A stretch of 64,000 nucleotides of DNA from Tissierella sp. Yu-01. Its GTDB lineage: Bacteria > Bacillota > Clostridia > Tissierellales > Tissierellaceae. The DNA lies in NCBI RefSeq assembly GCF_029537395.1, contig NZ_CP120677.1:620001-684000 (forward strand). The letters run 5' to 3'. The notes beneath the pieces are model-generated. The model saw only the letters and a list, made by a program, of their open reading frames with translations, had not been told where the DNA came from and made no database searches. Shown here one piece after another: positions 1-64,000 of this stretch; the first letter of the stretch is position 1, and each line of letters opens with the position of its first letter. The position numbers were made by a program, and so were the translations under genes.

Positions 1-1
1 T

Positions 2-814
2 TATTCACTTGATTTATATGGTGAAACAATTGTTAATAAGATAATTGATAAGAACTTTTTTGAAAACCTTTCTGGGGGAAGTATAAGACTTAATGCTAAA
101 AATAGACATGTTACTTTTTTTGATATTGATAATTTTAACCATGAAGTACAGGATGAATTAGATTTCTATCAAATTACAGTAGGAATCGGTGGAAAACTAT
201 TTGAAGACTTTGATTTTACATATTATTATCCAGATAATTATATTCCAGATGAACCTGAAACATCAGAGGATCCAGAGACACCAAAAAGTTCTATAGATCC
301 AAAGAATTCAAAAACACCTAATGAATATAATCCAAATGACAAACCAAAAGAATATAACAAAAGAAAAATTACTAAAAAGCTTATTATAACAATATCAATT
401 ATTACCTTACTTATAGTTATTGGATTTAAGGTGCCATTTATTCCATTTACACCTCTGTTTTATTATACTAGAAAAGTTGCTATTTATAGTAACTTAAAAC
501 AAGAAGATGGAACAATCAAAAGAAAAAAAGTATTTTCAGAGGGGTATGAGATAAGCGGAACACAGTTAATTGTAGATATAACAGACACAATGAGTATCTA
601 TAAAGAATATAATTATTTAGAAATAGAAATTCCAAAAGATATAGCTCATTCTGTTATTACTAAAGTTATAGAAAATAAAAAAGTAAAGGAAATTACACCG
701 AGGACTTTAATAATCAAACATAAAAATCATAAAGAACCAATTCAAATAGTTCCTATAGCAGAAAACTTCTATGATGAAAAGAAAAATACATATGTAATAA
801 AATTAAATGTTTAA
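2..814 (+). CDS. Membrane-anchored protein of unknown function (5' end outside window)
   Basis: The reading frame is open from the first bases of the window to the stop at 814, about 270 residues, so the gene begins upstream; an internal GTG at 431 is not the real start. The visible part has an upstream domain, a proline/glutamate/aspartate-rich linker (roughly 240-355), then one strongly hydrophobic segment (about 380-450) and a C-terminal lysine-rich domain of about 110 residues. This looks like a single-pass membrane protein. I do not recognise the family. As the first gene seen of the mobile element, a role in the transfer apparatus or cell surface is possible but unsupported. Confidence 0.7.
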   Translation, partial: YSLDLYGETIVNKIIDKNFFENLSGGSIRLNAKNRHVTFFDIDNFNHEVQDELDFYQITVGIGGKLFEDFDFTYYYPDNYIPDEPETSEDPETPKSSIDPKNSKTPNEYNPNDKPKEYNKRKITKKLIITISIITLLIVIGFKVPFIPFTPLFYYTRKVAIYSNLKQEDGTIKRKKVFSEGYEISGTQLIVDITDTMSIYKEYNYLEIEIPKDIAHSVITKVIENKKVKEITPRTLIIKHKNHKEPIQIVPIAENFYDEKKNTYVIKLNV

Positions 815-1008
815 AAGAAATAAAATACTCTTTGAATACTATAAATAATTTGTTTTTTAATTTTCTATAATGTAAGGAAAGAAACATTTTAGAAATAACT
901 AGTAAGATTAATTATATTTTAAAATAATATTGTTATATTTTAAAATATTAATTATATAATATAGAGAGTTTAAAATAATATAGAATTAGGAATTTTAAAA
1001 GGTCGAAT

Positions 1009-1250
1009 ACAGAAAAGTTGATAAAAGAACTCACAAGGTTAGAAGTTTCGCCCTTTGATTAAAAGGGCTAGAGTTTGTTAGGTCTGACGAAAACCTAACC
1101 CAAAAAATTATTCTTAAAAAGAAAGGTAAAAATAGTATGTGCTAGAAAGCAGATGTAGAAGTAGTTCTATACCTTTCTAGATACTATAATCCAAAAAAAT
1201 TAATAGATGAGTAATTTTTTAACCTCCGACAATTCGGGGGTGTTTTTTTA
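1009..1250 (+). ncRNA. Candidate structured regulatory RNA ending in a terminator
   Basis: This 509-base gap between two genes holds ordered inverted repeats rather than coding sequence: GCCCTTT/AAAGGGC (1050-1056 with 1062-1068), GTTAGGT/ACCTAAC (1077-1083 with 1093-1099), and a long stem pairing ATAGTAT plus CTAGAAAG (1132-1149) with CTTTCTAG plus ATACTAT (1173-1187). The strand 1170-1178 can alternatively pair with AGAAAGGTA at 1120-1128, so two helices exclude each other. A terminator follows at 1222-1249. It may be a leader or attenuator for the gene at 1324 or a free small RNA. I do not recognise the class. Confidence 0.5.
1222..1249 (+). terminator. Rho-independent terminator or attenuator
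   Basis: Stem ACCTCCG (1222-1228) pairs with CGGGGGT (1235-1241) around a six-base loop, followed by a run of seven T. It ends the structured RNA and sits 75 bases before the next start codon. Confidence 0.8.
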
Positions 1251-1323
1251 TAAAAATATAACTAATGTGTATAATATATAAAGTTATAAAAACAACACTA
1301 TAAATTAAAAAGGAGGATTACAA

Positions 1324-2280
1324 ATGAAAATGTATAAAGTAGAAAATACAAATAATTATATTTCTTTTAACAAAAATGATTTAAGAAGAGTCTATTTATT
1401 ACAAGAGATAGAAAGTGATATTTATATAGAACTAGACAAAACTGGAAAGCCGAGAAAGTATAAAAACTTTAATCTTGAAGAGGTAGAGATAAAAGAAGAA
1501 GATTTATTTTCTTATCTTTACTTAAAACATCAGGATTTAGAAGAGGAGATTTTTTACAATAATAATAATGAAGAGTATTTACATAGCATTAGGATTGAAA
1601 GAAAGCCTTATTCAGTTATTAGAAGAGCTAAGGACATTGACACGCTTCTAGAGGATGAGTATTTAAAAGAAAAAATAGAAGACAAGATTAAAGAAAATTG
1701 GAATTTCATCATAGAAGAATTAGATAATAAAACTATTATGAAATACTTTAATAGTGATAAATTTCAAAAAGAAGCTTCAAATTCAATTTCAGTTGATAAA
1801 TTTGTTAAGTATGATCCTTTATTTAATGTAAATAAGTTAAATACAATAATTAAAGACTTTGACTTTAGTAAAGAAGAGGATAAATCAAAAGCTATAGAAG
1901 CATTAGATGGAGAGATTAAAGAAAACCTTAATAATTTTAAAGTTGATATTGATATCAAAGGAATTATCAAATCAAATCCAGATTTTTTTAATCTGGATAA
2001 ACTTATCAAAGGCGAAGAGCAAGTAATTTTAAAAGTCTTTAAGGAGGTAGAACTTCAAAAACAAGGACATACTATTAGTCTTCAAGCCATAAAGGAACAA
2101 GATATCACAAAAGAAGTAATTGAAGAATTAACTAAAGCTATAATAGTTGATGATCCAGTTTCAGAGAACAAACAACTTACAGAGGAAGAAATTAGAAAGA
2201 GAAATCGAGAGAAAGATATTGATATAGAAAAAGAAGAATTTGTCGAAAAGAATAATTTTAGCGAGATTTTAGAACTCTAG
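1324..2280 (+). CDS. Hypothetical charged protein, 318 aa
   Basis: ATG follows a strong AAGGAGG site. The protein is very rich in Glu, Lys, Asp and Ile, has no signal peptide or membrane segment, and its C-terminal third (after about residue 255) reads as charged helix. I do not recognise a family or catalytic motif. It stands behind the structured RNA and terminator at 1009-1250, which may control it, and ahead of a secreted protein gene from which it is separated by 68 bases. Codon use is as AT-rich as the rest of the element. Confidence 0.7.
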   Translation: MKMYKVENTNNYISFNKNDLRRVYLLQEIESDIYIELDKTGKPRKYKNFNLEEVEIKEEDLFSYLYLKHQDLEEEIFYNNNNEEYLHSIRIERKPYSVIRRAKDIDTLLEDEYLKEKIEDKIKENWNFIIEELDNKTIMKYFNSDKFQKEASNSISVDKFVKYDPLFNVNKLNTIIKDFDFSKEEDKSKAIEALDGEIKENLNNFKVDIDIKGIIKSNPDFFNLDKLIKGEEQVILKVFKEVELQKQGHTISLQAIKEQDITKEVIEELTKAIIVDDPVSENKQLTEEEIRKRNREKDIDIEKEEFVEKNNFSEILEL

Positions 2281-2348
2281 ACTTGGAATAATGTGTTAGA
2301 GGTGGTATAATGTACATAATATAGTACATATTACATAGGAGGAAGGAA

Positions 2349-3194
2349 ATGAAAAAAACATCTAAAATATTAGCATTATTTCTTATGTTAATTTTATTAT
2401 TTTCTACGGTTGTAAGTGCAGAAGCAACTAATGTAAAAATTTTTGTAAATGGAACAGAACTTATTATTCCTAGAGAATATGGTTATCCATTCATTGATAA
2501 TCAATCAAGGACAATGGTTCCTTTAAGAATTATTAGTGAGAAATTAGGACACAAAGTTAAATGGGATGCTTCAACACAAACAGCTACTATTGATGTTGAA
2601 CGAAGTGAAACAACACGAAGTGATGGTGAAATATCAGTAACTATTGGTGAAAAAAAAGTTAAAACAGCCAAAGGTGAAATCACTATGGATACAGTAGCGA
2701 TTCTTAAAGATAGCAGAACACATGTACCTTTAAGATTTGTAGTTGAAGCATTAGGTTATGAAGTAACTTATGATGGTCCTAAGAATGTTAATGGTTATCA
2801 ACATATGGTTAATATTAAAGGTGGAAATGTAGAATTACCAAAACCTACAGAACCAACACAACCTACTAAACCATCAGTTGGACATGATTTAGAAAATACA
2901 CCTATTAATAGTAAAAATGTTAAAGTTGATTTTGAACCAATAGGAAATCAGTGGAATTTAGATTTTTATATGACATACAAACCGTGGGCTGATGATCTTC
3001 AAAAACAATATGATGATGCTGAAAGATTGTTAAAGGCAAGATTTGGAAATAATTCTACTGTTAATGAAGTGATCGCTTATATGAGGTCTAATACTAATTT
3101 AAAAGAAGAAGTGTGGGAAATCAATGGTCAAACAGTTAGGGTACAATCTAATCCACATACTGTTGGTAGTGTAGGAGTATGGAGAACAAACTAA
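2349..3194 (+). CDS. Secreted protein with copper-amine-oxidase-like N-terminal (stalk) domain
   Basis: A signal peptide (about residues 1-25, ending near VVSAEA) precedes two repeats typical of the copper amine oxidase N-terminal domain family: VFVNG-like strand, then (R)TMVPLRIISEKLG with VKWD, and again HVPLRFVVEALGYEV near residue 120. This domain is a wall-associated stalk module in Clostridia and does not imply amine oxidase activity. A Pro/Thr-rich linker (about 165-180) leads to a roughly 100-residue C-terminal domain I do not recognise. A terminator follows directly. Within a mobile element it could act at the cell surface, for example in contact or exclusion, but that is a guess. 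Confidence 0.85.
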   Translation: MKKTSKILALFLMLILLFSTVVSAEATNVKIFVNGTELIIPREYGYPFIDNQSRTMVPLRIISEKLGHKVKWDASTQTATIDVERSETTRSDGEISVTIGEKKVKTAKGEITMDTVAILKDSRTHVPLRFVVEALGYEVTYDGPKNVNGYQHMVNIKGGNVELPKPTEPTQPTKPSVGHDLENTPINSKNVKVDFEPIGNQWNLDFYMTYKPWADDLQKQYDDAERLLKARFGNNSTVNEVIAYMRSNTNLKEEVWEINGQTVRVQSNPHTVGSVGVWRTN

Positions 3195-3202
3195 AGTACT
3201 AA

Positions 3203-3232
3203 AACAAGTCTTTTTACAAGACTTGTTTTTTT
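3203..3232 (+). terminator. Rho-independent terminator
   Basis: AACAAGTCTT (3203-3212) pairs with AAGACTTGTT (3218-3227), followed by T residues. It ends the stalk-protein gene. Confidence 0.85.
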
Positions 3233-3463
3233 ATACGTGAATATTTCTTTTCACAGTTACTATGTTATAGGTTTTTTAAGATTATAAAACTTGGTTAGAA
3301 AAGGCAGAAGAAGACATGATTAAGTCCTAAATAATTTTGTTTTTTTTTATATTTTTTGGTCAAACACTTTTTTCTTGTTATTATTAGAAATATATACTAT
3401 ATTGTTAATAACAAAAAAAGAAACAACCATCCAATGATACTGGACAGTTGTTTTTTGGCAAAA

Positions 3464-3565
3464 TCAAAATTTCAGTATTTTGCCTTTAGTTGCTATAAAT
3501 GGCATTATAAATAAAATTATACTTGCCAGCAACCAGAATGTAAGTCCCAAAAACTTAAGGAACAT
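3464..3565 (-). CDS. Putative type I toxin, 33-aa hydrophobic peptide
   Basis: ATG at 3565 lies eight bases after a strong AAAGGAGG (3574-3581). The 33-residue peptide has a short N-terminus, a single hydrophobic helix (about residues 8-25 with a Trp) and a Lys-rich tail, the usual form of membrane-acting type I toxins. A hairpin terminator follows the stop on the same strand (3421-3459). The mRNA would start near 3687 and carry a structured leader of about 110 bases. Duplication at 4212-4379 supports a real gene. No specific toxin family is assigned. Confidence 0.75.
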   Translation of the reverse strand: MFLKFLGLTFWLLASIILFIMPFIATKGKILKF

Positions 3566-3693
3566 ACGAAAAACCTCCTTTCTGTCCAAAACATCTGGAC
3601 AATTTAAAATTACAAAGAATCATTCTAGTGTGTAAGGTTGCTGAAATTAATTCTTACACTTCAAATTCATCTAACGGAGATCTTTGTAATATT

Positions 3694-3722
3694 ATTGTAC
3701 ATTAAAAGGAAGTTATTGGCAA
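3694..3722 (-). promoter_or_regulatory. Sigma-A promoter of toxin 1
   Basis: Read on the minus strand: TTGCCA (3722-3717), 17-base spacer, TACAAT (3699-3694). The same boxes and spacing recur in copy 2 at 4508-4536. Downstream in the leader, ATTACAAAGA (3690-3681 on the minus strand) can pair with TCTTTGTAAT (3618-3609), closing a large leader structure, and GTCCAGATGTTTTGGAC forms a hairpin just before the ribosome site. Confidence 0.7.
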
Positions 3723-3732
3723 CAACAAAAGG

Positions 3733-3757
3733 CAAGTCTATATGGACTTGTTTTTTT
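3733..3757 (+). terminator. Rho-independent terminator of the antisense RNA
   Basis: CAAGTC (3733-3738) pairs with GACTTG (3745-3750), followed by seven T. No + strand gene precedes it for 500 bases, which implies a small + strand RNA. Confidence 0.7.
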
Positions 3758-3853
3758 GTTATAGAATCATAAGACCAATAAGTTAGAAGTTTTGTTAATA
3801 ATTTACCTAAGAAATTTTATAATAATAAAAAATGAATTATGGAGGTGAATATT

Positions 3854-4165
3854 TTGCTATATAATATGATGCAGTTTTTACTAAATAATCTTTCTTTAAT
3901 GCAATTTATAATAATGTTTTCATTTTTTGTAATAGCAACAAGTAAATCAATAAGATTTAAGCAGATTGCTTTAGGGGTAATATCAGTGAACTGTGTATGG
4001 ATGTTTCTAACATCTGCTTTTAGCCTTTATTTCTTTGATCCAAATTCTTTTCATGTTCAAGCAAATTTACTCGATGGTTTTCTAAGTACTATTAGTATAA
4101 TATTATTCTTTATTGGTTTTAAGGTGGTTTGGGCAAAAGGAAAGAGAGGAGAAGAACTATTCTAA
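3854..4165 (+). CDS. Small membrane protein of unknown function
   Basis: GGAGGTG at 3841-3847 points to the TTG at 3854, giving 103 residues; an in-frame ATG at 3839 overlaps the ribosome site and is unlikely. Three hydrophobic segments are visible (about residues 12-28, 38-60 and 72-93), followed by a short basic tail. It lies between the two toxin-cassette copies. I do not recognise the family. Confidence 0.6.
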   Translation: MLYNMMQFLLNNLSLMQFIIMFSFFVIATSKSIRFKQIALGVISVNCVWMFLTSAFSLYFFDPNSFHVQANLLDGFLSTISIILFFIGFKVVWAKGKRGEELF

Positions 4166-4211
4166 TATAACGCTTAAAACATTTTTTAGTTGTATTTGTT
4201 TTTAAGATATA

Positions 4212-4379
4212 CTATATTGTTAATAACAAAAAAGAAAATAGACCAAAGATATGCCCTTGATCTATTTGGTTAAATCCTAAAATTTTCAGTATTTTGCCTT
4301 TAGTTGCTATGAATGGTAGTATAAATAAAATTATACTTGCCAGCAACCAGAATGTAAGTCCCAAAAACAGCATTAGCAT
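4212..4379 (-). CDS. Second putative type I toxin, 3' frame extended
   Basis: The ATG at 4379 sits eight bases after AAAGGAGG (4388-4395). The first 30 residues match toxin 1 closely. An extra A in the run before the original stop shifts the frame, so translation continues through the terminator stem (AAATAGATCAA with TTTGGTCTATTT) and its T-run to a stop at 4212. If transcription ends at that terminator the message would have no stop codon. This copy may be inactive or be translated as a non-stop product. Confidence 0.6.
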   Translation of the reverse strand: MLMLFLGLTFWLLASIILFILPFIATKGKILKILGFNQIDQGHIFGLFSFLLLTI

Positions 4380-4573
4380 TTCAAAAACCTCCTTTCTGTC
4401 CAAAACATCTGGACAATTAAAAATTACAAAGAATCATTCTAATATGTAAAACTATTTGTGGTAGTTATTACACTTCAAATTCATCTAACGGAGATCTTTG
4501 TAAGAATATTGTACAACAAAAGGAAGTTATTGGCAACAACAAAAAGCAAGTCTCTAGGACTTGCTTTTTTGTT
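4338..4573 (+). ncRNA. Candidate antisense RNA (antitoxin) opposite toxin 2
   Basis: The same arrangement as copy 1: TTGCTA (4304-4309), 16-base spacer, TAAAAT (4326-4331), and a + strand terminator with stem AGCAAGTC/GACTTGCT at 4545-4567. The transcript is inferred. Confidence 0.42.
4545..4573 (+). terminator. Rho-independent terminator of antisense RNA 2
   Basis: AGCAAGTC pairs with GACTTGCT around a five-base loop, followed by TTTTT. Confidence 0.7.
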
Positions 4574-4666
4574 AAAACAATTTAAAGTTAATAGAACTTA
4601 TAAATTAATGTAATTAACATAAAATTAGAGTATTATATATTTGTAAAAAAGAAAGGAGGATAATTA

Positions 4667-6046
4667 ATGACAAAATATAGAGTTTTAATAATAAGTTTAA
4701 TATTCTTAATGTTCTTTTCAACTATTACTGTATATTCTAAACAACCTGTATCAGTAGAGACAGCTGTTGAAGAATATAACAAAATGATTGTTGAGCTTGG
4801 AGGAAAACCTAATTTTATTGATATAAGCAAAGTTAATAGAAAAGTATTTGAAGAATATGGAGCATTAGTCTATGGAAGCGAACATGGGGAAAAAGAAAAT
4901 GGAGAAAGTAGATTTTTAGGATATGTTCCTAATAGTTCAGATAACGCAAGTTTTAACAATCCAAAGTTTAGAAAAGATGCTTGGGCTGGTGGAGTATATG
5001 AAACAAGAAATTGGTTTGAAAATCCTTGGAAACATGATATCCTTAAAAATAAATATAAAGGTACTTTTGTATTAGAAGAGCGTCCTTGGCAATGGAATGC
5101 AGAAGCATATAACGATAACATGCAGTATGGATTAGACAGAGATGAACCAACACGTACTAATGGAACATTAGCAGATAGCTGGCATCTATACATGGAAGTT
5201 TTGCAACCGCCTTCATATTATGCTGATGGAATGGCAAGAATATTTCATCAAGAAAAATCAGGAGCTATATGGTATGCTTCATTTGTACTCCCAGCAGACC
5301 GTCATTTACCAGGAAAAAATAACATAAGAATTGGTAGTGCAGGAAAATCATTAGGTGATAACTTTGAAGCAAAATTGATCGATGTAGAAACAAATAAAGC
5401 ATTAGATCCAGAAACAGATCAGTTAGTAATAGGTAAAAAGTATAAATTCCAATATTTTGCTGGGTTTGAAACATCAGAAGAAGGAAAATTAATGACAAAT
5501 AATAAACCTATATTAACAAATATGTATGTTTTGTATAATGGAAATGAAAATACAGGAGCATCTGATTTGTTAATACAAGATGTAAAAGATGTAGATAATA
5601 AACCATATTTAGAAAAAGCAAATATAAATAATGATAAATTAAATGAAAGTAAATGGGAAGCAAGTAAGATAGATGCTAGTAAAATAGCAAAATATGAACA
5701 AGAGTTTGAAATAGCTGAACTTTCAAGAGCAGGAAAAAAAGTAGAAAAAGTAAAAGTATGTGGGTATTTACCATATCAACATAATTTCTATAAAGACTAT
5801 ATGGGTGATACACAAAAAGCCGATAATAGTGTGTTTACAGATGATAATGTTTGTATAGAATTTGAAATAGATAATAGATTAGCAAATACTATTGTAGCAC
5901 ATTCACCTAACAATGCTATTGTTGACGCTGGTAGTAGACAATATGATAGACTTGAAATAAGAAAATACTCTGAAACAGGTCAATTAAAGATCAATGAAAT
6001 ATGTCCGTTAAGGGCTTTTTTTATTTTAAAGAATAAAGTTAAATAA
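4667..6046 (+). CDS. Secreted protein of unknown function, 459 aa
   Basis: ATG follows AAAGGAGGATAATTA. An N-terminal signal peptide (about residues 1-24, cleavage near VYSKQ) directs export. The body is rich in Trp, Tyr and Asn in the first half (WAGGVYETRNWFENPW, WQWNAEAYN), where a carbohydrate- or protein-binding surface is conceivable, followed by strand-like regions and a Cys pair in the last third. I do not recognise catalytic residues. Two structured toxin cassettes precede it. It may be a surface protein of the mobile element. Confidence 0.75.
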   Translation: MTKYRVLIISLIFLMFFSTITVYSKQPVSVETAVEEYNKMIVELGGKPNFIDISKVNRKVFEEYGALVYGSEHGEKENGESRFLGYVPNSSDNASFNNPKFRKDAWAGGVYETRNWFENPWKHDILKNKYKGTFVLEERPWQWNAEAYNDNMQYGLDRDEPTRTNGTLADSWHLYMEVLQPPSYYADGMARIFHQEKSGAIWYASFVLPADRHLPGKNNIRIGSAGKSLGDNFEAKLIDVETNKALDPETDQLVIGKKYKFQYFAGFETSEEGKLMTNNKPILTNMYVLYNGNENTGASDLLIQDVKDVDNKPYLEKANINNDKLNESKWEASKIDASKIAKYEQEFEIAELSRAGKKVEKVKVCGYLPYQHNFYKDYMGDTQKADNSVFTDDNVCIEFEIDNRLANTIVAHSPNNAIVDAGSRQYDRLEIRKYSETGQLKINEICPLRAFFILKNKVK

Positions 6047-6142
6047 AAGATTTATTATGTTCGATAGAACAGTTTTTAATTATAATTACCAAGCCTTTGA
6101 ATAAGATTATAGTACAAAAAATAAAAAGGGGGTAATTAAATA

Positions 6143-6373
6143 ATGAAAACTAATGGAATAATTTATTATTTAAACAATAAAGAGGATTATATTGTAAGAG
6201 TAAATAAAAACACAAGAGAATTATTAACATATGTTTATCCAGTTACGGAAGATCAAAGAGGTGAAATTATAGAAAGAGGGTTTATATTAGTAGAGGGACA
6301 ATATTATTTAATTTCGGAAAACGGAGTTAAGAATTATTGTTATCTTGAAAATGAAGAATTGATTCCTTTTTGA
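6143..6373 (+). CDS. Hypothetical small protein, 76 aa
   Basis: ATG follows AAAGGGGGTAATTAAATA. The protein is soluble-looking, with alternating beta-like segments rich in Tyr and Glu; no motif is recognised. A terminator at 6398-6425 ends the unit. Confidence 0.6.
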   Translation: MKTNGIIYYLNNKEDYIVRVNKNTRELLTYVYPVTEDQRGEIIERGFILVEGQYYLISENGVKNYCYLENEELIPF

Positions 6374-6397
6374 TTTCCATTTAAATATGCCTTTTTC

Positions 6398-6425
6398 AAA
6401 TACACTTTTCTAAGTGTATTTTTTT
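6398..6425 (+). terminator. Rho-independent terminator
   Basis: AAATACACTT (6398-6407) pairs with AAGTGTATTT (6412-6421), followed by T residues. Confidence 0.8.
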
Positions 6426-6959
6426 GCTCTTTATCTAATGTATATATATTATATATAACTTGTATATATAAAACTTGGAAGATTATCTCCTATCCTAATT
6501 ATTAATATTTTGGATATATATACTTCCTATATATATTGTATATAGAAAGATGTTTGAAAAGGTTTTGACGAATTTTTAGTAAGTATTAATAGATTTTGAA
6601 AATGATTTTGAGAGATTTTGAAAAAGAATATTGAAAAATGTTCGGAAAATAACATTATAGATAATTCATTATCTATAGTGCTTGCTCTTTTAAACAAAAC
6701 TTATTGAAATTAATCCTTTATATTTCTCCCTTTCTTCCTACGATCTTTCTTCATTTACCTTATATAGTCCTTTTTTTATACTATATTTTTTAGATAATTT
6801 TCATGTTTTAACCCTTGTTTATACCACTTAAAAAAATAAGTTTTAAAAATGGTAGTTGTTTTACCATCTAAAAGAGTTAAAAAATAATGCTACAAGCAAG
6901 TTGTAGCAATTGATAGAGGTAGGAGAAAGAGGGAGATAAAAAACAGGTTTTGGTACTAT
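6426..6959. other. AT-rich non-coding stretch with phased repeats and palindromes
   Basis: No gene is seen. It contains a TATATA-rich part (6440-6545), three GATTTTGA copies at 6592, 6604 and 6614 (spaced 12 and 10 bases) with a related GGTTTTGA at 6561, a palindrome TATAGATAA/TTATCTATA (6656-6677), a hairpin ATGGTA/TACCAT (about 6848-6866) and GCTACAA/TTGTAGC (6888-6906). Such features suit an origin or regulatory region of a mobile element, but no function is shown. Confidence 0.45.
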
Positions 6960-7231
6960 GTCCATTCTACTCCTTTTTTCTACCGTTCAACTTCACCCCT
7001 TAACGGGGTTCGTTTCACTTGAAAAAAGGGCAGGCCAACTTCCCTTATTTTTTTCACTACGTTCAAAAAACTTCGGTCGTTGCCACCGCACGCAAAACCC
7101 TAAAGGGCTTCGTTCCCCCAAAAGGCACGGGGGAACTACGGGGCTTATTTTTTCTTCCTTCGGTCGAAAAAATTTCTAAAAATAGTCTAAGGACTATTTT
7201 TAGAAACAGCCCTTTTGCTTGTAGAATGGAC
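6960..7231. repeat. Inverted-repeat-bounded, hairpin-rich GC-richer block
   Basis: GTCCATTCTAC (6960-6970) and GTAGAATGGAC (7221-7231) are perfect inverted repeats about 250 bases apart. Between them lie several hairpins: ACCCCTTAACGGGGT, GTTCCCCC with GGGGGAAC, and a 13-base perfect stem TCTAAAAATAGTC with GACTATTTTTAGA. GC content is far above the flanks. Open frames crossing this block have repetitive, low-quality composition and no good ribosome site, so I do not call them genes. It may be a transfer origin, a single-strand origin or a structured RNA. Confidence 0.55.
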
Positions 7232-7398
7232 TAGGTTCGTTTATCCCGTCTTTTTAGAACCTCCAAAAATACTTCAAAAATTTTTCAAAAGTTAAAGTCA
7301 AACCAAAACTAACTCAAACTATATTTCCGATTTAATGGAAATGTGAATATTATTCAATGTTATCTTTTCCTTATCAAATGATAAGGAGAGATAGTAAT

Positions 7399-8403
7399 AT
7401 GAGTAAGAAAAAAGAATTAGGTCAATTTTATACAACAAATGCCCAGTACATTACAGATGGACTATTAGATATTTTTCCAGAAGGGGCTACTATAGTAGAA
7501 CCCTGTGCAGGTAATTGGGATTTACTAAACCTTGTTAAAGATAAATATAAAGTAGAGGCTTACGACTTAGATCCTAAAAATGATAAAACTGAAAAAAGAG
7601 ATACATTATTGAATCCACTAGATTATAAGGGTAGATGGGTTTTAACTAATCCTCCTTACCTTCACAAAACAAGAACAAAAGAAAGAGCAGTCTTTGAAAA
7701 GTATGATGTTCAAGACTTATATAAAGCATCTATGCTTACTATGCTAGAGGCAGAAGGGGGAATTCTTGTCATCCCGCTAAATTTCATTTCTGATGGAGAT
7801 GATGAATTTAGAAAAAGATTTTTATCTAAATTTATGATTAAAAAGTTTAAGGTCTTTGAAAAACCTGTATTTGACGATACGACTATCCCAATTTGTGCTT
7901 TTTCTTTTATAAGATGTGAGAATAGTAGCCAAGCCTTAGATATTACCTTTTTTCCTGGAAAGGAAAGAAAGATATTTCATATTAAATATGATGAAGGTTA
8001 TAGGGTAGGGATAGAAGTATTCAACTTAAAACAATCTTCAGTTGAAATAAAAAGACTAACTACAAAAAGTGAAGTTCCTCCTTTAACATATCTTCACCTA
8101 AGAACAATCGATTCTGGTACAGAGCAGGGGAAGATTGAAATGTTCTTAGATAGAAAAGAATGTTTCAATAGGGGTGATAGTAGTTCATATATCACATTAA
8201 CTTTTGACAAATATATACCTTTAAAATATCAAAAAGCTCTTGTAAGAGATTTTAATAAAGAATTTAACGTTTATAGAAAAAAATACAATAGTATGTTTAT
8301 GACTTGTTTTAAGGGGTGTGGTAGAGATATGGTTCAAAGAAGATTAAATTATACTGACGTTTATAGATTTGTTTCACATATTTTATATAAATATGGCTTT
8401 TAA
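7399..8403 (+). CDS. Solitary SAM-dependent adenine-N6 DNA methyltransferase
   Basis: Start ATG at 7399 follows AAGGAGAG; an upstream in-frame start at 7357 lacks a ribosome site. Near the N-terminus GQFYTT fits the SAM-binding motif X of Eco57I/TaqI-like adenine methylases, followed by PCAGNWD (motif I) and NPPY (motif IV, the catalytic motif of adenine-N6 enzymes). The length, 334 aa, is short for a restriction fusion and no restriction endonuclease lies beside it. In mobile elements such enzymes commonly protect incoming DNA from host restriction. It directly follows the hairpin-rich block, so it could also modify that region. Specificity unknown. Confidence 0.8.
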   Translation: MSKKKELGQFYTTNAQYITDGLLDIFPEGATIVEPCAGNWDLLNLVKDKYKVEAYDLDPKNDKTEKRDTLLNPLDYKGRWVLTNPPYLHKTRTKERAVFEKYDVQDLYKASMLTMLEAEGGILVIPLNFISDGDDEFRKRFLSKFMIKKFKVFEKPVFDDTTIPICAFSFIRCENSSQALDITFFPGKERKIFHIKYDEGYRVGIEVFNLKQSSVEIKRLTTKSEVPPLTYLHLRTIDSGTEQGKIEMFLDRKECFNRGDSSSYITLTFDKYIPLKYQKALVRDFNKEFNVYRKKYNSMFMTCFKGCGRDMVQRRLNYTDVYRFVSHILYKYGF

Positions 8404-8412
8404 AAAGAAACT

Positions 8413-8435
8413 CCAGTTCAAAACTGGTTTTTTTT
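8413..8435 (+). terminator. Rho-independent terminator
   Basis: CCAGTT (8413-8418) pairs with AACTGG (8422-8427), followed by eight T. It lies between convergent genes. Confidence 0.8.
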
Positions 8436-8444
8436 ATGTGTAGA

Positions 8445-8696
8445 CTAAACATTGAATACTTTAATAATTTCTAAAAGATTGCCAGTCTTTTCAACGTGTA
8501 GAATTCTATAACACTGATCTTGTAAAATCATAGTTAAATTTTCCTGTGAATTAAGACTTTCTAACATATCTTCATCATCTAAAAAGGCACTTCTAAAATC
8601 ATCTTCTGTCATTCCACATTTTACTATTATTTCTTTACTGTCATATAAGAATTCAATTCTATATAAAACATCATCAATAATTATTTTGTCCTTCAT
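8445..8696 (-). CDS. Hypothetical small protein, about 83 aa
   Basis: The ATG at 8696 or a TTG at 8702 could serve as start; AGGGGG lies just upstream. The protein is acidic and soluble, with no membrane segment or recognised motif. It is the only leftward gene among rightward neighbours in this part of the element. Confidence 0.5.
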   Translation of the reverse strand: MKDKIIIDDVLYRIEFLYDSKEIIVKCGMTEDDFRSAFLDDEDMLESLNSQENLTMILQDQCYRILHVEKTGNLLEIIKVFNV

Positions 8697-8843
8697 ATAC
8701 AAAACAACCCCCTAAAATATCTTTTCTTTATTTTAACATATGTAAGATATAAATTCATCATTAAATATAAAGTAAATATAATAACATTATAAGACGGAAG
8801 AAATTACATATAATTAAGTATTAAAAGAAAAGGAGGTATAAAA

Positions 8844-9731
8844 ATGGCTAAAAGGAGAAGTTCAAAAGCACAGAAACAATCAAAAGTAAAACTTAACTGG
8901 AATAACAAAACCTTAGAAAAAGTAGCAAGATATTTCCTATATAGTGAAGGACGACTTTCAAAAGACCAAATTATCGAAATTGGAAATCAAACTTTATTTC
9001 ATAAATTAAAAAGTGGAGGGTATATTGAGGAAGTTAAAAATACTGATAAGGGAGTTTTTAAAACAACAGAAAAGTTAAGAAATCAATATAAAACAAATAT
9101 TGATGCTAAAGTAAGATTTTCAGGATCTGGAAGTACTGAACATTCAAAAGGTGTTTATAATATGGTTAAAATTCTTCCACAAAGTATAATTATGGATGGA
9201 AAACTTCAAACTGAAGAAGATTTAAAAGAGGAGTTTAAAAAATTAAAAAAGAAAAAGGAATTTAAAGCTAGTGTAACGAGTTATAGAGAAAAATTAAATA
9301 CAGACAAACTTAATTTTATGGCTAATTATAAAAAGGAACTACAAAATACCCCTAAAAACAGACAAGCTCTTCTGAAAGCTCACTATACGAAGGAAATAGA
9401 AAAAATAGATTATAGATTAAAAGTTCTAGATGATAAAAAGAGAGGCATTTCTCATTCGGATTTTAGAGTAATAGCTACTAAAGATCAAGCCGAGGAGATA
9501 CTAAAAAATTTACAGGAAGAAAGAGATAGGTTTGAAGATGCTTATTATATAAATCAATTTGATAAAGCAATTGATAAACTACAAACTATTATAGGTAGAG
9601 CTGAGCCTACACAAGAGATTAGAATAAATTTTGAAATAGTAACGAAGAACTATGAGGCACGTGATATTATTGCTAAAGAGAATTATGGAATTATTACAGG
9701 TCAAGAAATGATATATATACCTGCTTATTAA
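8844..9731 (+). CDS. Winged-helix-like DNA-binding protein, possible replication-relaxation type
   Basis: ATG follows AAAAGGAGG. The basic N-terminus (residues 1-20) is followed by a winged-helix-like pattern (LSKDQIIEIGNQTLFHKL, then GGYIEEV and a basic wing, residues about 35-80) and the segment STEHSKGVYNMVKIL, which recalls the His-containing helix of the Replic_Relax (replication-relaxation) family. The C-terminal half (about 130-250) is a charged coiled-coil region. A role in plasmid-like replication or relaxosome function is an inference from this resemblance only. The next gene follows after 57 bases. Confidence 0.55.
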   Translation: MAKRRSSKAQKQSKVKLNWNNKTLEKVARYFLYSEGRLSKDQIIEIGNQTLFHKLKSGGYIEEVKNTDKGVFKTTEKLRNQYKTNIDAKVRFSGSGSTEHSKGVYNMVKILPQSIIMDGKLQTEEDLKEEFKKLKKKKEFKASVTSYREKLNTDKLNFMANYKKELQNTPKNRQALLKAHYTKEIEKIDYRLKVLDDKKRGISHSDFRVIATKDQAEEILKNLQEERDRFEDAYYINQFDKAIDKLQTIIGRAEPTQEIRINFEIVTKNYEARDIIAKENYGIITGQEMIYIPAY

Positions 9732-9788
9732 AAAGTTATGTATAAAACTTTATAAGATTGATATAATTAAAAAAAGGAGTGAAGTAAG

Positions 9789-10709
9789 ATGGAAGAAATA
9801 AAGAAATGTTGTAATAAAACATTTGAAGAAATACAAAAATCATTTCAGGATAATCTAATTTCTATATCATTAAAATCAGGTCATAATATTCCAAAAAAGT
9901 ATTCTAAACTATTTTTAAGCAAATTGGGTTTGATTAGAAGAAAAATTGAAAGAAGTGCAGTTGCTTTTATAGATGGGAATTATTATATTTTATTAAAAGA
10001 TTATAAAAAACAGAGAATATCAATACATAAAGGTAGTGAAGAGATAGACTTAAAAACCCTTGTAGATGATACCACTAGAGAATTAAAAGATTATTATTTC
10101 AAACTTAATAAAAAAGAAAGTTTAGGATTAGATATAGATAATTTATTTCAGATAAAGCTAGTGATTAACCCATTTACAAAATTAGATACAACCCAATATA
10201 ATGCTCTACATAAAGTTAATGATGATATAGATAAGGAAGAAGTTTTAAATGATATGAAAGAATATATTGATAATTTGACATTAGCAGTTTATAAACAACT
10301 AAAATCTAATCTAATGTATAAAGAGTATATAGAAACCAGTAAGGAAACAGTTAAATTAGAGGAAGTTCTAGATGAACATTCAGAGTTGTTGTATTTAACC
10401 AAAACTGTAAAAGGAAAATATAGCCGAGATGATTATTACAAAGATAATGACTTTGATAAGGAAATAATAGCTGAAATAGAAAGACAAAGAGCAATTTGGT
10501 ACTATCATAAAGTACTAAAGAGAAAAAAAGTAATAAAACCAAAAGTTTTAGAGGGATTTTATTCTTTGAAAGAAAAGGCTGATTTCTTTTATGATACTAC
10601 TGAAGACCAAGAATTTAAGAAACAGTATGATATGATTTTAGAAACTGATAACTTAATTGAAGATTATAAAGCAGGGGTAGAACATAAAAAAGCAAAAAAA
10701 GAGTTATAA
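9789..10709 (+). CDS. Hypothetical protein, 306 aa
   Basis: ATG follows AAAAAAGGAGTG. The protein is charged and Lys/Glu/Asp-rich, predicted soluble, with a helical C-terminal part. I see no catalytic motif. It probably forms a unit with the preceding winged-helix-like gene; a terminator follows at 10772-10801. Confidence 0.65.
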   Translation: MEEIKKCCNKTFEEIQKSFQDNLISISLKSGHNIPKKYSKLFLSKLGLIRRKIERSAVAFIDGNYYILLKDYKKQRISIHKGSEEIDLKTLVDDTTRELKDYYFKLNKKESLGLDIDNLFQIKLVINPFTKLDTTQYNALHKVNDDIDKEEVLNDMKEYIDNLTLAVYKQLKSNLMYKEYIETSKETVKLEEVLDEHSELLYLTKTVKGKYSRDDYYKDNDFDKEIIAEIERQRAIWYYHKVLKRKKVIKPKVLEGFYSLKEKADFFYDTTEDQEFKKQYDMILETDNLIEDYKAGVEHKKAKKEL

Positions 10710-10771
10710 ATATAAAAATCTACAGTAACATATCAATATAACATTTTCCCCCTTGTTCTTCCCTTTAAAAG

Positions 10772-10801
10772 ATCCTTGCCAGTATGGCGAGGATTTTTTT
10801 G
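10772..10801 (+). terminator. Rho-independent terminator
   Basis: ATCCTTGCCA (10772-10781) pairs with TGGCGAGGAT (10785-10794), followed by seven T. Confidence 0.9.
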
Positions 10802-10856
10802 TGATAAGACAATTAATAGTTATAAAATTATTAAATCAACATTATAATAAAATATA

Positions 10857-10987
10857 ATAAAGAAAATAGGTAGGAAGATATAGAAACAGTTTAGTTTCAA
10901 AGGTAGGAAATTTCAAATGGAAGGATTTTTAGTAGGTTGAAATTTCTTATGTCTAGAACTATTCTGGAGTACATATCTTCTTTTTTA
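10857..10987 (+). ncRNA. Candidate structured small RNA or leader (multi-branched)
   Basis: A -10-like TATAAT lies near 10842. An outer stem GAAGATAT (10873-10880) pairs with ATATCTTC (10973-10980) and is followed at once by TTTTTT, so the outer helix doubles as a terminator. Inside are GAAAC/GTTTC (about 10883-10898), GAAATTTCAA with TTGAAATTTC (about 10907-10946), and CTAGAA/TTCTGG (about 10952-10967). The ribosome site of the gene at 11024 lies 20 bases beyond. No known family is recognised. Confidence 0.5.
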
Positions 10988-11023
10988 GTACAAAAAACAA
11001 ACTAAAAACAAGGAGGATATGTT

Positions 11024-11311
11024 ATGAAAAACTTTGTATTAACATTATTTAGTAGCATGGTAGGAATGATAAGTTTTATATTAAAGGTAGCAATTAAGAA
11101 GGAAGGAAAATTTGGAAGGGATATGAATAAGGCTTTTAAAGGCCTTATTATATTATGTATAGTTATTAACACAATACACTATACTGCTCAAATTCAAGAA
11201 TTTTGGACAAAAGTAATAGTATTTGGAGTTGAATTTATATTTGCTATTTTATATTTTTTACTGATAGTAGCTCCTAAATTTGAAAACTATTACAGCAGAT
11301 GGACACTTTAA
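11024..11311 (+). CDS. Small membrane protein, 95 aa
   Basis: ATG follows ACAAGGAGGATATGTT. Three hydrophobic segments are visible (about 3-23, 38-55 and 65-84) separated by short basic loops. No family is recognised. It lies directly behind the structured RNA at 10857-10987, which may attenuate it. Confidence 0.6.
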   Translation: MKNFVLTLFSSMVGMISFILKVAIKKEGKFGRDMNKAFKGLIILCIVINTIHYTAQIQEFWTKVIVFGVEFIFAILYFLLIVAPKFENYYSRWTL

Positions 11312-11325
11312 TTAGTGTCCTTTTT
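11301..11325 (+). terminator. Rho-independent terminator
   Basis: GGACACT (11301-11307) pairs with AGTGTCC (11314-11320), then TTTTT; it overlaps the end of the membrane protein gene. Confidence 0.75.
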
Positions 11326-11371
11326 CATATAGGTAAGATATGAACTTTATAAAAAAAGGAAGGTGTTTATT

Positions 11372-11584
11372 TTGGAATATTTAGCTACAAGTTTAATGAT
11401 ATTAGTTTTGTTATTTGGTTTTAAAGTATTTGATTTAATAGAAGGAAGGGTTAATAGTTTATTGCTAACTTTAATTGTTATTATTTCATACTCATTTATA
11501 ATGAATAAGTTATTTGAAATGTTTGAATGGAGGGCTATTGTATTGTTTTTTATACCATCAATAGCCTTCTGGTTAAGATTTTAA
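11372..11584 (+). CDS. Small membrane protein, 70 aa
   Basis: AAGGAAGGTG precedes the TTG at 11372 by six bases; a GTG at 11363 inside the ribosome site is unlikely. The protein is almost wholly hydrophobic with two or three membrane spans. No family is recognised. Confidence 0.5.
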   Translation: MEYLATSLMILVLLFGFKVFDLIEGRVNSLLLTLIVIISYSFIMNKLFEMFEWRAIVLFFIPSIAFWLRF

Positions 11585-11959
11585 TAGAATATAAATTGAT
11601 AATTCAATATTGAATAATAGAGTAGCGAATTTTGATTAAAGGTACGAAGTAAAAGTTCCAGAAAAATGGGATCAATAATTACAAGTAATATTATCGGAAA
11701 AGTATTATATTAATTTTCAAAACTATCATTTAATTTGAAACAAAATGTTTATTCATATATATAATATAACATTTATTATGGTAAAATATATCTTTGATTA
11801 ATATGCAATATACAAGATTATCAGTTTATATAAATTAAAAATAATAAGTAGTGTAAGCAACATCATTGATGCTTTAATGAAATAATTATTTAATAAAAAA
11901 ATATAGAGCTAATAATAGTCTAGGCACTCAAAGATGAGTGCCTTTTTTGTCATAATTAT
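11585..11959. other. AT-rich stretch without a recognised gene
   Basis: No convincing coding frame is seen. It contains a strong hairpin terminator at 11923-11948 whose source transcript is unclear. Confidence 0.5.
11923..11948 (+). terminator. Rho-independent terminator
   Basis: GGCACTCA (11923-11930) pairs with TGAGTGCC (11935-11942), followed by TTTTTT. It insulates the following cassette from upstream transcription. Confidence 0.85.
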
Positions 11960-11989
11960 TTGAAAAATGTAATGATATTAGGGTATAAT
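11960..11989 (+). promoter_or_regulatory. Probable promoter of the PHP-ATPase/PLD cassette
   Basis: TTGAAA (11960-11965), 18-base spacer and TATAAT (11984-11989), just after a terminator and 40 bases before the ATG at 12030. The cassette therefore appears to have its own promoter. Confidence 0.6.
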
Positions 11990-12029
11990 GTTTGAAATGG
12001 AAGGAAAATTTTTACAGGGGGGATTAATA

Positions 12030-14627
12030 ATGGGGGAAACGTTTAAAAACGGTAGCAAATGGATAAGGGCAGATTTCCATCTACACACAGATGAAGATAA
12101 AGAATTTAAATATTCAGGGGAAAAACAAAATTATATAAATGACTATGTAAGCAGGTTAAAGAGCGAGAATATAAGAATTGGTGCTATAACAAATCATAAT
12201 AAATTTAATAGATATGAGTTTAATAAACTAAGAAAGGAAACAAGAAACAACAATATTTTCCTTATTCCAGGAGTGGAACTATCAGTAGCAGATGGAGCTA
12301 ATGGCATCCATACTCTTATTATGTTTAATGAAGATGAATGGTTAGAAAATGGAGAAGATAGAATAAATCAATTTTTAGATAGTGTATTTTTAGGAATTGA
12401 TAATAGGGAGAATGAAAATGCTCGATGTAAATGTTCAATTATAGAGATTATAAAGATGCTTGAAGGTATGAATAAAGACTATTTTATAATCATGGCACAT
12501 ATAGAAGATAGATGTGGCTTCTTTGAAGAACTTAAAGGTGGTAGGATAAGTGAGATAACACAAGAAAAAATATTTATTGAAAACGTATTAGGGTTTCAAA
12601 AGTTAAGAACTTATGATAATATCACTAAACTTAGAGATTGGATGGGGTATGATATAGCTTTTGTAGAAGGCTCTGATCCAAAATCTATTGAACAAATTGG
12701 TAAAGGAAAACATTGTTACTTAAAAGTGGGTGACTATTCTTTTGACTCTGTAAAATTTGCACTTAAAGATATTCATAGTAGAGTTTCATGTAATTATATG
12801 CCTAATAATAAAACATCTATTAGATCAATAGCATTTGAGGGTGGAAAACTCGATGGAAAAGAGATTCACTTTGCTGAAAATCTTAATACTCTAATAGGGA
12901 TTAGAGGTAGTGGAAAATCTTCACTATTAGAACTTATTCGATATGGATTAAATATTAACTTTGGAAGTAACTCGACAGATATGGAATACAAAAAGAGCTT
13001 AATAAAAAATGCTATTACAAGTAGTGGAAAAATCATCGTAAATATTGTAGATAAGCATAATAAACACTATAAGGTAGAAAGAATTTTTGAACATGAGCCA
13101 CATATTTTAAATGATAGAGGCGAAGAGTTAGGAATATCTTTAGATACAATTATAAAAAATCCATTATATTTTGGACAAGGAGATTTATCACAGACTGAAA
13201 AATGTGAAGAAGCATTGCTTGATAAATTAATAGGAAATTCAAATAAGGAAGTTCTAAGAAATATTCAAAACAAGAAACTAGAGTTAATAGATAATATTAA
13301 TAAATTTATGAGATTAAAAGACATAGAAGAGGATATCAAAGAAAGCAAAACTATAATAAATAATTGTAATCATAATTTAGAGCTATTTAAGAAACATGGA
13401 GTAGAAAAGAAATTAAATGACCAAGTTATATATAATAATGATAAATTACATCTAGAAAATGTTATTACCGTTTTAAAGAAACACTATAAAGATATAAAAG
13501 GTAATATTGGGGAAAGAACAAGTGAAATTATGGAGTTGTTAAATTATTCATCTGAAATTAATAATGATATAATAAACGAGTTAAATAAAGCAATTAGTGA
13601 CTTTATTGGAGCTTTAAACAAAATATCTTGTCAAATTGAAGTTATAGAGAATTTAGTTGATAGAATTCCAGAAATTGAAGAAAGTTTTAATAATAAGTTG
13701 AAAAATGTGGAGGAAGATTTTGCAAGGGTAAAACGAGAAATAGATATACCTGAATTGGATATAAGTGATTTTATGAAATATAATAACAAACTAGAAACAG
13801 CCAATAAAGATATAGCTAGTCTTGAAAAGCAAAAAGATGAAAGAGATCGTTTGAAGATTTCAATAAAAAGTAATGTCCGAGAATTAAATAATTTATATTT
13901 AGAAGAATTCAAGATATATTCTAGAGAAATAGATAAAATAAATAATGAGCAGAATAAACTTCAAATAAGTATAGGTTTTAAAGATGATAAAGAAGAATTT
14001 TTAGAGCATGTTAAAGAAAATTTCAAAGGGAGTGGATTACGAGCAAGCAATTATTTAGATATATCTGAAAAGTATGCTGATTATTTGGAAATGTTCTTAG
14101 ATATTTATTTACAAGAAAATAAATTTAAAGAAATAATTTCTGATAACTACTATGGTAAAGTTGTAGAATTATTTGAATTAAACATTCAAAAATTAATTGA
14201 ATATAAAACTCCTAATAAAATTAGTATTAGCTATCATAATAAACCTTTAGCACAGCATTCAATAGGACAAAGAGCATCAGCATTAATCTTATTTGTGTTA
14301 ACTCAGAAAGAAAATGATTTAGTAATAATAGATCAGCCCGAGGATGATTTAGATAATCAAGTTATTTATAAAGAGTTGATAACAAATTTACAGCAAAAGA
14401 AAAATGATATTCAGTTTATCTTTGCTACACATAATGCTAATATACCAGTACTTGGAGATGCAGAACAGATAATAACCTGTTACTACAATGATAATGAAAT
14501 AAGTATAAAATCTGGAAGTATTGATAAAAGAGATATTCAACAAAGAGTTATAAAAATTATGGAGGGTGGAAGAGATGCATTTAATAGGAGAAATGAAATT
14601 TATAAGTTATGGAAATACAATTTATAA
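12030..14627 (+). CDS. PHP-domain / SMC-like ABC ATPase (TrlF-like)
   Basis: AGGGGGGATT directs the ATG at 12030 (865 aa). Residues 1 to about 260 form a PHP phosphoesterase domain: HLH (17-19), NHN (55-57), VELS with Glu83, MAHIED near 155 and a late VEGSDP give the metal ligands. An ABC/SMC-type ATPase follows: Walker A GIRGSGKS near 290, a long coiled coil (about 400-680), signature-like SIGQRAS near 743, Walker B LVIIDQPEDD near 765 and H-loop ATHN near 799. PHP domains hydrolyse phosphoesters, often nucleic acids. Proteins of this architecture (called TrlF-like in current annotation) are predicted in bacterial conflict systems. The next gene is a PLD nuclease. Substrate is unknown. Confidence 0.85.
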   Translation: MGETFKNGSKWIRADFHLHTDEDKEFKYSGEKQNYINDYVSRLKSENIRIGAITNHNKFNRYEFNKLRKETRNNNIFLIPGVELSVADGANGIHTLIMFNEDEWLENGEDRINQFLDSVFLGIDNRENENARCKCSIIEIIKMLEGMNKDYFIIMAHIEDRCGFFEELKGGRISEITQEKIFIENVLGFQKLRTYDNITKLRDWMGYDIAFVEGSDPKSIEQIGKGKHCYLKVGDYSFDSVKFALKDIHSRVSCNYMPNNKTSIRSIAFEGGKLDGKEIHFAENLNTLIGIRGSGKSSLLELIRYGLNINFGSNSTDMEYKKSLIKNAITSSGKIIVNIVDKHNKHYKVERIFEHEPHILNDRGEELGISLDTIIKNPLYFGQGDLSQTEKCEEALLDKLIGNSNKEVLRNIQNKKLELIDNINKFMRLKDIEEDIKESKTIINNCNHNLELFKKHGVEKKLNDQVIYNNDKLHLENVITVLKKHYKDIKGNIGERTSEIMELLNYSSEINNDIINELNKAISDFIGALNKISCQIEVIENLVDRIPEIEESFNNKLKNVEEDFARVKREIDIPELDISDFMKYNNKLETANKDIASLEKQKDERDRLKISIKSNVRELNNLYLEEFKIYSREIDKINNEQNKLQISIGFKDDKEEFLEHVKENFKGSGLRASNYLDISEKYADYLEMFLDIYLQENKFKEIISDNYYGKVVELFELNIQKLIEYKTPNKISISYHNKPLAQHSIGQRASALILFVLTQKENDLVIIDQPEDDLDNQVIYKELITNLQQKKNDIQFIFATHNANIPVLGDAEQIITCYYNDNEISIKSGSIDKRDIQQRVIKIMEGGRDAFNRRNEIYKLWKYNL

Positions 14628-14697
14628 TAGAATAGAAAATTAGAGCAATAGGTTAGGCTTTAATTATCTTATTCTTGATAGTATAGGGAGGAAAAAG

Positions 14698-15546
14698 ATG
14701 TACAAAGAAATTGATATTGGAAATGATAATAGTTTAATTTTATTTTATAGAGAAAATTTTTGGGACAAGTTAATTCCAACATATTTTAATAACTCTAGAA
14801 ATATTGATGTTATAACATATAACTTTAATTTTTCACACAAAGAAGAAAAAAGTTTTTATAATAAATTAAAGGAGTTAGCAGATAAAGGAGTAGAAATAAG
14901 ATTGTTATATTCAAAAATGACTTATTCGAAAACTGAAGAACTTGAGATAGAAGAAATATTTAAAGGATTTGTTTTATGTGCAGAATTACCCGAAAATCAT
15001 GCAAAAATATTTGTATCAGACAATGTTGCATTTATGGGTTCAGCAAATTTTAGTTTAGGTAGTAACAACAATTATGAATCTGGAATTCTCATTAGAGATA
15101 CAAACATTATAAAAAAGATACGAAGGGAATTTGTAGGAGAGTTACTTGAAATGAGTGAATTTAAAAATGTTCCTGAAAGATGGGATGATCCGTTTCATCA
15201 TATTTTAGGGCTAAAAAACTGTATAGATGCCATCTATTGTTTAATGGATAATAAAGAAAATTTTTATATAGATAAAAATAGGGAATTAATTCCACAGTTG
15301 AGGGCTTGGAGTTATATAGAAAAAATAGCATTAAAACTAGGAATAACATTTAGACATCATTTTGATTGGGAAGAATTTTATTATAAAATATATGACAATT
15401 GTTATATTGAAGAGCAGGATTACTATTTATTTAAAGATTATATAATAAAATTTAGAGATGTTATAGAAAATTTAGCAGATTATTTCGTAGAATCATATGA
15501 AGAAAAGGGTAGATTAACTACTTTAAATGAATTAAATATTAAATAA
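14698..15546 (+). CDS. Phospholipase-D-fold nuclease-like protein
   Basis: ATG follows GGGAGGAAAAAG. One HKD motif is clear: NHAKIFVSDN (His100, Lys102) followed by GSANFS (about 113-118), as in single-motif PLD nucleases such as Nuc/BfiI that act as dimers. The N-terminal part has the DVITYNFNF strand and basic VEIRLLYSK usual before the motif. The C-terminal 120 residues, helical and aromatic, are not recognised. It lies 70 bases behind the PHP-ATPase gene and is followed by a terminator, so the two form a cassette; a role as its nuclease effector is inferred. Confidence 0.75.
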   Translation: MYKEIDIGNDNSLILFYRENFWDKLIPTYFNNSRNIDVITYNFNFSHKEEKSFYNKLKELADKGVEIRLLYSKMTYSKTEELEIEEIFKGFVLCAELPENHAKIFVSDNVAFMGSANFSLGSNNNYESGILIRDTNIIKKIRREFVGELLEMSEFKNVPERWDDPFHHILGLKNCIDAIYCLMDNKENFYIDKNRELIPQLRAWSYIEKIALKLGITFRHHFDWEEFYYKIYDNCYIEEQDYYLFKDYIIKFRDVIENLADYFVESYEEKGRLTTLNELNIK

Positions 15547-15575
15547 TACTCCTTATTTAGATATTAAAAGATAAT

Positions 15576-15604
15576 AAAAGCTCCATTCTAGGGAGCTTTT
15601 ATTG
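15576..15604. terminator. Bidirectional terminator between cassette and integrase
   Basis: AAAAGCTCC (15576-15584) pairs with GGAGCTTTT (15592-15600), with A/T runs on both sides, serving the convergent nuclease and integrase genes. Confidence 0.85.
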
Positions 15605-15618
15605 TTCAAATATAAACA

Positions 15619-16518
15619 TTATAAACCAACTGGAAACTTTTCTACTTGTTTTCTCAAGTGATTTACATTGGTATGTGTATAGATTTTAGTAGAATTTAAA
15701 TCTTCATGGCCCAGTAATTCTTTAATAGATATTATATCTACACCATTCTGATATAATAAAGAAGCAAAACTATGTCTGCATTTATGGATTGTATAACCTT
15801 TATTACCTAAACCCGATTTTTCTAAATATCGTCTAAATAAACTTTGAAAATTACCTACACTCATTCTATTACCCCTATCAGAAGTTATAATAGCGTGATT
15901 TGTTAATGGAAGTCTAGTTTGTAAATATTCCCAAAGGTCAGTAGCCAGTGGTTCAATTAAAGGAATTATTCTTTGTTTATTACCTTTTCCTTTTAATATT
16001 GTTATAGTTTTTTTACCGAAATCTACATCATCAAAATTTAATGCCAATACTTCAGATCTTCTTGCTCCTGTAAAAACTAATAATTGAATCATTACTTTAT
16101 CTCTTAGACGGTGTTCTGGAAATCTAGCATATTTTTCTGGTGCTTCTAATAGTCTTTTTAATTCATTTTCCTTAATATAGATAGGAATTCTTTGTTCTTT
16201 CTTAGGTGCTTTAATAGGTGCCATTGGATTTTTATCTATATATTCTGTTTCGTATAAAAAGTTAAAGAATGATGAAAGTGAATTAATCTTACGTCTCACA
16301 GTTTCGTTAGCATACTTCTTATGCTTTTTCAAAAATGATACATAACTTCTCAATACTTGTGTTGTAATAGTATCAACCCTAGGTTCAATACCAACAATGT
16401 CTAAAAAATCACTAAAAACCTTATAGTCAGTAATATAACTAGTTATTGTTGCTTTAGAAGCATTCTTTTCTGCTTCCATATAATCTAAAAAATCATCATA
16501 ACAATTTTTTAAGATCAT
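15619..16518 (-). CDS. Tyrosine recombinase (integrase) of the element
   Basis: GAGGAGGG precedes the ATG at 16518 (299 aa); a GTG at 16548 overlaps the ribosome site. An N-terminal SAM-like core-binding domain (about 5-90) is followed by the catalytic domain with TGARRSEV (Arg I), GKGNKQR (Lys), HKCRHSFAS (His-x-x-Arg) and LLGHEDLNSTKIYTH (His and the nucleophilic Tyr). Size and motifs match XerC/D-like phage and ICE integrases without the N-terminal arm-binding domain. It reads away from the attachment site about 250 bases to its right. Confidence 0.95.
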   Translation of the reverse strand: MILKNCYDDFLDYMEAEKNASKATITSYITDYKVFSDFLDIVGIEPRVDTITTQVLRSYVSFLKKHKKYANETVRRKINSLSSFFNFLYETEYIDKNPMAPIKAPKKEQRIPIYIKENELKRLLEAPEKYARFPEHRLRDKVMIQLLVFTGARRSEVLALNFDDVDFGKKTITILKGKGNKQRIIPLIEPLATDLWEYLQTRLPLTNHAIITSDRGNRMSVGNFQSLFRRYLEKSGLGNKGYTIHKCRHSFASLLYQNGVDIISIKELLGHEDLNSTKIYTHTNVNHLRKQVEKFPVGL

Positions 16519-16611
16519 ACAAAATCCCTCCTCATTTTTAGGAGCCACTAAAACCTTAAAGTCTAAAATGTTATCAACTAAACAATATAGAATATTTTTC
16601 AGACTGTATTT

Positions 16612-16724
16612 TTTGGGTTCTATTTGGGTTCTGGGTATAGTAGTTTTGGCTTATAGTCGGGTGTGAAAAAGTGAAAAATTCAGAACCTAAAAATGGCTAA
16701 AAATAAAGGTTTATAAATGGCTAT
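16612..16724. repeat. Integrase arm-like repeats
   Basis: TTTGGGTTCT occurs at 16612-16621 and 16623-16632 with a related inverted copy, AGAACCTAAA, at 16682-16691. AAATGGCTA occurs at 16691-16699 and 16716-16724. These lie between the integrase and the putative crossover and look like arm or excisionase binding sites. Binding is inferred. Confidence 0.5.
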
Positions 16725-16770
16725 TTTTCAAGATTTATATCACAAGAAGGGATATAGAACCCCAGTGTAG

Positions 16771-16806
16771 TCAGAACACGGCTTACATGATTTACTCTCA
16801 TACATA
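16771..16806 (+). ncRNA. rnpB: 3' tail of RNase P RNA at the element's right junction (attR)
   Basis: The sequence CAGAACACGGCTTACATG (16772-16789) matches the conserved 3' strand of helix P4 and the adjoining 3' tail of bacterial RNase P RNA (pattern CAGAAnnCGGCUUAC). It is followed by about 17 bases that would form the 3' strand of the terminal helix and then by a strong terminator. The rest of rnpB, including GAGGAAAGUCC, is absent from the window, so this is a fragment left at the junction; an intact or chimeric gene is expected at the left end of the element. Confidence 0.65.
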
Positions 16807-16809
16807 TCT

Positions 16810-16839
16810 AAAACCAACCTTTGATAAGGTTGGTTTTTA
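16810..16839 (+). terminator. Rho-independent terminator (rnpB terminator)
   Basis: AAAACCAACCT (16810-16820) pairs with AGGTTGGTTTT (16827-16837), followed by T. It directly follows the RNase P RNA tail. Confidence 0.85.
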
Positions 16840-16956
16840 ATTTACTAAAATAAATTTGTTTTGTCCAACTATTGTAACCATTTTGTAATAATTTAAATAA
16901 CATATAGCATAATCTATATAGAATGAAAAAACGCAAAATAATAAAGGAGAGTCTTT

Positions 16957-17988
16957 ATGATTATAAATAAGCGTAAAATGATTATAATTCTAATAATTTG
17001 CTCTTTGATTTTTGTTGGGTTTAGTGGAACAGGTATTTTTTATAAGGAATATATATACGAAAGAGGTACTAGCAATGAAGCAGTATTTAAAGATGAAGAA
17101 AAGATTAAAATAGCAAAAACAAACAGAGATTCATATCTAATTGAACGAGATGATTTATACTACAAAGTTCCTAAGGATGCACTAATTAGGATAAGTAGAA
17201 GTACTAACAACTATAAGGTAGTAGCAAATACACCTATTCTAGACAAGCCAAATGGAGTTGAATTAAGAATTTTATTTAATGGTGAAATATTAGAGCTACA
17301 AAGTGTAGATGGAGAATTTGGTATATTTAAGACAACTACAGATAATATAATGGGGGCAGTTAATTTAGGTGATTTAGAAGTATGTGTTGAAGAATCTCTA
17401 TCTTATGGTATTTCAAAAGTAGATAAAACTTTAAAAAATAAAGATTCTTACTATGTATTAGTTAAAGGAGAAATGGTAGCAATCAAAAACTACGTAGATG
17501 GTAATTTTATAATTGTTGATAGTTCTAATAATGAGTTTCAGGTAGATAAATCATTTATAGAAATTAGGCAGACCGATGAAACTGTATCTAGGTCATCCAT
17601 ATCTAGAAAGACAAAATCCATAACTAAGTTAATATCCACGGCCTTTAGTTTGATTGGGAAACCCTATATTTATGGAGATGTTGGGAAAAGAGGATTTGAT
17701 TGTTCAGGGTTGACTTACTATTTATACTTAAGCCAATTAGGGATAGAATTACCAAGAAGTTCACATGATCAAGTAAATGCAGGAGTTAAGGTAGAAAAGA
17801 CCAAGCTAGTTCCAGGTGATTTACTATTTTTTAATACTACAGGTAGAAGAATATCACATGTAGGTATTTATATTGGGGACGGAGACATGATACATGCATC
17901 AACTAGTAAATCTAAAGTAAAAATTGATAATATAAATACAGGTTACTATAATCAGCGTTATGTCACAGCTAGAAGAATTATCAATTAA
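16957..17988 (+). CDS. NlpC/P60 cell-wall hydrolase with SH3-like region
   Basis: An N-terminal membrane or signal segment (about 8-27) is followed by an SH3-like region (about 65-195) and a C-terminal NlpC/P60 domain (about 220-343). The Cys-His-His triad is visible: GFDCSG (Cys near 248), SHVGIYIG (His near 301) and a following MIHAS. Such enzymes cleave the D-Glu-diamino acid bond in peptidoglycan stems, outside the membrane. It is the first chromosomal gene right of the mobile element. Confidence 0.9.
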   Translation: MIINKRKMIIILIICSLIFVGFSGTGIFYKEYIYERGTSNEAVFKDEEKIKIAKTNRDSYLIERDDLYYKVPKDALIRISRSTNNYKVVANTPILDKPNGVELRILFNGEILELQSVDGEFGIFKTTTDNIMGAVNLGDLEVCVEESLSYGISKVDKTLKNKDSYYVLVKGEMVAIKNYVDGNFIIVDSSNNEFQVDKSFIEIRQTDETVSRSSISRKTKSITKLISTAFSLIGKPYIYGDVGKRGFDCSGLTYYLYLSQLGIELPRSSHDQVNAGVKVEKTKLVPGDLLFFNTTGRRISHVGIYIGDGDMIHASTSKSKVKIDNINTGYYNQRYVTARRIIN

Positions 17989-18062
17989 AAGTGTTTTAAA
18001 TATAACAAACGTTTTCAAAGTATGCTATAATATTCCTAGGATAACAATAGGAGGGAATATCA

Positions 18063-18908
18063 ATGGCTGATATATTAAAAGGAAGTGTAGTAGCAGCAAA
18101 GATTAAGGATGATATGAGAAATAATATCAATACTTTAGGTAGTGCTGGAAAGTATCCAACTTTAGGAATAGTAAGACTTGGTAACAATCCTAGTGATGTA
18201 TCATACGAAAAAAGTATTATTAAGAATTGTGATGCCATAGGTATCAAATCAGAAATCTTTGAAAAAGACATCAATATGACTACAGAAGAATTAGCAAATT
18301 TCATTAATGAGTTAAATAATAATGATAATATATCCGGTATTCTGTTATTTAGACCCCTTCCAAAACAAATAGACGAAGAAAGAATAAGAAACACAATTTT
18401 ACCTTCTAAAGATGTTGATTGTATGCACCCATTAAATTTAGAAAAGATATTTGAAGGGGATATGAGTGGATTTTTACCAGCAACACCAAAGGCAGCAATG
18501 GAAATATTATTGCAAAATAATAATGAATTAGAGGGTAAAAATGTTGTCGTCATAAATAGATCCATGGTTGTAGGTAAGCCTTTAGCAATGATGCTGTTAG
18601 AAAAAAATGCAACGGTAACAATATGTCATTCGAGAACTAAGAATCTAAATGAGATTACTAAAAATGCTGATATCGTTATAACTGCATTAGGTAAACCTAA
18701 GTTTTTTACAAAAGATTATTTTTCTGAAGATTCTATCGTAATAGATGTAGGTGTTAGTATGACAGATGAAGGAAAACTTAGTGGTGATGTAGACTATGAA
18801 GATGTAGTGGATTACGTTGATAAAATTACTCCAGTTCCGGGAGGAGTGGGGAGTGTAACGACTACACTATTATTGAACCAAGTTGTCAATGCATGTATGA
18901 AAAATTAA
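18063..18908 (+). CDS. folD: FolD-type methylene-THF dehydrogenase, catalytic residues altered
   Basis: Length (281 aa) and motifs such as KDVDCMHPLN, VVGKP and TPVPGGVGSVTT identify FolD, which oxidises 5,10-methylene-THF and normally also hydrolyses methenyl-THF. However, the tyrosine-to-lysine catalytic motif (Y-x-x-x-K) reads SYEKSI, with Ile at the lysine position, and the GILVQLPLP motif reads GILLFRPLP, replacing the catalytic Gln by Phe. The nucleotide-binding GRS motif is NRS. From enzyme work on FolD, loss of the lysine abolishes the cyclohydrolase but can leave the dehydrogenase. A monofunctional dehydrogenase with a separate cyclohydrolase (FchA) elsewhere is inferred. Confidence 0.88.
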   Translation: MADILKGSVVAAKIKDDMRNNINTLGSAGKYPTLGIVRLGNNPSDVSYEKSIIKNCDAIGIKSEIFEKDINMTTEELANFINELNNNDNISGILLFRPLPKQIDEERIRNTILPSKDVDCMHPLNLEKIFEGDMSGFLPATPKAAMEILLQNNNELEGKNVVVINRSMVVGKPLAMMLLEKNATVTICHSRTKNLNEITKNADIVITALGKPKFFTKDYFSEDSIVIDVGVSMTDEGKLSGDVDYEDVVDYVDKITPVPGGVGSVTTTLLLNQVVNACMKN

Positions 18909-18920
18909 AATTATTACTAA

Positions 18921-18946
18921 AAGGGTCTTTTTATAGACTCTTTTTT
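18921..18946 (+). terminator. Rho-independent terminator
   Basis: AAGGGTCT (18921-18928) pairs with AGACTCTT (18935-18942), then T residues. It ends folD. Confidence 0.75.
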
Positions 18947-18978
18947 ACTTTTTAAAACAAAAATAGTCATAATTCTTT

Positions 18979-19008
18979 GAAGGATAATACATATATGATA
19001 TTGAATAT
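18979..19008 (+). promoter_or_regulatory. Sigma-H promoter of the spoIIA operon
   Basis: GAAGGATAA (18979-18987) and ATTGAATAT (19000-19008), 12 bases apart, match the sigma-H consensus RnAGGAWWW and RnnGAATWW at every specified position. In Bacillus the spoIIA operon is transcribed by sigma-H, so position and sequence agree. Confidence 0.85.
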
Positions 19009-19031
19009 AAGAAGGTAAAGGAGGGGTTATT

Positions 19032-19373
19032 TTGGGATACACTATAGAAATTAAAAAGCCTAATCTTATTGTTCATTTCTATGGAGAATTAGATCATCAT
19101 ATAACTGAAAAAGCAAGGTTATCGATAGATCAAAAATATATAGAAAATGATCTTAAAAATATAGTCTTAGACTTATCACAGTTAACGCTAATGGATAGTT
19201 CAGGAATTGGATTAGTTATGGGCAGATATAGAAATGTTGTGTCTAAGAATGGGAAAATAGCATTAATCAGTTCAAATGTTTATATAGACAGAATAATAAA
19301 AATGTCAGGACTTTTAAAGATTATAACTGTTTATACAAATATTGATGAAGCTTTATCAAACTTAGAGAGGTGA
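19032..19373 (+). CDS. spoIIAA: Anti-sigma F factor antagonist SpoIIAA
   Basis: A TTG start (19032) follows GGAGGGG. The 113-aa STAS-domain protein carries DSSGIG around residue 57; the Ser is phosphorylated by SpoIIAB and, when free, allows SpoIIAA to bind SpoIIAB and release sigma F in the forespore. It is the first gene of the spoIIA operon behind the sigma-H promoter and just precedes spoIIAB. Confidence 0.95.
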
Positions 19374-19378
19374 TTACT

Positions 19379-19816
19379 ATGGATAAAAATTATATGAAAT
19401 TAGAATTTCTTAGTAGGTCTAATAATGAATCTTTTGCAAGAGTTGTTGTAGCGGCTTTCGCATCCCAATTAGATCCCACATTAGAAGAATTATCTGATAT
19501 TAAAACAGCTGTTTCAGAGGCGGTAACGAATTCAATTATTCATGGCTATGAATTTGGTGAGGGAATTGTAACGTTGGAATCGCTAATTGAGAATAATTAT
19601 ATTGAAATTAAAGTAACAGATAAGGGAAAAGGCATTGGAGATATAGAACAGGCAATGGAACCTTTTTATACATCTAAGCCTGATTTAGAAAGATCTGGCA
19701 TGGGATTTACAGTTATGGAAACCTTTATGGATGAATTAAAAGTAGAAAGTACCAAAGAGGTAGGTACTACAGTAATTATGAAAAAGAAAATAAATCGCTC
19801 TGTAGATAAGGAGTAG
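19379..19816 (+). CDS. spoIIAB: Anti-sigma F factor and serine kinase SpoIIAB
   Basis: GAGAGGTG lies before the ATG at 19379 (145 aa). The GHKL-type ATP-binding fold shows [11 protein letters not shown] (N box), [10 protein letters not shown] (G1) and SGMGFTVME (G2). It holds sigma F inactive and phosphorylates SpoIIAA. It lies between spoIIAA and sigF, the usual order. Confidence 0.95.
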
Positions 19817-19821
19817 ATAAT

Positions 19822-20580
19822 ATGAACTCAATGGGAGTAGGGAAAGGGTTGCTATCCCATGAAGAAACTATAGGGCTAATTGTAAAAGCACAAAACGGTG
19901 ATAGCAATGCAAAAGAAAAATTAGTTGAGTCTAATTTGGGATTAATAAGGTCAGTTTTAAAAGGATTCTTAAATAGGGGTCATGATATAGAAGATTTATT
20001 TCAAATAGGAAGCATTGGTTTGTTAAAGGCTATAGATAAATTTGATTTGAACTTTGATGTAAAATTCTCTACTTATGCAGTACCAATGATAGTTGGTGAA
20101 ATCAAGAGATTTCTTAGAGATGATGGTATAATCAAAGTAAGTAGGTCATTGAAGCAAATAGCTGGAATGACAAAACAGGCTGAAGAGAAACTATCGAAGT
20201 CATTAGGACGAGAGCCTACAATTCAAGAAATTTCAGATGAGATAGGAATAGAAAAAGAAGAAATAATCATGGCTCTTGAATCATCTTATCAACCAGAATA
20301 CTTATATGATGTAGTTCATCAAAATGATGGTTCGCCACTTTACTTAATAGATAAATTGAGCTTGGAATCAGATGAGTCAGCTGATTTAGTTGATAATATA
20401 GTTTTAAAAGACATTCTGAATCAGCTTAAACCAAGAGACAGACAAGTTATAATTCTAAGATACTTTAAGGATAAAACACAGACTGAAGTTGCAAATACTT
20501 TAGGTATTTCACAAGTTCAAGTTTCAAGAATAGAAAAGAAAATAATAAGTGAGATGAGGAAATTTCTAGCAAAGGCATGA
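19822..20580 (+). CDS. sigF: Sporulation sigma factor F
   Basis: The 252-aa protein has region 2 (DIEDLFQIGSIGLLKAIDKFD, KFSTYAVPMIVGEIKRFLRD), region 3 and region 4 with a helix-turn-helix (TQTEVANTLGISQVQVSRIE). As third gene of the spoIIA operon it is the forespore-specific sigma factor F. It is followed by a small gene and spoVA, which in Bacillus is a separate forespore operon. Confidence 0.95.
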   Translation: MNSMGVGKGLLSHEETIGLIVKAQNGDSNAKEKLVESNLGLIRSVLKGFLNRGHDIEDLFQIGSIGLLKAIDKFDLNFDVKFSTYAVPMIVGEIKRFLRDDGIIKVSRSLKQIAGMTKQAEEKLSKSLGREPTIQEISDEIGIEKEEIIMALESSYQPEYLYDVVHQNDGSPLYLIDKLSLESDESADLVDNIVLKDILNQLKPRDRQVIILRYFKDKTQTEVANTLGISQVQVSRIEKKIISEMRKFLAKA

Positions 20581-20641
20581 TATGCCTTTTTTTTTGCATT
20601 AAAACGCATTAATAGTAAATAATATCATTTAGGTGATGATA

Positions 20642-20803
20642 TTGAAAATATTAGATTATAAAAAAATGCTAACTCTAGTTATTATTTTAATAGCTATTAC
20701 CACATTTATTACCTACTATATAAAGTCCAACGACTCAACAGTAATTCCTAAAAGCGCTACCTTAGTACAATATAAAAACACAGGGAATGAAATATATGAA
20801 TAA
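20642..20803 (+). CDS. Small membrane protein between sigF and spoVAA, 53 aa
   Basis: AGGTGATGA precedes a TTG at 20642. The peptide has a short basic N-terminus, one hydrophobic segment (about residues 10-26) and a polar tail. Its stop overlaps the start of spoVAA (ATG at 20796), the sign of coupled translation, which supports it being real. No family is recognised. It would be co-expressed with the sporulation genes on both sides. Confidence 0.6.
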   Translation: MKILDYKKMLTLVIILIAITTFITYYIKSNDSTVIPKSATLVQYKNTGNEIYE

Positions 20804-21410
20804 GGAAAAAGTTTATGTGGTATTAAAGGAAAAAGCTACCCTAGACATAAAAGATTCTATTTATGTAAAGGATATAGGTAATGTTTACTGTTTGAATGAA
20901 GAAATAAGAAAAACAATAGAAGATACTGAAGTATATTCAAGTAAAGGAATTGAGACTTGGGATTTAATCAATACAGTTGATATAGTTAATAAGGTATTAG
21001 AAAATTCTGATGTAGATATTAAATTTTACGGTGCTTCGGATATACTTTTAGAAATAAAATCTCAGGAAAAACAAAATAAATTACTTGAGTTACTTAAAAT
21101 TTTGTTTGTTTCTTTTTCTTTATTCTTTGGGGCAGCCTTAGGAATAATGTATTTTCATGAAGATGTTAATATGTCTGAAACAATGAAGAAACTTTATTTT
21201 TCTTTTACTGGAATAGAAAAGGATAATCCTTTATTAATGGTTATTCCTTATAGTATTGGTCTTGGTATAGGTATGTTAACTTTTTTTAGTAGGGTAATTA
21301 GCACCAGTAAAAGGAGAAGAATGGAACCAGGTCCAATGGATATAGAATTATATTTGTATGATAAAGATATGGAGGACTATATTATGAATGAGTTAAGTAA
21401 GCATAAGTAG
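20796..21410 (+). CDS. spoVAA: Stage V sporulation protein AA
   Basis: ATG at 20796 has an AGGGA site; the ATG at 20787 lies too close to it. The 204-aa protein has a soluble N-terminal domain and two C-terminal membrane spans, as SpoVAA. The SpoVA proteins form the spore inner-membrane channel for dipicolinic acid uptake and release. It overlaps the small preceding gene and is followed by spoVAB at 10 bases. Confidence 0.9.
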   Translation: MNKEKVYVVLKEKATLDIKDSIYVKDIGNVYCLNEEIRKTIEDTEVYSSKGIETWDLINTVDIVNKVLENSDVDIKFYGASDILLEIKSQEKQNKLLELLKILFVSFSLFFGAALGIMYFHEDVNMSETMKKLYFSFTGIEKDNPLLMVIPYSIGLGIGMLTFFSRVISTSKRRRMEPGPMDIELYLYDKDMEDYIMNELSKHK

Positions 21411-21420
21411 AGGTAATAAT

Positions 21421-21837
21421 ATGAAATATATTTTAGCTATAGTTTCATCATTTGGTGGAGGGCTTTTAGTTGGTGGTGCATATGCAGCTTTTATTACGCT
21501 ACTAAGGATATTTCCAAGACTTCTTCAGTTTACAAATACAAAGAGATATTATATGGCATATGAATATATCTTTATGTTTAGTACATTTATTTTTACATTA
21601 ATATATTTTTTTGAGTTTAAAATAATAATAGGGAAAATAGGAGCAGTAGTTAGTGGATTATTCTTTGGATCATTCCTAGGATTTTTATCCTCTGCTTTAG
21701 CAGAAACACTCAATGTACTACCGGTTATTTCCAAGAAGTTTAAAATTAAAAAGCAAATGGGAACTGTTTTTATAGCAATTTTGCTAGGAAAAGTTTTTGG
21801 ATCCTTGTATTATTTCATTTTCAAAATTGGAGGTTAA
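21421..21837 (+). CDS. spoVAB: Stage V sporulation protein AB
   Basis: The 138-aa protein is almost entirely hydrophobic, with four membrane spans and conserved GGGLLVGGAYAAFI near the N-terminus. It lies between spoVAA and spoVAC in the standard order and contributes to the dipicolinic-acid channel. Confidence 0.9.
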   Translation: MKYILAIVSSFGGGLLVGGAYAAFITLLRIFPRLLQFTNTKRYYMAYEYIFMFSTFIFTLIYFFEFKIIIGKIGAVVSGLFFGSFLGFLSSALAETLNVLPVISKKFKIKKQMGTVFIAILLGKVFGSLYYFIFKIGG

Positions 21838-21838
21838 T

Positions 21839-22279
21839 ATGGATAAATTGAATAAAAACGACTATAAAAAGTATGCAGAAAAGAAAATACCTAACCCACC
21901 ATATCTTAAGAATATGATTATGGCTTTTATAGTAGGAGGATTACTTTGTACTGTAGGGCAAATAATTCAAAACTTACTCAAAAATAATGGTTTAGATGAA
22001 AAAATGACTGCATCAGGAACAGCTATCTGTATGGTATTTATTGGTGCACTTTTAACTGGTTTAGGTATCTATGATAAGATAGGAAAAATTGGTGGTGCCG
22101 GTGCTGCAGTACCAATCACTGGATTTGCAAATGCTATTGTATCTCCAGCAATGGAATTTAAGCGCGAGGGATTCATTTTTGGAGTTGCTTCAAAAATGTT
22201 CATAATAGCAGGACCAGTTTTGGTATATGGTATAGGTAGCTCTATAATTGTAGGATTAATAAGTTTACTACTAAGGTAA
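21839..22279 (+). CDS. spoVAC: Stage V sporulation protein AC
   Basis: GGAGGTTAAT before the ATG at 21839 sets the start (146 aa), two bases after the spoVAB stop. Four to five membrane spans and the GGAGAAVPITGFANA segment are typical. In Bacillus SpoVAC is a mechanosensitive component of the dipicolinic-acid channel. It is homologous to the SpoVAE downstream. Confidence 0.92.
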   Translation: MDKLNKNDYKKYAEKKIPNPPYLKNMIMAFIVGGLLCTVGQIIQNLLKNNGLDEKMTASGTAICMVFIGALLTGLGIYDKIGKIGGAGAAVPITGFANAIVSPAMEFKREGFIFGVASKMFIIAGPVLVYGIGSSIIVGLISLLLR

Positions 22280-22289
22280 GGTGATAAGA

Positions 22290-23309
22290 TTGGCGGTAAA
22301 GAAAATAGGTTCTCAAACAGTTAGATTGGAAAATCCACCTTCTATACTAAGCTACTATTCTATAGTAGGTCCTAAGGAAGGGCAGGGTCCATTAAAGGAT
22401 TATTTTGATTTGATACTTGAAGATGACTTATGGGGTCAAGAATCATGGGAGAAGGCAGAGTCTAAAATTCAGGAAGAGTGTATTAAATCTGCAATAAATC
22501 AAGGAGGATTATCCTCACAGGATATAGATTATTTAATAGCTGGTGATTTACTAAATCAGATTATAGCGACAGCCTATAGTGCAAGGCAACTAGCTATACC
22601 TTATTTTGGCCTATATGGTGCTTGTTCAACTATGACAGAATCTTTATCCTTAGGTGCAATGTTAATAGATGGAGGCTTTGCAGATAAAGTAGCATGTGCA
22701 GTTTCAAGTCATTTTAGTACTGCAGAAAGGCAATTCCGTTTCCCACTAGAATATGGAAATCAGAGAAAGATGTCAGCTCAATGGACCGTTACTGGTGCAG
22801 GATCGACAATTCTTTCATCCATAGGTGATGGACCATATATTAAGTATATTACTACAGGTAAAATAATCGACCCAGGTATCACGGATGTCGCTAATATGGG
22901 AGGAGCAATGGCACCTGCAGCTATTGATACATTGATACATCATTTTCAGGATACAGGAGTAGATCCATCTTATTATGATTTAATAATATCTGGTGATTTA
23001 GGTTATGTTGGGAAATCAATAGTAATTGATATGATGAAGGAAAAAGGATATGATTTATCAAAGAATTTTACAGATAGTGGGGTAGAGATATTTGATAAGT
23101 CAGAACAAGATACTCATGCTGGAGGAAGTGGATGTGCTTGTTCAGCAACAGTATATAATGGATATGTATTTAAGGAAATGGCAAAGGGCAAATTAAACAG
23201 GGTACTGTTAATGTCAACAGGAGCGTTACATTCGACTTTAAGTACCCAACAAGGTGAATCTATACCTGGAATTGCTCATGCTGTTGCCGTGGAAAATACT
23301 AAGGAATAA
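22290..23309 (+). CDS. spoVAD: Stage V sporulation protein AD
   Basis: AAGGTGATAAGA precedes a TTG at 22290 (339 aa); a GTG at 22281 overlaps the ribosome site. The protein has the thiolase fold of SpoVAD, including YGACSTMTESL near residue 110 and the glycine-rich HAGGSGCACSA region, and binds dipicolinic acid on the spore inner membrane. It is soluble and lies between spoVAC and spoVAE. Confidence 0.93.
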   Translation: MAVKKIGSQTVRLENPPSILSYYSIVGPKEGQGPLKDYFDLILEDDLWGQESWEKAESKIQEECIKSAINQGGLSSQDIDYLIAGDLLNQIIATAYSARQLAIPYFGLYGACSTMTESLSLGAMLIDGGFADKVACAVSSHFSTAERQFRFPLEYGNQRKMSAQWTVTGAGSTILSSIGDGPYIKYITTGKIIDPGITDVANMGGAMAPAAIDTLIHHFQDTGVDPSYYDLIISGDLGYVGKSIVIDMMKEKGYDLSKNFTDSGVEIFDKSEQDTHAGGSGCACSATVYNGYVFKEMAKGKLNRVLLMSTGALHSTLSTQQGESIPGIAHAVAVENTKE

Positions 23310-23318
23310 GGTGAGGAA

Positions 23319-23675
23319 ATGGAATATATTAAAGCGTTTATAGTTGGCGGTTTAATTTGCGTAGTTGGTCAAATCATATTGGACCGTACGAAACTAACAC
23401 CAGCACATATTTTAGTATCTTTTCTTACTGCAGGAGTGATTTTGGGAGCAATTGGGATATACGAACCCCTTGTTGATTTTGCTGGAGCTGGAGCTTCAAT
23501 TCCTATAAGTGGTTTTGGTTATTCATTATCCCAGGGGGCTATAGAGGGAGCTAAATCTAAAGGGCTAATAGGAGCCTTTACTGGTGGTATTGAAGCAACG
23601 GGAGCTGGCGTAGCAGCTATAATATTATTTGGTTATGTAATGGCTATAATATTTAATCCAAAAACAAAAGACTAA
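23319..23675 (+). CDS. spoVAE: Stage V sporulation protein AE
   Basis: The 118-aa membrane protein carries GGLICVVGQI and GAGASIPISGFGYS, shared with SpoVAC. It is the last gene of the spoIIA-spoVA run and a terminator follows. Later Bacillus genes spoVAEa and spoVAF are absent here. Confidence 0.92.
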   Translation: MEYIKAFIVGGLICVVGQIILDRTKLTPAHILVSFLTAGVILGAIGIYEPLVDFAGAGASIPISGFGYSLSQGAIEGAKSKGLIGAFTGGIEATGAGVAAIILFGYVMAIIFNPKTKD

Positions 23676-23693
23676 GGAAACCTTAGTCTTTTG
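23665..23693. terminator. Bidirectional terminator
   Basis: CAAAAGACTAAGG (23665-23677) pairs with CCTTAGTCTTTTG (23681-23693), separating convergent spoVAE and the penicillin-binding protein gene. Confidence 0.85.
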
Positions 23694-23695
23694 TT

Positions 23696-26629
23696 TTAGA
23701 AATTGAAATCAAAATTATATTCTTCTTCATCAAAGGATGGATCTAATGGTGGCACAACTTCTTCATTGTTGTTATTATTACCTCCATTATTAAACCATTC
23801 GTTAAACCAATCTTCTAATGGATCAGTTTGAACAGTTGTCTCATCATGTTCGGTACAAATTTCAGTTGGTGCTTGATACTGATAATCACTTGGAACAATA
23901 CCATTATTATCAGCAGGGTTATACGGTGGTGTTCTTTGAATGAAGACTTTTGTTTCTACTTTATCATCTGGGCAGTACTCATTAGCGATTTTACCATTTG
24001 TAGAATCTATTTGAAGTTCAACGTGCATATTACATTGTTCAGTTGGTACGGTTCCAGCAGCAAAGATTTCTGTTCTTATAACACCTCGTGGGTCTCTTGC
24101 ACAAAGTTCTGTTGCTAGTAACCCAGATTGTGAACATATACTTGCTGATACTATCCCATCTGGTCTATCAAAGCTTGTTTTACTTTCAAGATTCTCATGA
24201 AGTTTTGTATTAATATGTTGCCATAATTGAGCAGCTGTAGCACTACCTTTCGATATTGTTATCTTTGGTGAGTCATTACCAATCCATACTCCTGATACAT
24301 AATATGGAGTATATCCTACAAACCAGATATCTGCTTGTTCATTAGTTGTACCAGTCTTACCTGCAACAGCCATATTAGATAATTTGGCTCTTCCTGCCAA
24401 TCCATTGGATACTGTTGTTCTTAAAACATCACCCATAATATAAGCTACTTGAGGTGATGATACTATATTTTCTTTTGGGGTATTATTTAATAATATATTA
24501 CCATTTTTATCGACTATTTTTGTAAAAGCAATAGGTTCCACGTACACTCCATTATTTGCTATAGCACCATAAGCAGCAGTCAATTCTAGTGGACTTAATC
24601 CCTTAGTCATACCACCTAAGCCTAATGCTGACAGGTTTTCATCATTTGTTGCTGGGTTTTCATTTCTAGTTATAATGTTATCACTTTCAGGATTTTCTGT
24701 ATCCACTATTCCCATTTTTGCTAAATATGATAAAGATGTATCAACACCTATTGATTGAAGAGTTTTTACAGAGTTAACATTGACGGATTGCTCTACTGAT
24801 CTTCTTAGGGTATGGATTCCACGATATCCAGTGTACCAGTTCTTAGGCCATAATTGACCACTTGAATTATAAAAAGGTATATCATCAATGGACGTTGCTG
24901 CAGTATATCCATTATCTAAGGCTGGGAGATAAACTGCAACTGGTTTTATAGCTGAACCTGGCTGTCTAGCAGAATCTGTAGCCCTATTTAATATTCTTTG
25001 GCCTTCAACATCTCTACCACCAACTATAGATTTAATGTGACCTGTTCTATAATCCAGCACAACAGTTGCTGATTGAGGCTGTACTATACCTTCTTTGGAT
25101 ATATAAAAATATTTACTATTAATCAATAGATTGTCATTTTCAATTTTATAGAAGTCATCATTCTTATCCAAAAATGTTTTAGATATTCTTATTGATTTAT
25201 CATCCGATATTGAAAACTCTCCCTCGGGTATTACGATAGAACCAACAGTGTGCGTTACTAAATTCTTTCTTTCATCTATTGTATAATAATCTTCAATATC
25301 AATATGCTTAGGATATGGGTTCAATTTTTTACTATTTACAACTATATCACCGTTATCAAGTTGATATGAACCAGAGTCTATTATTAAGAAATAGTCTTCA
25401 GTTAATAAATTATCCTTTTTATAGAATAATAGATTACCCTTTTGGTCTATGACGTTACTAGCTTTATTAAGGCTCCAGTCCACTAAAATAGGACCTTTAA
25501 CATTATTTGTATTACCAACTAATACTTCAGTAAAATTATTATAAACATCTTCTAGTTGTTTTTGCATATCTACATCTATTGTTGCATATATTGTAAGTCC
25601 ACCAGTGAATAATTCTTCTTCAGCTCTCTCTCTTGTATAGCCTAGTTTTTCAACTAATGCATCTACTACAGAACTCTTAACATAATCAGTGAAGTAGGAT
25701 GTTATATCATTGTTCTTTTTTTGCTCTGGCATTAGACTTGCCTTTATGTCTTGATTTAATGCTTCGTCATATTCAGATTGGGTTATTTTGCCTAATTCTA
25801 ACATTTTATTTAAAACAAGTTTCTGTCTATCAGTAGACGTTTCATTAAAAACTAATATATATTTTTCACCTAAGACATCAATTTGTCCAACTTCATAGTG
25901 CTTAGAAGGGTCAAAATCTTCAGGCTTAACCCTTTCGTATGGCTGATAAATAGATGTTCCCTTTACAATACCTGCAATTATAGCTGATTCAGCAATTGTC
26001 AATTCACCTACATCCTTAGAAAAATAAGTACGTGCAGCTTCTTGAACGCCATATGCATTTTGACCAAAGTAGCTTCTATTTAGATATGCTTCAAGAATTT
26101 GGTCTTTTGTCAATACACGTTCCATTTTTACTGCTAGGTAAGCCTCAGTTATTTTTCTTGTCCAGCTTACTTCATTAGATAAGTATAGGTTTCTTGCTAA
26201 CTGTTGAGTAATAGTACTTGCACCACGCATAGAGCCAGATTTAAAATTATCTCTTACAGCAGCTAATATTCCCAATGGGTCCACTCCTATATGGTCCTCA
26301 AATCTTTCATCTTCTATAGATATAAATGCATCTAATAAGTGCTGCGGCATTTTATCTAAACTTACAACTGTTCTGAATTCACGTGCTTGAATTTTTTCAA
26401 TCAAATTGCCCTCTAAGTCTAAAATTGTTGATGTTTGAGCTAAAGTTGAATTGATATTAGATGGATCGATTTCGGGGGCATCCTTAATAATTGAAATAAC
26501 TGCACCAGCCAATGCTCCTCCAGCTAATATACCTAGAATTAGAATGACTATTATTGTTATTTTAAATACTTTTCCAAAAGTAAGTTTTTTTCCTTTCTTT
26601 TTAGTTTTTTTCTTATTTTCATCTGACAT
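23696..26629 (-). CDS. Class A penicillin-binding protein (PBP1A-like)
   Basis: The 977-aa protein has an N-terminal basic stretch and one membrane anchor (about 17-45), a glycosyltransferase domain (family 51: EDERFEDHIGVDP, GASTITQQLARN, about 85-260), an inserted region of about 130 residues, and a transpeptidase domain with SAIK (in RQPGSAIKP), SVN and KTGTT motifs. It polymerises and cross-links peptidoglycan. The C-terminal end is Asn/Asp/Glu-rich and probably unstructured. Leader sequence and promoter lie in the divergent region up to 27064. Confidence 0.95.
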   Translation of the reverse strand: MSDENKKKTKKKGKKLTFGKVFKITIIVILILGILAGGALAGAVISIIKDAPEIDPSNINSTLAQTSTILDLEGNLIEKIQAREFRTVVSLDKMPQHLLDAFISIEDERFEDHIGVDPLGILAAVRDNFKSGSMRGASTITQQLARNLYLSNEVSWTRKITEAYLAVKMERVLTKDQILEAYLNRSYFGQNAYGVQEAARTYFSKDVGELTIAESAIIAGIVKGTSIYQPYERVKPEDFDPSKHYEVGQIDVLGEKYILVFNETSTDRQKLVLNKMLELGKITQSEYDEALNQDIKASLMPEQKKNNDITSYFTDYVKSSVVDALVEKLGYTRERAEEELFTGGLTIYATIDVDMQKQLEDVYNNFTEVLVGNTNNVKGPILVDWSLNKASNVIDQKGNLLFYKKDNLLTEDYFLIIDSGSYQLDNGDIVVNSKKLNPYPKHIDIEDYYTIDERKNLVTHTVGSIVIPEGEFSISDDKSIRISKTFLDKNDDFYKIENDNLLINSKYFYISKEGIVQPQSATVVLDYRTGHIKSIVGGRDVEGQRILNRATDSARQPGSAIKPVAVYLPALDNGYTAATSIDDIPFYNSSGQLWPKNWYTGYRGIHTLRRSVEQSVNVNSVKTLQSIGVDTSLSYLAKMGIVDTENPESDNIITRNENPATNDENLSALGLGGMTKGLSPLELTAAYGAIANNGVYVEPIAFTKIVDKNGNILLNNTPKENIVSSPQVAYIMGDVLRTTVSNGLAGRAKLSNMAVAGKTGTTNEQADIWFVGYTPYYVSGVWIGNDSPKITISKGSATAAQLWQHINTKLHENLESKTSFDRPDGIVSASICSQSGLLATELCARDPRGVIRTEIFAAGTVPTEQCNMHVELQIDSTNGKIANEYCPDDKVETKVFIQRTPPYNPADNNGIVPSDYQYQAPTEICTEHDETTVQTDPLEDWFNEWFNNGGNNNNNEEVVPPLDPSFDEEEYNFDFNF

Positions 26630-26889
26630 TAAATTACCTCCTAATTTACTAAATGGAGTATTCTCCTTACATTAGTAGAGCTTATATATCTTAATATAAA
26701 ATACATATTTACAAAATTATATACAACGCCTACTTGATTATGATTGTTATACTATAACATAAAGATGTGGAACTTATAATAGCCTCGATATATTATACCA
26801 TATAAAAATAGCAATGTTAATAATTTGATAATTTACATAGTTTACAATATATTTACAACTTTTCAAAAGATTATATCTAAGTTTACATC
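26630..26889. other. Divergent upstream region of PBP gene and hflX
   Basis: AT-rich, no gene seen; presumably carries the promoters of the leftward PBP gene and rightward hflX. No clear consensus promoter was picked out. Confidence 0.4.
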
Positions 26890-27029
26890 TATAACGAGGT
26901 AAAGATATCCCTTACTTTTTTAAGTGGTGGGTATCAATTTAAAATACAGGTTTCCGATACTTTAAATATAAAAAATAGATAATACTAGAAAAAGATGGTA
27001 TACTTACTAGTAACGGGGGTAACCTCGTT
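26890..27029 (+). repeat. Dispersed structured leader element, copy A (upstream of hflX)
   Basis: Starts TATAACGAGGTAAAGATATCCC. GATATCCC (26904-26911) pairs with GGGTATC (26929-26935) around an inner ACTT/AAGT stem, then TTTAAAATACAGG and CCGATACTTTAAA follow, both shared with copy B. AACGAGGT (26893-26900) and ACCTCGTT (27022-27029) are inverted repeats bounding the element. Function unknown. Confidence 0.55.
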
Positions 27030-27064
27030 GTTCTAGTACTTAAGAATATTTAAGAGGTGATAAC

Positions 27065-28339
27065 TTGAACGAATCCAATTTAGAAAGAGTCTTGATAGTT
27101 GGAGTTGAATTGCCTAATGACACTATTGATATAGAAACATCAATGGATGAATTACAGGAGTTGGTAAAGGCTGCAGGAGGTATAGTAGTTTCTAGAGTAA
27201 TTCAAAAGAAGGAAGGAATACATCCAGCGCATTTTATAGGTAAAGGTAAGGCAATGGAGATAAAAAACTACTGTGAAGAGTTAGATATTTCAACTATAGT
27301 TTTTAATGATGAACTTACAGGAGCGCAATTAAGAAATTTAGAATCAATGATAAACAAAAAAATAGTAGATAGAACTAATCTTATTTTAGATATATTTGCT
27401 AGTAGAGCAACAACAAACGAGGGTAAATTACAGGTGAAATTAGCTCAACTTAAATACAGGCTTCCTAGATTAATTGGCTTTAGTGATTATTTGTCACGAA
27501 CAGGCGGTGGGATTGGAACTAGAGGCCCAGGTGAACAAAAACTTGAAACAGACAGAAGACATATATTAAGAGAGATAGATAATATAGAAAAGCATTTAAA
27601 AGAAGTTGAACAGGTTCGAAGTGTAAAAAGAAAGAAGAGAGAGGATTCCAACCTACCTATTGTCGCATTAGTAGGGTACACAAATGCTGGAAAATCTACA
27701 CTTTTAAATAAATTGATTGAATTAAATGATGAGACTACGGATAAAAAACAAGTATATGTAGAAGATATGCTCTTCGCCACATTAGATACTTCTCTAAGGA
27801 GAAGTAAACTACCAAATGGGCAGATATTTCTTATTACAGACACAGTGGGCTTTGTTTCAAAACTACCAACTCGTTTGATAGAAGCATTTAAAGGAACCCT
27901 TGAAGAGGTTAAATATGCAGATTTACTTCTACATGTAGTCGATGCCTCAAATAATGATCTAGATATTCAAATTGAAACCACTATGGGTATTCTGAAGGAT
28001 TTAAATGTACTAGACAAACCAATAATAACTGTTTTTAACAAGATGGATAAGGCTGATATCTCAGATATAGTTTTTGATAATAAATTAGTAGATAATAAGA
28101 TATTTATATCTGCAAAAAATGATATAAATATTGACAAATTAATGGAACTTATTGAAAAAACATTACCTCAACAATTTAGAAGAGTAAAGTTAAAGATACC
28201 TTTTGATAAGCAAAGTTTAATCAACTATTTTATGAATAATTATGAAGTCAGTCAAATTGAATACCTAGAGGATGGGACAACATTAGATCTTGTTATAAAT
28301 CAAATTGATTATAACAAATACAATGACTATATTATTTAA
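27065..28339 (+). CDS. hflX: GTPase HflX
   Basis: A TTG start follows AAGAGGTGATAAC. The 424-aa protein has the HflX N-terminal domain with GGGIGTRGPGE (about residues 143-153), and a GTPase domain with GYTNAGKST (P-loop), DTVGFV (G3) and NKMD (G4). HflX binds 50S ribosomes and splits stalled 70S ribosomes, notably in stress. It lies behind element A and just before yigZ. Confidence 0.95.
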   Translation: MNESNLERVLIVGVELPNDTIDIETSMDELQELVKAAGGIVVSRVIQKKEGIHPAHFIGKGKAMEIKNYCEELDISTIVFNDELTGAQLRNLESMINKKIVDRTNLILDIFASRATTNEGKLQVKLAQLKYRLPRLIGFSDYLSRTGGGIGTRGPGEQKLETDRRHILREIDNIEKHLKEVEQVRSVKRKKREDSNLPIVALVGYTNAGKSTLLNKLIELNDETTDKKQVYVEDMLFATLDTSLRRSKLPNGQIFLITDTVGFVSKLPTRLIEAFKGTLEEVKYADLLLHVVDASNNDLDIQIETTMGILKDLNVLDKPIITVFNKMDKADISDIVFDNKLVDNKIFISAKNDINIDKLMELIEKTLPQQFRRVKLKIPFDKQSLINYFMNNYEVSQIEYLEDGTTLDLVINQIDYNKYNDYII

Positions 28340-28354
28340 GAGGGGAATTGATAA

Positions 28355-28999
28355 ATGAAAGAAGTGTATCGAACTATTAAAGGATATGGTGAAGATGAAA
28401 TAATTATAAATAAATCAAAGTTTATTGGATACTCATCTCCTATCAATAATGAGGAAGAGGCTTTAGAATTTATAGATAAAATCAAAACTAAACATAGAGA
28501 TGCAACTCACAATGTATATGCATATGTCCTTGGTGAGGAATCTAATATTCAGAGGTTTAGTGATGATGGTGAACCTTCTGGTACAGCTGGAATTCCAGTT
28601 TTGGAAGTTATTAAGAAAGAAGACTTGAGAAATTTAGTTGTTGTTGTTACTCGATATTTTGGTGGTATAAAACTCGGAGGAGGAGGTTTAATCCGAGCCT
28701 ATACAAAAGGAGCTAAAATTGCTTTGGATGCTGGTGTCTTAGTTGATATGACACTTCATTCAAATATAAAAATCAATATACCTTATACATTGTTAGGTAA
28801 AGTTGAGAATTTTTTAATAACAAATGGCTTAAAAGCCGAAGAAATTAATTATAAAGATGATGTTGAAATTTTTCTATATATAATAGATTCTGGATTAAAT
28901 AAATTTGAAGAAGAAATGTCAAATTTAACAAATGGTACAGTTAAATTTAATTATTTAGATAAAGCTCATTTGCCTTTAGTAAACGGAATAAGAGTTTAA
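28355..28999 (+). CDS. yigZ: YigZ/IMPACT family protein
   Basis: The 214-aa protein has the conserved IMPACT-domain motif DDGEPSGTAG and the VVVVTRYFGGIKLG segment, and a C-terminal ferredoxin-like half of DUF1949 type. Function in bacteria is uncertain; nucleic-acid binding is proposed. It lies 15 bases after hflX, probably co-transcribed. Confidence 0.92.
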   Translation: MKEVYRTIKGYGEDEIIINKSKFIGYSSPINNEEEALEFIDKIKTKHRDATHNVYAYVLGEESNIQRFSDDGEPSGTAGIPVLEVIKKEDLRNLVVVVTRYFGGIKLGGGGLIRAYTKGAKIALDAGVLVDMTLHSNIKINIPYTLLGKVENFLITNGLKAEEINYKDDVEIFLYIIDSGLNKFEEEMSNLTNGTVKFNYLDKAHLPLVNGIRV

Positions 29000-29047
29000 T
29001 GATGTTTTGCTTTTCTAGAATGGGTATAATAAAATTGAGGTGATTAT

Positions 29048-29434
29048 ATGAATGTTAAAGAGGTTATGCTTGATAAGAAGGTTTGGGCAGTTGTTGGTGT
29101 ATCTGCAAAAAAGAATAAGTGGGGATATAAAATTTTTAAAATTTTAAAAGATCATAATTACGAAACTTATGGAATTAGTCCAAACTATGATGACATTGAA
29201 GGAGATAAAATCTATCACTCACTTAAGGATTTACCTAAGAAAGTAGATGTGATAGATATGGTAGTTTCTCCGAAGATTGCAATGAATACTCTTGAAGAAG
29301 CAAAGGAACTTGGTATTGAATATATATTTTTCCAACCAGGAACTTATGATGATGAGGTAATTGCAAAAGCTGAGGAACTAGGACTTAAATATCTTACTGG
29401 AGATTGTATATATGCAATTTTAAGAAACAAATAA
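29048..29434 (+). CDS. CoA-binding protein
   Basis: The 128-aa protein matches the CoA_binding_2 family: a single Rossmann domain with WAVVGVSAKKNKWG near the N-terminus and FFQPGTYDDE near the end, like YccU. Ligand and role are not known. A bidirectional terminator separates it from convergent permease genes. Confidence 0.88.
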   Translation: MNVKEVMLDKKVWAVVGVSAKKNKWGYKIFKILKDHNYETYGISPNYDDIEGDKIYHSLKDLPKKVDVIDMVVSPKIAMNTLEEAKELGIEYIFFQPGTYDDEVIAKAEELGLKYLTGDCIYAILRNK

Positions 29435-29462
29435 AAAAATAGGTTTATAAGCCTATTTTTTT
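29433..29462. terminator. Bidirectional terminator
   Basis: AATAGG (29438-29443) pairs with CCTATT (29452-29457), with A-run before and T-run after. Confidence 0.65.
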
Positions 29463-29800
29463 TTGATTAATTCATATATTCCCACTGCTAATAAAAAGAT
29501 GCCAAAGTATTTTCTAAGATTGTTTTCCTCAATTTTTACTGCTAAAATTGAACCTATCAAAGCTCCAATTATTCCTCCTATAATTATTTTTTTGTTATAT
29601 TTACTGTCAAGATTTCCTTCTTTTTTATGGGTAAGTAAAGCGATAATAGCTGATGGAATGAAAACTACCAGATTAACTCCTTGTGCTTGTATTTGCGCCA
29701 CATCACTAAATAATACTAACGAAGGAATTAGAATTACACCTCCACCTATGCCCATTCCACTTATAATACCTGATATAAGACCTGTCAGTATAAGCTTCAT
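29453..29800 (-). CDS. TauE/SafE-type permease, second half-size subunit
   Basis: The ATG at 29800 overlaps the stop of the preceding half-gene (ATGA), giving 115 aa with about four membrane spans and the family motif GISGMGIGGGVILIP. TauE/SafE proteins (about 250 aa) export sulfite-like anions; here two half-size proteins stand in tandem and should assemble. Substrate unknown. Confidence 0.85.
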   Translation of the reverse strand: MKLILTGLISGIISGMGIGGGVILIPSLVLFSDVAQIQAQGVNLVVFIPSAIIALLTHKKEGNLDSKYNKKIIIGGIIGALIGSILAVKIEENNLRKYFGIFLLAVGIYELIKKK

Positions 29801-30156
29801 ATCCAAATCATCCTAACAGCTGTATAAATTATAACGCAACCAAATGCTTTTCTTAGAATTTTAGCAGGTATTTTATTTAATACTTTTGCACCAATATAGC
29901 TACCTAATAAAGCTCCAATCATAACTAAAAAGCCTATTTTAAGAGGTATTGTATTATTAAAAAAATATACTATTGTACTTATAATAGTTAAAGGAAAAAT
30001 AATTGAGATAGCTGTAGCATGGGCTTTATATTCCTTTAAGCCTAAAATAAAAATAAGAGCAGGAACTATTATCATTCCGCCTCCTGATCCAAAAAGGCCA
30101 TTGACTAAACCTGTAACAAGCCCTAATGCTATCAATTTAAAGTTATTGTTTTTCAT
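29797..30156 (-). CDS. TauE/SafE-type permease, first half-size subunit
   Basis: 119 aa with four spans and GLVNGLFGSGGGMIIVP, the first internal repeat of the TauE/SafE family. It precedes its partner on the same strand with a four-base overlap, implying coupled translation and joint assembly. Confidence 0.87.
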   Translation of the reverse strand: MKNNNFKLIALGLVTGLVNGLFGSGGGMIIVPALIFILGLKEYKAHATAISIIFPLTIISTIVYFFNNTIPLKIGFLVMIGALLGSYIGAKVLNKIPAKILRKAFGCVIIYTAVRMIWI

Positions 30157-30340
30157 AGCAAACTCCTATATTATATAGTTGTGACACATTATTACTAATG
30201 TCACCAAAATAAAATTAGATATACATATATCATTATTAGCAAAAGTATTATACTATTAGTAAATTAATCATAAAACTGTTGGTATAATTGTTTTCTTATG
30301 CTAAAATAGAAAAAGCAATAATATATGAGGAGTGAAGTAA

Positions 30341-31078
30341 ATGGCTGGACATTCCAAATGGAATAATATAAAAAACAAAAAGGGAAAAGAAGACGCAAAA
30401 CGTGCTAATGTATTTACTAAATTAGGTAGATATATTGCAGTAGCGGCTAAAGAAGGCGGATCAGATCCAGATTATAATGCAGCATTAAAAGCCGCTATTG
30501 AAAAAGCAAAAGCAGCAAATATGCCAAATGATAACATCGAAAGAGCAATTAAAAAAGGTGCTGGAGAATTAGACGGTGCAGCATATGAAGAAATCATGTA
30601 TGAAGGCTATGGACCATCAGGAGTTGCAGTATTAGTTTCATGTTTAACAGATAACAGAAATAGAACAGCTCCAGATGTAAGACATGCATTTGATAAAAAT
30701 GGCGGTAATTTAGGAACTAGCGGTTCTGTTTCATTTATGTTCGATAGAAAAGGCATAATTGCTATAGAAAGAGAAGATTCTATAGATGAAGATGAGTTAA
30801 CAATGTTAGCTATTGATTTAGGTGCTGAAGACTTTGAATCAAATGAGAACGGATTTGAAATAACAACAAGTACAGAAGATTTTAACTCTGTAAGAGATGG
30901 ATTATCTGAAGCTGGATATAACTTTGCAATGGCTGAAATTAGCTATATACCTCAAAACCTAGTGGCTCTTACAGGAGAAGAAGACATCAAAAAAATGACA
31001 AAACTTATAGATATGCTTGAAGAGCATGATGACGTTCAAGAAGTTTATCACAACTGGGAAATGACAGAGGAAGAGTAA
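30341..31078 (+). CDS. yebC: YebC/PmpR family protein (TACO1)
   Basis: The 245-aa protein starts [15 protein letters not shown] and contains [20 protein letters not shown] and [11 protein letters not shown], all signatures of YebC/PmpR. Members act as transcription regulators and, as shown for YebC and TACO1, aid translation of proline stretches at the ribosome. Lies alone with its own terminator. Confidence 0.97.
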
Positions 31079-31102
31079 AAATAACTAAATAAGATAAAAA
31101 GT

Positions 31103-31147
31103 AAACACCATTATTCTTCAATAATAAGAAGAGTAGGGTGTTTTTTT
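31103..31147 (+). terminator. Rho-independent terminator
   Basis: AAACACC (31103-31109) pairs with GGTGTTT (31137-31143), enclosing an inner ATTATT/AATAAT stem, followed by T residues. Confidence 0.7.
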
Positions 31148-31229
31148 ATTGTCATAAACCAGTAGGACAAACTATATAAATATAATGATGATCAATATTC
31201 TACTAGTTGTAAGGAAAAGGAGGAAACTA

Positions 31230-33923
31230 ATGAACTGGTATAGGCATAGTAAAGAAGAAGTTTTTGAGTATCTAGGGACAAGCGTGGAAAAAGGATTAAC
31301 AGACAAAGAAGTAGAAAAAAGATTAGAAATTTATAGTGCTAATGAATTGCAAGAGGAACCAAAGAGAGGATTTGTTGTAAAAATTATAGATCAGTTCTCA
31401 GATTTTTTAGTAATAATATTAATATTTGCTGCTTTAATATCCATTATTATTGGGGAAGCTAGGGATTCTATTGTAATTCTAGCTGTTGTTATACTTAATG
31501 CCATTTTAGGAATCTATCAAGAGGGAAAAGCTGAAAAAGCATTGGAAGCTTTAAAAAGAATGTCTTCCCCAACTGCAAAAGTTATTAGAAATGGATATAT
31601 TGATGTAGTCCCTGCAGCAAATTTGGTGCCGGGAGATGCAGTAATACTAGAAGCGGGCGATATTATTCCTGCAGATATGAGACTAGTGGAAAGCTCTAAC
31701 CTTACTATAGATGAAGCATCTTTAACAGGAGAATCAGTTCCAGTAGAAAAGAAGTGTGGTGCCATAATTGAGGAAGACGTTTCCTTGGGAGATAGGGAAA
31801 ACATGGCTTATATGAGCACAATAGTAGCCTATGGAAGGGGAAAAGGTATTGTAACAGAAACTGGTCACAATACAGAAATTGGGAAGATAGCAACTCAAAT
31901 TCAATCCTTAGATGAAGACTTAACTCCATTACAAAAGAAATTAAATCAGTTAGGTAAATATCTTGGAATTATAACCATAATTGTGTGCGTAATTGTATTT
32001 GGTATTGGTATATTACAGGGAAGAGGTATTCTAGAAATGTTTATGGTTGCCATAAGTTTGGCCGTTGCAGCCATTCCTGAAGGGCTACCTGCAATAGTGA
32101 CCATAGTGCTAGCCCTAGGCATGAATAAAATGGTGGGCAGAAATGCTATTGTCAAAAAATTATTGGCTGTAGAAACTCTTGGAAGTATAACAGTTATATG
32201 CTCTGATAAGACAGGTACTTTAACCCAAAACGAAATGACGGTAGTTAAAATATTTACTAATAATAAAGTGATAGATGTAACAGGTGTTGGATATGAATCA
32301 TCAGGAAAGTTCAAAATTGGTGGTAAAGAAATTGTAGTAGAAGAGATACAGGATTTAAAAACCTTGCTTTCTATAGGAGTATTAGCCAATGATGCGAATA
32401 TTACTAATATTAGTGGAACAGTTAGTATACTAGGTAATCCAACAGAAGGAGCATTGCTTACATTAGGGAAAAAAGGAAATATAGATAAAGACAAATTTAA
32501 TAGAGAATATCCTAGAATTCAAGAAATGCCCTTTGATTCTAATCGAAAAATGATGACCACATTCCATCAAAATTACATAGCAGAAAAGATTGTGTCATTT
32601 ACAAAGGGAGCACCGGATATAGTTGTTAATAGATGTAAATATATTAGCATTAATGGAGAGGTATTGCCTCTAAATGATAGTCTAAGAAAAAAGGTATTAG
32701 ATACAAATGATTATTTTGCAAAGGATGCTCTAAGAGTTTTAGCCTTAGCTTATAAGACGTATGCTAAACTCCCAGACGAGATCTCAACCGAAAACACAGA
32801 ACAGCATATGATTTTAGTAGGTTTAGTAGGGATAATAGATCCTCCTAGACCTGAGGCAAAGGAGGCAATAGTAAAGTGTAAAGAAGCTGGAATAACTCCT
32901 ATAATGATAACTGGAGATTATAAAGAGACTGCCTTTGCTATTTCCAAAGAATTAGGTATAGCTGAATCAAGTGACGAGGCTATAATGGGTGAAGAATTAG
33001 ATAAAATTTCTGATATGGAATTAAGGAAGATAGTTGAAAAAACAAAAGTCTACTCTAGAGTATCTCCTGAGCATAAGGTTAGAATAGTTTCTGCTCTAAA
33101 AGCTAAAGGGGAAATAGTTGCTATGACTGGAGATGGGGTCAATGATTCAATGGCACTAAAGAAAGCTGATATTGGAATTTCCATGGGGATAACCGGAACG
33201 GATGTTGCTAAAAATACTGCAGAAGTAATTCTAACAGATGATAATTTTGCCAGTATTGTATCTGCTGTAGAAGAAGGTAGAATAATATTTAGAAATATAA
33301 GGAAGTTTGTTTTCTTTTTATTATCTTGTAATATTGGAGAAATCATTATAGTTTTCACAAGTATATTATTAAATCTCCCTATTCCATTATTGCCAATACA
33401 ATTATTATGGTTAAACTTGGTAACTGACAGTTTTCCAGCTTTGGCCTTAGGTGTGGAAAAAGGTGAAGAGGATATTATGAAGTTAAAACCTCGGAACCCA
33501 GATACACCAATAATAGATAATTCAATGATGATTGATATTATAGTTCAAAGTATAGTTATTGGTGCCACATCATTATTAGCATATATTTGGGGATTGAATA
33601 CATTTCCAGGGAATTTAATAAAGGCAAGAACAATTACTTTTACAACATTGATTCTTGCTGAACTTCTAAGAGCATATTCAAGTAGGTCAGATAAATACAT
33701 ACTTTTTGAAATTGGAGTATTTTCAAATCCAACTATGGTCTACGGAACTACTATATCCTTTTTATTAATGTTAGGAGTCATATATATTCCAGTTTTACAA
33801 TCGATATTTCATACGATTCCATTAGAAATAAATGACTGGGGAGTTATTTCTAGCTTTGCTTTACTTCCTTTAATTATAGGAGAATTATATAAGGTAATAT
33901 TTAATAGAAAAAATAAAATTTAA
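31230..33923 (+). CDS. P-type Ca2+-transporting ATPase (PMCA/SERCA type)
   Basis: AAAAGGAGGAAACTA sets the ATG at 31230 (897 aa). An N-terminal cation-ATPase domain precedes LTGES (actuator), the PEGLPA helix, the phosphorylated CSDKTGTLT, the KGAPD nucleotide-binding segment, TGDGVNDSMAL hinge and six C-terminal spans. This arrangement is that of P2 Ca2+ pumps, found in sporulating Firmicutes (yloB). It would expel Ca2+ or another divalent ion. Confidence 0.92.
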   Translation: MNWYRHSKEEVFEYLGTSVEKGLTDKEVEKRLEIYSANELQEEPKRGFVVKIIDQFSDFLVIILIFAALISIIIGEARDSIVILAVVILNAILGIYQEGKAEKALEALKRMSSPTAKVIRNGYIDVVPAANLVPGDAVILEAGDIIPADMRLVESSNLTIDEASLTGESVPVEKKCGAIIEEDVSLGDRENMAYMSTIVAYGRGKGIVTETGHNTEIGKIATQIQSLDEDLTPLQKKLNQLGKYLGIITIIVCVIVFGIGILQGRGILEMFMVAISLAVAAIPEGLPAIVTIVLALGMNKMVGRNAIVKKLLAVETLGSITVICSDKTGTLTQNEMTVVKIFTNNKVIDVTGVGYESSGKFKIGGKEIVVEEIQDLKTLLSIGVLANDANITNISGTVSILGNPTEGALLTLGKKGNIDKDKFNREYPRIQEMPFDSNRKMMTTFHQNYIAEKIVSFTKGAPDIVVNRCKYISINGEVLPLNDSLRKKVLDTNDYFAKDALRVLALAYKTYAKLPDEISTENTEQHMILVGLVGIIDPPRPEAKEAIVKCKEAGITPIMITGDYKETAFAISKELGIAESSDEAIMGEELDKISDMELRKIVEKTKVYSRVSPEHKVRIVSALKAKGEIVAMTGDGVNDSMALKKADIGISMGITGTDVAKNTAEVILTDDNFASIVSAVEEGRIIFRNIRKFVFFLLSCNIGEIIIVFTSILLNLPIPLLPIQLLWLNLVTDSFPALALGVEKGEEDIMKLKPRNPDTPIIDNSMMIDIIVQSIVIGATSLLAYIWGLNTFPGNLIKARTITFTTLILAELLRAYSSRSDKYILFEIGVFSNPTMVYGTTISFLLMLGVIYIPVLQSIFHTIPLEINDWGVISSFALLPLIIGELYKVIFNRKNKI

Positions 33924-34016
33924 CTAGAACATGAGAAGAATGCTGCATAAAAAGTTTGGTATAATTAACTTCTAATATTCCATAATAATATTATTAAGAG
34001 AATTAGGAGGGTTATT

Positions 34017-34190
34017 ATGGAAGGCCAAGAGAATTTTGAACACATCAAAGAAAGATTTATAACTGCAGATTTGGATGATAAAATAGAAATCTATATAACT
34101 GTACAAGGTTTATCTGTTGATCAATATAAAGAGCTGCTAAGATATTTTCCTATAAAGCATTTAGCACAACTTGAAAAGGCAATGAATTAA
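34017..34190 (+). CDS. Small hypothetical protein, 57 aa
   Basis: AGGAGGG stands five bases before the ATG at 34017 and a terminator follows the stop at once, so the unit looks real. The peptide is acidic at the N-terminus (residues 1-25) and helical. No family is recognised. Confidence 0.6.
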   Translation: MEGQENFEHIKERFITADLDDKIEIYITVQGLSVDQYKELLRYFPIKHLAQLEKAMN

Positions 34191-34218
34191 AGGATGAAGC
34201 GTTTACTTCATCCTTTAT
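34190..34218 (+). terminator. Rho-independent terminator
   Basis: AAAGGATGAAG pairs with CTTCATCCTTT around CGTTTA, then T-rich sequence, just after the 57-aa gene. Confidence 0.8.
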
Positions 34219-34263
34219 TTTAACTATAATATATTATAGTTAAAATTTTGAGGGGGATTACAA

Positions 34264-34926
34264 TTGAAGAAAGTGCTTGTAGTTATATTAATAATATCAA
34301 TATCTGTAGCTATGCTGATGATTGCTATAGAAAAAAATGCATATAATAAAAGTTACTATTTAAAATCATTTGAGAAGTATAATATCGAAGAAGTTACAGG
34401 TAAAAGTATGGACGATTTAGAGGAAATAACTGATAGTTTAATTGCATATTTAAAGGGTGAAGGGTATGATGAATTATTGATACCGCATTTTAATGAAAAG
34501 GAAGTAGCCCATATGAGAGATGTACAGGATCTATTTGATCAAGCTAGATTGATAAAGTTTTTTTCTATAGCAATTTCTGTGATTCTGATAATTTATTTTG
34601 GTGTTAATTATGGAAAAAAAACCTTAGGAAAAGTTTTATTTTATGGATTGTTTTCAAACCATGTAATTGTGATACTTTTGGCCCTTGTAATAGCAACGGA
34701 CTTTAATAAATACTGGACAATTTTCCACCATATATTTTTCACAAATGACCTTTGGCTTTTAAATCCAAAGACTGATTTGATGATACAGATGCTTCCAGAA
34801 CAATTCTTTAGCGGTATAGCTTTAAATCTCATGTTATCTTTCTTCATATATTTGGCAATAATACAATTAGTAGGACTTTATTATATGAAGAAAGGTAGAG
34901 GAAAGTGGAAAGGTTTGAAAATTTAA
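34264..34926 (+). CDS. DUF1461 (TIGR01906) integral membrane protein
   Basis: A TTG follows GAGGGGGATTACAA. The 220-aa protein has an N-terminal span, an external domain with FNEKEVAHMRDV, three further spans and the signature FHHIFFTNDLWLLNP. The family is of unknown function and widespread in Clostridia. The next gene starts inside its 3' end. Confidence 0.88.
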   Translation: MKKVLVVILIISISVAMLMIAIEKNAYNKSYYLKSFEKYNIEEVTGKSMDDLEEITDSLIAYLKGEGYDELLIPHFNEKEVAHMRDVQDLFDQARLIKFFSIAISVILIIYFGVNYGKKTLGKVLFYGLFSNHVIVILLALVIATDFNKYWTIFHHIFFTNDLWLLNPKTDLMIQMLPEQFFSGIALNLMLSFFIYLAIIQLVGLYYMKKGRGKWKGLKI

Positions 34927-35834
34927 AAGAAAGATACCAAAAATATAAGAATGATTCAATAGTTAAAAATTATTATTCAAAAGAAATATACAAAGGTAAG
35001 ACATATAAAGCTGTAAATTTTGATAAGATTGCTATTGTTATTTTAATGTTTATTATCTTAACTACATTATTTGCTTCATTTACAAATTCTATTATTTTAC
35101 CTATTTATATAAGCTTATTGTTGGTATTTATAATTACAAGGGGTCTAATTTCCATTAGAGATAAGAGGATAGATTCAAAGATTCAAAATATAAATGAAGA
35201 GTTGAAAAGCAGCAGGGTAATGAGAGAGTTATCACAAATGAATAGAGAAGAATTTATTAATTACTCTAAAGAATTATTAGAAAAATATTATTTAAATGAA
35301 TTTGTATTAGGTGAAGATGGAATTGATCTTATAGGAAATATTCGTAACAAGACATATGCAGTTAAGTGTATTAAATCAACTTTAGAAGACAAGATAATAC
35401 GAAAAAAAGTAGATGAATTTCATAATTATATAAATTATTTAGGTTATGATGAAGGAATTATAATAACAAACTCATATTTTCAAGATGAAATTAAAGAAAA
35501 TACTTCTTTAATATTATTTGATTTTACGGGTTTAAAAGATATATTAAAGAGTATAAAAGAATACCCAACAGATGAAGAGATTAGAAACTATATAAAGTAT
35601 CGTCATGATGATAAAAAAAAGAATTTTCAAGAACAGTTTAAAACGTTCAATTTAAGAAAGATATCAAAACTATATGGTATTTCCGTAATTTTATATATTA
35701 TTTCTTATTTTGTAAGTTATACACTTTATTATAGAATCGTTGCTGTACTCACCTTTATAGTAGCAACTATAATTGGTTGCATTAAGATAACTGAGTATAT
35801 TAGATTAACAAATAAAACATATTTACATAAATAG
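34905..35834 (+). CDS. Membrane-anchored Mrr/restriction-endonuclease-like protein
   Basis: GTG at 34905 overlaps the preceding gene by 22 bases. Two spans near residues 45-90 and two near 250-300 flank a cytoplasmic domain (about 110-240) that follows the Mrr pattern: GEDGIDLIGN then YAVKCIKST, where the PD-(D/E)xK active site would be Asp and Lys, and a downstream GIIITNSYF strand. In Mrr the second motif is usually Q-x-K; VKCIK here is a variant. Function unknown; probably a membrane-bound nuclease-fold protein. Confidence 0.65.
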   Translation: MERFENLKERYQKYKNDSIVKNYYSKEIYKGKTYKAVNFDKIAIVILMFIILTTLFASFTNSIILPIYISLLLVFIITRGLISIRDKRIDSKIQNINEELKSSRVMRELSQMNREEFINYSKELLEKYYLNEFVLGEDGIDLIGNIRNKTYAVKCIKSTLEDKIIRKKVDEFHNYINYLGYDEGIIITNSYFQDEIKENTSLILFDFTGLKDILKSIKEYPTDEEIRNYIKYRHDDKKKNFQEQFKTFNLRKISKLYGISVILYIISYFVSYTLYYRIVAVLTFIVATIIGCIKITEYIRLTNKTYLHK

Positions 35835-35864
35835 TTATCCTATATATAATAGTATTAGATTGAC

Positions 35865-35975
35865 AGAGTAGGTAAAGAGCGTTAAGTGTTAGAGGATGGG
35901 AAGTTGCCTTTAAACGAAAGATTCATCTGCGATTCTTTGCCGCGTCCGCTGGCCATTAAAGATTCTCTACTCTTT
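35865..35975 (+). promoter_or_regulatory. Tetrahydrofolate riboswitch (THF-I)
   Basis: Conserved blocks GCGTTAAGTG (near 35879), GATGGGAAGTTGCC, and GCCGCGTCCGCTGG (near 35939) occur between an outer stem of AGAGTAG at 35865 and CTACTCT at about 35968. These match the THF riboswitch consensus. It lies directly upstream of a folate ECF transporter gene, the usual target. A hairpin TGACAG/CTGTCA follows at 35980-35995 and may affect initiation. Confidence 0.85.
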
Positions 35976-36017
35976 AGTGTGACAGTTACTGTCAACTAAA
36001 AAGAAAGGAGAATTTGT

Positions 36018-36563
36018 ATGAAAAGAACAAAATCTAAAATGGATGTAAAGACAGTTGTAAAAGCAGGTTTTTTAGTTGCTATTAGTATTGTGATGACTAG
36101 GTTTGTATTTATTATGATCCCAATTGCTGGAGCTTCTGGGTTACGTATTAGCTTCGGGGACATGCCTATTATGCTATCTGGTTTTATGTTTGGGCCAGTT
36201 ATAGGTGGATTAACTGGGATAGCAGCAGATTTATTAGGTGTTTTAATAAACCCTCAGGGACCATATTTTCCAGGCTTTACTCTTAGTTCTATGCTATGGG
36301 GAGTTATACCAGGGGTGTTAACATATTTATTTGGAAAAAACAAATCACATTCTAAACTTTTTTCAATTAAATTTGTCTCAATATCTGTAGGGATATCATA
36401 TATCATTGTTTCATTAATATTAAATACTATATGGCTATCTCAATTATATGGAACTGGGTTTATAGTGTTGTTACCAGCTAGAGTTTTAAGTGCTGCAATT
36501 AGTATTCCTATCTATAGTATAATTTTAAATGTATTATTAAAATATTTAAGAAGATTTATGTAA
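36018..36563 (+). CDS. folT: Folate ECF transporter S component FolT
   Basis: The 181-aa membrane protein has about six spans and typical S-component segments LRISFGDMPIMLSGF and GPVIGGLTGIAADLLG. The THF riboswitch upstream supports folate specificity. It would work with an ECF module encoded elsewhere (EcfA, EcfA', EcfT), which is not in this window. Folate from outside would then serve folD. Confidence 0.92.
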   Translation: MKRTKSKMDVKTVVKAGFLVAISIVMTRFVFIMIPIAGASGLRISFGDMPIMLSGFMFGPVIGGLTGIAADLLGVLINPQGPYFPGFTLSSMLWGVIPGVLTYLFGKNKSHSKLFSIKFVSISVGISYIIVSLILNTIWLSQLYGTGFIVLLPARVLSAAISIPIYSIILNVLLKYLRRFM

Positions 36564-36574
36564 TAGGTGATAAA

Positions 36575-37168
36575 GTGAAAAAAGTATTAGCTTTAATGGG
36601 GAGTCCTAGGAGAAATAAAAATACAGAGAAATTATTAGATTATTTATTAGATGGAATTGATAAATCAGTCTATGATGTAAATAAGGTAGTCTTAAAAAAT
36701 TTGGATATTAACCATTGTACAGGTTGCGAACATTGTGGTAGGACGTCAAATTGTGCATTCAAAGATGACATGATAGATATTTATAATGGTTTCGATGATA
36801 GTGATATAATTATATTAGCTTCACCATTATATTTTAATTCTATCAATGGGTTATCAAAAAATATGGTGGATAGATGTCAAAGATATTGGTCCATAAAATA
36901 TGTGCTTGGTGAGAATTATAAGAGAAATGAAACTAGAAAAGGCATATTTTTAAGTGTAGGTGGAGCACCTTTTACTCATAACCAATTCGATGGAACCATA
37001 CCTATTATTGATTATTTTTTCAAGGCGATAAACGCAGAATATGCAGGAAACTATTTCGTTTCAAATACCGATAACAATCCAATAATTGATAGATTAGAAG
37101 TTCAGCAAGAACTTAATATAATAGGAAATGAAATTGATGATTTAAAAAACTTCTACCTACATAGGTAG
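36575..37168 (+). CDS. NADPH-dependent FMN reductase-like flavoprotein
   Basis: GTG follows AATAGGTGATAAA. The 197-aa protein shows the flavodoxin-like fold with MGSPRRNKNTE near the N-terminus, Cys residues in HCTGCEHCGR and the flavin-binding SPLYFNSING. Members reduce quinones or act as iron-sulfur flavoproteins; the Cys cluster CxxC-x-x-C suggests an iron-sulfur type. Co-directional with folT. Confidence 0.85.
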   Translation: MKKVLALMGSPRRNKNTEKLLDYLLDGIDKSVYDVNKVVLKNLDINHCTGCEHCGRTSNCAFKDDMIDIYNGFDDSDIIILASPLYFNSINGLSKNMVDRCQRYWSIKYVLGENYKRNETRKGIFLSVGGAPFTHNQFDGTIPIIDYFFKAINAEYAGNYFVSNTDNNPIIDRLEVQQELNIIGNEIDDLKNFYLHR

Positions 37169-37177
37169 AAGTTTTTT
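37148..37177 (+). terminator. Rho-independent terminator
   Basis: AACTTCTACCTA (37148-37159) pairs with TAGGTAGAAGTT (37162-37173) and T residues follow; the flavoprotein stop codon lies inside. Confidence 0.88.
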
Positions 37178-37347
37178 ATGTAAATAAATATGAATTAGTA
37201 GAGTATCCTTAGGGTAACAATAAATATAGATTAATATTATTATACGAACTAATAATATAAGAGTTGGGAAATTATTGGATTAGCTATTTGAAATATATCA
37301 AATTAATTGTATAATTAGATTATAATGTAAAAAATAGGAGGAATAAA

Positions 37348-37920
37348 ATGAAAACACAATTACCAATAGCATTATCTAATAGACATATCCATTTAAGTCG
37401 AAAAGATATAGACACATTATTCGGTGAAGGATATGAGCTAACAAAAACAAAGGATTTATCTCAACCAGGTCAATTTGCATGTGAAGAAAAGGTTGATATT
37501 GTTGGACCAAAGAGAACTATAAAAGGTGTAAGAATTCTTGGACCAGAAAGGTCTGAAACTCAAGTAGAGGTTTCAGTTTCTGATGCATTTACATTAGGTG
37601 TTGAATCTGTTATAAAAAATTCTGGTGATTTAAATGATACTCCTGGAGCAAGAATAGTTGGTCCAAAAGGTGAAGTTGAATTAGAAAAGGGAATTATAGT
37701 AGCTGCTAGACACATTCATATGCACACTACAGATGGAGAAGATTTTGGTGTAGCGGATAAAGATATGGTGAAAATCAAGGTAAATGGACCTAGAGGCTTA
37801 ATATTTGATAATGTTTTAGTAAGAGTAAACCCTTCATATGCGTTAGAAATGCATGTTGATGTTGAGGAAGGAAATGCAGCAGGAGTTAAGAATGGAGATA
37901 TTGTAGAATTAATAAAATAG
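37348..37920 (+). CDS. pduL: Phosphate propanoyltransferase PduL
   Basis: The 190-aa protein has the PduL signatures NRHIHLS near residue 10 and AARHIHMHT near 125, whose His residues bind zinc, and [10 protein letters not shown]. PduL exchanges CoA and phosphate on acyl groups (propanoyl or acetyl). It is directly followed by deoC, and deoxyribose breakdown gives acetaldehyde, which fits an acetyl-CoA to acetyl-phosphate step. No microcompartment shell gene is visible. Confidence 0.93.
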
Positions 37921-37930
37921 GGGGGTAACT

Positions 37931-38581
37931 ATGACTAGTATACCATCAATGATAGATCATACATTGCTAAAACCTGATGCATCGAGAGATATGATAGACG
38001 TTTTATGTAAGGAAGCAATTGATAATAATTTTGGCGCAATATGTGTTAATCCGTACCATGTTAAATATTGCAAAGAGTTGCTAAAAGATTCTAATGTAAA
38101 AATCGCAACAGTAGTAGGTTTTCCTTTAGGAGCAAATAGTAAAGAAGTAAAAGCCTTTGAGACAAAGAATGCCATTGAAAATGGAGCAGATGAAATTGAT
38201 ATGGTGATAAATATTGGTGCTTTGAAAGATAATGATTATTTAACTGTAAAGGATGATATAAAGGCAGTTGTAGATGCAGCTCATAGTAAGGCCTTAGTAA
38301 AAGTTATAATCGAGACTTGTCTGCTAACTGATGATGAAAAGAAGAAAGCTTGTGAATTATCTATGGAAGCAGGTGCTGATTATGTCAAGACTTCTACAGG
38401 ATTTAGTACAGGTGGAGCTAAAGTAGAGGACATTAAGTTAATGAAGTCAGTGGTTGGGACTAAACTTGGTATAAAAGCATCAGGTGGAGTTAGAGATTTA
38501 CAAACTGCAAAAGAAATGATAGAAGCTGGAGCTACTAGACTTGGAACAAGTTCTGGTGTGAAAATAGTAAAAGATATTTAA
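37931..38581 (+). CDS. deoC: Deoxyribose-phosphate aldolase
   Basis: The 216-aa TIM-barrel protein has [11 protein letters not shown] at the N-terminus, [11 protein letters not shown] with the Schiff-base Lys region, [11 protein letters not shown] and [10 protein letters not shown]. It splits deoxyribose 5-phosphate to acetaldehyde and glyceraldehyde 3-phosphate. It follows pduL after 10 bases and ends at a terminator. Confidence 0.97.
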
Positions 38582-38602
38582 AGGGGATAAATCCCCTTTT
38601 TT
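38580..38602 (+). terminator. Rho-independent terminator
   Basis: AAAGGGGA pairs with TCCCCTTT around TAAA, then T-run, just after deoC. Confidence 0.85.
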
Positions 38603-38674
38603 TATTCTAAAATATCTATATCTCTCTGAATTATTTTAGTAAAAAGTGTAAGACTATTATGAGGAGGGATATAT

Positions 38675-39118
38675 ATGAAGAGAAGATTTATATATTTAGT
38701 TTTAGTGCTATTAATAACACTTAGTGGGTGCACTTCTGAAAAAATAATAGACGAGAGTAAAAAAGAAAATATTGCTATACCAGTTGGTGGTGCAGATGGT
38801 GAAATTCTAGAAAGATCTGAGAACATATCAGATATTGTGGTTGAATTATATGGAATTGATGATGCTACAACAATTATATTAAACAATACGGCTATAATTG
38901 GATTGAAAATAGCATATGACCAAAAGTTAACTGATGAAACTATTAAAATAATAGAAGAAAAGGTAATATCATATGATGATAGTTTAACAGAGGTTATTGT
39001 TACGGATAAGGATAAAATATTTAGTGAAATAAGTGATATTGTATATGATTTATTACAAGGGAGTTCTTATGATAGCTTAGTAGATGAAATAAATAAAATC
39101 AAAAATAAAATAAAATGA
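38675..39118 (+). CDS. YhcN/YlaJ-type sporulation lipoprotein
   Basis: The 147-aa protein has a lipobox LSGC (residues about 16-19) and a C-terminal domain resembling the spore lipoprotein family YhcN/YlaJ (ALIVTD-like VIVTDKD). It would be anchored in the outer face of the membrane. Followed by a terminator at 39124. Confidence 0.75.
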   Translation: MKRRFIYLVLVLLITLSGCTSEKIIDESKKENIAIPVGGADGEILERSENISDIVVELYGIDDATTIILNNTAIIGLKIAYDQKLTDETIKIIEEKVISYDDSLTEVIVTDKDKIFSEISDIVYDLLQGSSYDSLVDEINKIKNKIK

Positions 39119-39123
39119 AAACT

Positions 39124-39148
39124 AAGCCCAATTATAGGGCTTTTTTAA
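39124..39148 (+). terminator. Rho-independent terminator
   Basis: AAGCCC (39124-39129) pairs with GGGCTT (39137-39142), then TTTT. Confidence 0.8.
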
Positions 39149-39228
39149 AATAGTTTTAGTATCATAGAATAAAACTACGACGTAATATAATAAATATGGG
39201 TATATTAGTATTATTAAGGAGGTAGGAT

Positions 39229-40497
39229 ATGGAGTTCAATAATAAAAGAATAAAATTGGGTAATGGTATATATTTAAATCTTATTCAGACTAGCAAATTC
39301 AAATCAAATTTACTTAGCTATTATTTTGTAAGACCATTAAAAAGAGAAGAAGTAACTAAGAATTCGCTAGTGCCTCTAGTGTTGAAAAGAGGTACGGAAG
39401 CTCTAAATACAAGCATACAGATTGAAAAGGAATTTGAGGAAATGTATGGAGCAAATTATAGTAGTGCTGTAAATAAAAGAGGAGAAAGACATATTATAAG
39501 ATTCACCGCTGAATGGGCTAATGGAGAATATTTAAATAACTCAGAGTTGAATTTTAAGGTCATAGATTTGTTAAGAAGTGTCATTTATAATCCATATTTG
39601 GAAGATGGAGTTTTTAAAAAGGATTATGTTAACCAGGAAAAAGAGAATCATAGGGTAAGAATTGAAAGTAAAATAAATGATAAACGTTCCTATGCTGTAA
39701 ATAGATGCATAGAAGAAATGTGCAAATATGAAGATTTCAGTATATATCCCTTAGGATATGTAGAAGATATTGATTCTATAGATGAAAAAAACCTTTATGA
39801 ACAATATATTGACTTATTAAATACCAGTCAAATAGAAATCTTCTATGTAGGAAACTATGATGATAAGATAGAATCTCATTTAATAAGTAGCAACAAAATA
39901 GAAAGAGAGAATGTAGCTGAAATTCCAAGGGAAAATGTAGTTGTATCAGTAAAGCAAAAAAATATGATTAACGAAAAACTCGATGTAAACCAAGGCAAAA
40001 TAGTAATTGGATATAGAACTGGAATACCTTTTGAGGATAAATTATATAATGGTTTGTTAATTGCTAATGATATCCTTGGTGGTGGACCGAACTCTAAACT
40101 TTTTAAAAACGTAAGAGAAGCAGAAAGTTTAGCTTATTATGTTAGTTCTACAATTATTAAATATAAATCCATAATGTTAGTAGATGGAGGCATAGAATTT
40201 GCTAATTATCATAAAACTGTAGATATAATCAATAAACAACTTGGGCTTTTAAAGGAAGGTATATTTACCGATGATGATATAGAAATCTCAAAAAAATCAA
40301 TCAAGACGTCTACTGAGTCAATAGGGGATAGCATCTTTTTAATATCTGAATTCTTCTTAAGTCAAATAATTGCTAAAGATAAGAGAAGCTTAGAAGAGAT
40401 GATATCAGATTTTAATCAAGTTACAAGAGAGGATATTATAAAAGCTGCAAGTAATATAACTATTGATACAATTTACTTTATGAACAGCAGTAATTAG
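39229..40497 (+). CDS. yfmF: YfmF-type M16 peptidase-like protein
   Basis: AAGGAGGTAGGAT precedes ATG. The 422-aa protein has the M16 double fold, but the zinc-binding HxxEH motif is not present (segment EKEFEEMYGAN in its place), so it is probably not catalytic. In Bacillus, the YfmF/YfmH pair is linked to EF-P modification. It stands 16 bases upstream of yfmH. Confidence 0.88.
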   Translation: MEFNNKRIKLGNGIYLNLIQTSKFKSNLLSYYFVRPLKREEVTKNSLVPLVLKRGTEALNTSIQIEKEFEEMYGANYSSAVNKRGERHIIRFTAEWANGEYLNNSELNFKVIDLLRSVIYNPYLEDGVFKKDYVNQEKENHRVRIESKINDKRSYAVNRCIEEMCKYEDFSIYPLGYVEDIDSIDEKNLYEQYIDLLNTSQIEIFYVGNYDDKIESHLISSNKIERENVAEIPRENVVVSVKQKNMINEKLDVNQGKIVIGYRTGIPFEDKLYNGLLIANDILGGGPNSKLFKNVREAESLAYYVSSTIIKYKSIMLVDGGIEFANYHKTVDIINKQLGLLKEGIFTDDDIEISKKSIKTSTESIGDSIFLISEFFLSQIIAKDKRSLEEMISDFNQVTREDIIKAASNITIDTIYFMNSSN

Positions 40498-40513
40498 GAT
40501 TGGAGGGAAGAGA

Positions 40514-41794
40514 TTGAATACAATTGTTAATGATAGAATTAATGAGAAAATTTTATATCACGAATTAGACAGTGGTTTAAAGATATACTTTATGCCAAAA
40601 CCAGGTTTTGTCAAAAAATATGCCGTGTTCACAACAAATTATGGGTCCATTGATAACGTATTTGTGCCTATTGGAGAGAGTGATCCAATAGAGGTACCTG
40701 AAGGTATTGCACACTTTCTAGAGCATAAATTATTTGAAGAGGAAGAGGCTAACATCTTTGATAAGTTTTCGAAACTAGGAGCCTATGTAAATGCTAGTAC
40801 TAGTTTCAATCAAACTTCTTATCTTTTTTATACAACTGATTATTTTTATGACTGTCTAGAACTTTTAATCAAGTTTGTTCAGTCACCTTATCTAACAGAT
40901 GAAAATGTAGAAAAAGAAAAGGGCATAATAGCTCAGGAGATAAGGATGTATGAAGATAATCCAAAATGGCGTGTATTCTTTAATTGTTTAAAAGCGATGT
41001 ATATAAATCATCCTATAAAAATTGATATTGCAGGAACTGTAGAAAGTATAAATACAATTACTAAAGAATTACTATATAAATCATATAATACATTCTATCA
41101 TCCAAGTAATATGGTACTTTTTGTTGTGGGAGATTTGTCCTTTGATGAAATAATTGAAACAGTTAAAAAATCAGAAAAGATATATGAAAAGACTGATTTC
41201 ACTGTGGAAAGGATTTTTGAAGAAGAACCTAAACAAATAAGCCAAAAAATAATTGAGGAAAAAATGTATGTTTCAACACCATTATTTTATATAGGCTTCA
41301 AGGACTATGATCTAGGTCTAGAAGGTAAAGAGTCAATTAAGAAGGATATTGTTACTAATATGATTTTAGATATGTTATTTACACCTAGTTCGGAGTTTTT
41401 CAATGATTTATATAATGAAGGACTAATCGATAGTAATTTTGGGGCTTACTATACAGGAAAGAAAACCTATGGACATTCCTTAATTGTAGGCCAATCTGAA
41501 GTCCCTGAAAAGGTACATCAAAGGGTTGTAGATTTATTTAGTCAAAATCCAGCTGATATCCTAATAGATGATGACTTTGAAAGATTGAAGAAGAAAAACC
41601 TAGGAAGTTTTTTAATGGGATTTAACTCTATTGAGTTCATAGCTAATAATTTTACTGATTTATATTTTGATAAGTTTAATTTGTTGGATTATTTAGATGT
41701 ATTAGAAAGTATTTCCTTTGAGGATTTACTAAATCGATTTAAGGAGCATTTTACTCCTGATAATATTGTGCTCTCAATTGTAAGACCATCCTAG
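40514..41794 (+). CDS. yfmH: YfmH M16 metallopeptidase
   Basis: A TTG start follows GGAGGGAAGAGA. The 426-aa protein has HFLEHKLFEE, the inverted zinc motif HxxEH of M16 peptidases, near residue 75, followed by the glutamate of the third ligand. Partner of the preceding inactive homologue; in B. subtilis this pair is involved in EF-P 5-aminopentanol modification. Confidence 0.92.
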   Translation: MNTIVNDRINEKILYHELDSGLKIYFMPKPGFVKKYAVFTTNYGSIDNVFVPIGESDPIEVPEGIAHFLEHKLFEEEEANIFDKFSKLGAYVNASTSFNQTSYLFYTTDYFYDCLELLIKFVQSPYLTDENVEKEKGIIAQEIRMYEDNPKWRVFFNCLKAMYINHPIKIDIAGTVESINTITKELLYKSYNTFYHPSNMVLFVVGDLSFDEIIETVKKSEKIYEKTDFTVERIFEEEPKQISQKIIEEKMYVSTPLFYIGFKDYDLGLEGKESIKKDIVTNMILDMLFTPSSEFFNDLYNEGLIDSNFGAYYTGKKTYGHSLIVGQSEVPEKVHQRVVDLFSQNPADILIDDDFERLKKKNLGSFLMGFNSIEFIANNFTDLYFDKFNLLDYLDVLESISFEDLLNRFKEHFTPDNIVLSIVRPS

Positions 41795-41827
41795 AAAAGT
41801 AACTAGGCTTATGTTATACTATTAAAT

Positions 41828-42025
41828 TATAACGAGATGAATGATATCCCCCGCTTCTATAAGCGGTCGGGTACCTATTTAAATAAACAGGTGGTGTGTT
41901 AAAACGATGCAAGCATCGTTGCGGCTGTGTGAGGAAATTGATACCAATTTCTGCTGATGCCTAAATCACTCACCTCGTTGCAGTGGTGTGATGAAATTGC
42001 TATGCAATTTCTTCCGATACTTAAA
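41828..42025 (+). repeat. Dispersed structured leader element, copy B, with tandem palindromes (upstream of lgt)
   Basis: Starts TATAACGAGATG. CCGCTT/AAGCGG (41851-41866) forms the first hairpin, then TTTAAATAAACAGG. Three palindromes follow: AACGATGC/GCATCGTT (41903-41920), GAAATTG/CAATTTC (41934-41951) and GAAATTGC/GCAATTTC (41993-42011), each preceded by GGTGGTGTG-like sequence. AACGAGAT (41831) and ACCTCGTT (41972-41979) are near inverted repeats, and CCGATACTTAAA at the end matches copy A. Confidence 0.6.
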
Positions 42026-42042
42026 GAGAGGTGGTCTTATAT

Positions 42043-42783
42043 ATGGATCCAATTGCATTTACCATTTTTGGAATTGAAGTTAGATGGTATGGAGTGCTTA
42101 TTTCATTAGGAGTGATAATAGGTACCATTTTAGCTTTGCGTGAAGCTAAAAGAAAGGGTGTTAATGAAGACACCATAATAGATTTATTACTATTTGCGAT
42201 ACCCGTTGCCATAATTGGAGCTAGATTGCACTATGTAATATTCAGTTGGGATAGCTATAAAAATAATCTCTTAGAAATACTTAATTTAAGAGGTGGAGGA
42301 TTGGCAATCCATGGTGCTATTATAGGTGGAGCCATAGTAGCGCTTATATTTTCTAAGGTGAAAAATATAAGTTTTTGGAAATTAGGGGATATAGTTGCCC
42401 CTAGTTTAATATTAGGACAGGCGATAGGCAGATGGGGAAATTATGCAAATCAAGAAGCATATGGAGGCCCTACAGACCTTCCTTGGGCTATTGTAGTAAA
42501 TGGGGTTAAGGTGCATCCCACATTTCTGTATGAATCTATATGGAACTTTTTGATATTCATATTTTTAATGTGGTATACAAGAAACAAGATAAAAAAAGAT
42601 GGAGAAATATTTCTACTATATATAATCCTATATTCAGTAGGCAGATTTATTATTGAAGGATTAAGAACTGATAGCCTGATGCTTGGACCAATCAGAGTGG
42701 CGCAATTAATAAGTTTAATGTCTATATTAATAGGTGCTTTTATTTTTTACAAACGTAGAAAAGATACAATTTCGAACAATTAA
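42043..42783 (+). CDS. lgt: Prolipoprotein diacylglyceryl transferase
   Basis: AGAGGTGG precedes the ATG at 42043; a GTG at 42031 lies within the ribosome site. The 246-aa membrane protein has the Lgt signatures GGLAIHGAIIGG and GRWGNYANQEAYGG, and transfers diacylglyceryl from phosphatidylglycerol to the lipobox Cys of lipoproteins such as the one at 38675. A terminator follows. Confidence 0.96.
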   Translation: MDPIAFTIFGIEVRWYGVLISLGVIIGTILALREAKRKGVNEDTIIDLLLFAIPVAIIGARLHYVIFSWDSYKNNLLEILNLRGGGLAIHGAIIGGAIVALIFSKVKNISFWKLGDIVAPSLILGQAIGRWGNYANQEAYGGPTDLPWAIVVNGVKVHPTFLYESIWNFLIFIFLMWYTRNKIKKDGEIFLLYIILYSVGRFIIEGLRTDSLMLGPIRVAQLISLMSILIGAFIFYKRRKDTISNN

Positions 42784-42800
42784 ATACAATAATAACTATA

Positions 42801-42832
42801 AAAAAACAGAGTTTTCTCTGTTTTTTTATTTT
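42801..42832 (+). terminator. Rho-independent terminator
   Basis: AACAGAG (42805-42811) pairs with CTCTGTT (42816-42822), followed by T-rich sequence. Confidence 0.85.
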
Positions 42833-42943
42833 TTTGATAATACTAATAGTAGAAAGTCGAAATTTAAATAATTAGGACTTTAGTCCTAAAAAAATCTTAT
42901 TATTTATTAAAAGGGTGGAAGGAATTAAGAATTTGGTATAGAA

Positions 42944-42983
42944 TATAATAAATGTGGTGAGAAGTGGTGGGAAGTGGTAGAAG
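42944..42983 (+). promoter_or_regulatory. dcw promoter with MraZ-type operator repeats
   Basis: A TATAAT-like box lies at 42944-42949. Three direct 10-base repeats follow without gap: GTGGTGAGAA (42954-42963), GTGGTGGGAA (42964-42973) and GTGGTAGAAG (42974-42983). MraZ regulates its own operon by binding directly repeated TGGGA/GTGG-type boxes with one-turn spacing. These lie just after the -10 box, so binding would block transcription. Confidence 0.75.
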
Positions 42984-43005
42984 AATTTAAAAGGTGGAGA
43001 GTTGT

Positions 43006-43437
43006 ATGTTTATTGGAGAGCATCAACATTCAATTGATGATAAAGGAAGATTAATAATTCCATCTAAATTCAGGGAAGATCTTGGTTATGAATTTATCAT
43101 AACTAAAGGTTTAGATAACTGCCTTTTTGTTTACCCAAAGAAAGAATGGCAGGTTGTTGAAGAAAAACTAAAAAGTCTACCACTTACTAATAGAGATGCC
43201 AGAGCATTTATAAGGTTTTTTTTCTCTGGTGCAACGGAATGTGCCTTGGATAAGCAAGGTAGAGTACTAGTACCTGCTAATCTAAGAGAACATTCTAGTT
43301 TGGAGAAGGATGCAGTAATCATTGGTGTATCAACTAGGTTAGAAATTTGGAGCAAGGAAGAATGGGATAGATATAATTCCGATGATAATTTGAGCTATGA
43401 TAGTATTGCAGAAAAGATGGCTGAATTAGGTATTTAA
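43006..43437 (+). CDS. mraZ: Transcriptional regulator MraZ
   Basis: AAGGTGGAGA precedes the ATG at 43006 (143 aa). Two SpoVT/AbrB-like halves are visible: [13 protein letters not shown] and [13 protein letters not shown]. It is a DNA-binding protein of the division and cell-wall cluster; operators are at 42954. rsmH follows directly. Confidence 0.97.
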
Positions 43438-43451
43438 CGGAGGAGATTAAT

Positions 43452-44384
43452 ATGGAGTTTCATCATATATCAGTTTTATTGAATGAAGTTATTGATGGTC
43501 TAAATATTAGGGAAGATGGTATTTATATAGATGGGACTTTAGGTGGAGCTGGACATTCCTCAGAGATAGTAAAAAGGTTAAAAAGTGGGAAGCTCATAGG
43601 AATTGATCAGGATTTAAATGCTTTGGAAAAAGCTTCACAGGTTTTAAAAGATTATGAAGAAAAAGTTGTTTTAGTCCATAATAATTATGAAAATATTGAC
43701 ATTGTATTAAAGGAGCTAGAAATAAACAAAGTTGATGGAATATTACTTGATTTAGGGGTTTCATCTCATCAACTTGATGAAGAATCTAGAGGTTTTTCTC
43801 ATAATAAAGATGCTCCTCTAGACATGAGAATGGATAAAACAAATACCTTAACTGCATGGGATGTAGTAAATAAGTACAGTGCTAATGAAATTGAAGATAT
43901 AATTTTCAATTATGGTGAGGATAGATGGGCTAAAAGAATTGCAGAATTTATCGTTACTGAAAGAAAAGCTAAGCCTATTGATACTACATTAGAATTAGTA
44001 TCTGTAATTAAGAAAGCAATTCCTAAAGCAGTTAGGATGGAAGGACATCATCCAGCAAAAAAAACTTTCCAAGCTATTAGGATTGAAGTTAACAGAGAAC
44101 TTGAGGTTTTACGTAATTCTATAAATAAAATGGTAGATTTATTAAATCCTGGTGGTAGGTTAGTTATTATAACATTTCACTCTTTAGAGGATAGAATTGT
44201 TAAGGAAGCTTTTAAAGAGTTATACAAAGATTGTATATGTCCACCGCATTTTCCAGAGTGCAGATGTGATAAAGTAAGAGAAATCAAAATATTAACTAGA
44301 AAGCCTATATTACCATCCCAAGAGGAATTAACAAACAATCCACGTTCACGTTCTGCAAAACTTAGAATTGCAGAAAAACTTTAG
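43452..44384 (+). CDS. rsmH: 16S rRNA (cytosine1402-N4)-methyltransferase RsmH
   Basis: The 310-aa protein shows [12 protein letters not shown] (SAM-binding), [10 protein letters not shown] and [16 protein letters not shown], all signatures of RsmH (MraW). It methylates C1402 of 16S rRNA. Second gene of the dcw cluster. Confidence 0.97.
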
Positions 44385-44411
44385 GTATAATTACATAAGG
44401 GGGAGAATAAG

Positions 44412-44855
44412 TTGTTAGTAGCTAGAGCTGAATATAATTATTATCCTGAGTATACTGAAGAACAAAACCCAAAAAAAGTCATTAAAAAGAAAAAAAGAGT
44501 AAGAGCTATAAATAAAAATATGTATATAACTATTGCAATAATTTTGTTTATTACTAGTTTGTTAATTCTATATAGATATGCTAAAATAACAGAGGCTAAT
44601 TTAGAAATTACTAAATTAGAAAAAGAAGTCGTTGAATTACAAAAAATTAGACAGGATTTAGAAGGTAAACTAGAAGGAATTAAAAGTACAACTACTATAA
44701 GTGAAGTAGCTAAAAGTAATTTAGGAATGATATATCCTGAAAATGGGCAAGTAGTTTATGTTTCAGTAAACAATGATTCTGATGTTGAATTTGCTAGCAG
44801 AAGCTTTTCAGAAAAATTAAGTAAACTTTTAAGTAATTTTTCTAGTTTGTTTTAA
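44412..44855 (+). CDS. ftsL: FtsL-like divisome protein
   Basis: A TTG start follows GGGGGAGAATAAG. The 147-aa protein has a basic cytoplasmic N-terminus (KKKKRVRAINK), one membrane span (about 37-55) and a coiled coil (about 60-95), the architecture of FtsL. Position between rsmH and the PBP gene agrees. Confidence 0.85.
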   Translation: MLVARAEYNYYPEYTEEQNPKKVIKKKKRVRAINKNMYITIAIILFITSLLILYRYAKITEANLEITKLEKEVVELQKIRQDLEGKLEGIKSTTTISEVAKSNLGMIYPENGQVVYVSVNNDSDVEFASRSFSEKLSKLLSNFSSLF

Positions 44856-44868
44856 GGGGGGTTGAGAT

Positions 44869-47025
44869 TTGCAAACACCTAACAAATCAACTAAGAATAG
44901 ACTCCGTTTTGTATTAGGTGTGATAGTTACTATTGTCATGTTCTTAGCTTGGAGACTATTTTACCTACAGGTATACAATAATGAGGATCTAAAAAAGGGC
45001 GCTTTAGAACAATGGACTAAAGGTATTGATATTAAGTCAAACAGAGGAGTAATATATGATAGAAATGGGAAGAAACTAGCTGTAAATGTAACAGCCTATA
45101 CTGTATGGGCAACTCCAGCGGATATAGAGAACCCCGAGGAAACTGCAAAAACAATAGCTAATATACTCCAAATGGAGGAGAATGTTGTTTATGAGAAACT
45201 TACAAAAAATGTTAGTACCGAAAAGATTAAGCAATGGATTACTAGAGAAGAAGCGTTAGAACTTAGAAAATCATCAATAAGAGGATTAACAATAGTAGAT
45301 GATAGTAAGAGATATTATCCTTATGGAGATTTTGCATCTTATATATTAGGATTTACTGATATTGATAATAATGGGTTAGATGGAATAGAAAAAACCTATG
45401 ATAAATATCTTTCAGGAATACCTGGTAAAATTGTTAAAACTACAGATGCTGCAAATAGGCAAATGCCTTATGATGGCGAAAAGATATACGATCCAGAGAA
45501 TGGATTATCAGTAGTACTTACTATAGATGAAACAATACAACACTTTGCAGAAAAAGCAGCTAATCAAGCCTTATTAGATAATAAGGCTAAAAATGTTTCT
45601 ATAATAGTTATGGACCCATTTTCAGGTGATATATTGGCTTTAGCAAATAAACCTGATTTTGACCCTAATGAACCAAGGGAGCCCTTGACCGATGAACAAA
45701 AAAAAGAATGGGCGGATCTTCCAATAGAGGAACTACCAAATAAGTGGTATGATATGTGGAGAAATGTAGCTATAAGTGATGTATATGAACCAGGATCAAC
45801 ATTTAAGGTTTTGACAGCTGCTGCAGCACTTGAAGTAGGGTCAGCAAACTTAAATACCCACTATTTTTGTAATGGTTTTGTCAGAGATATTAAGGGTGTA
45901 GTTCTCAAATGCGCTAGTTGGTATAATCCCCATGGAAATCAAACTTTTGCTGAAGCGATTGCGAATTCTTGTAACGTTGCTTTTGTGAATATGGGTCGTA
46001 GCCTTGGTAAAGAGAATATGTATGAGTATATAAAAGCTTTTGGCTTTGGAGAATCTTCTGGAATTGATTTACTAGGTGAACAGAGCGGAATCATACCAGC
46101 AAATACTGATGTTATCAAGGAAGTAAATCTTGCTACCATGTCATATGGCCATGGTATAGCTGTTACCCCAATACAGATGGTAAACATGTTTTCAACTGTT
46201 GCTAATGGTGGCAATCTTATGAAGCCTAGGTTAGTTAAGCAGTTAATAGATGAAGAAGGGAATGTACTAAAAACTTTTCCGACTGAGGTTAAGAGAAAAG
46301 TTCTAGCGGAAAAGACTTCTGAGACAATGTTAAAGTTACTTGAAGGTGTTGTTAAGGATGGTACAGGAAGAAAAGCATATATACCTGGATATAGAGTTGG
46401 GGGTAAAACAGGAACAGCTGAAAAAATTATAGATGGAAGATATGCTGATGGTAAATATATAGCATCCTTTGGTGCTATTGCGCCAGTAGATGATCCCAAA
46501 ATTGCTGTTTTGATTATAATCGATGAACCTAGTGGAGTGTATTATGGTGGAACAATAGCTGGTCCAGTAGCGAAGAGTGTAATCGAGGATACTTTGAATT
46601 ATTTAGAAGTAGAACCTAAATTTACAGAAGATGAGAAAGAACTAATTGAACAAAAGATTATTGTACCAGATGTCAGAAATAAGAAGATTGGTGATGCTGG
46701 TAAATTATTAACAGAATTAGAATTAAGATATACAACTGAATATCAGGAGATAACAACAGATTCAACAGTACTAGACCAATTTCCATTACCTGGTGTTGAG
46801 GTAATAAAGGGCTCAATTATAGACTTATACTTAAATGAGAAACCTAATATACTGACAATGCCAGATTTAATAGGAAAGACTAAAGATGAAGCAATCAAGA
46901 TACTAGATGAACTAAACCTACAATATACATTAAATGGGACAGGAAAAGTAACAAATCAAAGTCCTGGACCTGGAGAAAATCTAAGTGGAGAGACGAATAT
47001 AGTTATCGAATTATCAGACACTTAA
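44869..47025 (+). CDS. spoVD: Class B penicillin-binding protein, SpoVD/FtsI type, with PASTA domains
   Basis: TTG at 44869 follows AAGGGGGGTTGAGAT. The 718-aa protein has one membrane anchor, a PBP dimerisation domain and a transpeptidase domain with the STFK, SCN and KTGTAEK motifs (Ser in GSTFKV near residue 307). Two PASTA modules follow from about residue 595 (VPDVRNKKI, MPDLIGKTKDEAI). Two PASTA domains and this locus are typical of SpoVD or PbpB; which of the two is not certain. It cross-links septal or spore peptidoglycan. Confidence 0.92.
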   Translation: MQTPNKSTKNRLRFVLGVIVTIVMFLAWRLFYLQVYNNEDLKKGALEQWTKGIDIKSNRGVIYDRNGKKLAVNVTAYTVWATPADIENPEETAKTIANILQMEENVVYEKLTKNVSTEKIKQWITREEALELRKSSIRGLTIVDDSKRYYPYGDFASYILGFTDIDNNGLDGIEKTYDKYLSGIPGKIVKTTDAANRQMPYDGEKIYDPENGLSVVLTIDETIQHFAEKAANQALLDNKAKNVSIIVMDPFSGDILALANKPDFDPNEPREPLTDEQKKEWADLPIEELPNKWYDMWRNVAISDVYEPGSTFKVLTAAAALEVGSANLNTHYFCNGFVRDIKGVVLKCASWYNPHGNQTFAEAIANSCNVAFVNMGRSLGKENMYEYIKAFGFGESSGIDLLGEQSGIIPANTDVIKEVNLATMSYGHGIAVTPIQMVNMFSTVANGGNLMKPRLVKQLIDEEGNVLKTFPTEVKRKVLAEKTSETMLKLLEGVVKDGTGRKAYIPGYRVGGKTGTAEKIIDGRYADGKYIASFGAIAPVDDPKIAVLIIIDEPSGVYYGGTIAGPVAKSVIEDTLNYLEVEPKFTEDEKELIEQKIIVPDVRNKKIGDAGKLLTELELRYTTEYQEITTDSTVLDQFPLPGVEVIKGSIIDLYLNEKPNILTMPDLIGKTKDEAIKILDELNLQYTLNGTGKVTNQSPGPGENLSGETNIVIELSDT

Positions 47026-47035
47026 AAAATAATTA

Positions 47036-47064
47036 AGAGGCGACTTACTTGAGTTGCCTTTTAA
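47036..47064 (+). terminator. Hairpin between spoVD and murE (possible attenuator)
   Basis: AGGCGACT (47038-47045) pairs with AGTTGCCT (47052-47059), followed by a short T-run. It may partly terminate transcription within the cluster. Confidence 0.5.
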
Positions 47065-47096
47065 TTAATTATTATGTTATATTGGAGGTTTTTAAA

Positions 47097-48551
47097 ATGA
47101 ATCTCAATGCATTATTAGGTTCCTATGAAGTTATTAAAATTCAGGGTGATATAAATATAGATATTACTGGTATAAGTCATGATTCAAGAGAAATTAAAGA
47201 AAGTAATATGTTTATAGCAAAGAAGGGATATGAAGTAGATGGTCATAATTTTATAGTCGATGCAATCGAGAATGGTGCATGTTGTGTTGTTTTGGAGAAA
47301 GAGATTGAAGTTAAAACAGGAATTACCTATATATGGGTCAAAGATACTGCTGATATACTTGCGTATCTTAGTTCAAGATATTATGATGAACCAAGTAAAA
47401 AACTCTCCTTAATAGGAGTTACTGGAACAAATGGTAAAACTTCTACTACATATTTTATTAAAAGTATATTAGATGTCAATAATATTAAAGTAGGAGTTAT
47501 TGGAACTACAGGTGTAATAATTGATGAAAAAGTAATTAGCTTAAAGAATACAACCCCTGATCCTTTAGTGCTTAATTCACACTTCGATAAAATGATAGAG
47601 TCCAAAGTTGAAGCTTGCGTTATGGAAGTATCATCTCATGCTTTAGACTTTGGAAGAGTGGATTATATAAACTTTGATATTGGTATATTTACCAATTTAA
47701 CAAAGGACCACTTAGATTACCATATTACAATGAAAAATTATTTTGAAAGCAAATTAAAGTTGTTTTATAAAACTACCAACTATAATATTATTAATATAGA
47801 TGATTGTTATGGAAGAGAAATAATTAATAATTTAAGTGATAGGATAAAAATCATTACTTATGGCATTGAAAATAAAGCGGATGTTTACGCTACGAATATA
47901 GATTTTTCAGTTGATAATGTTAGCTTTGTACTTAATTATGATGAACAATTAGCAAATATCTCATTAAAAGTTCCAGGAAAGTTTAATGTGTATAATGCAT
48001 TAGCTGCTGCTTCATGTGGCATAGCTATGGGACTTAACTTAAATGAAATAAAGATTGGTTTGGAAAATTTAAAACAAATTAAAGGCAGATTTGAAATTGT
48101 ACAGATAGATAGGGATTTTTCTGTTATAATAGATTTTGCTCATACACCAGATGGTTTAGAAGCAGTATTGAAAAATATTTCACAGTTTGCTAAAGGACGT
48201 GTAATAGTAGTCTTTGGGGCAGGTGGAAACAGAGATAAAACAAAGAGACCTGAAATGGGTGAGATAGTAGGATTATATAGTGATTATGCAATAGTTACCT
48301 CTGACAATCCTAGATTTGAGGATCCTCTAGATATAATACAAGATATTATTGAAGGATTAAAAAGAACTTCTACTAATTATAAAATCATTGTTGATAGAAA
48401 AAAAGCTATAGAACATGCCTTAGATTATGCTAAACCTAATGATATTGTATTATTAGCTGGAAAAGGGCATGAGAATTATACTATAATAGGAAGCGACGTA
48501 TATCCATTTAATGAAAAAGAAATAGTATTTAATTATTTGATGGATATTTAG
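47097..48551 (+). CDS. murE: UDP-MurNAc-tripeptide synthetase MurE
   Basis: TTGGAGG sets the ATG at 47097 (484 aa); an upstream in-frame start at 47049 lacks a ribosome site. Mur ligase signatures are GVTGTNGKTST (P-loop) and the central and C-terminal domains. The specificity motif reads SDNPR, which in MurE indicates meso-diaminopimelate rather than lysine. The next gene, 25 bases on, is mraY; murF, usually here, is missing. Confidence 0.95.
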   Translation: MNLNALLGSYEVIKIQGDINIDITGISHDSREIKESNMFIAKKGYEVDGHNFIVDAIENGACCVVLEKEIEVKTGITYIWVKDTADILAYLSSRYYDEPSKKLSLIGVTGTNGKTSTTYFIKSILDVNNIKVGVIGTTGVIIDEKVISLKNTTPDPLVLNSHFDKMIESKVEACVMEVSSHALDFGRVDYINFDIGIFTNLTKDHLDYHITMKNYFESKLKLFYKTTNYNIINIDDCYGREIINNLSDRIKIITYGIENKADVYATNIDFSVDNVSFVLNYDEQLANISLKVPGKFNVYNALAAASCGIAMGLNLNEIKIGLENLKQIKGRFEIVQIDRDFSVIIDFAHTPDGLEAVLKNISQFAKGRVIVVFGAGGNRDKTKRPEMGEIVGLYSDYAIVTSDNPRFEDPLDIIQDIIEGLKRTSTNYKIIVDRKKAIEHALDYAKPNDIVLLAGKGHENYTIIGSDVYPFNEKEIVFNYLMDI

Positions 48552-48575
48552 CATACATGAGAGGAGATAAAATTA

Positions 48576-49538
48576 ATGGACTATTTTCATATAATACGAA
48601 CAATAGTTATAGCATTTATTATCAGTTTATTATTAGGCCCCATTATAATACCAATGCTTAGAAAATTAAAAATTGGGCAAAGCATCAGGGAAGAAGGGCC
48701 GCAATCCCATATGTCAAAATCAGGAACACCTACAATGGGCGGTATAATAATTTTTTTAGCACTTTTAATAACAGTTGCTACTTCTGGAATCATGTCAAAT
48801 GATTTAATATTATTAATTCTGGCTACTTTCGGATTTGGTTTCATTGGATTTATTGATGATTATATAAAAATTGTTAAGAAGAGAAACCTTGGGTTAAAAG
48901 CTTATCAGAAGTTCGTGGCACAAGTAGTATTAGCCATTATTCTGGCTTTATATCAGTCAAACACTTCAATAGTAGAGACTAAGGTTATAATACCATTTTT
49001 AAATAATCAATATTTAGACCTAGGGATATTATATATACCATTTATAGTTTTTGTAGTAGTTGGTACAGTAAATAGTGTTAATTTAACTGATGGTCTTGAC
49101 GGTTTAGCGTCAGGGGTTTCAATAATAGTATTTTCATTCTTTAGCTTAGTTGCTATAAATTGGGGAATGAATAGTATTGCAATATTTTCATCATCACTAA
49201 TTGGAGCTTGTTTGGGCTTCCTTATTCATAATGCACACCCTGCAAAAGTATTTATGGGTGATACAGGTTCACTTGCATTAGGCGGAGCTATATCAGCAAT
49301 TGCAATTTTAATGAATTTATCACTACTGCTTCCAATAGTAGGGGGAATTTTCTTTATTGAAACATTATCTGTCATAATACAAGTATTATCTTTTAAGTTA
49401 ACAGGTAAGAGGGTTTTTCTTATGTCACCTTTGCACCATCATTTTGAACAGAAAGGATGGAAGGAGACTAAAATAGTTGGAATGTTTTGGTTTATAACTG
49501 CTATTCTATGTATTATTGGAGTAATTAGTTTAAATTAA
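48576..49538 (+). CDS. mraY: Phospho-N-acetylmuramoyl-pentapeptide transferase MraY
   Basis: The 320-aa membrane protein carries GTPTMGG near the N-terminus, the catalytic DDYIK and GLDGLASG, NAHPAKVFMGDTGS and LHHHFEQKGW near the C-terminus. It makes lipid I from UDP-MurNAc-pentapeptide and undecaprenyl phosphate. MurD follows. Confidence 0.97.
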   Translation: MDYFHIIRTIVIAFIISLLLGPIIIPMLRKLKIGQSIREEGPQSHMSKSGTPTMGGIIIFLALLITVATSGIMSNDLILLILATFGFGFIGFIDDYIKIVKKRNLGLKAYQKFVAQVVLAIILALYQSNTSIVETKVIIPFLNNQYLDLGILYIPFIVFVVVGTVNSVNLTDGLDGLASGVSIIVFSFFSLVAINWGMNSIAIFSSSLIGACLGFLIHNAHPAKVFMGDTGSLALGGAISAIAILMNLSLLLPIVGGIFFIETLSVIIQVLSFKLTGKRVFLMSPLHHHFEQKGWKETKIVGMFWFITAILCIIGVISLN

Positions 49539-49556
49539 TGAAAGAAAGGTGTTCTT

Positions 49557-50915
49557 ATGAACCTAATTAACAAAAAAGTTTTAGTATTTGGATTAGGAAT
49601 TACTGGTGTGTCAACTATTAAGGCACTGCATAAACTAGGTGCAAAGATTTCGGTTTGTGATACTAAAACTGAATCAGAGTTAAATAAAATATTGATAGGG
49701 CTTAAAGATATACCTATGGAATTACATTTAGGTAGTGATGATTTTGACTTAAATGAGATAGACTTGGTTATTAAAAGTCCTGGTATACCGCCTAGTTCAA
49801 AATTGATTAAAAAAGCTATTCATGACAATGTTGAAGTTATTACTGATTTAGAACTTGCTTACAGAATTTCTTCAACAGAGAATATTATTGCAATAACTGG
49901 AACAAATGGTAAGACAACATGTACGGTTTTGACTGGTGAGATATTTAAAAAAGCAGATTTTAAAACACATGTAGTGGGAAATATTGGAGTAGGTATATTA
50001 GATGAAATAATATTTACAGGTGAAGAAGACGTATTTATAATAGAAGCTAGTAGTTTTCAATTGGAAAACACATCAGTATTCAAACCAAAGGTTGGACTTA
50101 TAACAAATATAACTCCAGATCACCTAGATTGGCATGGAACGTATGAAGAATACATAAATGCTAAATTTAAAATCTTTAGGAACCAGGGAACAAAGGACTA
50201 CATGATTTTAAACTATGATGATAAGAGACTAAGAGACATGAAGGATGAAATCAAAAGTAAGATTATTTGGTTTAGTATTCAAGAAAAACTGAGCAAAGGA
50301 ATTTATATTGAAGATGAATATATAATAATAAATGATGGACTAAATGAGATAAAACTAATAAAAGCAGATGAATTGAAAATACTTGGTAAGCATAATTTAG
50401 AGAACGCATTAGGTTGTATAGGTATTGCCTTAGCAATGAAAGTAGATTTAAATATTCTAAAAGATGTTCTTAGGACTTTTAAAGGGGTTGAGCACAGGCT
50501 TGAATTTGTTACAAAAAAAAGAGAGATTTACTTTTATAATGATTCAAAAGGAACAAACCCTGATGCTAGTATAAAGGCTATTGAAGCAGTAAAATCTCCT
50601 ATTATTTTAATAGCTGGGGGCTATGATAAGGGTACTGAATTTGATAGTTTCATTAAGGAATTTAAGGATAAGGTTAAAGCACTTATTCTATTAGGAGATA
50701 CAAAAGATAAATTGAAAAAGGCTGCTTTAAATAACAATTATACTTCAATTTATGAAGTGAATTCTATTAAAGAAGCAGTGGATCTTTCTTATGAACTTGG
50801 TAATGAAGGAGACAATGTATTATTATCACCTGCATGTGCAAGTTGGGATATGTATAGAAATTACGAAGAAAGAGGCAATGATTTTAAAAATCATGTTTTA
50901 ACCTTAATGGAGTGA
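49557..50915 (+). CDS. murD: UDP-MurNAc-L-alanine:D-glutamate ligase MurD
   Basis: The 452-aa protein has a Rossmann N-terminus (VLVFGLGITG), ATP-binding ITGTNGKTT and the C-terminal LSPACASWDM. It adds D-glutamate to UDP-MurNAc-L-Ala. ftsW starts four bases after its stop. Confidence 0.97.
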   Translation: MNLINKKVLVFGLGITGVSTIKALHKLGAKISVCDTKTESELNKILIGLKDIPMELHLGSDDFDLNEIDLVIKSPGIPPSSKLIKKAIHDNVEVITDLELAYRISSTENIIAITGTNGKTTCTVLTGEIFKKADFKTHVVGNIGVGILDEIIFTGEEDVFIIEASSFQLENTSVFKPKVGLITNITPDHLDWHGTYEEYINAKFKIFRNQGTKDYMILNYDDKRLRDMKDEIKSKIIWFSIQEKLSKGIYIEDEYIIINDGLNEIKLIKADELKILGKHNLENALGCIGIALAMKVDLNILKDVLRTFKGVEHRLEFVTKKREIYFYNDSKGTNPDASIKAIEAVKSPIILIAGGYDKGTEFDSFIKEFKDKVKALILLGDTKDKLKKAALNNNYTSIYEVNSIKEAVDLSYELGNEGDNVLLSPACASWDMYRNYEERGNDFKNHVLTLME

Positions 50916-50919
50916 TTTT

Positions 50920-52047
50920 ATGAATAAAGATAAAAAAGTTGTTAAGAGGAAATCAGCAGATTTCATTTTATTAATTGCTACTATTTCACTTGTATTTGTT
51001 GGGATAGTAATGGTTTTTAGTTCAAGTTGGCCAGAAGCTATGGTTGAATTTAATGATGGTTATCATTTTTTAAAAAAACAGCTTACATCAGCTACTCTAG
51101 GATTTATTGCCTTACTTTTTACAATGAATATAGATTATCGGTTATTTAAAAAATTTGCTGTACCAATATATGTTTTATCACTTTTGTCAGGTTTATTATT
51201 ATTTACACCTCTAGGTGTAGAGCTGAAAGGTGCAACTCGTTGGATAAATTTAGGTTTTACTACATTTATGCCTTCTGATGCAATAAAGGTTGGCTCAATA
51301 ATTTTTTTCGCTTCCTTTTTAGCAAATAAGAAGGATAAAGTGGGTACTTTAGTTCAAGGAACAATTCCAGCACTGATTTACATAGGATTATCTTGTGGAT
51401 TAATATTCCTCCAACCTGATTTAGGTACTACTGTTACATTAGCAGCTACATTAATGGCAATGTTTTTCGTTGCAGGTATGAAAATATCGCATTTATCTGC
51501 CATGATTATAGGGGCTGCAGCTTTTTTATTTTACGCAATAGCAGGTGAAGGAAATGAATATAGAATGAGCCGTTGGACTACATTCTTAGACCCTTTTGCT
51601 GATAAATTAGGAGATGGATGGCAAGTAGTACAATCTCTATATGCACTGGGTTCAGGAGGATTATTTGGGTTAGGCTTAGGTAAAAGTAGACAGAAGTTTT
51701 TCTATATTCCAGAAGCATATAATGACTTTATATTCTCAATAATAGGTGAGGAATTAGGTTTATTTGGTACATTATTAGTGTTGTTTTTATTTCTAATACT
51801 GATCTGGAGAGGTGTAATTATTGCATTAAAAACAGATGATTTATTTGGATGTTATTTAGCATCGGGTATAACTGCATTAATAACGATTCAATCTCTTATT
51901 AATATAGCTGTAGTAACTTCATCTATACCAACGACAGGAATTACCCTGCCATTTATAAGCTATGGAGGAACTTCATTATTATTTTATATGGCATCAGTTG
52001 GAATATTACTTAACATCTCTAGACATGCAAAATTAGATAGGAGTTGA
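50920..52047 (+). CDS. ftsW: FtsW/SpoVE SEDS peptidoglycan polymerase
   Basis: The 375-aa membrane protein has about ten spans and the SEDS signatures: RWINLG, LQPDLGT, SGGLFGLGLGKSRQK, PEAYNDFIFSIIGEE and the C-terminal LPFISYGGTS. It polymerises lipid II and works with a class B PBP (the one at 44869). FtsW and SpoVE are not distinguishable here. Confidence 0.95.
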   Translation: MNKDKKVVKRKSADFILLIATISLVFVGIVMVFSSSWPEAMVEFNDGYHFLKKQLTSATLGFIALLFTMNIDYRLFKKFAVPIYVLSLLSGLLLFTPLGVELKGATRWINLGFTTFMPSDAIKVGSIIFFASFLANKKDKVGTLVQGTIPALIYIGLSCGLIFLQPDLGTTVTLAATLMAMFFVAGMKISHLSAMIIGAAAFLFYAIAGEGNEYRMSRWTTFLDPFADKLGDGWQVVQSLYALGSGGLFGLGLGKSRQKFFYIPEAYNDFIFSIIGEELGLFGTLLVLFLFLILIWRGVIIALKTDDLFGCYLASGITALITIQSLINIAVVTSSIPTTGITLPFISYGGTSLLFYMASVGILLNISRHAKLDRS

Positions 52048-52051
52048 AACT

Positions 52052-53161
52052 ATGAAATATTTGATTACTGGAGGGGGCACTGGTGGGCATATTTATCCTG
52101 CCTTAGCCATCGCTAGTGAAATTAAGAGATCTAATCCAAATGCGGATATTCTATATATTGGTACTAAAAGTGGACTAGAAGCAGAGTTAGTACCAAAAGC
52201 TGGATTTGAGTTTAAGGCTATTAGGGTTAAAGGAATGCCTAGACGATTAAATAAGTCATCTTTAATAGCCTTAAGAGAGTTGATGTATGGGCTTAGTGAC
52301 TCGAAAAAATTAATAAGGGAATATAAGCCAGATATAGTCATTGGTACAGGTGGTTATGTAAGTGGTCCGGTTGTATATATGGCTAAGAAATTAAAGGTTC
52401 CTGCATTAATCCATGAACAAAATGTTTATCCGGGAATAACAAATAAAATCCTTTCAAGATTCGTAGATAAGATTGCAGTTACCTTTGATGATGCAAAACA
52501 ATATTTCAAACATCCGGAAAAGGTAGTTAATACTGGTAATCCAATTAGAGGTGAAATATTAAAAGTTAATAAAAAAAATGCTTATGATAAATTGAAAATA
52601 AATCCTGAGAAACCATTCATTCTGTCATTTGGTGGCAGTGGAGGCCAAAAAAAATTAAATGAATGTTTCTATGAATTGATAAAAGGTTATAAAGATGTAG
52701 ATAATTACCAATTAATACATGTTACAGGTGCCAGATTTTATGATGATTTTATGAAAAAATTATGCGATGATGGAATTATAATAAATTCTAATATAAGAGT
52801 CTTACCTTATTTTTATGAAATGCCAGATGCATTAAATATAGCAGATTTAATAGTTACTAGCGCAGGTGCGATTACACTTGCTGAAATATCAGCCGTTGGA
52901 GTACCAAGCATTCTTATTCCAAAGGCTTATACAGCAGAAAATCACCAAGAATTCAATGCAAGAACATTTCAAGAAAAAGGTGCTAGTGTAATGATTCTTG
53001 AAAAAGATTTGAGTTATATAAAATTAAGGAATATAATAGATGAATTGATTAATAATAAGCAAGAATTAAGAAATATGTCGTTAAATAGCAAAAAGATGGG
53101 TAAAATCAATGCAGCAAGATTAATTGTGGCTGAAGTTGATAGTCTACTTAAAAAAAAGTAA
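52052..53161 (+). CDS. murG: UDP-GlcNAc:lipid I GlcNAc transferase MurG
   Basis: The 369-aa GT-B fold protein starts ITGGGTGGHIYPALA, followed by HEQNVYPGITN and the donor-binding TSAGAITLAEISAVG. It makes lipid II at the inner face of the membrane. Followed by a hairpin region before murA. Confidence 0.97.
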   Translation: MKYLITGGGTGGHIYPALAIASEIKRSNPNADILYIGTKSGLEAELVPKAGFEFKAIRVKGMPRRLNKSSLIALRELMYGLSDSKKLIREYKPDIVIGTGGYVSGPVVYMAKKLKVPALIHEQNVYPGITNKILSRFVDKIAVTFDDAKQYFKHPEKVVNTGNPIRGEILKVNKKNAYDKLKINPEKPFILSFGGSGGQKKLNECFYELIKGYKDVDNYQLIHVTGARFYDDFMKKLCDDGIIINSNIRVLPYFYEMPDALNIADLIVTSAGAITLAEISAVGVPSILIPKAYTAENHQEFNARTFQEKGASVMILEKDLSYIKLRNIIDELINNKQELRNMSLNSKKMGKINAARLIVAEVDSLLKKK

Positions 53162-53172
53162 CCCCTAAAATT

Positions 53173-53204
53173 CCATTGCATAGTATATTGATATAGTGCA
53201 ATGG
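53173..53204 (+). promoter_or_regulatory. Hairpin overlapping the murA ribosome site
   Basis: CCATTGCA (53173-53180) pairs perfectly with TGCAATGG (53197-53204). The last bases belong to the GGAGGTGGG ribosome site, so the stem could limit murA translation. Confidence 0.4.
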
Positions 53205-53214
53205 AGGTGGGTGA

Positions 53215-54468
53215 ATGGAAAAGTATATTATTAATGGAGGGTATAAATTATCTGGAGAAATTAGTATTCAAGGTGCAAAGAACTCTGTACTACCCATATT
53301 AGCAGCTACTGTTATATCAGGAGGAACAAGTATTGTCTCAAACATTCCAAAATTAAGGGATGTTGATATGATGGTTAAAATACTATCTTCATTAGGAGCT
53401 GATGTATCTCTTGAAGGTGATGTACTTGTAATTAATTCTTCCCAAATAAATAAAATTGAAGTACCCGAAGAATTAGTAAGAGAGATGAGATCATCCATAA
53501 TAATTATGGGAGCAATGCTAGCTAGATTTGGAGAGGTAAAAATAGCTTTTCCAGGAGGATGTGAAATAGGGCCAAGGCCTATAGATTTACATCTAAAGTC
53601 CTTAAGACAAATGGGAGCAGTTATAGAAGAGGCTCATGGTTTTTTAGATTGCAAGACAACAGGATTAAAAGGTTGTGAAATTCAACTGGATTACCCATCT
53701 GTTGGAGCAACTGAAAATATAATGTTAGCTGCAGTAACTGCTGAGGGAGTTACAACTATACGTAACGCTGCAAGAGAACCAGAGATAATAGATTTACAGC
53801 ACTATTTAAATGAGGCAGGGGCAAGGGTTGTAGGAGCAGGAACTAGTATAATAACAATAGAGGGTGTAGAGTCATTAAATGATTGTAATCATAGAATAAT
53901 CCCTGATAGAATCGTTGCAGGTACGTATATGACTGCTGCAGCAATTACAAAAGGTGAAATTATAGTAAAAGATATTATTACTGACCATTTATTAAGTATT
54001 ATAGCAAAATTAAGAGAAGCTGGTGCTATAATATATGCTAATGGCAGCGCTTTAAAAGTTATAGGACCAAATAAATTATATGCACTTGAAATGCTTCAAA
54101 CGTTACCATATCCTGGATTTCCTACAGATATGCAAGCTCAGTTAATGGCACTTCTAACAATAGCTAATGGTACCAGTATAGTAAACGAAACTATATTTGA
54201 AAATAGATTTAAGCATGCAGAGGAATTAACAAGAATGGGTGCAAGTATAAAAACATTTGGTAAGGTTGCTGTGGTTAAAGGAGTAAAAGAATTAACGGGT
54301 GCTAAAGTATCCGCTAAGGATTTAAGAGGAGGAGCTGCACTGGTATTGGCTGGTTTAGTAGCACAAGGCACAACTGAAATAGAAAACATCTATCATATAA
54401 ACAGAGGTTATGAAAGTATGGAGGAAAACCTTAATAAACTAGGCGCAAATATAAAAACTATTAAATAG
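53215..54468 (+). CDS. murA: UDP-GlcNAc 1-carboxyvinyltransferase MurA
   Basis: The 417-aa protein shows GAKNSVLPILAA, GGCEIGPRPIDLHL (region of the PEP-reactive Cys, here GGCEIG) and PTDMQAQLMAL. It starts peptidoglycan synthesis by adding enolpyruvate to UDP-GlcNAc. Cys in GGCEIG suggests fosfomycin sensitivity, from family knowledge. Confidence 0.97.
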   Translation: MEKYIINGGYKLSGEISIQGAKNSVLPILAATVISGGTSIVSNIPKLRDVDMMVKILSSLGADVSLEGDVLVINSSQINKIEVPEELVREMRSSIIIMGAMLARFGEVKIAFPGGCEIGPRPIDLHLKSLRQMGAVIEEAHGFLDCKTTGLKGCEIQLDYPSVGATENIMLAAVTAEGVTTIRNAAREPEIIDLQHYLNEAGARVVGAGTSIITIEGVESLNDCNHRIIPDRIVAGTYMTAAAITKGEIIVKDIITDHLLSIIAKLREAGAIIYANGSALKVIGPNKLYALEMLQTLPYPGFPTDMQAQLMALLTIANGTSIVNETIFENRFKHAEELTRMGASIKTFGKVAVVKGVKELTGAKVSAKDLRGGAALVLAGLVAQGTTEIENIYHINRGYESMEENLNKLGANIKTIK

Positions 54469-54484
54469 CAGCTTTTGCTGCTAT
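54465..54484 (+). other. Hairpin after murA
   Basis: ATAGCAGC (54465-54472) pairs with GCTGCTAT (54477-54484) around TTTT, no T-run; the murA stop lies within. It may be a processing or stabilising hairpin. Confidence 0.4.
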
Positions 54485-54515
54485 AGGAAAATTGGACAAC
54501 TATTGAGGTGATATT

Positions 54516-55268
54516 GTGAAAAAAACCACAAGGGTTGAGAGGAAAAAAAGACGCAAAAGAATTTTTTTTAGGCTGATATTACTAAGTACTTTGATGTCTA
54601 TTGCGGTCATATTTGCTTTTAATTCTGATTTTTTTTATATCGATTATATATTTGTAGAAGGAAATAAAAGTATTGTATACGATCAAATAGTCAACTCATC
54701 AATGATTGATAAGGGTGAAAATATATTTAGGATAAAAATTAAAGATTCAGAAGATGAGATAAAGAAAATGCCTTATATCAAAGAGGCACATGTAAAAAGA
54801 AAGATACCTAATAAAATATACATAACTGTGGAAGAAAGAGAGGTAGCTTATCAATTTAAAGTGTTATCTAGTTACATTTTATTGGATAAGGATGGATATG
54901 TACTAGAATTGACAGATGAACAAGTAGAAAATGTTCCAATATTTAACGGTTTTGACATATCAGATATAAAAGTAGGTGAAAGTATCTTAACCAATACAGC
55001 AAATGAAGCTCTAACTGTATTCTTTAATGATGATACTGTACTTAATACAATTAGTAAAATGTCGATAATAACATATGATGAATTAGAAAATGATGTAAAT
55101 ATTGATTTAATTAATGGTATAGGTGTTGCCTTTGGGTCCTTAGATAATGTAAAATATAAGATGAAGCTATTAGATAAAATATTAGTGGATATTGAAAAAA
55201 AACAAATACAGTGTAAAATGATTATAATGAATAAAGGAGAAAATCCTATATTGGTAACAGATAATTAA
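54516..55268 (+). CDS. ftsQ: Cell-division protein FtsQ/DivIB
   Basis: A GTG follows GAGGTGATATT. The 250-aa protein has a basic N-terminus, one span (about 17-35), and a POTRA domain (FYIDYIFVEGNKSI, then IKKMPYIKEAHVKRK and YITVEEREVAYQF). It joins FtsL and FtsB in the divisome. The next gene is a DUF881 protein. Confidence 0.93.
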   Translation: MKKTTRVERKKRRKRIFFRLILLSTLMSIAVIFAFNSDFFYIDYIFVEGNKSIVYDQIVNSSMIDKGENIFRIKIKDSEDEIKKMPYIKEAHVKRKIPNKIYITVEEREVAYQFKVLSSYILLDKDGYVLELTDEQVENVPIFNGFDISDIKVGESILTNTANEALTVFFNDDTVLNTISKMSIITYDELENDVNIDLINGIGVAFGSLDNVKYKMKLLDKILVDIEKKQIQCKMIIMNKGENPILVTDN

Positions 55269-55281
55269 TGGGAGGGATAAA

Positions 55282-56010
55282 ATGAAAAAGACTCGTAATA
55301 TGATGGCTTTAATACTTGTTTCTATATTTTTAGGATTAATTTTATCCATCCAGTTTAAAACGATTAATAAATCTATAGGCGAAGGTGTTTTACCTACTCA
55401 AAGAGCACAACAATTAGCTGTAGAGTTAAAAAAGGCTCAGCAGGAAAAAGAAGCCCAAACCAACAGAATTGAGGAACTGGAAAATAAAATCGAGCAGTAT
55501 GAAAAGGGTGGGGTTGAAAATAATGTATATGCAGAAAACCTTTATAAAGATACTATGAAATATAGAGCATTAGCTGGTTATACAGATTTAGTAGGTGCAG
55601 GGATAGTGCTAGAAATACATGATCCTCCAGTAGATGTTCAATTTGGAGAAGGTTATAGCATTGTAGATGAGTTAGACTTGATTCTGCAAGTTATAAGTGT
55701 TCTGAATGCAGCTGAAGCAGAAGCTATATCAATAAATGATCAGCGATATACTGGTTTTACTGAAATAGTCAGAGCTGGTAATCATATTGAAATCAATGGT
55801 GTTTCTAATAGTTCTCCTATTACAATAAAAGCAATAGGAAATCCAGATACATTGGAATCAGCTTTGGCAATAAAAAGAGGAATAGTTTGGCAACTTAGAA
55901 ATTATGATTATATAGTACATCTAACCCAAGATACTAATATAACCATACCTAAATATAGAAAAGTAAAAGAATTTATATATGCTAGCCCTGTAGAAGAAAC
56001 TATGAATTGA
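55282..56010 (+). CDS. DUF881 family protein, first copy
   Basis: An N-terminal span (about 8-25) is followed by a coiled coil (about 45-75) and the DUF881 domain with EAEAISINDQRYT (about 148-160). Family members flank sbp and ftsZ in Gram-positive division clusters; function unknown. A paralogue follows at 56025. Confidence 0.9.
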   Translation: MKKTRNMMALILVSIFLGLILSIQFKTINKSIGEGVLPTQRAQQLAVELKKAQQEKEAQTNRIEELENKIEQYEKGGVENNVYAENLYKDTMKYRALAGYTDLVGAGIVLEIHDPPVDVQFGEGYSIVDELDLILQVISVLNAAEAEAISINDQRYTGFTEIVRAGNHIEINGVSNSSPITIKAIGNPDTLESALAIKRGIVWQLRNYDYIVHLTQDTNITIPKYRKVKEFIYASPVEETMN

Positions 56011-56024
56011 TTGGAGGAGTTTAT

Positions 56025-56750
56025 ATGAAAAAAAATAATCCAAAAATCATTTTAACAGTGTTTAGCATTCTAGTGGGTATATTAATAGCTACTCAGATGA
56101 AATTAAAAGTAGAATCAATAGCACCAGTAACAATTAAGTCTATACAGGATACAAAAAGTGAAGTTAATAATATTAATAACGAAATTTTAGAGTTAGACGA
56201 AATTATAAAACGAAAAGAGCAGGAACTTGAGATATTAGAAAATATTTCCAAGGGTGATCAAAATATTGTTGATATTTTATATGAAGATTTGGAAATTAAT
56301 ATGGCTAACTCAGGGCGAACAAGTTTAGAGGGACCAGGCATAAGAATTACAATGTATGACAATATGGATAGTGAGATAATTGGTTTTGATATAAATGATG
56401 ATGTTATACATGATGTAGATATATTAAATATATTAAACGATTTAAAAATAGCTGGTGCAGAAGCTATTAGCATCAATGACCAAAGGGTAGTTTCCACATC
56501 TGAGATAAAATGTGGAGGACCGATTATAAAAATCAATGGAAGGAGTATAGGAACTCCTTTTGTAATAAAAGCAATAGGTGATCCGATGGTTTTAATGGCA
56601 TCTGTTAATGCACCTGGAACGTATGGAGATACTCTTAGGTCAGTATTTTCCATAGGTTTTGAACCAGAAGTACAAGATAAGGTAGTAATCCCTGCATATA
56701 AAGGGAGTTTTAGTTATAAATATGCAAAACCAGTAGGAGAGGGTGAGTAA
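56025..56750 (+). CDS. DUF881 family protein, second copy
   Basis: TTGGAGGAG precedes the ATG at 56025 (241 aa); an upstream ATG at 56007 overlaps the preceding gene's end. Same plan as the first copy: span, coiled coil and EAISINDQRV. Tandem DUF881 genes are usual in Clostridia. sbp follows directly. Confidence 0.9.
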   Translation: MKKNNPKIILTVFSILVGILIATQMKLKVESIAPVTIKSIQDTKSEVNNINNEILELDEIIKRKEQELEILENISKGDQNIVDILYEDLEINMANSGRTSLEGPGIRITMYDNMDSEIIGFDINDDVIHDVDILNILNDLKIAGAEAISINDQRVVSTSEIKCGGPIIKINGRSIGTPFVIKAIGDPMVLMASVNAPGTYGDTLRSVFSIGFEPEVQDKVVIPAYKGSFSYKYAKPVGEGE

Positions 56751-57092
56751 ATGTTTTTTGCACTTATAGGAATATTAATTGGAGCTGTTATAGGATTTTT
56801 ATTACCCTATACTTACAATACCGCATATTCATTATACATTTCAGTAGCTATACTAGCATGTCTGGATTCTGTTTTTGGTGGTATTAGAGCAAATCTAGAA
56901 GATAACTTTAGTATACAAATATTTTTATCTGGATTTTTTGGAAATGCCATACTAGCTGCATTTTTAGCTTACATTGGAGACCGTCTAGGAGTTCCGCTGT
57001 ACTATGCAGCAATTTTTACTTTTGGTGGTCGACTTTTTGACAATTTTGGCGCAATAAGACGAATTTGGCTAAGGAAAAGAAAATCCGTTTGA
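56751..57092 (+). CDS. sbp: Small basic protein Sbp (DUF1290)
   Basis: The 113-aa membrane protein has three spans and the DUF1290 pattern LDSVFGGIRANLEDNF. The gene starts immediately after the DUF881 stop and sits before ftsZ, as in Bacillus. Function in division is unknown. Confidence 0.92.
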   Translation: MFFALIGILIGAVIGFLLPYTYNTAYSLYISVAILACLDSVFGGIRANLEDNFSIQIFLSGFFGNAILAAFLAYIGDRLGVPLYYAAIFTFGGRLFDNFGAIRRIWLRKRKSV

Positions 57093-57132
57093 TATATTAA
57101 ATCACACACAAATTGATAAGGGGGAATAATTA

Positions 57133-58233
57133 ATGTTCGATTTTGATATTGATGTTGATCAATTCGCTAAAATTAAAGTAATAGGTGTAGGCGGTGGAGG
57201 AAATAATGCAGTTAATCGTATGGTAGAGTGTGGTGTTAGAGGAATTGAATTTGTTGCACTCAATACAGATAGACAAGCACTATATTCTTCTAGAGCTGAA
57301 ACTAAGATACAAATAGGTGAAAAAATTACTAAGGGTTTAGGCGCAGGTGCCAACCCTGAAATAGGTGGTAAAGCCGCTGAAGAAAATAGAAACGACATTA
57401 TGGAGTCTTTAAAAGGTGCAGATATGATTTTTATAACGGCAGGTATGGGTGGAGGAACCGGTACAGGTGCAGCACCTGTTGTAGCTGAAATAGCAAAAGA
57501 ACTTGGAATTCTAACTGTAGGTGTCGTAACTAAACCATTTACATTTGAAGGTAAAAAGAGACAAGTTCAAGCTGAAAAAGGCGTTGAAGAATTAAAAAGC
57601 AAAGTTGATACATTGGTAACTATACCTAATGATAGATTGTTACAAATTGCAGATAAGAAGACTACTATGTCTCAGGCATTTATGATGGCTGATGAAGTTC
57701 TACAGCAAGGTATTCAAGGTATCTCTGATTTAATATCAGTTCCAAATCTAATAAATTTGGATTTTGCAGATGTTAAAACCATAATGTCAGCAAAAGGAAT
57801 TGCTCATATGGGTATAGGATATGCCTCAGGGGATAATAGAGCAACAGATGCGGCTAAGCTTGCAATAAAGAGTCCATTACTTGAAACTTCCATTGAAGGT
57901 GCTAAGTCTGTTCTTTTAAATATAACAGGTGGATCTGATTTAGGAATATTTGAAGTTAATGAAGCTGCTGATTTAATAAGACAAGCAGTTGATCAGGATG
58001 CCAATATTATATTTGGTGCTGGTATTGATGAGAGCCTTGGTGAAGCAATTAAAATTACTGTAATTGCAACTGGTTTTGAAGAAAGACCAGAATCAGCTAA
58101 TAAACAAAGCAAGTTAAATTCTGAATCTACTAAGAAAGAATCTAAAGATACTAATTCTAGCAGTGTACATATAGATGATACTGAAGAAGATTTAGATATT
58201 CCTATATTCTTAAGAAGAAGAGAGAGAAAATAA
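57133..58233 (+). CDS. ftsZ: Cell-division GTPase FtsZ
   Basis: The 366-aa protein shows [17 protein letters not shown], the tubulin signature GGGTGTGA, and the C-terminal [11 protein letters not shown] that binds partner proteins. It forms the Z-ring. ftsA is not next to it. Confidence 0.98.
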
Positions 58234-58254
58234 TTTTATTTAGTTTTAATGTTG

Positions 58255-58291
58255 AAAAACGTATCTTAATGTTGAGATACGTTTTTTTTTT
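58255..58291 (+). terminator. Rho-independent terminator after ftsZ
   Basis: ACGTATC (58259-58265) pairs with GATACGT (58276-58282), followed by nine T. Confidence 0.9.
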
Positions 58292-58301
58292 ATGTATTAA
58301 A

Positions 58302-58334
58302 CTGACATATTTCTCATATATATTATTTTATAAT
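58302..58334 (+). promoter_or_regulatory. Possible spoIIG promoter with wide spacing
   Basis: CTGACA (58302-58307) and TATAAT (58329-58334) lie 21 bases apart. The B. subtilis spoIIG promoter is a Spo0A-dependent sigma-A promoter with an abnormally long spacer of 22, so the wide spacing here is in keeping. No consensus Spo0A box was clearly identified. Confidence 0.45.
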
Positions 58335-58394
58335 GAGGTTAAAGATTTACCTCTATTACTTAAATGAGATTGAACACTCGTATTTAAATACATG
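58329..58394 (+). repeat. Dispersed structured leader element, copy C (upstream of spoIIGA)
   Basis: TATAATGAGGTTAAAGAT (58329-58346) is identical to the start of copy D. GAGGT and ACCTC around a nine-base loop form a short hairpin, and TTTAAATACATG near 58383 matches the downstream block of the other copies. Confidence 0.55.
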
Positions 58395-58429
58395 CTAAGT
58401 TTGATTATTAGAAGAGGCAGGAGAAGTAA

Positions 58430-59359
58430 TTGTATATTGTACTAGAGTATTTGCTAATAGAAAACTTTATTATCAATTTTTTAATTCTTTATCTTACAAA
58501 AATACTAGTTAGGTCTAATGTTAGATACAGAAGGATTATTATAGGAGCAGCTATATCATCATTATATTCCCTTGTGTTTTTTTCCCCAAAGACACTATTT
58601 CTAACTTTACCTTTGCCTAAATTGATACTATCCGCACTACTAATAAGAATAACTTTTAAGTATATAAATTTTAAATTCTTTCTTAAAGAACTAATAGCAT
58701 TCTACATAATATCATTTATCTTTGCTGGTGCTACTCTAGGTATATTCTACTCATCAAAAAGCAACACGAAAATATGGGATATGGGAATAGATATTTTAAA
58801 TGGATTTCCAGTTAAGTACCTAATAATAGGAGTCTTGATAAGTCTTATAGGGGGCAAATTGATTTTTAAGTACTATCATCAGAAGGTTCTTAAGGAAAAT
58901 TATATTATAGATCTAACTATAAGCTATAATGAACAGAATATTAAGCTAAGAGCACTTTTAGATACTGGAAATTCGTTAGTAGTACCTTTTACTAACAAAC
59001 AAGTAGTAGTGGTGGAATATGAAAAACTAAAGGAAGTATTGCCTTCCAAGATGGAGGAATTAATTAGAGCAAATTGGGAGTGTAATTATAAGCTCATTGA
59101 AGAATTATTAAAAGATTTACAGGAACAAATAAATTTAACCTTAATCCCATTCAATTCAATAGGTAAAAGCGGTATGTTATTTGGATTTAAGCCTGACTAT
59201 CTAATGTTTAATTACTTGGGGAATGAATATATAAAAAAGGATATTATAGTTGGCATCTTTTCAGGAACTTTGGAAAAAGAAATGGGATATAGTGGTCTTT
59301 TGCATTATGAATTAATAAATGGAGGAGTTGAGCATGAATATATTAAAGTACAAAATTAA
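58430..59359 (+). CDS. spoIIGA: Sporulation sigma-E processing peptidase SpoIIGA
   Basis: A TTG at 58430 follows GGAGAAGTAA. The 309-aa protein has five N-terminal spans and an aspartic-protease-like domain with LLDTGNSLV (catalytic Asp near residue 181). It cleaves pro-sigma E after signalling from the forespore. It overlaps sigE by 26 bases. Confidence 0.94.
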
Positions 59360-60047
59360 ACTTATAATTTATAAGTTGTTAAGGAAATTTAATCTGCTTG
59401 AAAGAATAGATTACATAGGCACAGGAGAATCACTTCCTCCACCTTTAAAACCAGATGAGGAACTTTTTTACTTAGAAAACCTAAGAAATGATGAATCTAT
59501 TAAAGGTATATTAATTGAAAGAAACCTTAGATTAGTTGTTTATATAGCAAGAAAATTTGAGAATACTAAAGTTTCAATTGAAGACTTAATTTCCATAGGT
59601 ACTATTGGTCTTATAAAGGCAGTTAATACATTTGATCCAGATAAAAAAATTAAATTAGCAACATATGCGTCAAAATGTATTGAAAATGAGATTTTAATGT
59701 ATCTAAGAAAGACTAGTAAAATTAAGAATGAAGTATCTTTTGACGAACCATTAAATACTGATTGGGATGGGAATGAATTATTGTTATCAGATATATTAGG
59801 AACAGATGGTGACATAATTTTTAAATATTTAGAGGAGGAAGTAGATAAAACATTGCTATCAGAGGCTATTGAAAAACTTTCAAATAGGGAAAAAACTATA
59901 GTAGAACTACGATTTGGACTGTCAAGTGGTATGGAAAAGACTCAAAAAGAGGTAGCTGACTTATTAGGCATTTCCCAATCATATATATCTCGATTAGAAA
60001 AAAGAATTATTAAAAGATTGCGTAAGGAAATGGGTAGACTTTTATAA
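59334..60047 (+). CDS. sigE: Sporulation sigma factor E (pro-sigma E)
   Basis: GGAGGAGTTGAGC places the ATG at 59334 (237 aa). An N-terminal pro-region with a hydrophobic/basic amphipathic stretch precedes region 2 ([18 protein letters not shown]) and region 4 with helix-turn-helix ([20 protein letters not shown]). It is the mother-cell sigma factor, activated by SpoIIGA. Shares its leader with spoIIGA. Confidence 0.95.
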
Positions 60048-60069
60048 TTAATAAAGATTTTATTTTACT

Positions 60070-60098
60070 AAAGCTTCGTTTGAAGCTTTTAATTTTTT
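60070..60098 (+). terminator. Rho-independent terminator
   Basis: AAAGCTTC (60070-60077) pairs with GAAGCTTT (60082-60089), then T-rich; between sigE and sigG. Confidence 0.8.
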
Positions 60099-60183
60099 TG
60101 GACAAAGTAACCATAGTATAAAAATACATGTGAGGGAAATAATTTTAATGAAAGGGGAAGTCATACATGAAAGGATGAATAGT

Positions 60184-60957
60184 ATGCATATATCTAAGGT
60201 CGAGATCTGTGGTGTAAACACAGCTAAATTACCTGTACTTACAAATGAGGAAATGCAAAAATTATTTGTTAAGATAAAAGCCGGAGATTTAATGGCTAGA
60301 GAAACGTTTATAAAAGGTAATCTAAGACTAGTTTTAAGTATTATTCAAAGATTTAATCGAAGAGGAGAACCAGTAGATGATTTATTTCAGGTCGGATGTA
60401 TTGGTTTAATAAAAGCTATAGATAATTTTGATTTAAGCCAGAATGTTAGGTTTTCAACATATGCTGTCCCTATGATAATCGGGGAAATCAGAAGATATTT
60501 AAGAGATAATAATTCTATTAGAGTAAGTAGGTCCCTTAGAGATATTGCATATAAAGCTCTACAAGCACGTGACCAATTAGTTCACAAAAATTCGAAGGAG
60601 CCGACTGTCAACGAAATAGCAGAAATATTAGGTTTACCAAAAGAAGATGTAGTATTTGCTTTAGAGGCTATACAGGAACCTATTTCTTTATTCGAACCAA
60701 TTTACCATGATAGCGGAGATGCAATATTTGTTGTTGATCAGGTTAAGGATGAGAAAGAAGAGGATGATTTATGGTTGAGAGATATAACCTTAAAGGAAGC
60801 AATGGGGAAATTAAATACTAGAGAAAAAGAAATCTTGAACTTAAGATTTTTTGAAGGCAAAACTCAGATGGAGGTTGCTGATGAAATAGGAATCTCACAA
60901 GCTCAGGTTTCAAGACTTGAAAAGAATGCTTTGAGACAAATGAGAAAATACGTATAG
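60184..60957 (+). CDS. sigG: Sporulation sigma factor G
   Basis: AAAGGATG precedes the ATG at 60184; upstream in-frame starts at 60130, 60148 and 60175 are also possible. The protein (257 aa) begins with the SigG-conserved KVEICGVNTAKLPVL and has regions 2 to 4 with TQMEVADEIGISQAQVSR. It is the late forespore sigma factor. A terminator separates it from sigE, allowing separate control. Confidence 0.95.
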   Translation: MHISKVEICGVNTAKLPVLTNEEMQKLFVKIKAGDLMARETFIKGNLRLVLSIIQRFNRRGEPVDDLFQVGCIGLIKAIDNFDLSQNVRFSTYAVPMIIGEIRRYLRDNNSIRVSRSLRDIAYKALQARDQLVHKNSKEPTVNEIAEILGLPKEDVVFALEAIQEPISLFEPIYHDSGDAIFVVDQVKDEKEEDDLWLRDITLKEAMGKLNTREKEILNLRFFEGKTQMEVADEIGISQAQVSRLEKNALRQMRKYV

Positions 60958-61006
60958 ATATTTTCTACCAAATTAATGTAATATTTTTGAATATATTTTA
61001 TATATC

Positions 61007-61068
61007 TATAATGAGGTTAAAGATGTCCTCATCTTTAACCTCTGATTAAACAAATACATTAACGAGGT
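61007..61068 (+). repeat. Dispersed structured leader element, copy D (upstream of ylmC)
   Basis: TATAATGAGGTTAAAGAT (61007-61024) starts the copy; GAGGTTAAAGATG (61013-61025) and CATCTTTAACCTC (61030-61042) form a perfect 13-base hairpin with loop TCCT. ATTAAACAAATACATTAACGAGGT follows, which also repeats the AACGAGGT motif, here inside the ribosome site. Confidence 0.6.
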
Positions 61069-61074
61069 GGGATT

Positions 61075-61314
61075 ATGTTAAAATTATCTGATATAAGAGA
61101 AAAAGAAGTAATAAATATTTACAATGGACAAAGACTAGGATATGTATCTGATTTTGAGATTGATTTAGATAAAGGTATAGTTACAGGAATAATATTACCT
61201 GGGGAGAATAAGGTGATGAGCTTCTTTTCTAAAACTAATGATATATTTGTTGATTGGAAAAAAATAATTAAGATTGGCAGCGATATAATCCTTGTAAACT
61301 TAAAGGATGAATAA
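61075..61314 (+). CDS. YlmC/YmxH family sporulation protein
   Basis: The 79-aa PRC-barrel protein has LSDIREKEVINIYNG and the conserved DWKKIIKIGSDIILV ending. Family members are sporulation-linked, with YlmC usually beside sigG, as here. A hairpin element lies just upstream. Confidence 0.9.
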   Translation: MLKLSDIREKEVINIYNGQRLGYVSDFEIDLDKGIVTGIILPGENKVMSFFSKTNDIFVDWKKIIKIGSDIILVNLKDE

Positions 61315-61372
61315 CATTAGACATTGTTATTTTGATATATTATAATTAAATATATCATAGGAGGGGAGATTT

Positions 61373-61837
61373 ATGAAATGTCCATTTTGTGAAAACCTAG
61401 AATCAAAGGTGGTGGATTCAAGACCAACTGATGAAGGACAAGCTATTAGAAGAAGAAGAGAGTGTATTAATTGTGGAAAGAGATTTACTACATATGAGAA
61501 AGTAGAAGAAATTCCAATTATTATAGTCAAAAGAGATGGAAATAGGCAAACTTATAATAGAAATAAGTTATTGAATGGAATCTTAAAGTCCTGTGAAAAA
61601 AGACCTGTTTCTATGGATACTATAGAGAACATAGTAGATGATATTGAAAAAAACTTATACAATTCCCTCCAAAAAGAAATCACTTCTATTGAAATTGGAG
61701 AAATGGTTATGAACAAACTTAAAAATATAGATGAAGTTGCATATGTTAGATTTGCATCTGTTTATAGACAATTTAAGGATGTTAATTCTTTTATGGAGGA
61801 GCTAAAAAAAATATTGGATGAAGGCAGAACAAATTAA
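61373..61837 (+). CDS. nrdR: Transcriptional repressor NrdR
   Basis: The 154-aa protein has a zinc ribbon (MKCPFC near the start and CINCGKRF) followed by an ATP-cone ([15 protein letters not shown]). It represses ribonucleotide reductase genes in response to dATP/ATP. A terminator follows. Confidence 0.97.
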
Positions 61838-61840
61838 TCT

Positions 61841-61891
61841 AAGCGCAATAATATTTGCTTAATATGCAGATATAATTGCGCTTTTTTAATA
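61841..61891 (+). terminator. Rho-independent terminator
   Basis: AAGCGCAAT (about 61841-61849) pairs with ATTGCGCTT (about 61875-61883) around a long loop, followed by TTTTTT. Confidence 0.65.
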
Positions 61892-61952
61892 TTTTTGTTA
61901 ACAATCCACAACATTTTCGTCGCGTATTATGAGTATAGTATACTGCAGAGCT

Positions 61953-61981
61953 TTGACATGATTGGTATATAGTATTATTAT
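61953..61981 (+). promoter_or_regulatory. Strong sigma-A promoter before the racemase genes
   Basis: TTGACA (61953-61958), 17-base spacer, TATTAT (61976-61981): near-consensus. The gene starts at 62069, leaving a leader of about 80 bases. Confidence 0.8.
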
Positions 61982-62068
61982 ACTTAGTGAAATACAAAAC
62001 ATAATAGCATTGAAAATAGTTATGATGCTGCTACTAAGAAATAGTATGATATTTAAGGAGGCTTTAAG

Positions 62069-63130
62069 ATGATTTTTCCTAGACTTCTCATTAATACAAA
62101 GAAAATAAAGCAGAATACTGAAACTTTAGTAAAATTAACAAAAGATCATGGTATAGAAGTTGCTGGAGTAACAAAGGCATTTTGTGCAAATAATGATGTT
62201 GTACAAGCTATGGTGGATGGGGGGATAAAATTCTTAGCTGATTCACGTATAGAAAATATTAAGAAAATGCAAAACTTTCATTTAAAAAAGATATTATTGA
62301 GATCACCGATGCTATCTGAAATAGAAGAAGTTGTTAAATATGCTGATATCTCATTAAATTCAGAGGTTACTGTAATGAAAGCCCTTTCCACTGAAGCAAC
62401 AAAAATTAATAAGGTTCATGGTATAATATTGATGATTGATTTAGGTGATCTTAGGGAAGGCATTTATTATAGTGATGAGGTAATTTCAGCGATTGAAAAA
62501 ATTAAAGATTTAAAAGGAATTGAGATATTAGGTTTAGGTACAAACCTTACATGCTTTGGTGGTGTAATCCCTGATAAAAATAATATAGGCAAGTTGGTTA
62601 ATATAAGTGATTTTATTGAAGGAAGGTTCAATCTAAACCTCCAAATTATTTCTGGTGGAAACTCTAGTTCAATTTATCTTTTGGGAGATGATATGTTAAA
62701 TAAGACTAACAATTTAAGACTAGGTGAATCTATCATATGTGGAAGAGAAACTGCATATGGAAATAGAATAGAAGAAACTTATGATGATGCTTTTATTCTT
62801 GAGGCAGAGATCATAGAAAATAGAGAAAAGCCATCAGTACCAACTGGAACAATTGGCATGGATGCATTCGGTAACATTCCCAATTTTGAAGATAAAGGGA
62901 TTAGAAAAAGAGCTATATTGGCAGTAGGGAAACAGGATATCGATGACTCGGGTATCATTCCTCTAGATGAAAAGGTAATTATTCTTGGGGCTAGCTCCGA
63001 CCATTTAATAATAGACATAACAGATTGTGATACTGAATATGAAATTGGTGATATTATAAAATTCAAATTAACATATGGCAGTATATTAAAAGCAATGACA
63101 AGTTCATATGTTAATAAAAAAATTTTATAG
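62069..63130 (+). CDS. Alanine/ornithine racemase family PLP enzyme
   Basis: The 353-aa protein is related to alanine racemases and ornithine racemase (Orr). An N-terminal TIM barrel carries VTKAFC, whose Lys (near residue 39) binds PLP, then DLGDLREG, GTNLTCFGG and ISGGNSSS; a C-terminal beta domain starts near residue 235. It would interconvert L- and D-ornithine or a related amino acid. A strong promoter lies upstream and a close paralogue follows at 63303. Substrate is not shown by the sequence. Confidence 0.85.
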   Translation: MIFPRLLINTKKIKQNTETLVKLTKDHGIEVAGVTKAFCANNDVVQAMVDGGIKFLADSRIENIKKMQNFHLKKILLRSPMLSEIEEVVKYADISLNSEVTVMKALSTEATKINKVHGIILMIDLGDLREGIYYSDEVISAIEKIKDLKGIEILGLGTNLTCFGGVIPDKNNIGKLVNISDFIEGRFNLNLQIISGGNSSSIYLLGDDMLNKTNNLRLGESIICGRETAYGNRIEETYDDAFILEAEIIENREKPSVPTGTIGMDAFGNIPNFEDKGIRKRAILAVGKQDIDDSGIIPLDEKVIILGASSDHLIIDITDCDTEYEIGDIIKFKLTYGSILKAMTSSYVNKKIL

Positions 63131-63147
63131 ATTTATTGCCAAAAGTT

Positions 63148-63170
63148 GCCCCAATAGGGGCTTTTTTTAT
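63148..63170 (+). terminator. Rho-independent terminator
   Basis: GCCCC (63148-63152) pairs with GGGGC (63157-63161) around AATA, followed by seven T. It separates the two racemase genes. Confidence 0.85.
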
Positions 63171-63302
63171 TATGAATAGGAAGGTTCAACTTTTCTAATT
63201 ATTAATATAGAACTTTCTTTAGAAGCTTTTCTTATAGCTATTCAGGAATGTTTACTGATGGAAGGTATTTTGCTATAGTATAAAAAAGGAAGGTGAAAAA
63301 TA

Positions 63303-64000
63303 ATGACTTATCCTAGAATCATAATTGATACTAAGAAAATACGACATAATGTAAAGACAGTTGTAAGGATAGCAAATGAAAATGGTATGAATGTAGCAGG
63401 TGTAACAAAGGGATTTTGTGCACATAAAGACATTGTAAGGATGTTTGTGCAAGGAGGAGTAATGTATTTAACTGACGCGCGAATAATCAATCTAAAGAAG
63501 TTAGAAGAATTTAATATTCCAAAGCTCTTATCAAGATTACCTATGCTATCAGAAGTACAAGATGTTGTGAGGTATTCAGATTATTCATTAAACTCAGAAT
63601 TAATTACTATGCAAGCTTTATCTTATGAGGCTCTGAGGTTAAATAAAATTCATGGGGTCATTATAATGGTAGATTTAGGGGACCTGCGAGAGGGGTATTT
63701 TAAAGAAGAGGAAATCTATGAAGTTATTAAGAAGATAAATAACTTAGAAGGAATAAAGTTAGCGGGAATTGGTACTAATCTTACTTGTTATGGAGGACTT
63801 ATTCCAAATAAAAAGCTCTTAAATAGGCTGATTAGCATCGGAGAAAAAATTGAAGATATGTTCGATATGAAATTAGAGATAATTTCAGGTGGTAATTCAA
63901 GCACTATTCATTTATTAAAGACTGATAAATTAGAAGGTATAAATAATTTAAGATTAGGGGAGTCCATAATGTGTGGTACTGAGTCAGCATATGGAGAATT
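63303..64000 (+). CDS. Second alanine/ornithine racemase family enzyme (3' end outside window)
   Basis: The ATG at 63303 follows AAAGGAAGGTGAAAAATA, and the frame stays open to the window end (232 residues). Motifs line up with the previous gene: VTKGFC (PLP Lys), DLGDLREG, GTNLTCYGG, ISGGNSST and LRLGESIMCG. It is a diverged tandem duplicate with its own ribosome site and the terminator at 63148 before it. Confidence 0.85.
   Translation, partial: MTYPRIIIDTKKIRHNVKTVVRIANENGMNVAGVTKGFCAHKDIVRMFVQGGVMYLTDARIINLKKLEEFNIPKLLSRLPMLSEVQDVVRYSDYSLNSELITMQALSYEALRLNKIHGVIIMVDLGDLREGYFKEEEIYEVIKKINNLEGIKLAGIGTNLTCYGGLIPNKKLLNRLISIGEKIEDMFDMKLEIISGGNSSTIHLLKTDKLEGINNLRLGESIMCGTESAYGE

Follow-up and report, generated by a model that had tools for sequence, protein, structure and literature searches.

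Monofunctional methylene-tetrahydrofolate (methylene-THF) dehydrogenases are an already known kind of enzyme. Yeast Mtd1 (PDB 1edz), a monofunctional NAD-dependent dehydrogenase, belongs to the same fold family as the bifunctional dehydrogenase/cyclohydrolase FolD, and its equivalents of the FolD active-site lysine and glutamine are presumably replaced as well. Within the clostridia, Aluri et al. are said to have reported in 2016 that FolD, FchA and Fhs are separate in a single organism, Clostridium perfringens. An E. coli K54S FolD, reportedly described by Sah and Varshney in 2015, is without cyclohydrolase and its dehydrogenase is still high.

The cyclohydrolase step of bifunctional FolD relies on a lysine which acts as general acid/base and is positioned by a glutamine (PMC3338484), and in the human enzyme Ser49, Lys56 and Gln100 are named as cyclohydrolase-site residues (PMC6443876). 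Cyclohydrolase activity is undetectable in E. coli K54N, which retains ~19% of the dehydrogenase activity, in agreement with a first-pass annotation of the DNA studied here which held the lysine to be essential for this activity; Q98H retains ~1% of the cyclohydrolase and ~8% of the dehydrogenase activity (PMC5688156). Survival of K54N E. coli was attributed to spontaneous hydrolysis (PMC5688156). The dehydrogenases of Acetobacterium woodii and Clostridium formicoaceticum have been reported to be monofunctional (PMC9124964), and in A. woodii the folD gene lies in a cluster with fchA and fhs1 (PMC10472528).

Here we describe a folD-like gene from Tissierella sp. Yu-01, located in a 64,000-nucleotide stretch of DNA which was analysed as a whole and is called the window below. 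Its product resembles bifunctional FolD (E. coli; Campylobacter jejuni 3p2o) in its two Pfam domains, its fold, the equivalents of Tyr50 and Asp121 and the Rossmann loop, and differs from it in three replacements: Lys54 by Ile, Gln98 by Phe and a conserved Ser by Asp. Compared by description, it is like the acetogen enzymes (A. woodii Awo_c09280 and that of C. formicoaceticum) in being a FolD-family dehydrogenase with FchA and Fhs as separate proteins (PMC9124964, PMC10472528). Unlike A. woodii, the genome has no match to MetF or acetyl-CoA synthase and its folD is unlinked to fchA. Judging from sequence comparison, we consider it likely, with a probability of about 0.86, that the gene encodes a FolD-fold methylene-THF dehydrogenase without the cyclohydrolase half-reaction and that separate FchA and Fhs proteins complete the route.

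The altered active site

The coordinates of the gene and of the relevant codons are collected in Table 1. In the alignment the Y-x-x-x-K motif reads Tyr48-E-K-S-Ile52. The first-pass annotation had noted Ile for the Lys of this motif, Phe for the Gln of QLPLP and NRS for GRS, and all three readings hold: a multiple alignment including solved FolDs places Ile52 at the position of E. coli K54, Phe96 at that of Q98 and Asn165-Arg-Ser at the GRS/GAS loop. A further change, absent from that annotation, is the replacement by Asp45 of the Ser lining the cyclohydrolase site. The complete Rossmann loop reads NRSMVVGKP. The NRS triplet is a variant found in this lineage, Asn being typical of Tissierellales FolD, and has no catalytic meaning alone; with GAS in E. 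coli FolD itself and Asn in much of the lineage, we rejected it as a sign of lost cofactor binding.

Table 1. Features of the folD-like gene (positions in the window)
Feature	Position	Strand	Basis
folD-like gene, predicted monofunctional 5,10-methylene-THF dehydrogenase	18063..18908	+	PF00763 103 bits, PF02882 197 bits
Asp45 codon, position of human Ser49 (cyclohydrolase-site Ser)	18195..18197	+	Ser in 87/87 canonical, Asp in 50/50 FRPLP-clade FolDs
Tyr48 codon (E. coli Y50), kept	18204..18206	+	invariant in alignment
Ile52 codon, position of catalytic Lys (E. coli K54, human K56)	18216..18218	+	alignment
Phe96-Arg97 codons, position of Gln-Leu in QLPLP (E. coli Q98)	18348..18353	+	alignment
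Asp119 codon (E. coli D121, folate-binding Asp), kept	18417..18419	+	invariant in alignment
NRS165-167, nucleotide-binding loop (usual GRS; E. coli GAS)	18555..18563	+	alignment
Probable intrinsic terminator after folD (GGGTCT...AGACTC, then T run)	18919..18950, approximate	+	read from sequence

The annotation had also raised the possibility that another lysine occupies the active site, and the alignment shows no in-register compensating Lys. Lys50 lies in the same helix, two residues before the Lys position, and relatives have K, R, G, N, V or Q there. An alignment error or shifted lysine was rejected because Lys50 does not align with the catalytic Lys and varies among relatives, and a sequencing error or chance because the absence of the lysine is common to the entire family. 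Indeed the lysine is missing from 27 of 27 other sampled genomes of the same family and from most of the order.

To describe the site as a whole, 50 sequences of the clade carrying the FRPLP motif were compared with 87 canonical FolDs, which have Ser, Lys and Gln without exception (100% each). In the FRPLP clade Asp replaces Ser at position 45, Phe replaces Gln at 96 and Arg replaces Leu at 97, each in 100% of the sequences; the clade was chosen by its FRP motif, so that fixation of Phe96 and Arg97 results in part from the selection of the set, which does not apply to Asp45 or Glu49. Position 52 is occupied by Ile, Ala or Val in 96%, and Glu stands in place of Val49, also in 96%. At the level of sequence this is a coordinated change of the old cyclohydrolase site. 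The Lys-less state is clade-wide in the Tissierellales and beyond and is old and widespread in Clostridia, hence less surprising than the first-pass annotation supposed. It is conceivable, if rather unlikely, that Asp45, Glu49 and Arg97 form a rebuilt network in support of a monofunctional dehydrogenase, or one that adapts it to a single cofactor or holds FchA in a docked position; with FchA docked, methenyl-THF would be handed straight from FolD to FchA.

A probable separate cyclohydrolase and Fhs in the genome

A separate cyclohydrolase had been expected elsewhere in the genome, together with a suggestion to look for fchA and fhs, and both an FchA-like gene and fhs were found: the genome encodes two FTCD_C proteins and one Fhs. 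The FchA-like FTCD_C gene (L005 8329-8967, minus strand; G000:C1 ~2.198 Mb) adjoins an adenine deaminase gene. Its product matches PF04961 with 229 bits (cut-off 24.5) and its sole NCBIfam match is to FchA (NF045657), with 210 bits, below the equivalog cut-off of 275. The second FTCD_C gene lies in an ftcD/hutD cluster, after a glutamate formimidoyltransferase gene and before a hutD-like gene, and presumably encodes a histidine-pathway (hut-type) cyclodeaminase. Linkage between folD and fchA is absent in this genome, where at least 1.3 Mb of the replicon separates the two genes, and is present in relatives (e.g. G034, G041, G043, G050).

A profile search of the genome gave no match for MetF (PF02219) or acetyl-CoA synthase (PF03598). 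A role in the Wood-Ljungdahl pathway was therefore rejected for this genome and the gene is placed in ordinary C1 metabolism rather than acetogenesis. The methylene-THF reductase profile PF02219, without a match in G000, found one in 11 of 14 control genomes.

Co-occurrence and linkage across the phylum

An even sample of the phylum comprised 149 genomes, 147 of them with FolD. Active-site residues were read in 223 FolD sequences, including the set of relatives and leaving out a small number of additional copies in G061, G076, G078, G133 and G199, and FTCD_C was scored in the same genomes. FTCD_C occurs in 30/30 genomes with only Lys-less FolD and in 27/27 with a FolD which keeps Lys and has Glu for Gln, compared to 25/79 genomes with canonical FolD only (Fisher p 5e-12 and 4e-11, respectively), although these genome-level p-values overstate the case because there are only ~4-7 switches and the genomes share ancestry. 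On a FastTree phylogeny calculated with the motif columns excluded, the Lys state changes at least 7 times and the intact-versus-altered state at least 4 times; with so few switches, an independent-pairs test on the tree had too few pairs. Ten genomes carry Lys-less and canonical-motif FolDs together and FTCD_C is absent in 6 of these, which would follow if the cyclohydrolase were provided by the paralogue that has Lys.

FTCD_C lies within 500 bp of folD for 28/97 Lys-less and 20/27 Glu-type genes and for 0/98 canonical ones. This contrast in adjacency and the repeated origin of the state still point the same way, towards a link between Lys-less FolD and the FchA family. In the order-level set FTCD_C is found in 49 of 52 Lys-less genomes. 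The three exceptions are a genome only 55% complete and two 96% complete drafts (G010, G028); two other members of the genus of G010 do have FTCD_C.

Several other FolD arrangements were encountered. The Glu-type class (27 genomes; e.g. L160, L165, L181, L188, L226) retains Lys, carries VELPLP, mostly together with GRGETVGKP, and probably represents another way of becoming monofunctional. In other families there are pairs of FolD paralogues, often in tandem, with complementary motif losses (L186, L187, L193, L194, L203, L206, L233, L235/L253, L236/L254, L238/L252; genomes G190, G084, G124, G112, G179, G160, G152, G074, G181, G115). One member of the pair keeps Lys and Gln, but its nucleotide site is degraded (GDSFDLIIP or GWSIEIGKP) and HSRT is absent; its partner has lost Lys (Gln or Ile instead), has Glu for the folate Asp and keeps the loop. 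From their sequences these look like a division of FolD between two subunits, one for the cyclohydrolase and one for the dehydrogenase. Finally, a 97% complete draft of the order (G046) gave no FolD match and has two FTCD_C genes, and the complete genome G078 has three equal-scoring FolD copies (C1 1271563, 1644846 and 1686623).

These distributions bear on whether FolD might still be bifunctional, with Lys50, Asp45, Glu49 or Arg97 activating water in a different cyclohydrolase mechanism. The fixation of Asp45, Glu49 and Arg97 as new charged residues in or close to the old site is not what one would expect of simple decay and is in keeping with such a mechanism, but Lys50 is not conserved among relatives, the Lys-less state is accompanied by an FchA-family gene in nearly every genome, often in its cluster, and replacement of the lysine in E. 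coli K54N left cyclohydrolase undetectable (PMC5688156); we regard it as very improbable. Just as little weight can be given to a monofunctional FolD with no dedicated partner, in which methenyl-THF would open spontaneously, Fhs would give 10-formyl-THF and FTCD_C would serve histidine or purine breakdown. The genome does encode Fhs, one of its FTCD_C genes is in the ftcD/hutD cluster and the other beside adenine deaminase, G010 and G028 are without FTCD_C, and K54N E. coli survives, as was attributed to spontaneous hydrolysis (PMC5688156). Against this stand the 30/30 co-occurrence of FTCD_C across the phylum and its frequent position directly beside folD, which it has in no case with a canonical folD.

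Conservation of folD and its surroundings

The gene is a complete ORF of 281 aa with an ATG start and a GGAGG ribosome-binding site close upstream. Both FolD Pfam domains and the FolD fold are present. The protein aligns over its full length with solved FolDs, with C. jejuni 3p2o at the top (42% identity), and yeast Mtd1 is distant from it (E 5.8e-11 in the PDB search). Its AlphaFold2 model has a mean pLDDT of 94.3 and a TM-score of 0.96 to C. jejuni FolD, so that the predicted structure is a confident FolD fold. Its nearest named relatives are from Tissierella and other Tissierellia. The NCBIfam FolD models which match it have 'bifunctional' in their names, and among the best 25 of 30 models it reaches no equivalog cut-off, the best score being 279.8 bits compared to a cut-off of 392.

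Against four relatives folD has a dN/dS of 0.05-0.12, with synonymous sites partly saturated, which indicates purifying selection and makes a pseudogene unlikely. The complete 2.95 Mb genome was searched for a second, canonical FolD and none was found, leaving a single copy. In 8 of 9 relatives checked folD is directly upstream of spoIIAA-spoIIAB-sigF-spoVA; given the probable terminator 3' of the gene (Table 1), it is probably separate from the spoIIA operon. That folD has no dehydrogenase function and is a copy in decay or put to some other use, as might be argued from the alteration of several otherwise invariant positions and from the cost of Q98H, which takes most of the dehydrogenase activity in E. 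coli (PMC5688156), has a negligible probability for the sole FolD of a genome, with this dN/dS, a conserved place beside spoIIA, an intact folate Asp and Rossmann loop and a confidently predicted fold.

Elsewhere in the window (11988-15546), a gene for a TrlF-family PHP/AAA-like ATPase (504 bits, above cut-off) is followed by one for a PLD-like nuclease distantly like DrmC, a possible two-gene defence module; a XerC/D-like recombinase gene (15619-16548, minus strand) adjoins this pair.

Discussion

We favour a monofunctional dehydrogenase, as the first-pass annotation had proposed; this is well supported in comparative terms, by the presence of an FchA-like gene, by co-occurrence and adjacency across the phylum and by the published mutants. 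Its starting point is what is directly observed: the active-site substitutions are fixed throughout the clade, the gene is under purifying selection, and FolDs of this kind share their genomes, and often their gene neighbourhoods, with FchA-family genes. In the mechanism we propose, Tyr48, Asp119 and an intact Rossmann domain would preserve folate and NAD(P) binding and hydride transfer, and Asp45, Ile52 and Phe96-Arg97 would have replaced the Ser-Lys-Gln group which opens methenyl-THF. A separate FchA would then interconvert 5,10-methenyl-THF and 10-formyl-THF, and Fhs would connect 10-formyl-THF with formate. Both activities of the protein, the identity of FchA as its partner and the choice of cofactor are what we infer from these comparisons. 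Since E. coli Q98H has just ~8% of the dehydrogenase activity, loss of the Gln would need compensation, perhaps by Phe96, Arg97 or Asp45. Counted against this reading are the FchA-like score (210 bits, below 275), the lack of a link to folD and the lack of FTCD_C in G010 and G028.

In the literature searched we found no earlier description of the residue signature, its spread in the phylum or its tight link with the FchA family. The 'bifunctional' names of the matching NCBIfam FolD models are probably wrong for most of the Tissierellales, and also for a large clade within the phylum. The three-residue signature of Ser, Lys and Gln predicts from the sequence whether a separate FchA is to be expected, a prediction which is relevant to the metabolic modelling of acetogens and of bacteria that ferment amino acids. 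With this signature a structural question also becomes testable, namely how the Lys-Gln pair can be replaced with hydride transfer retained.
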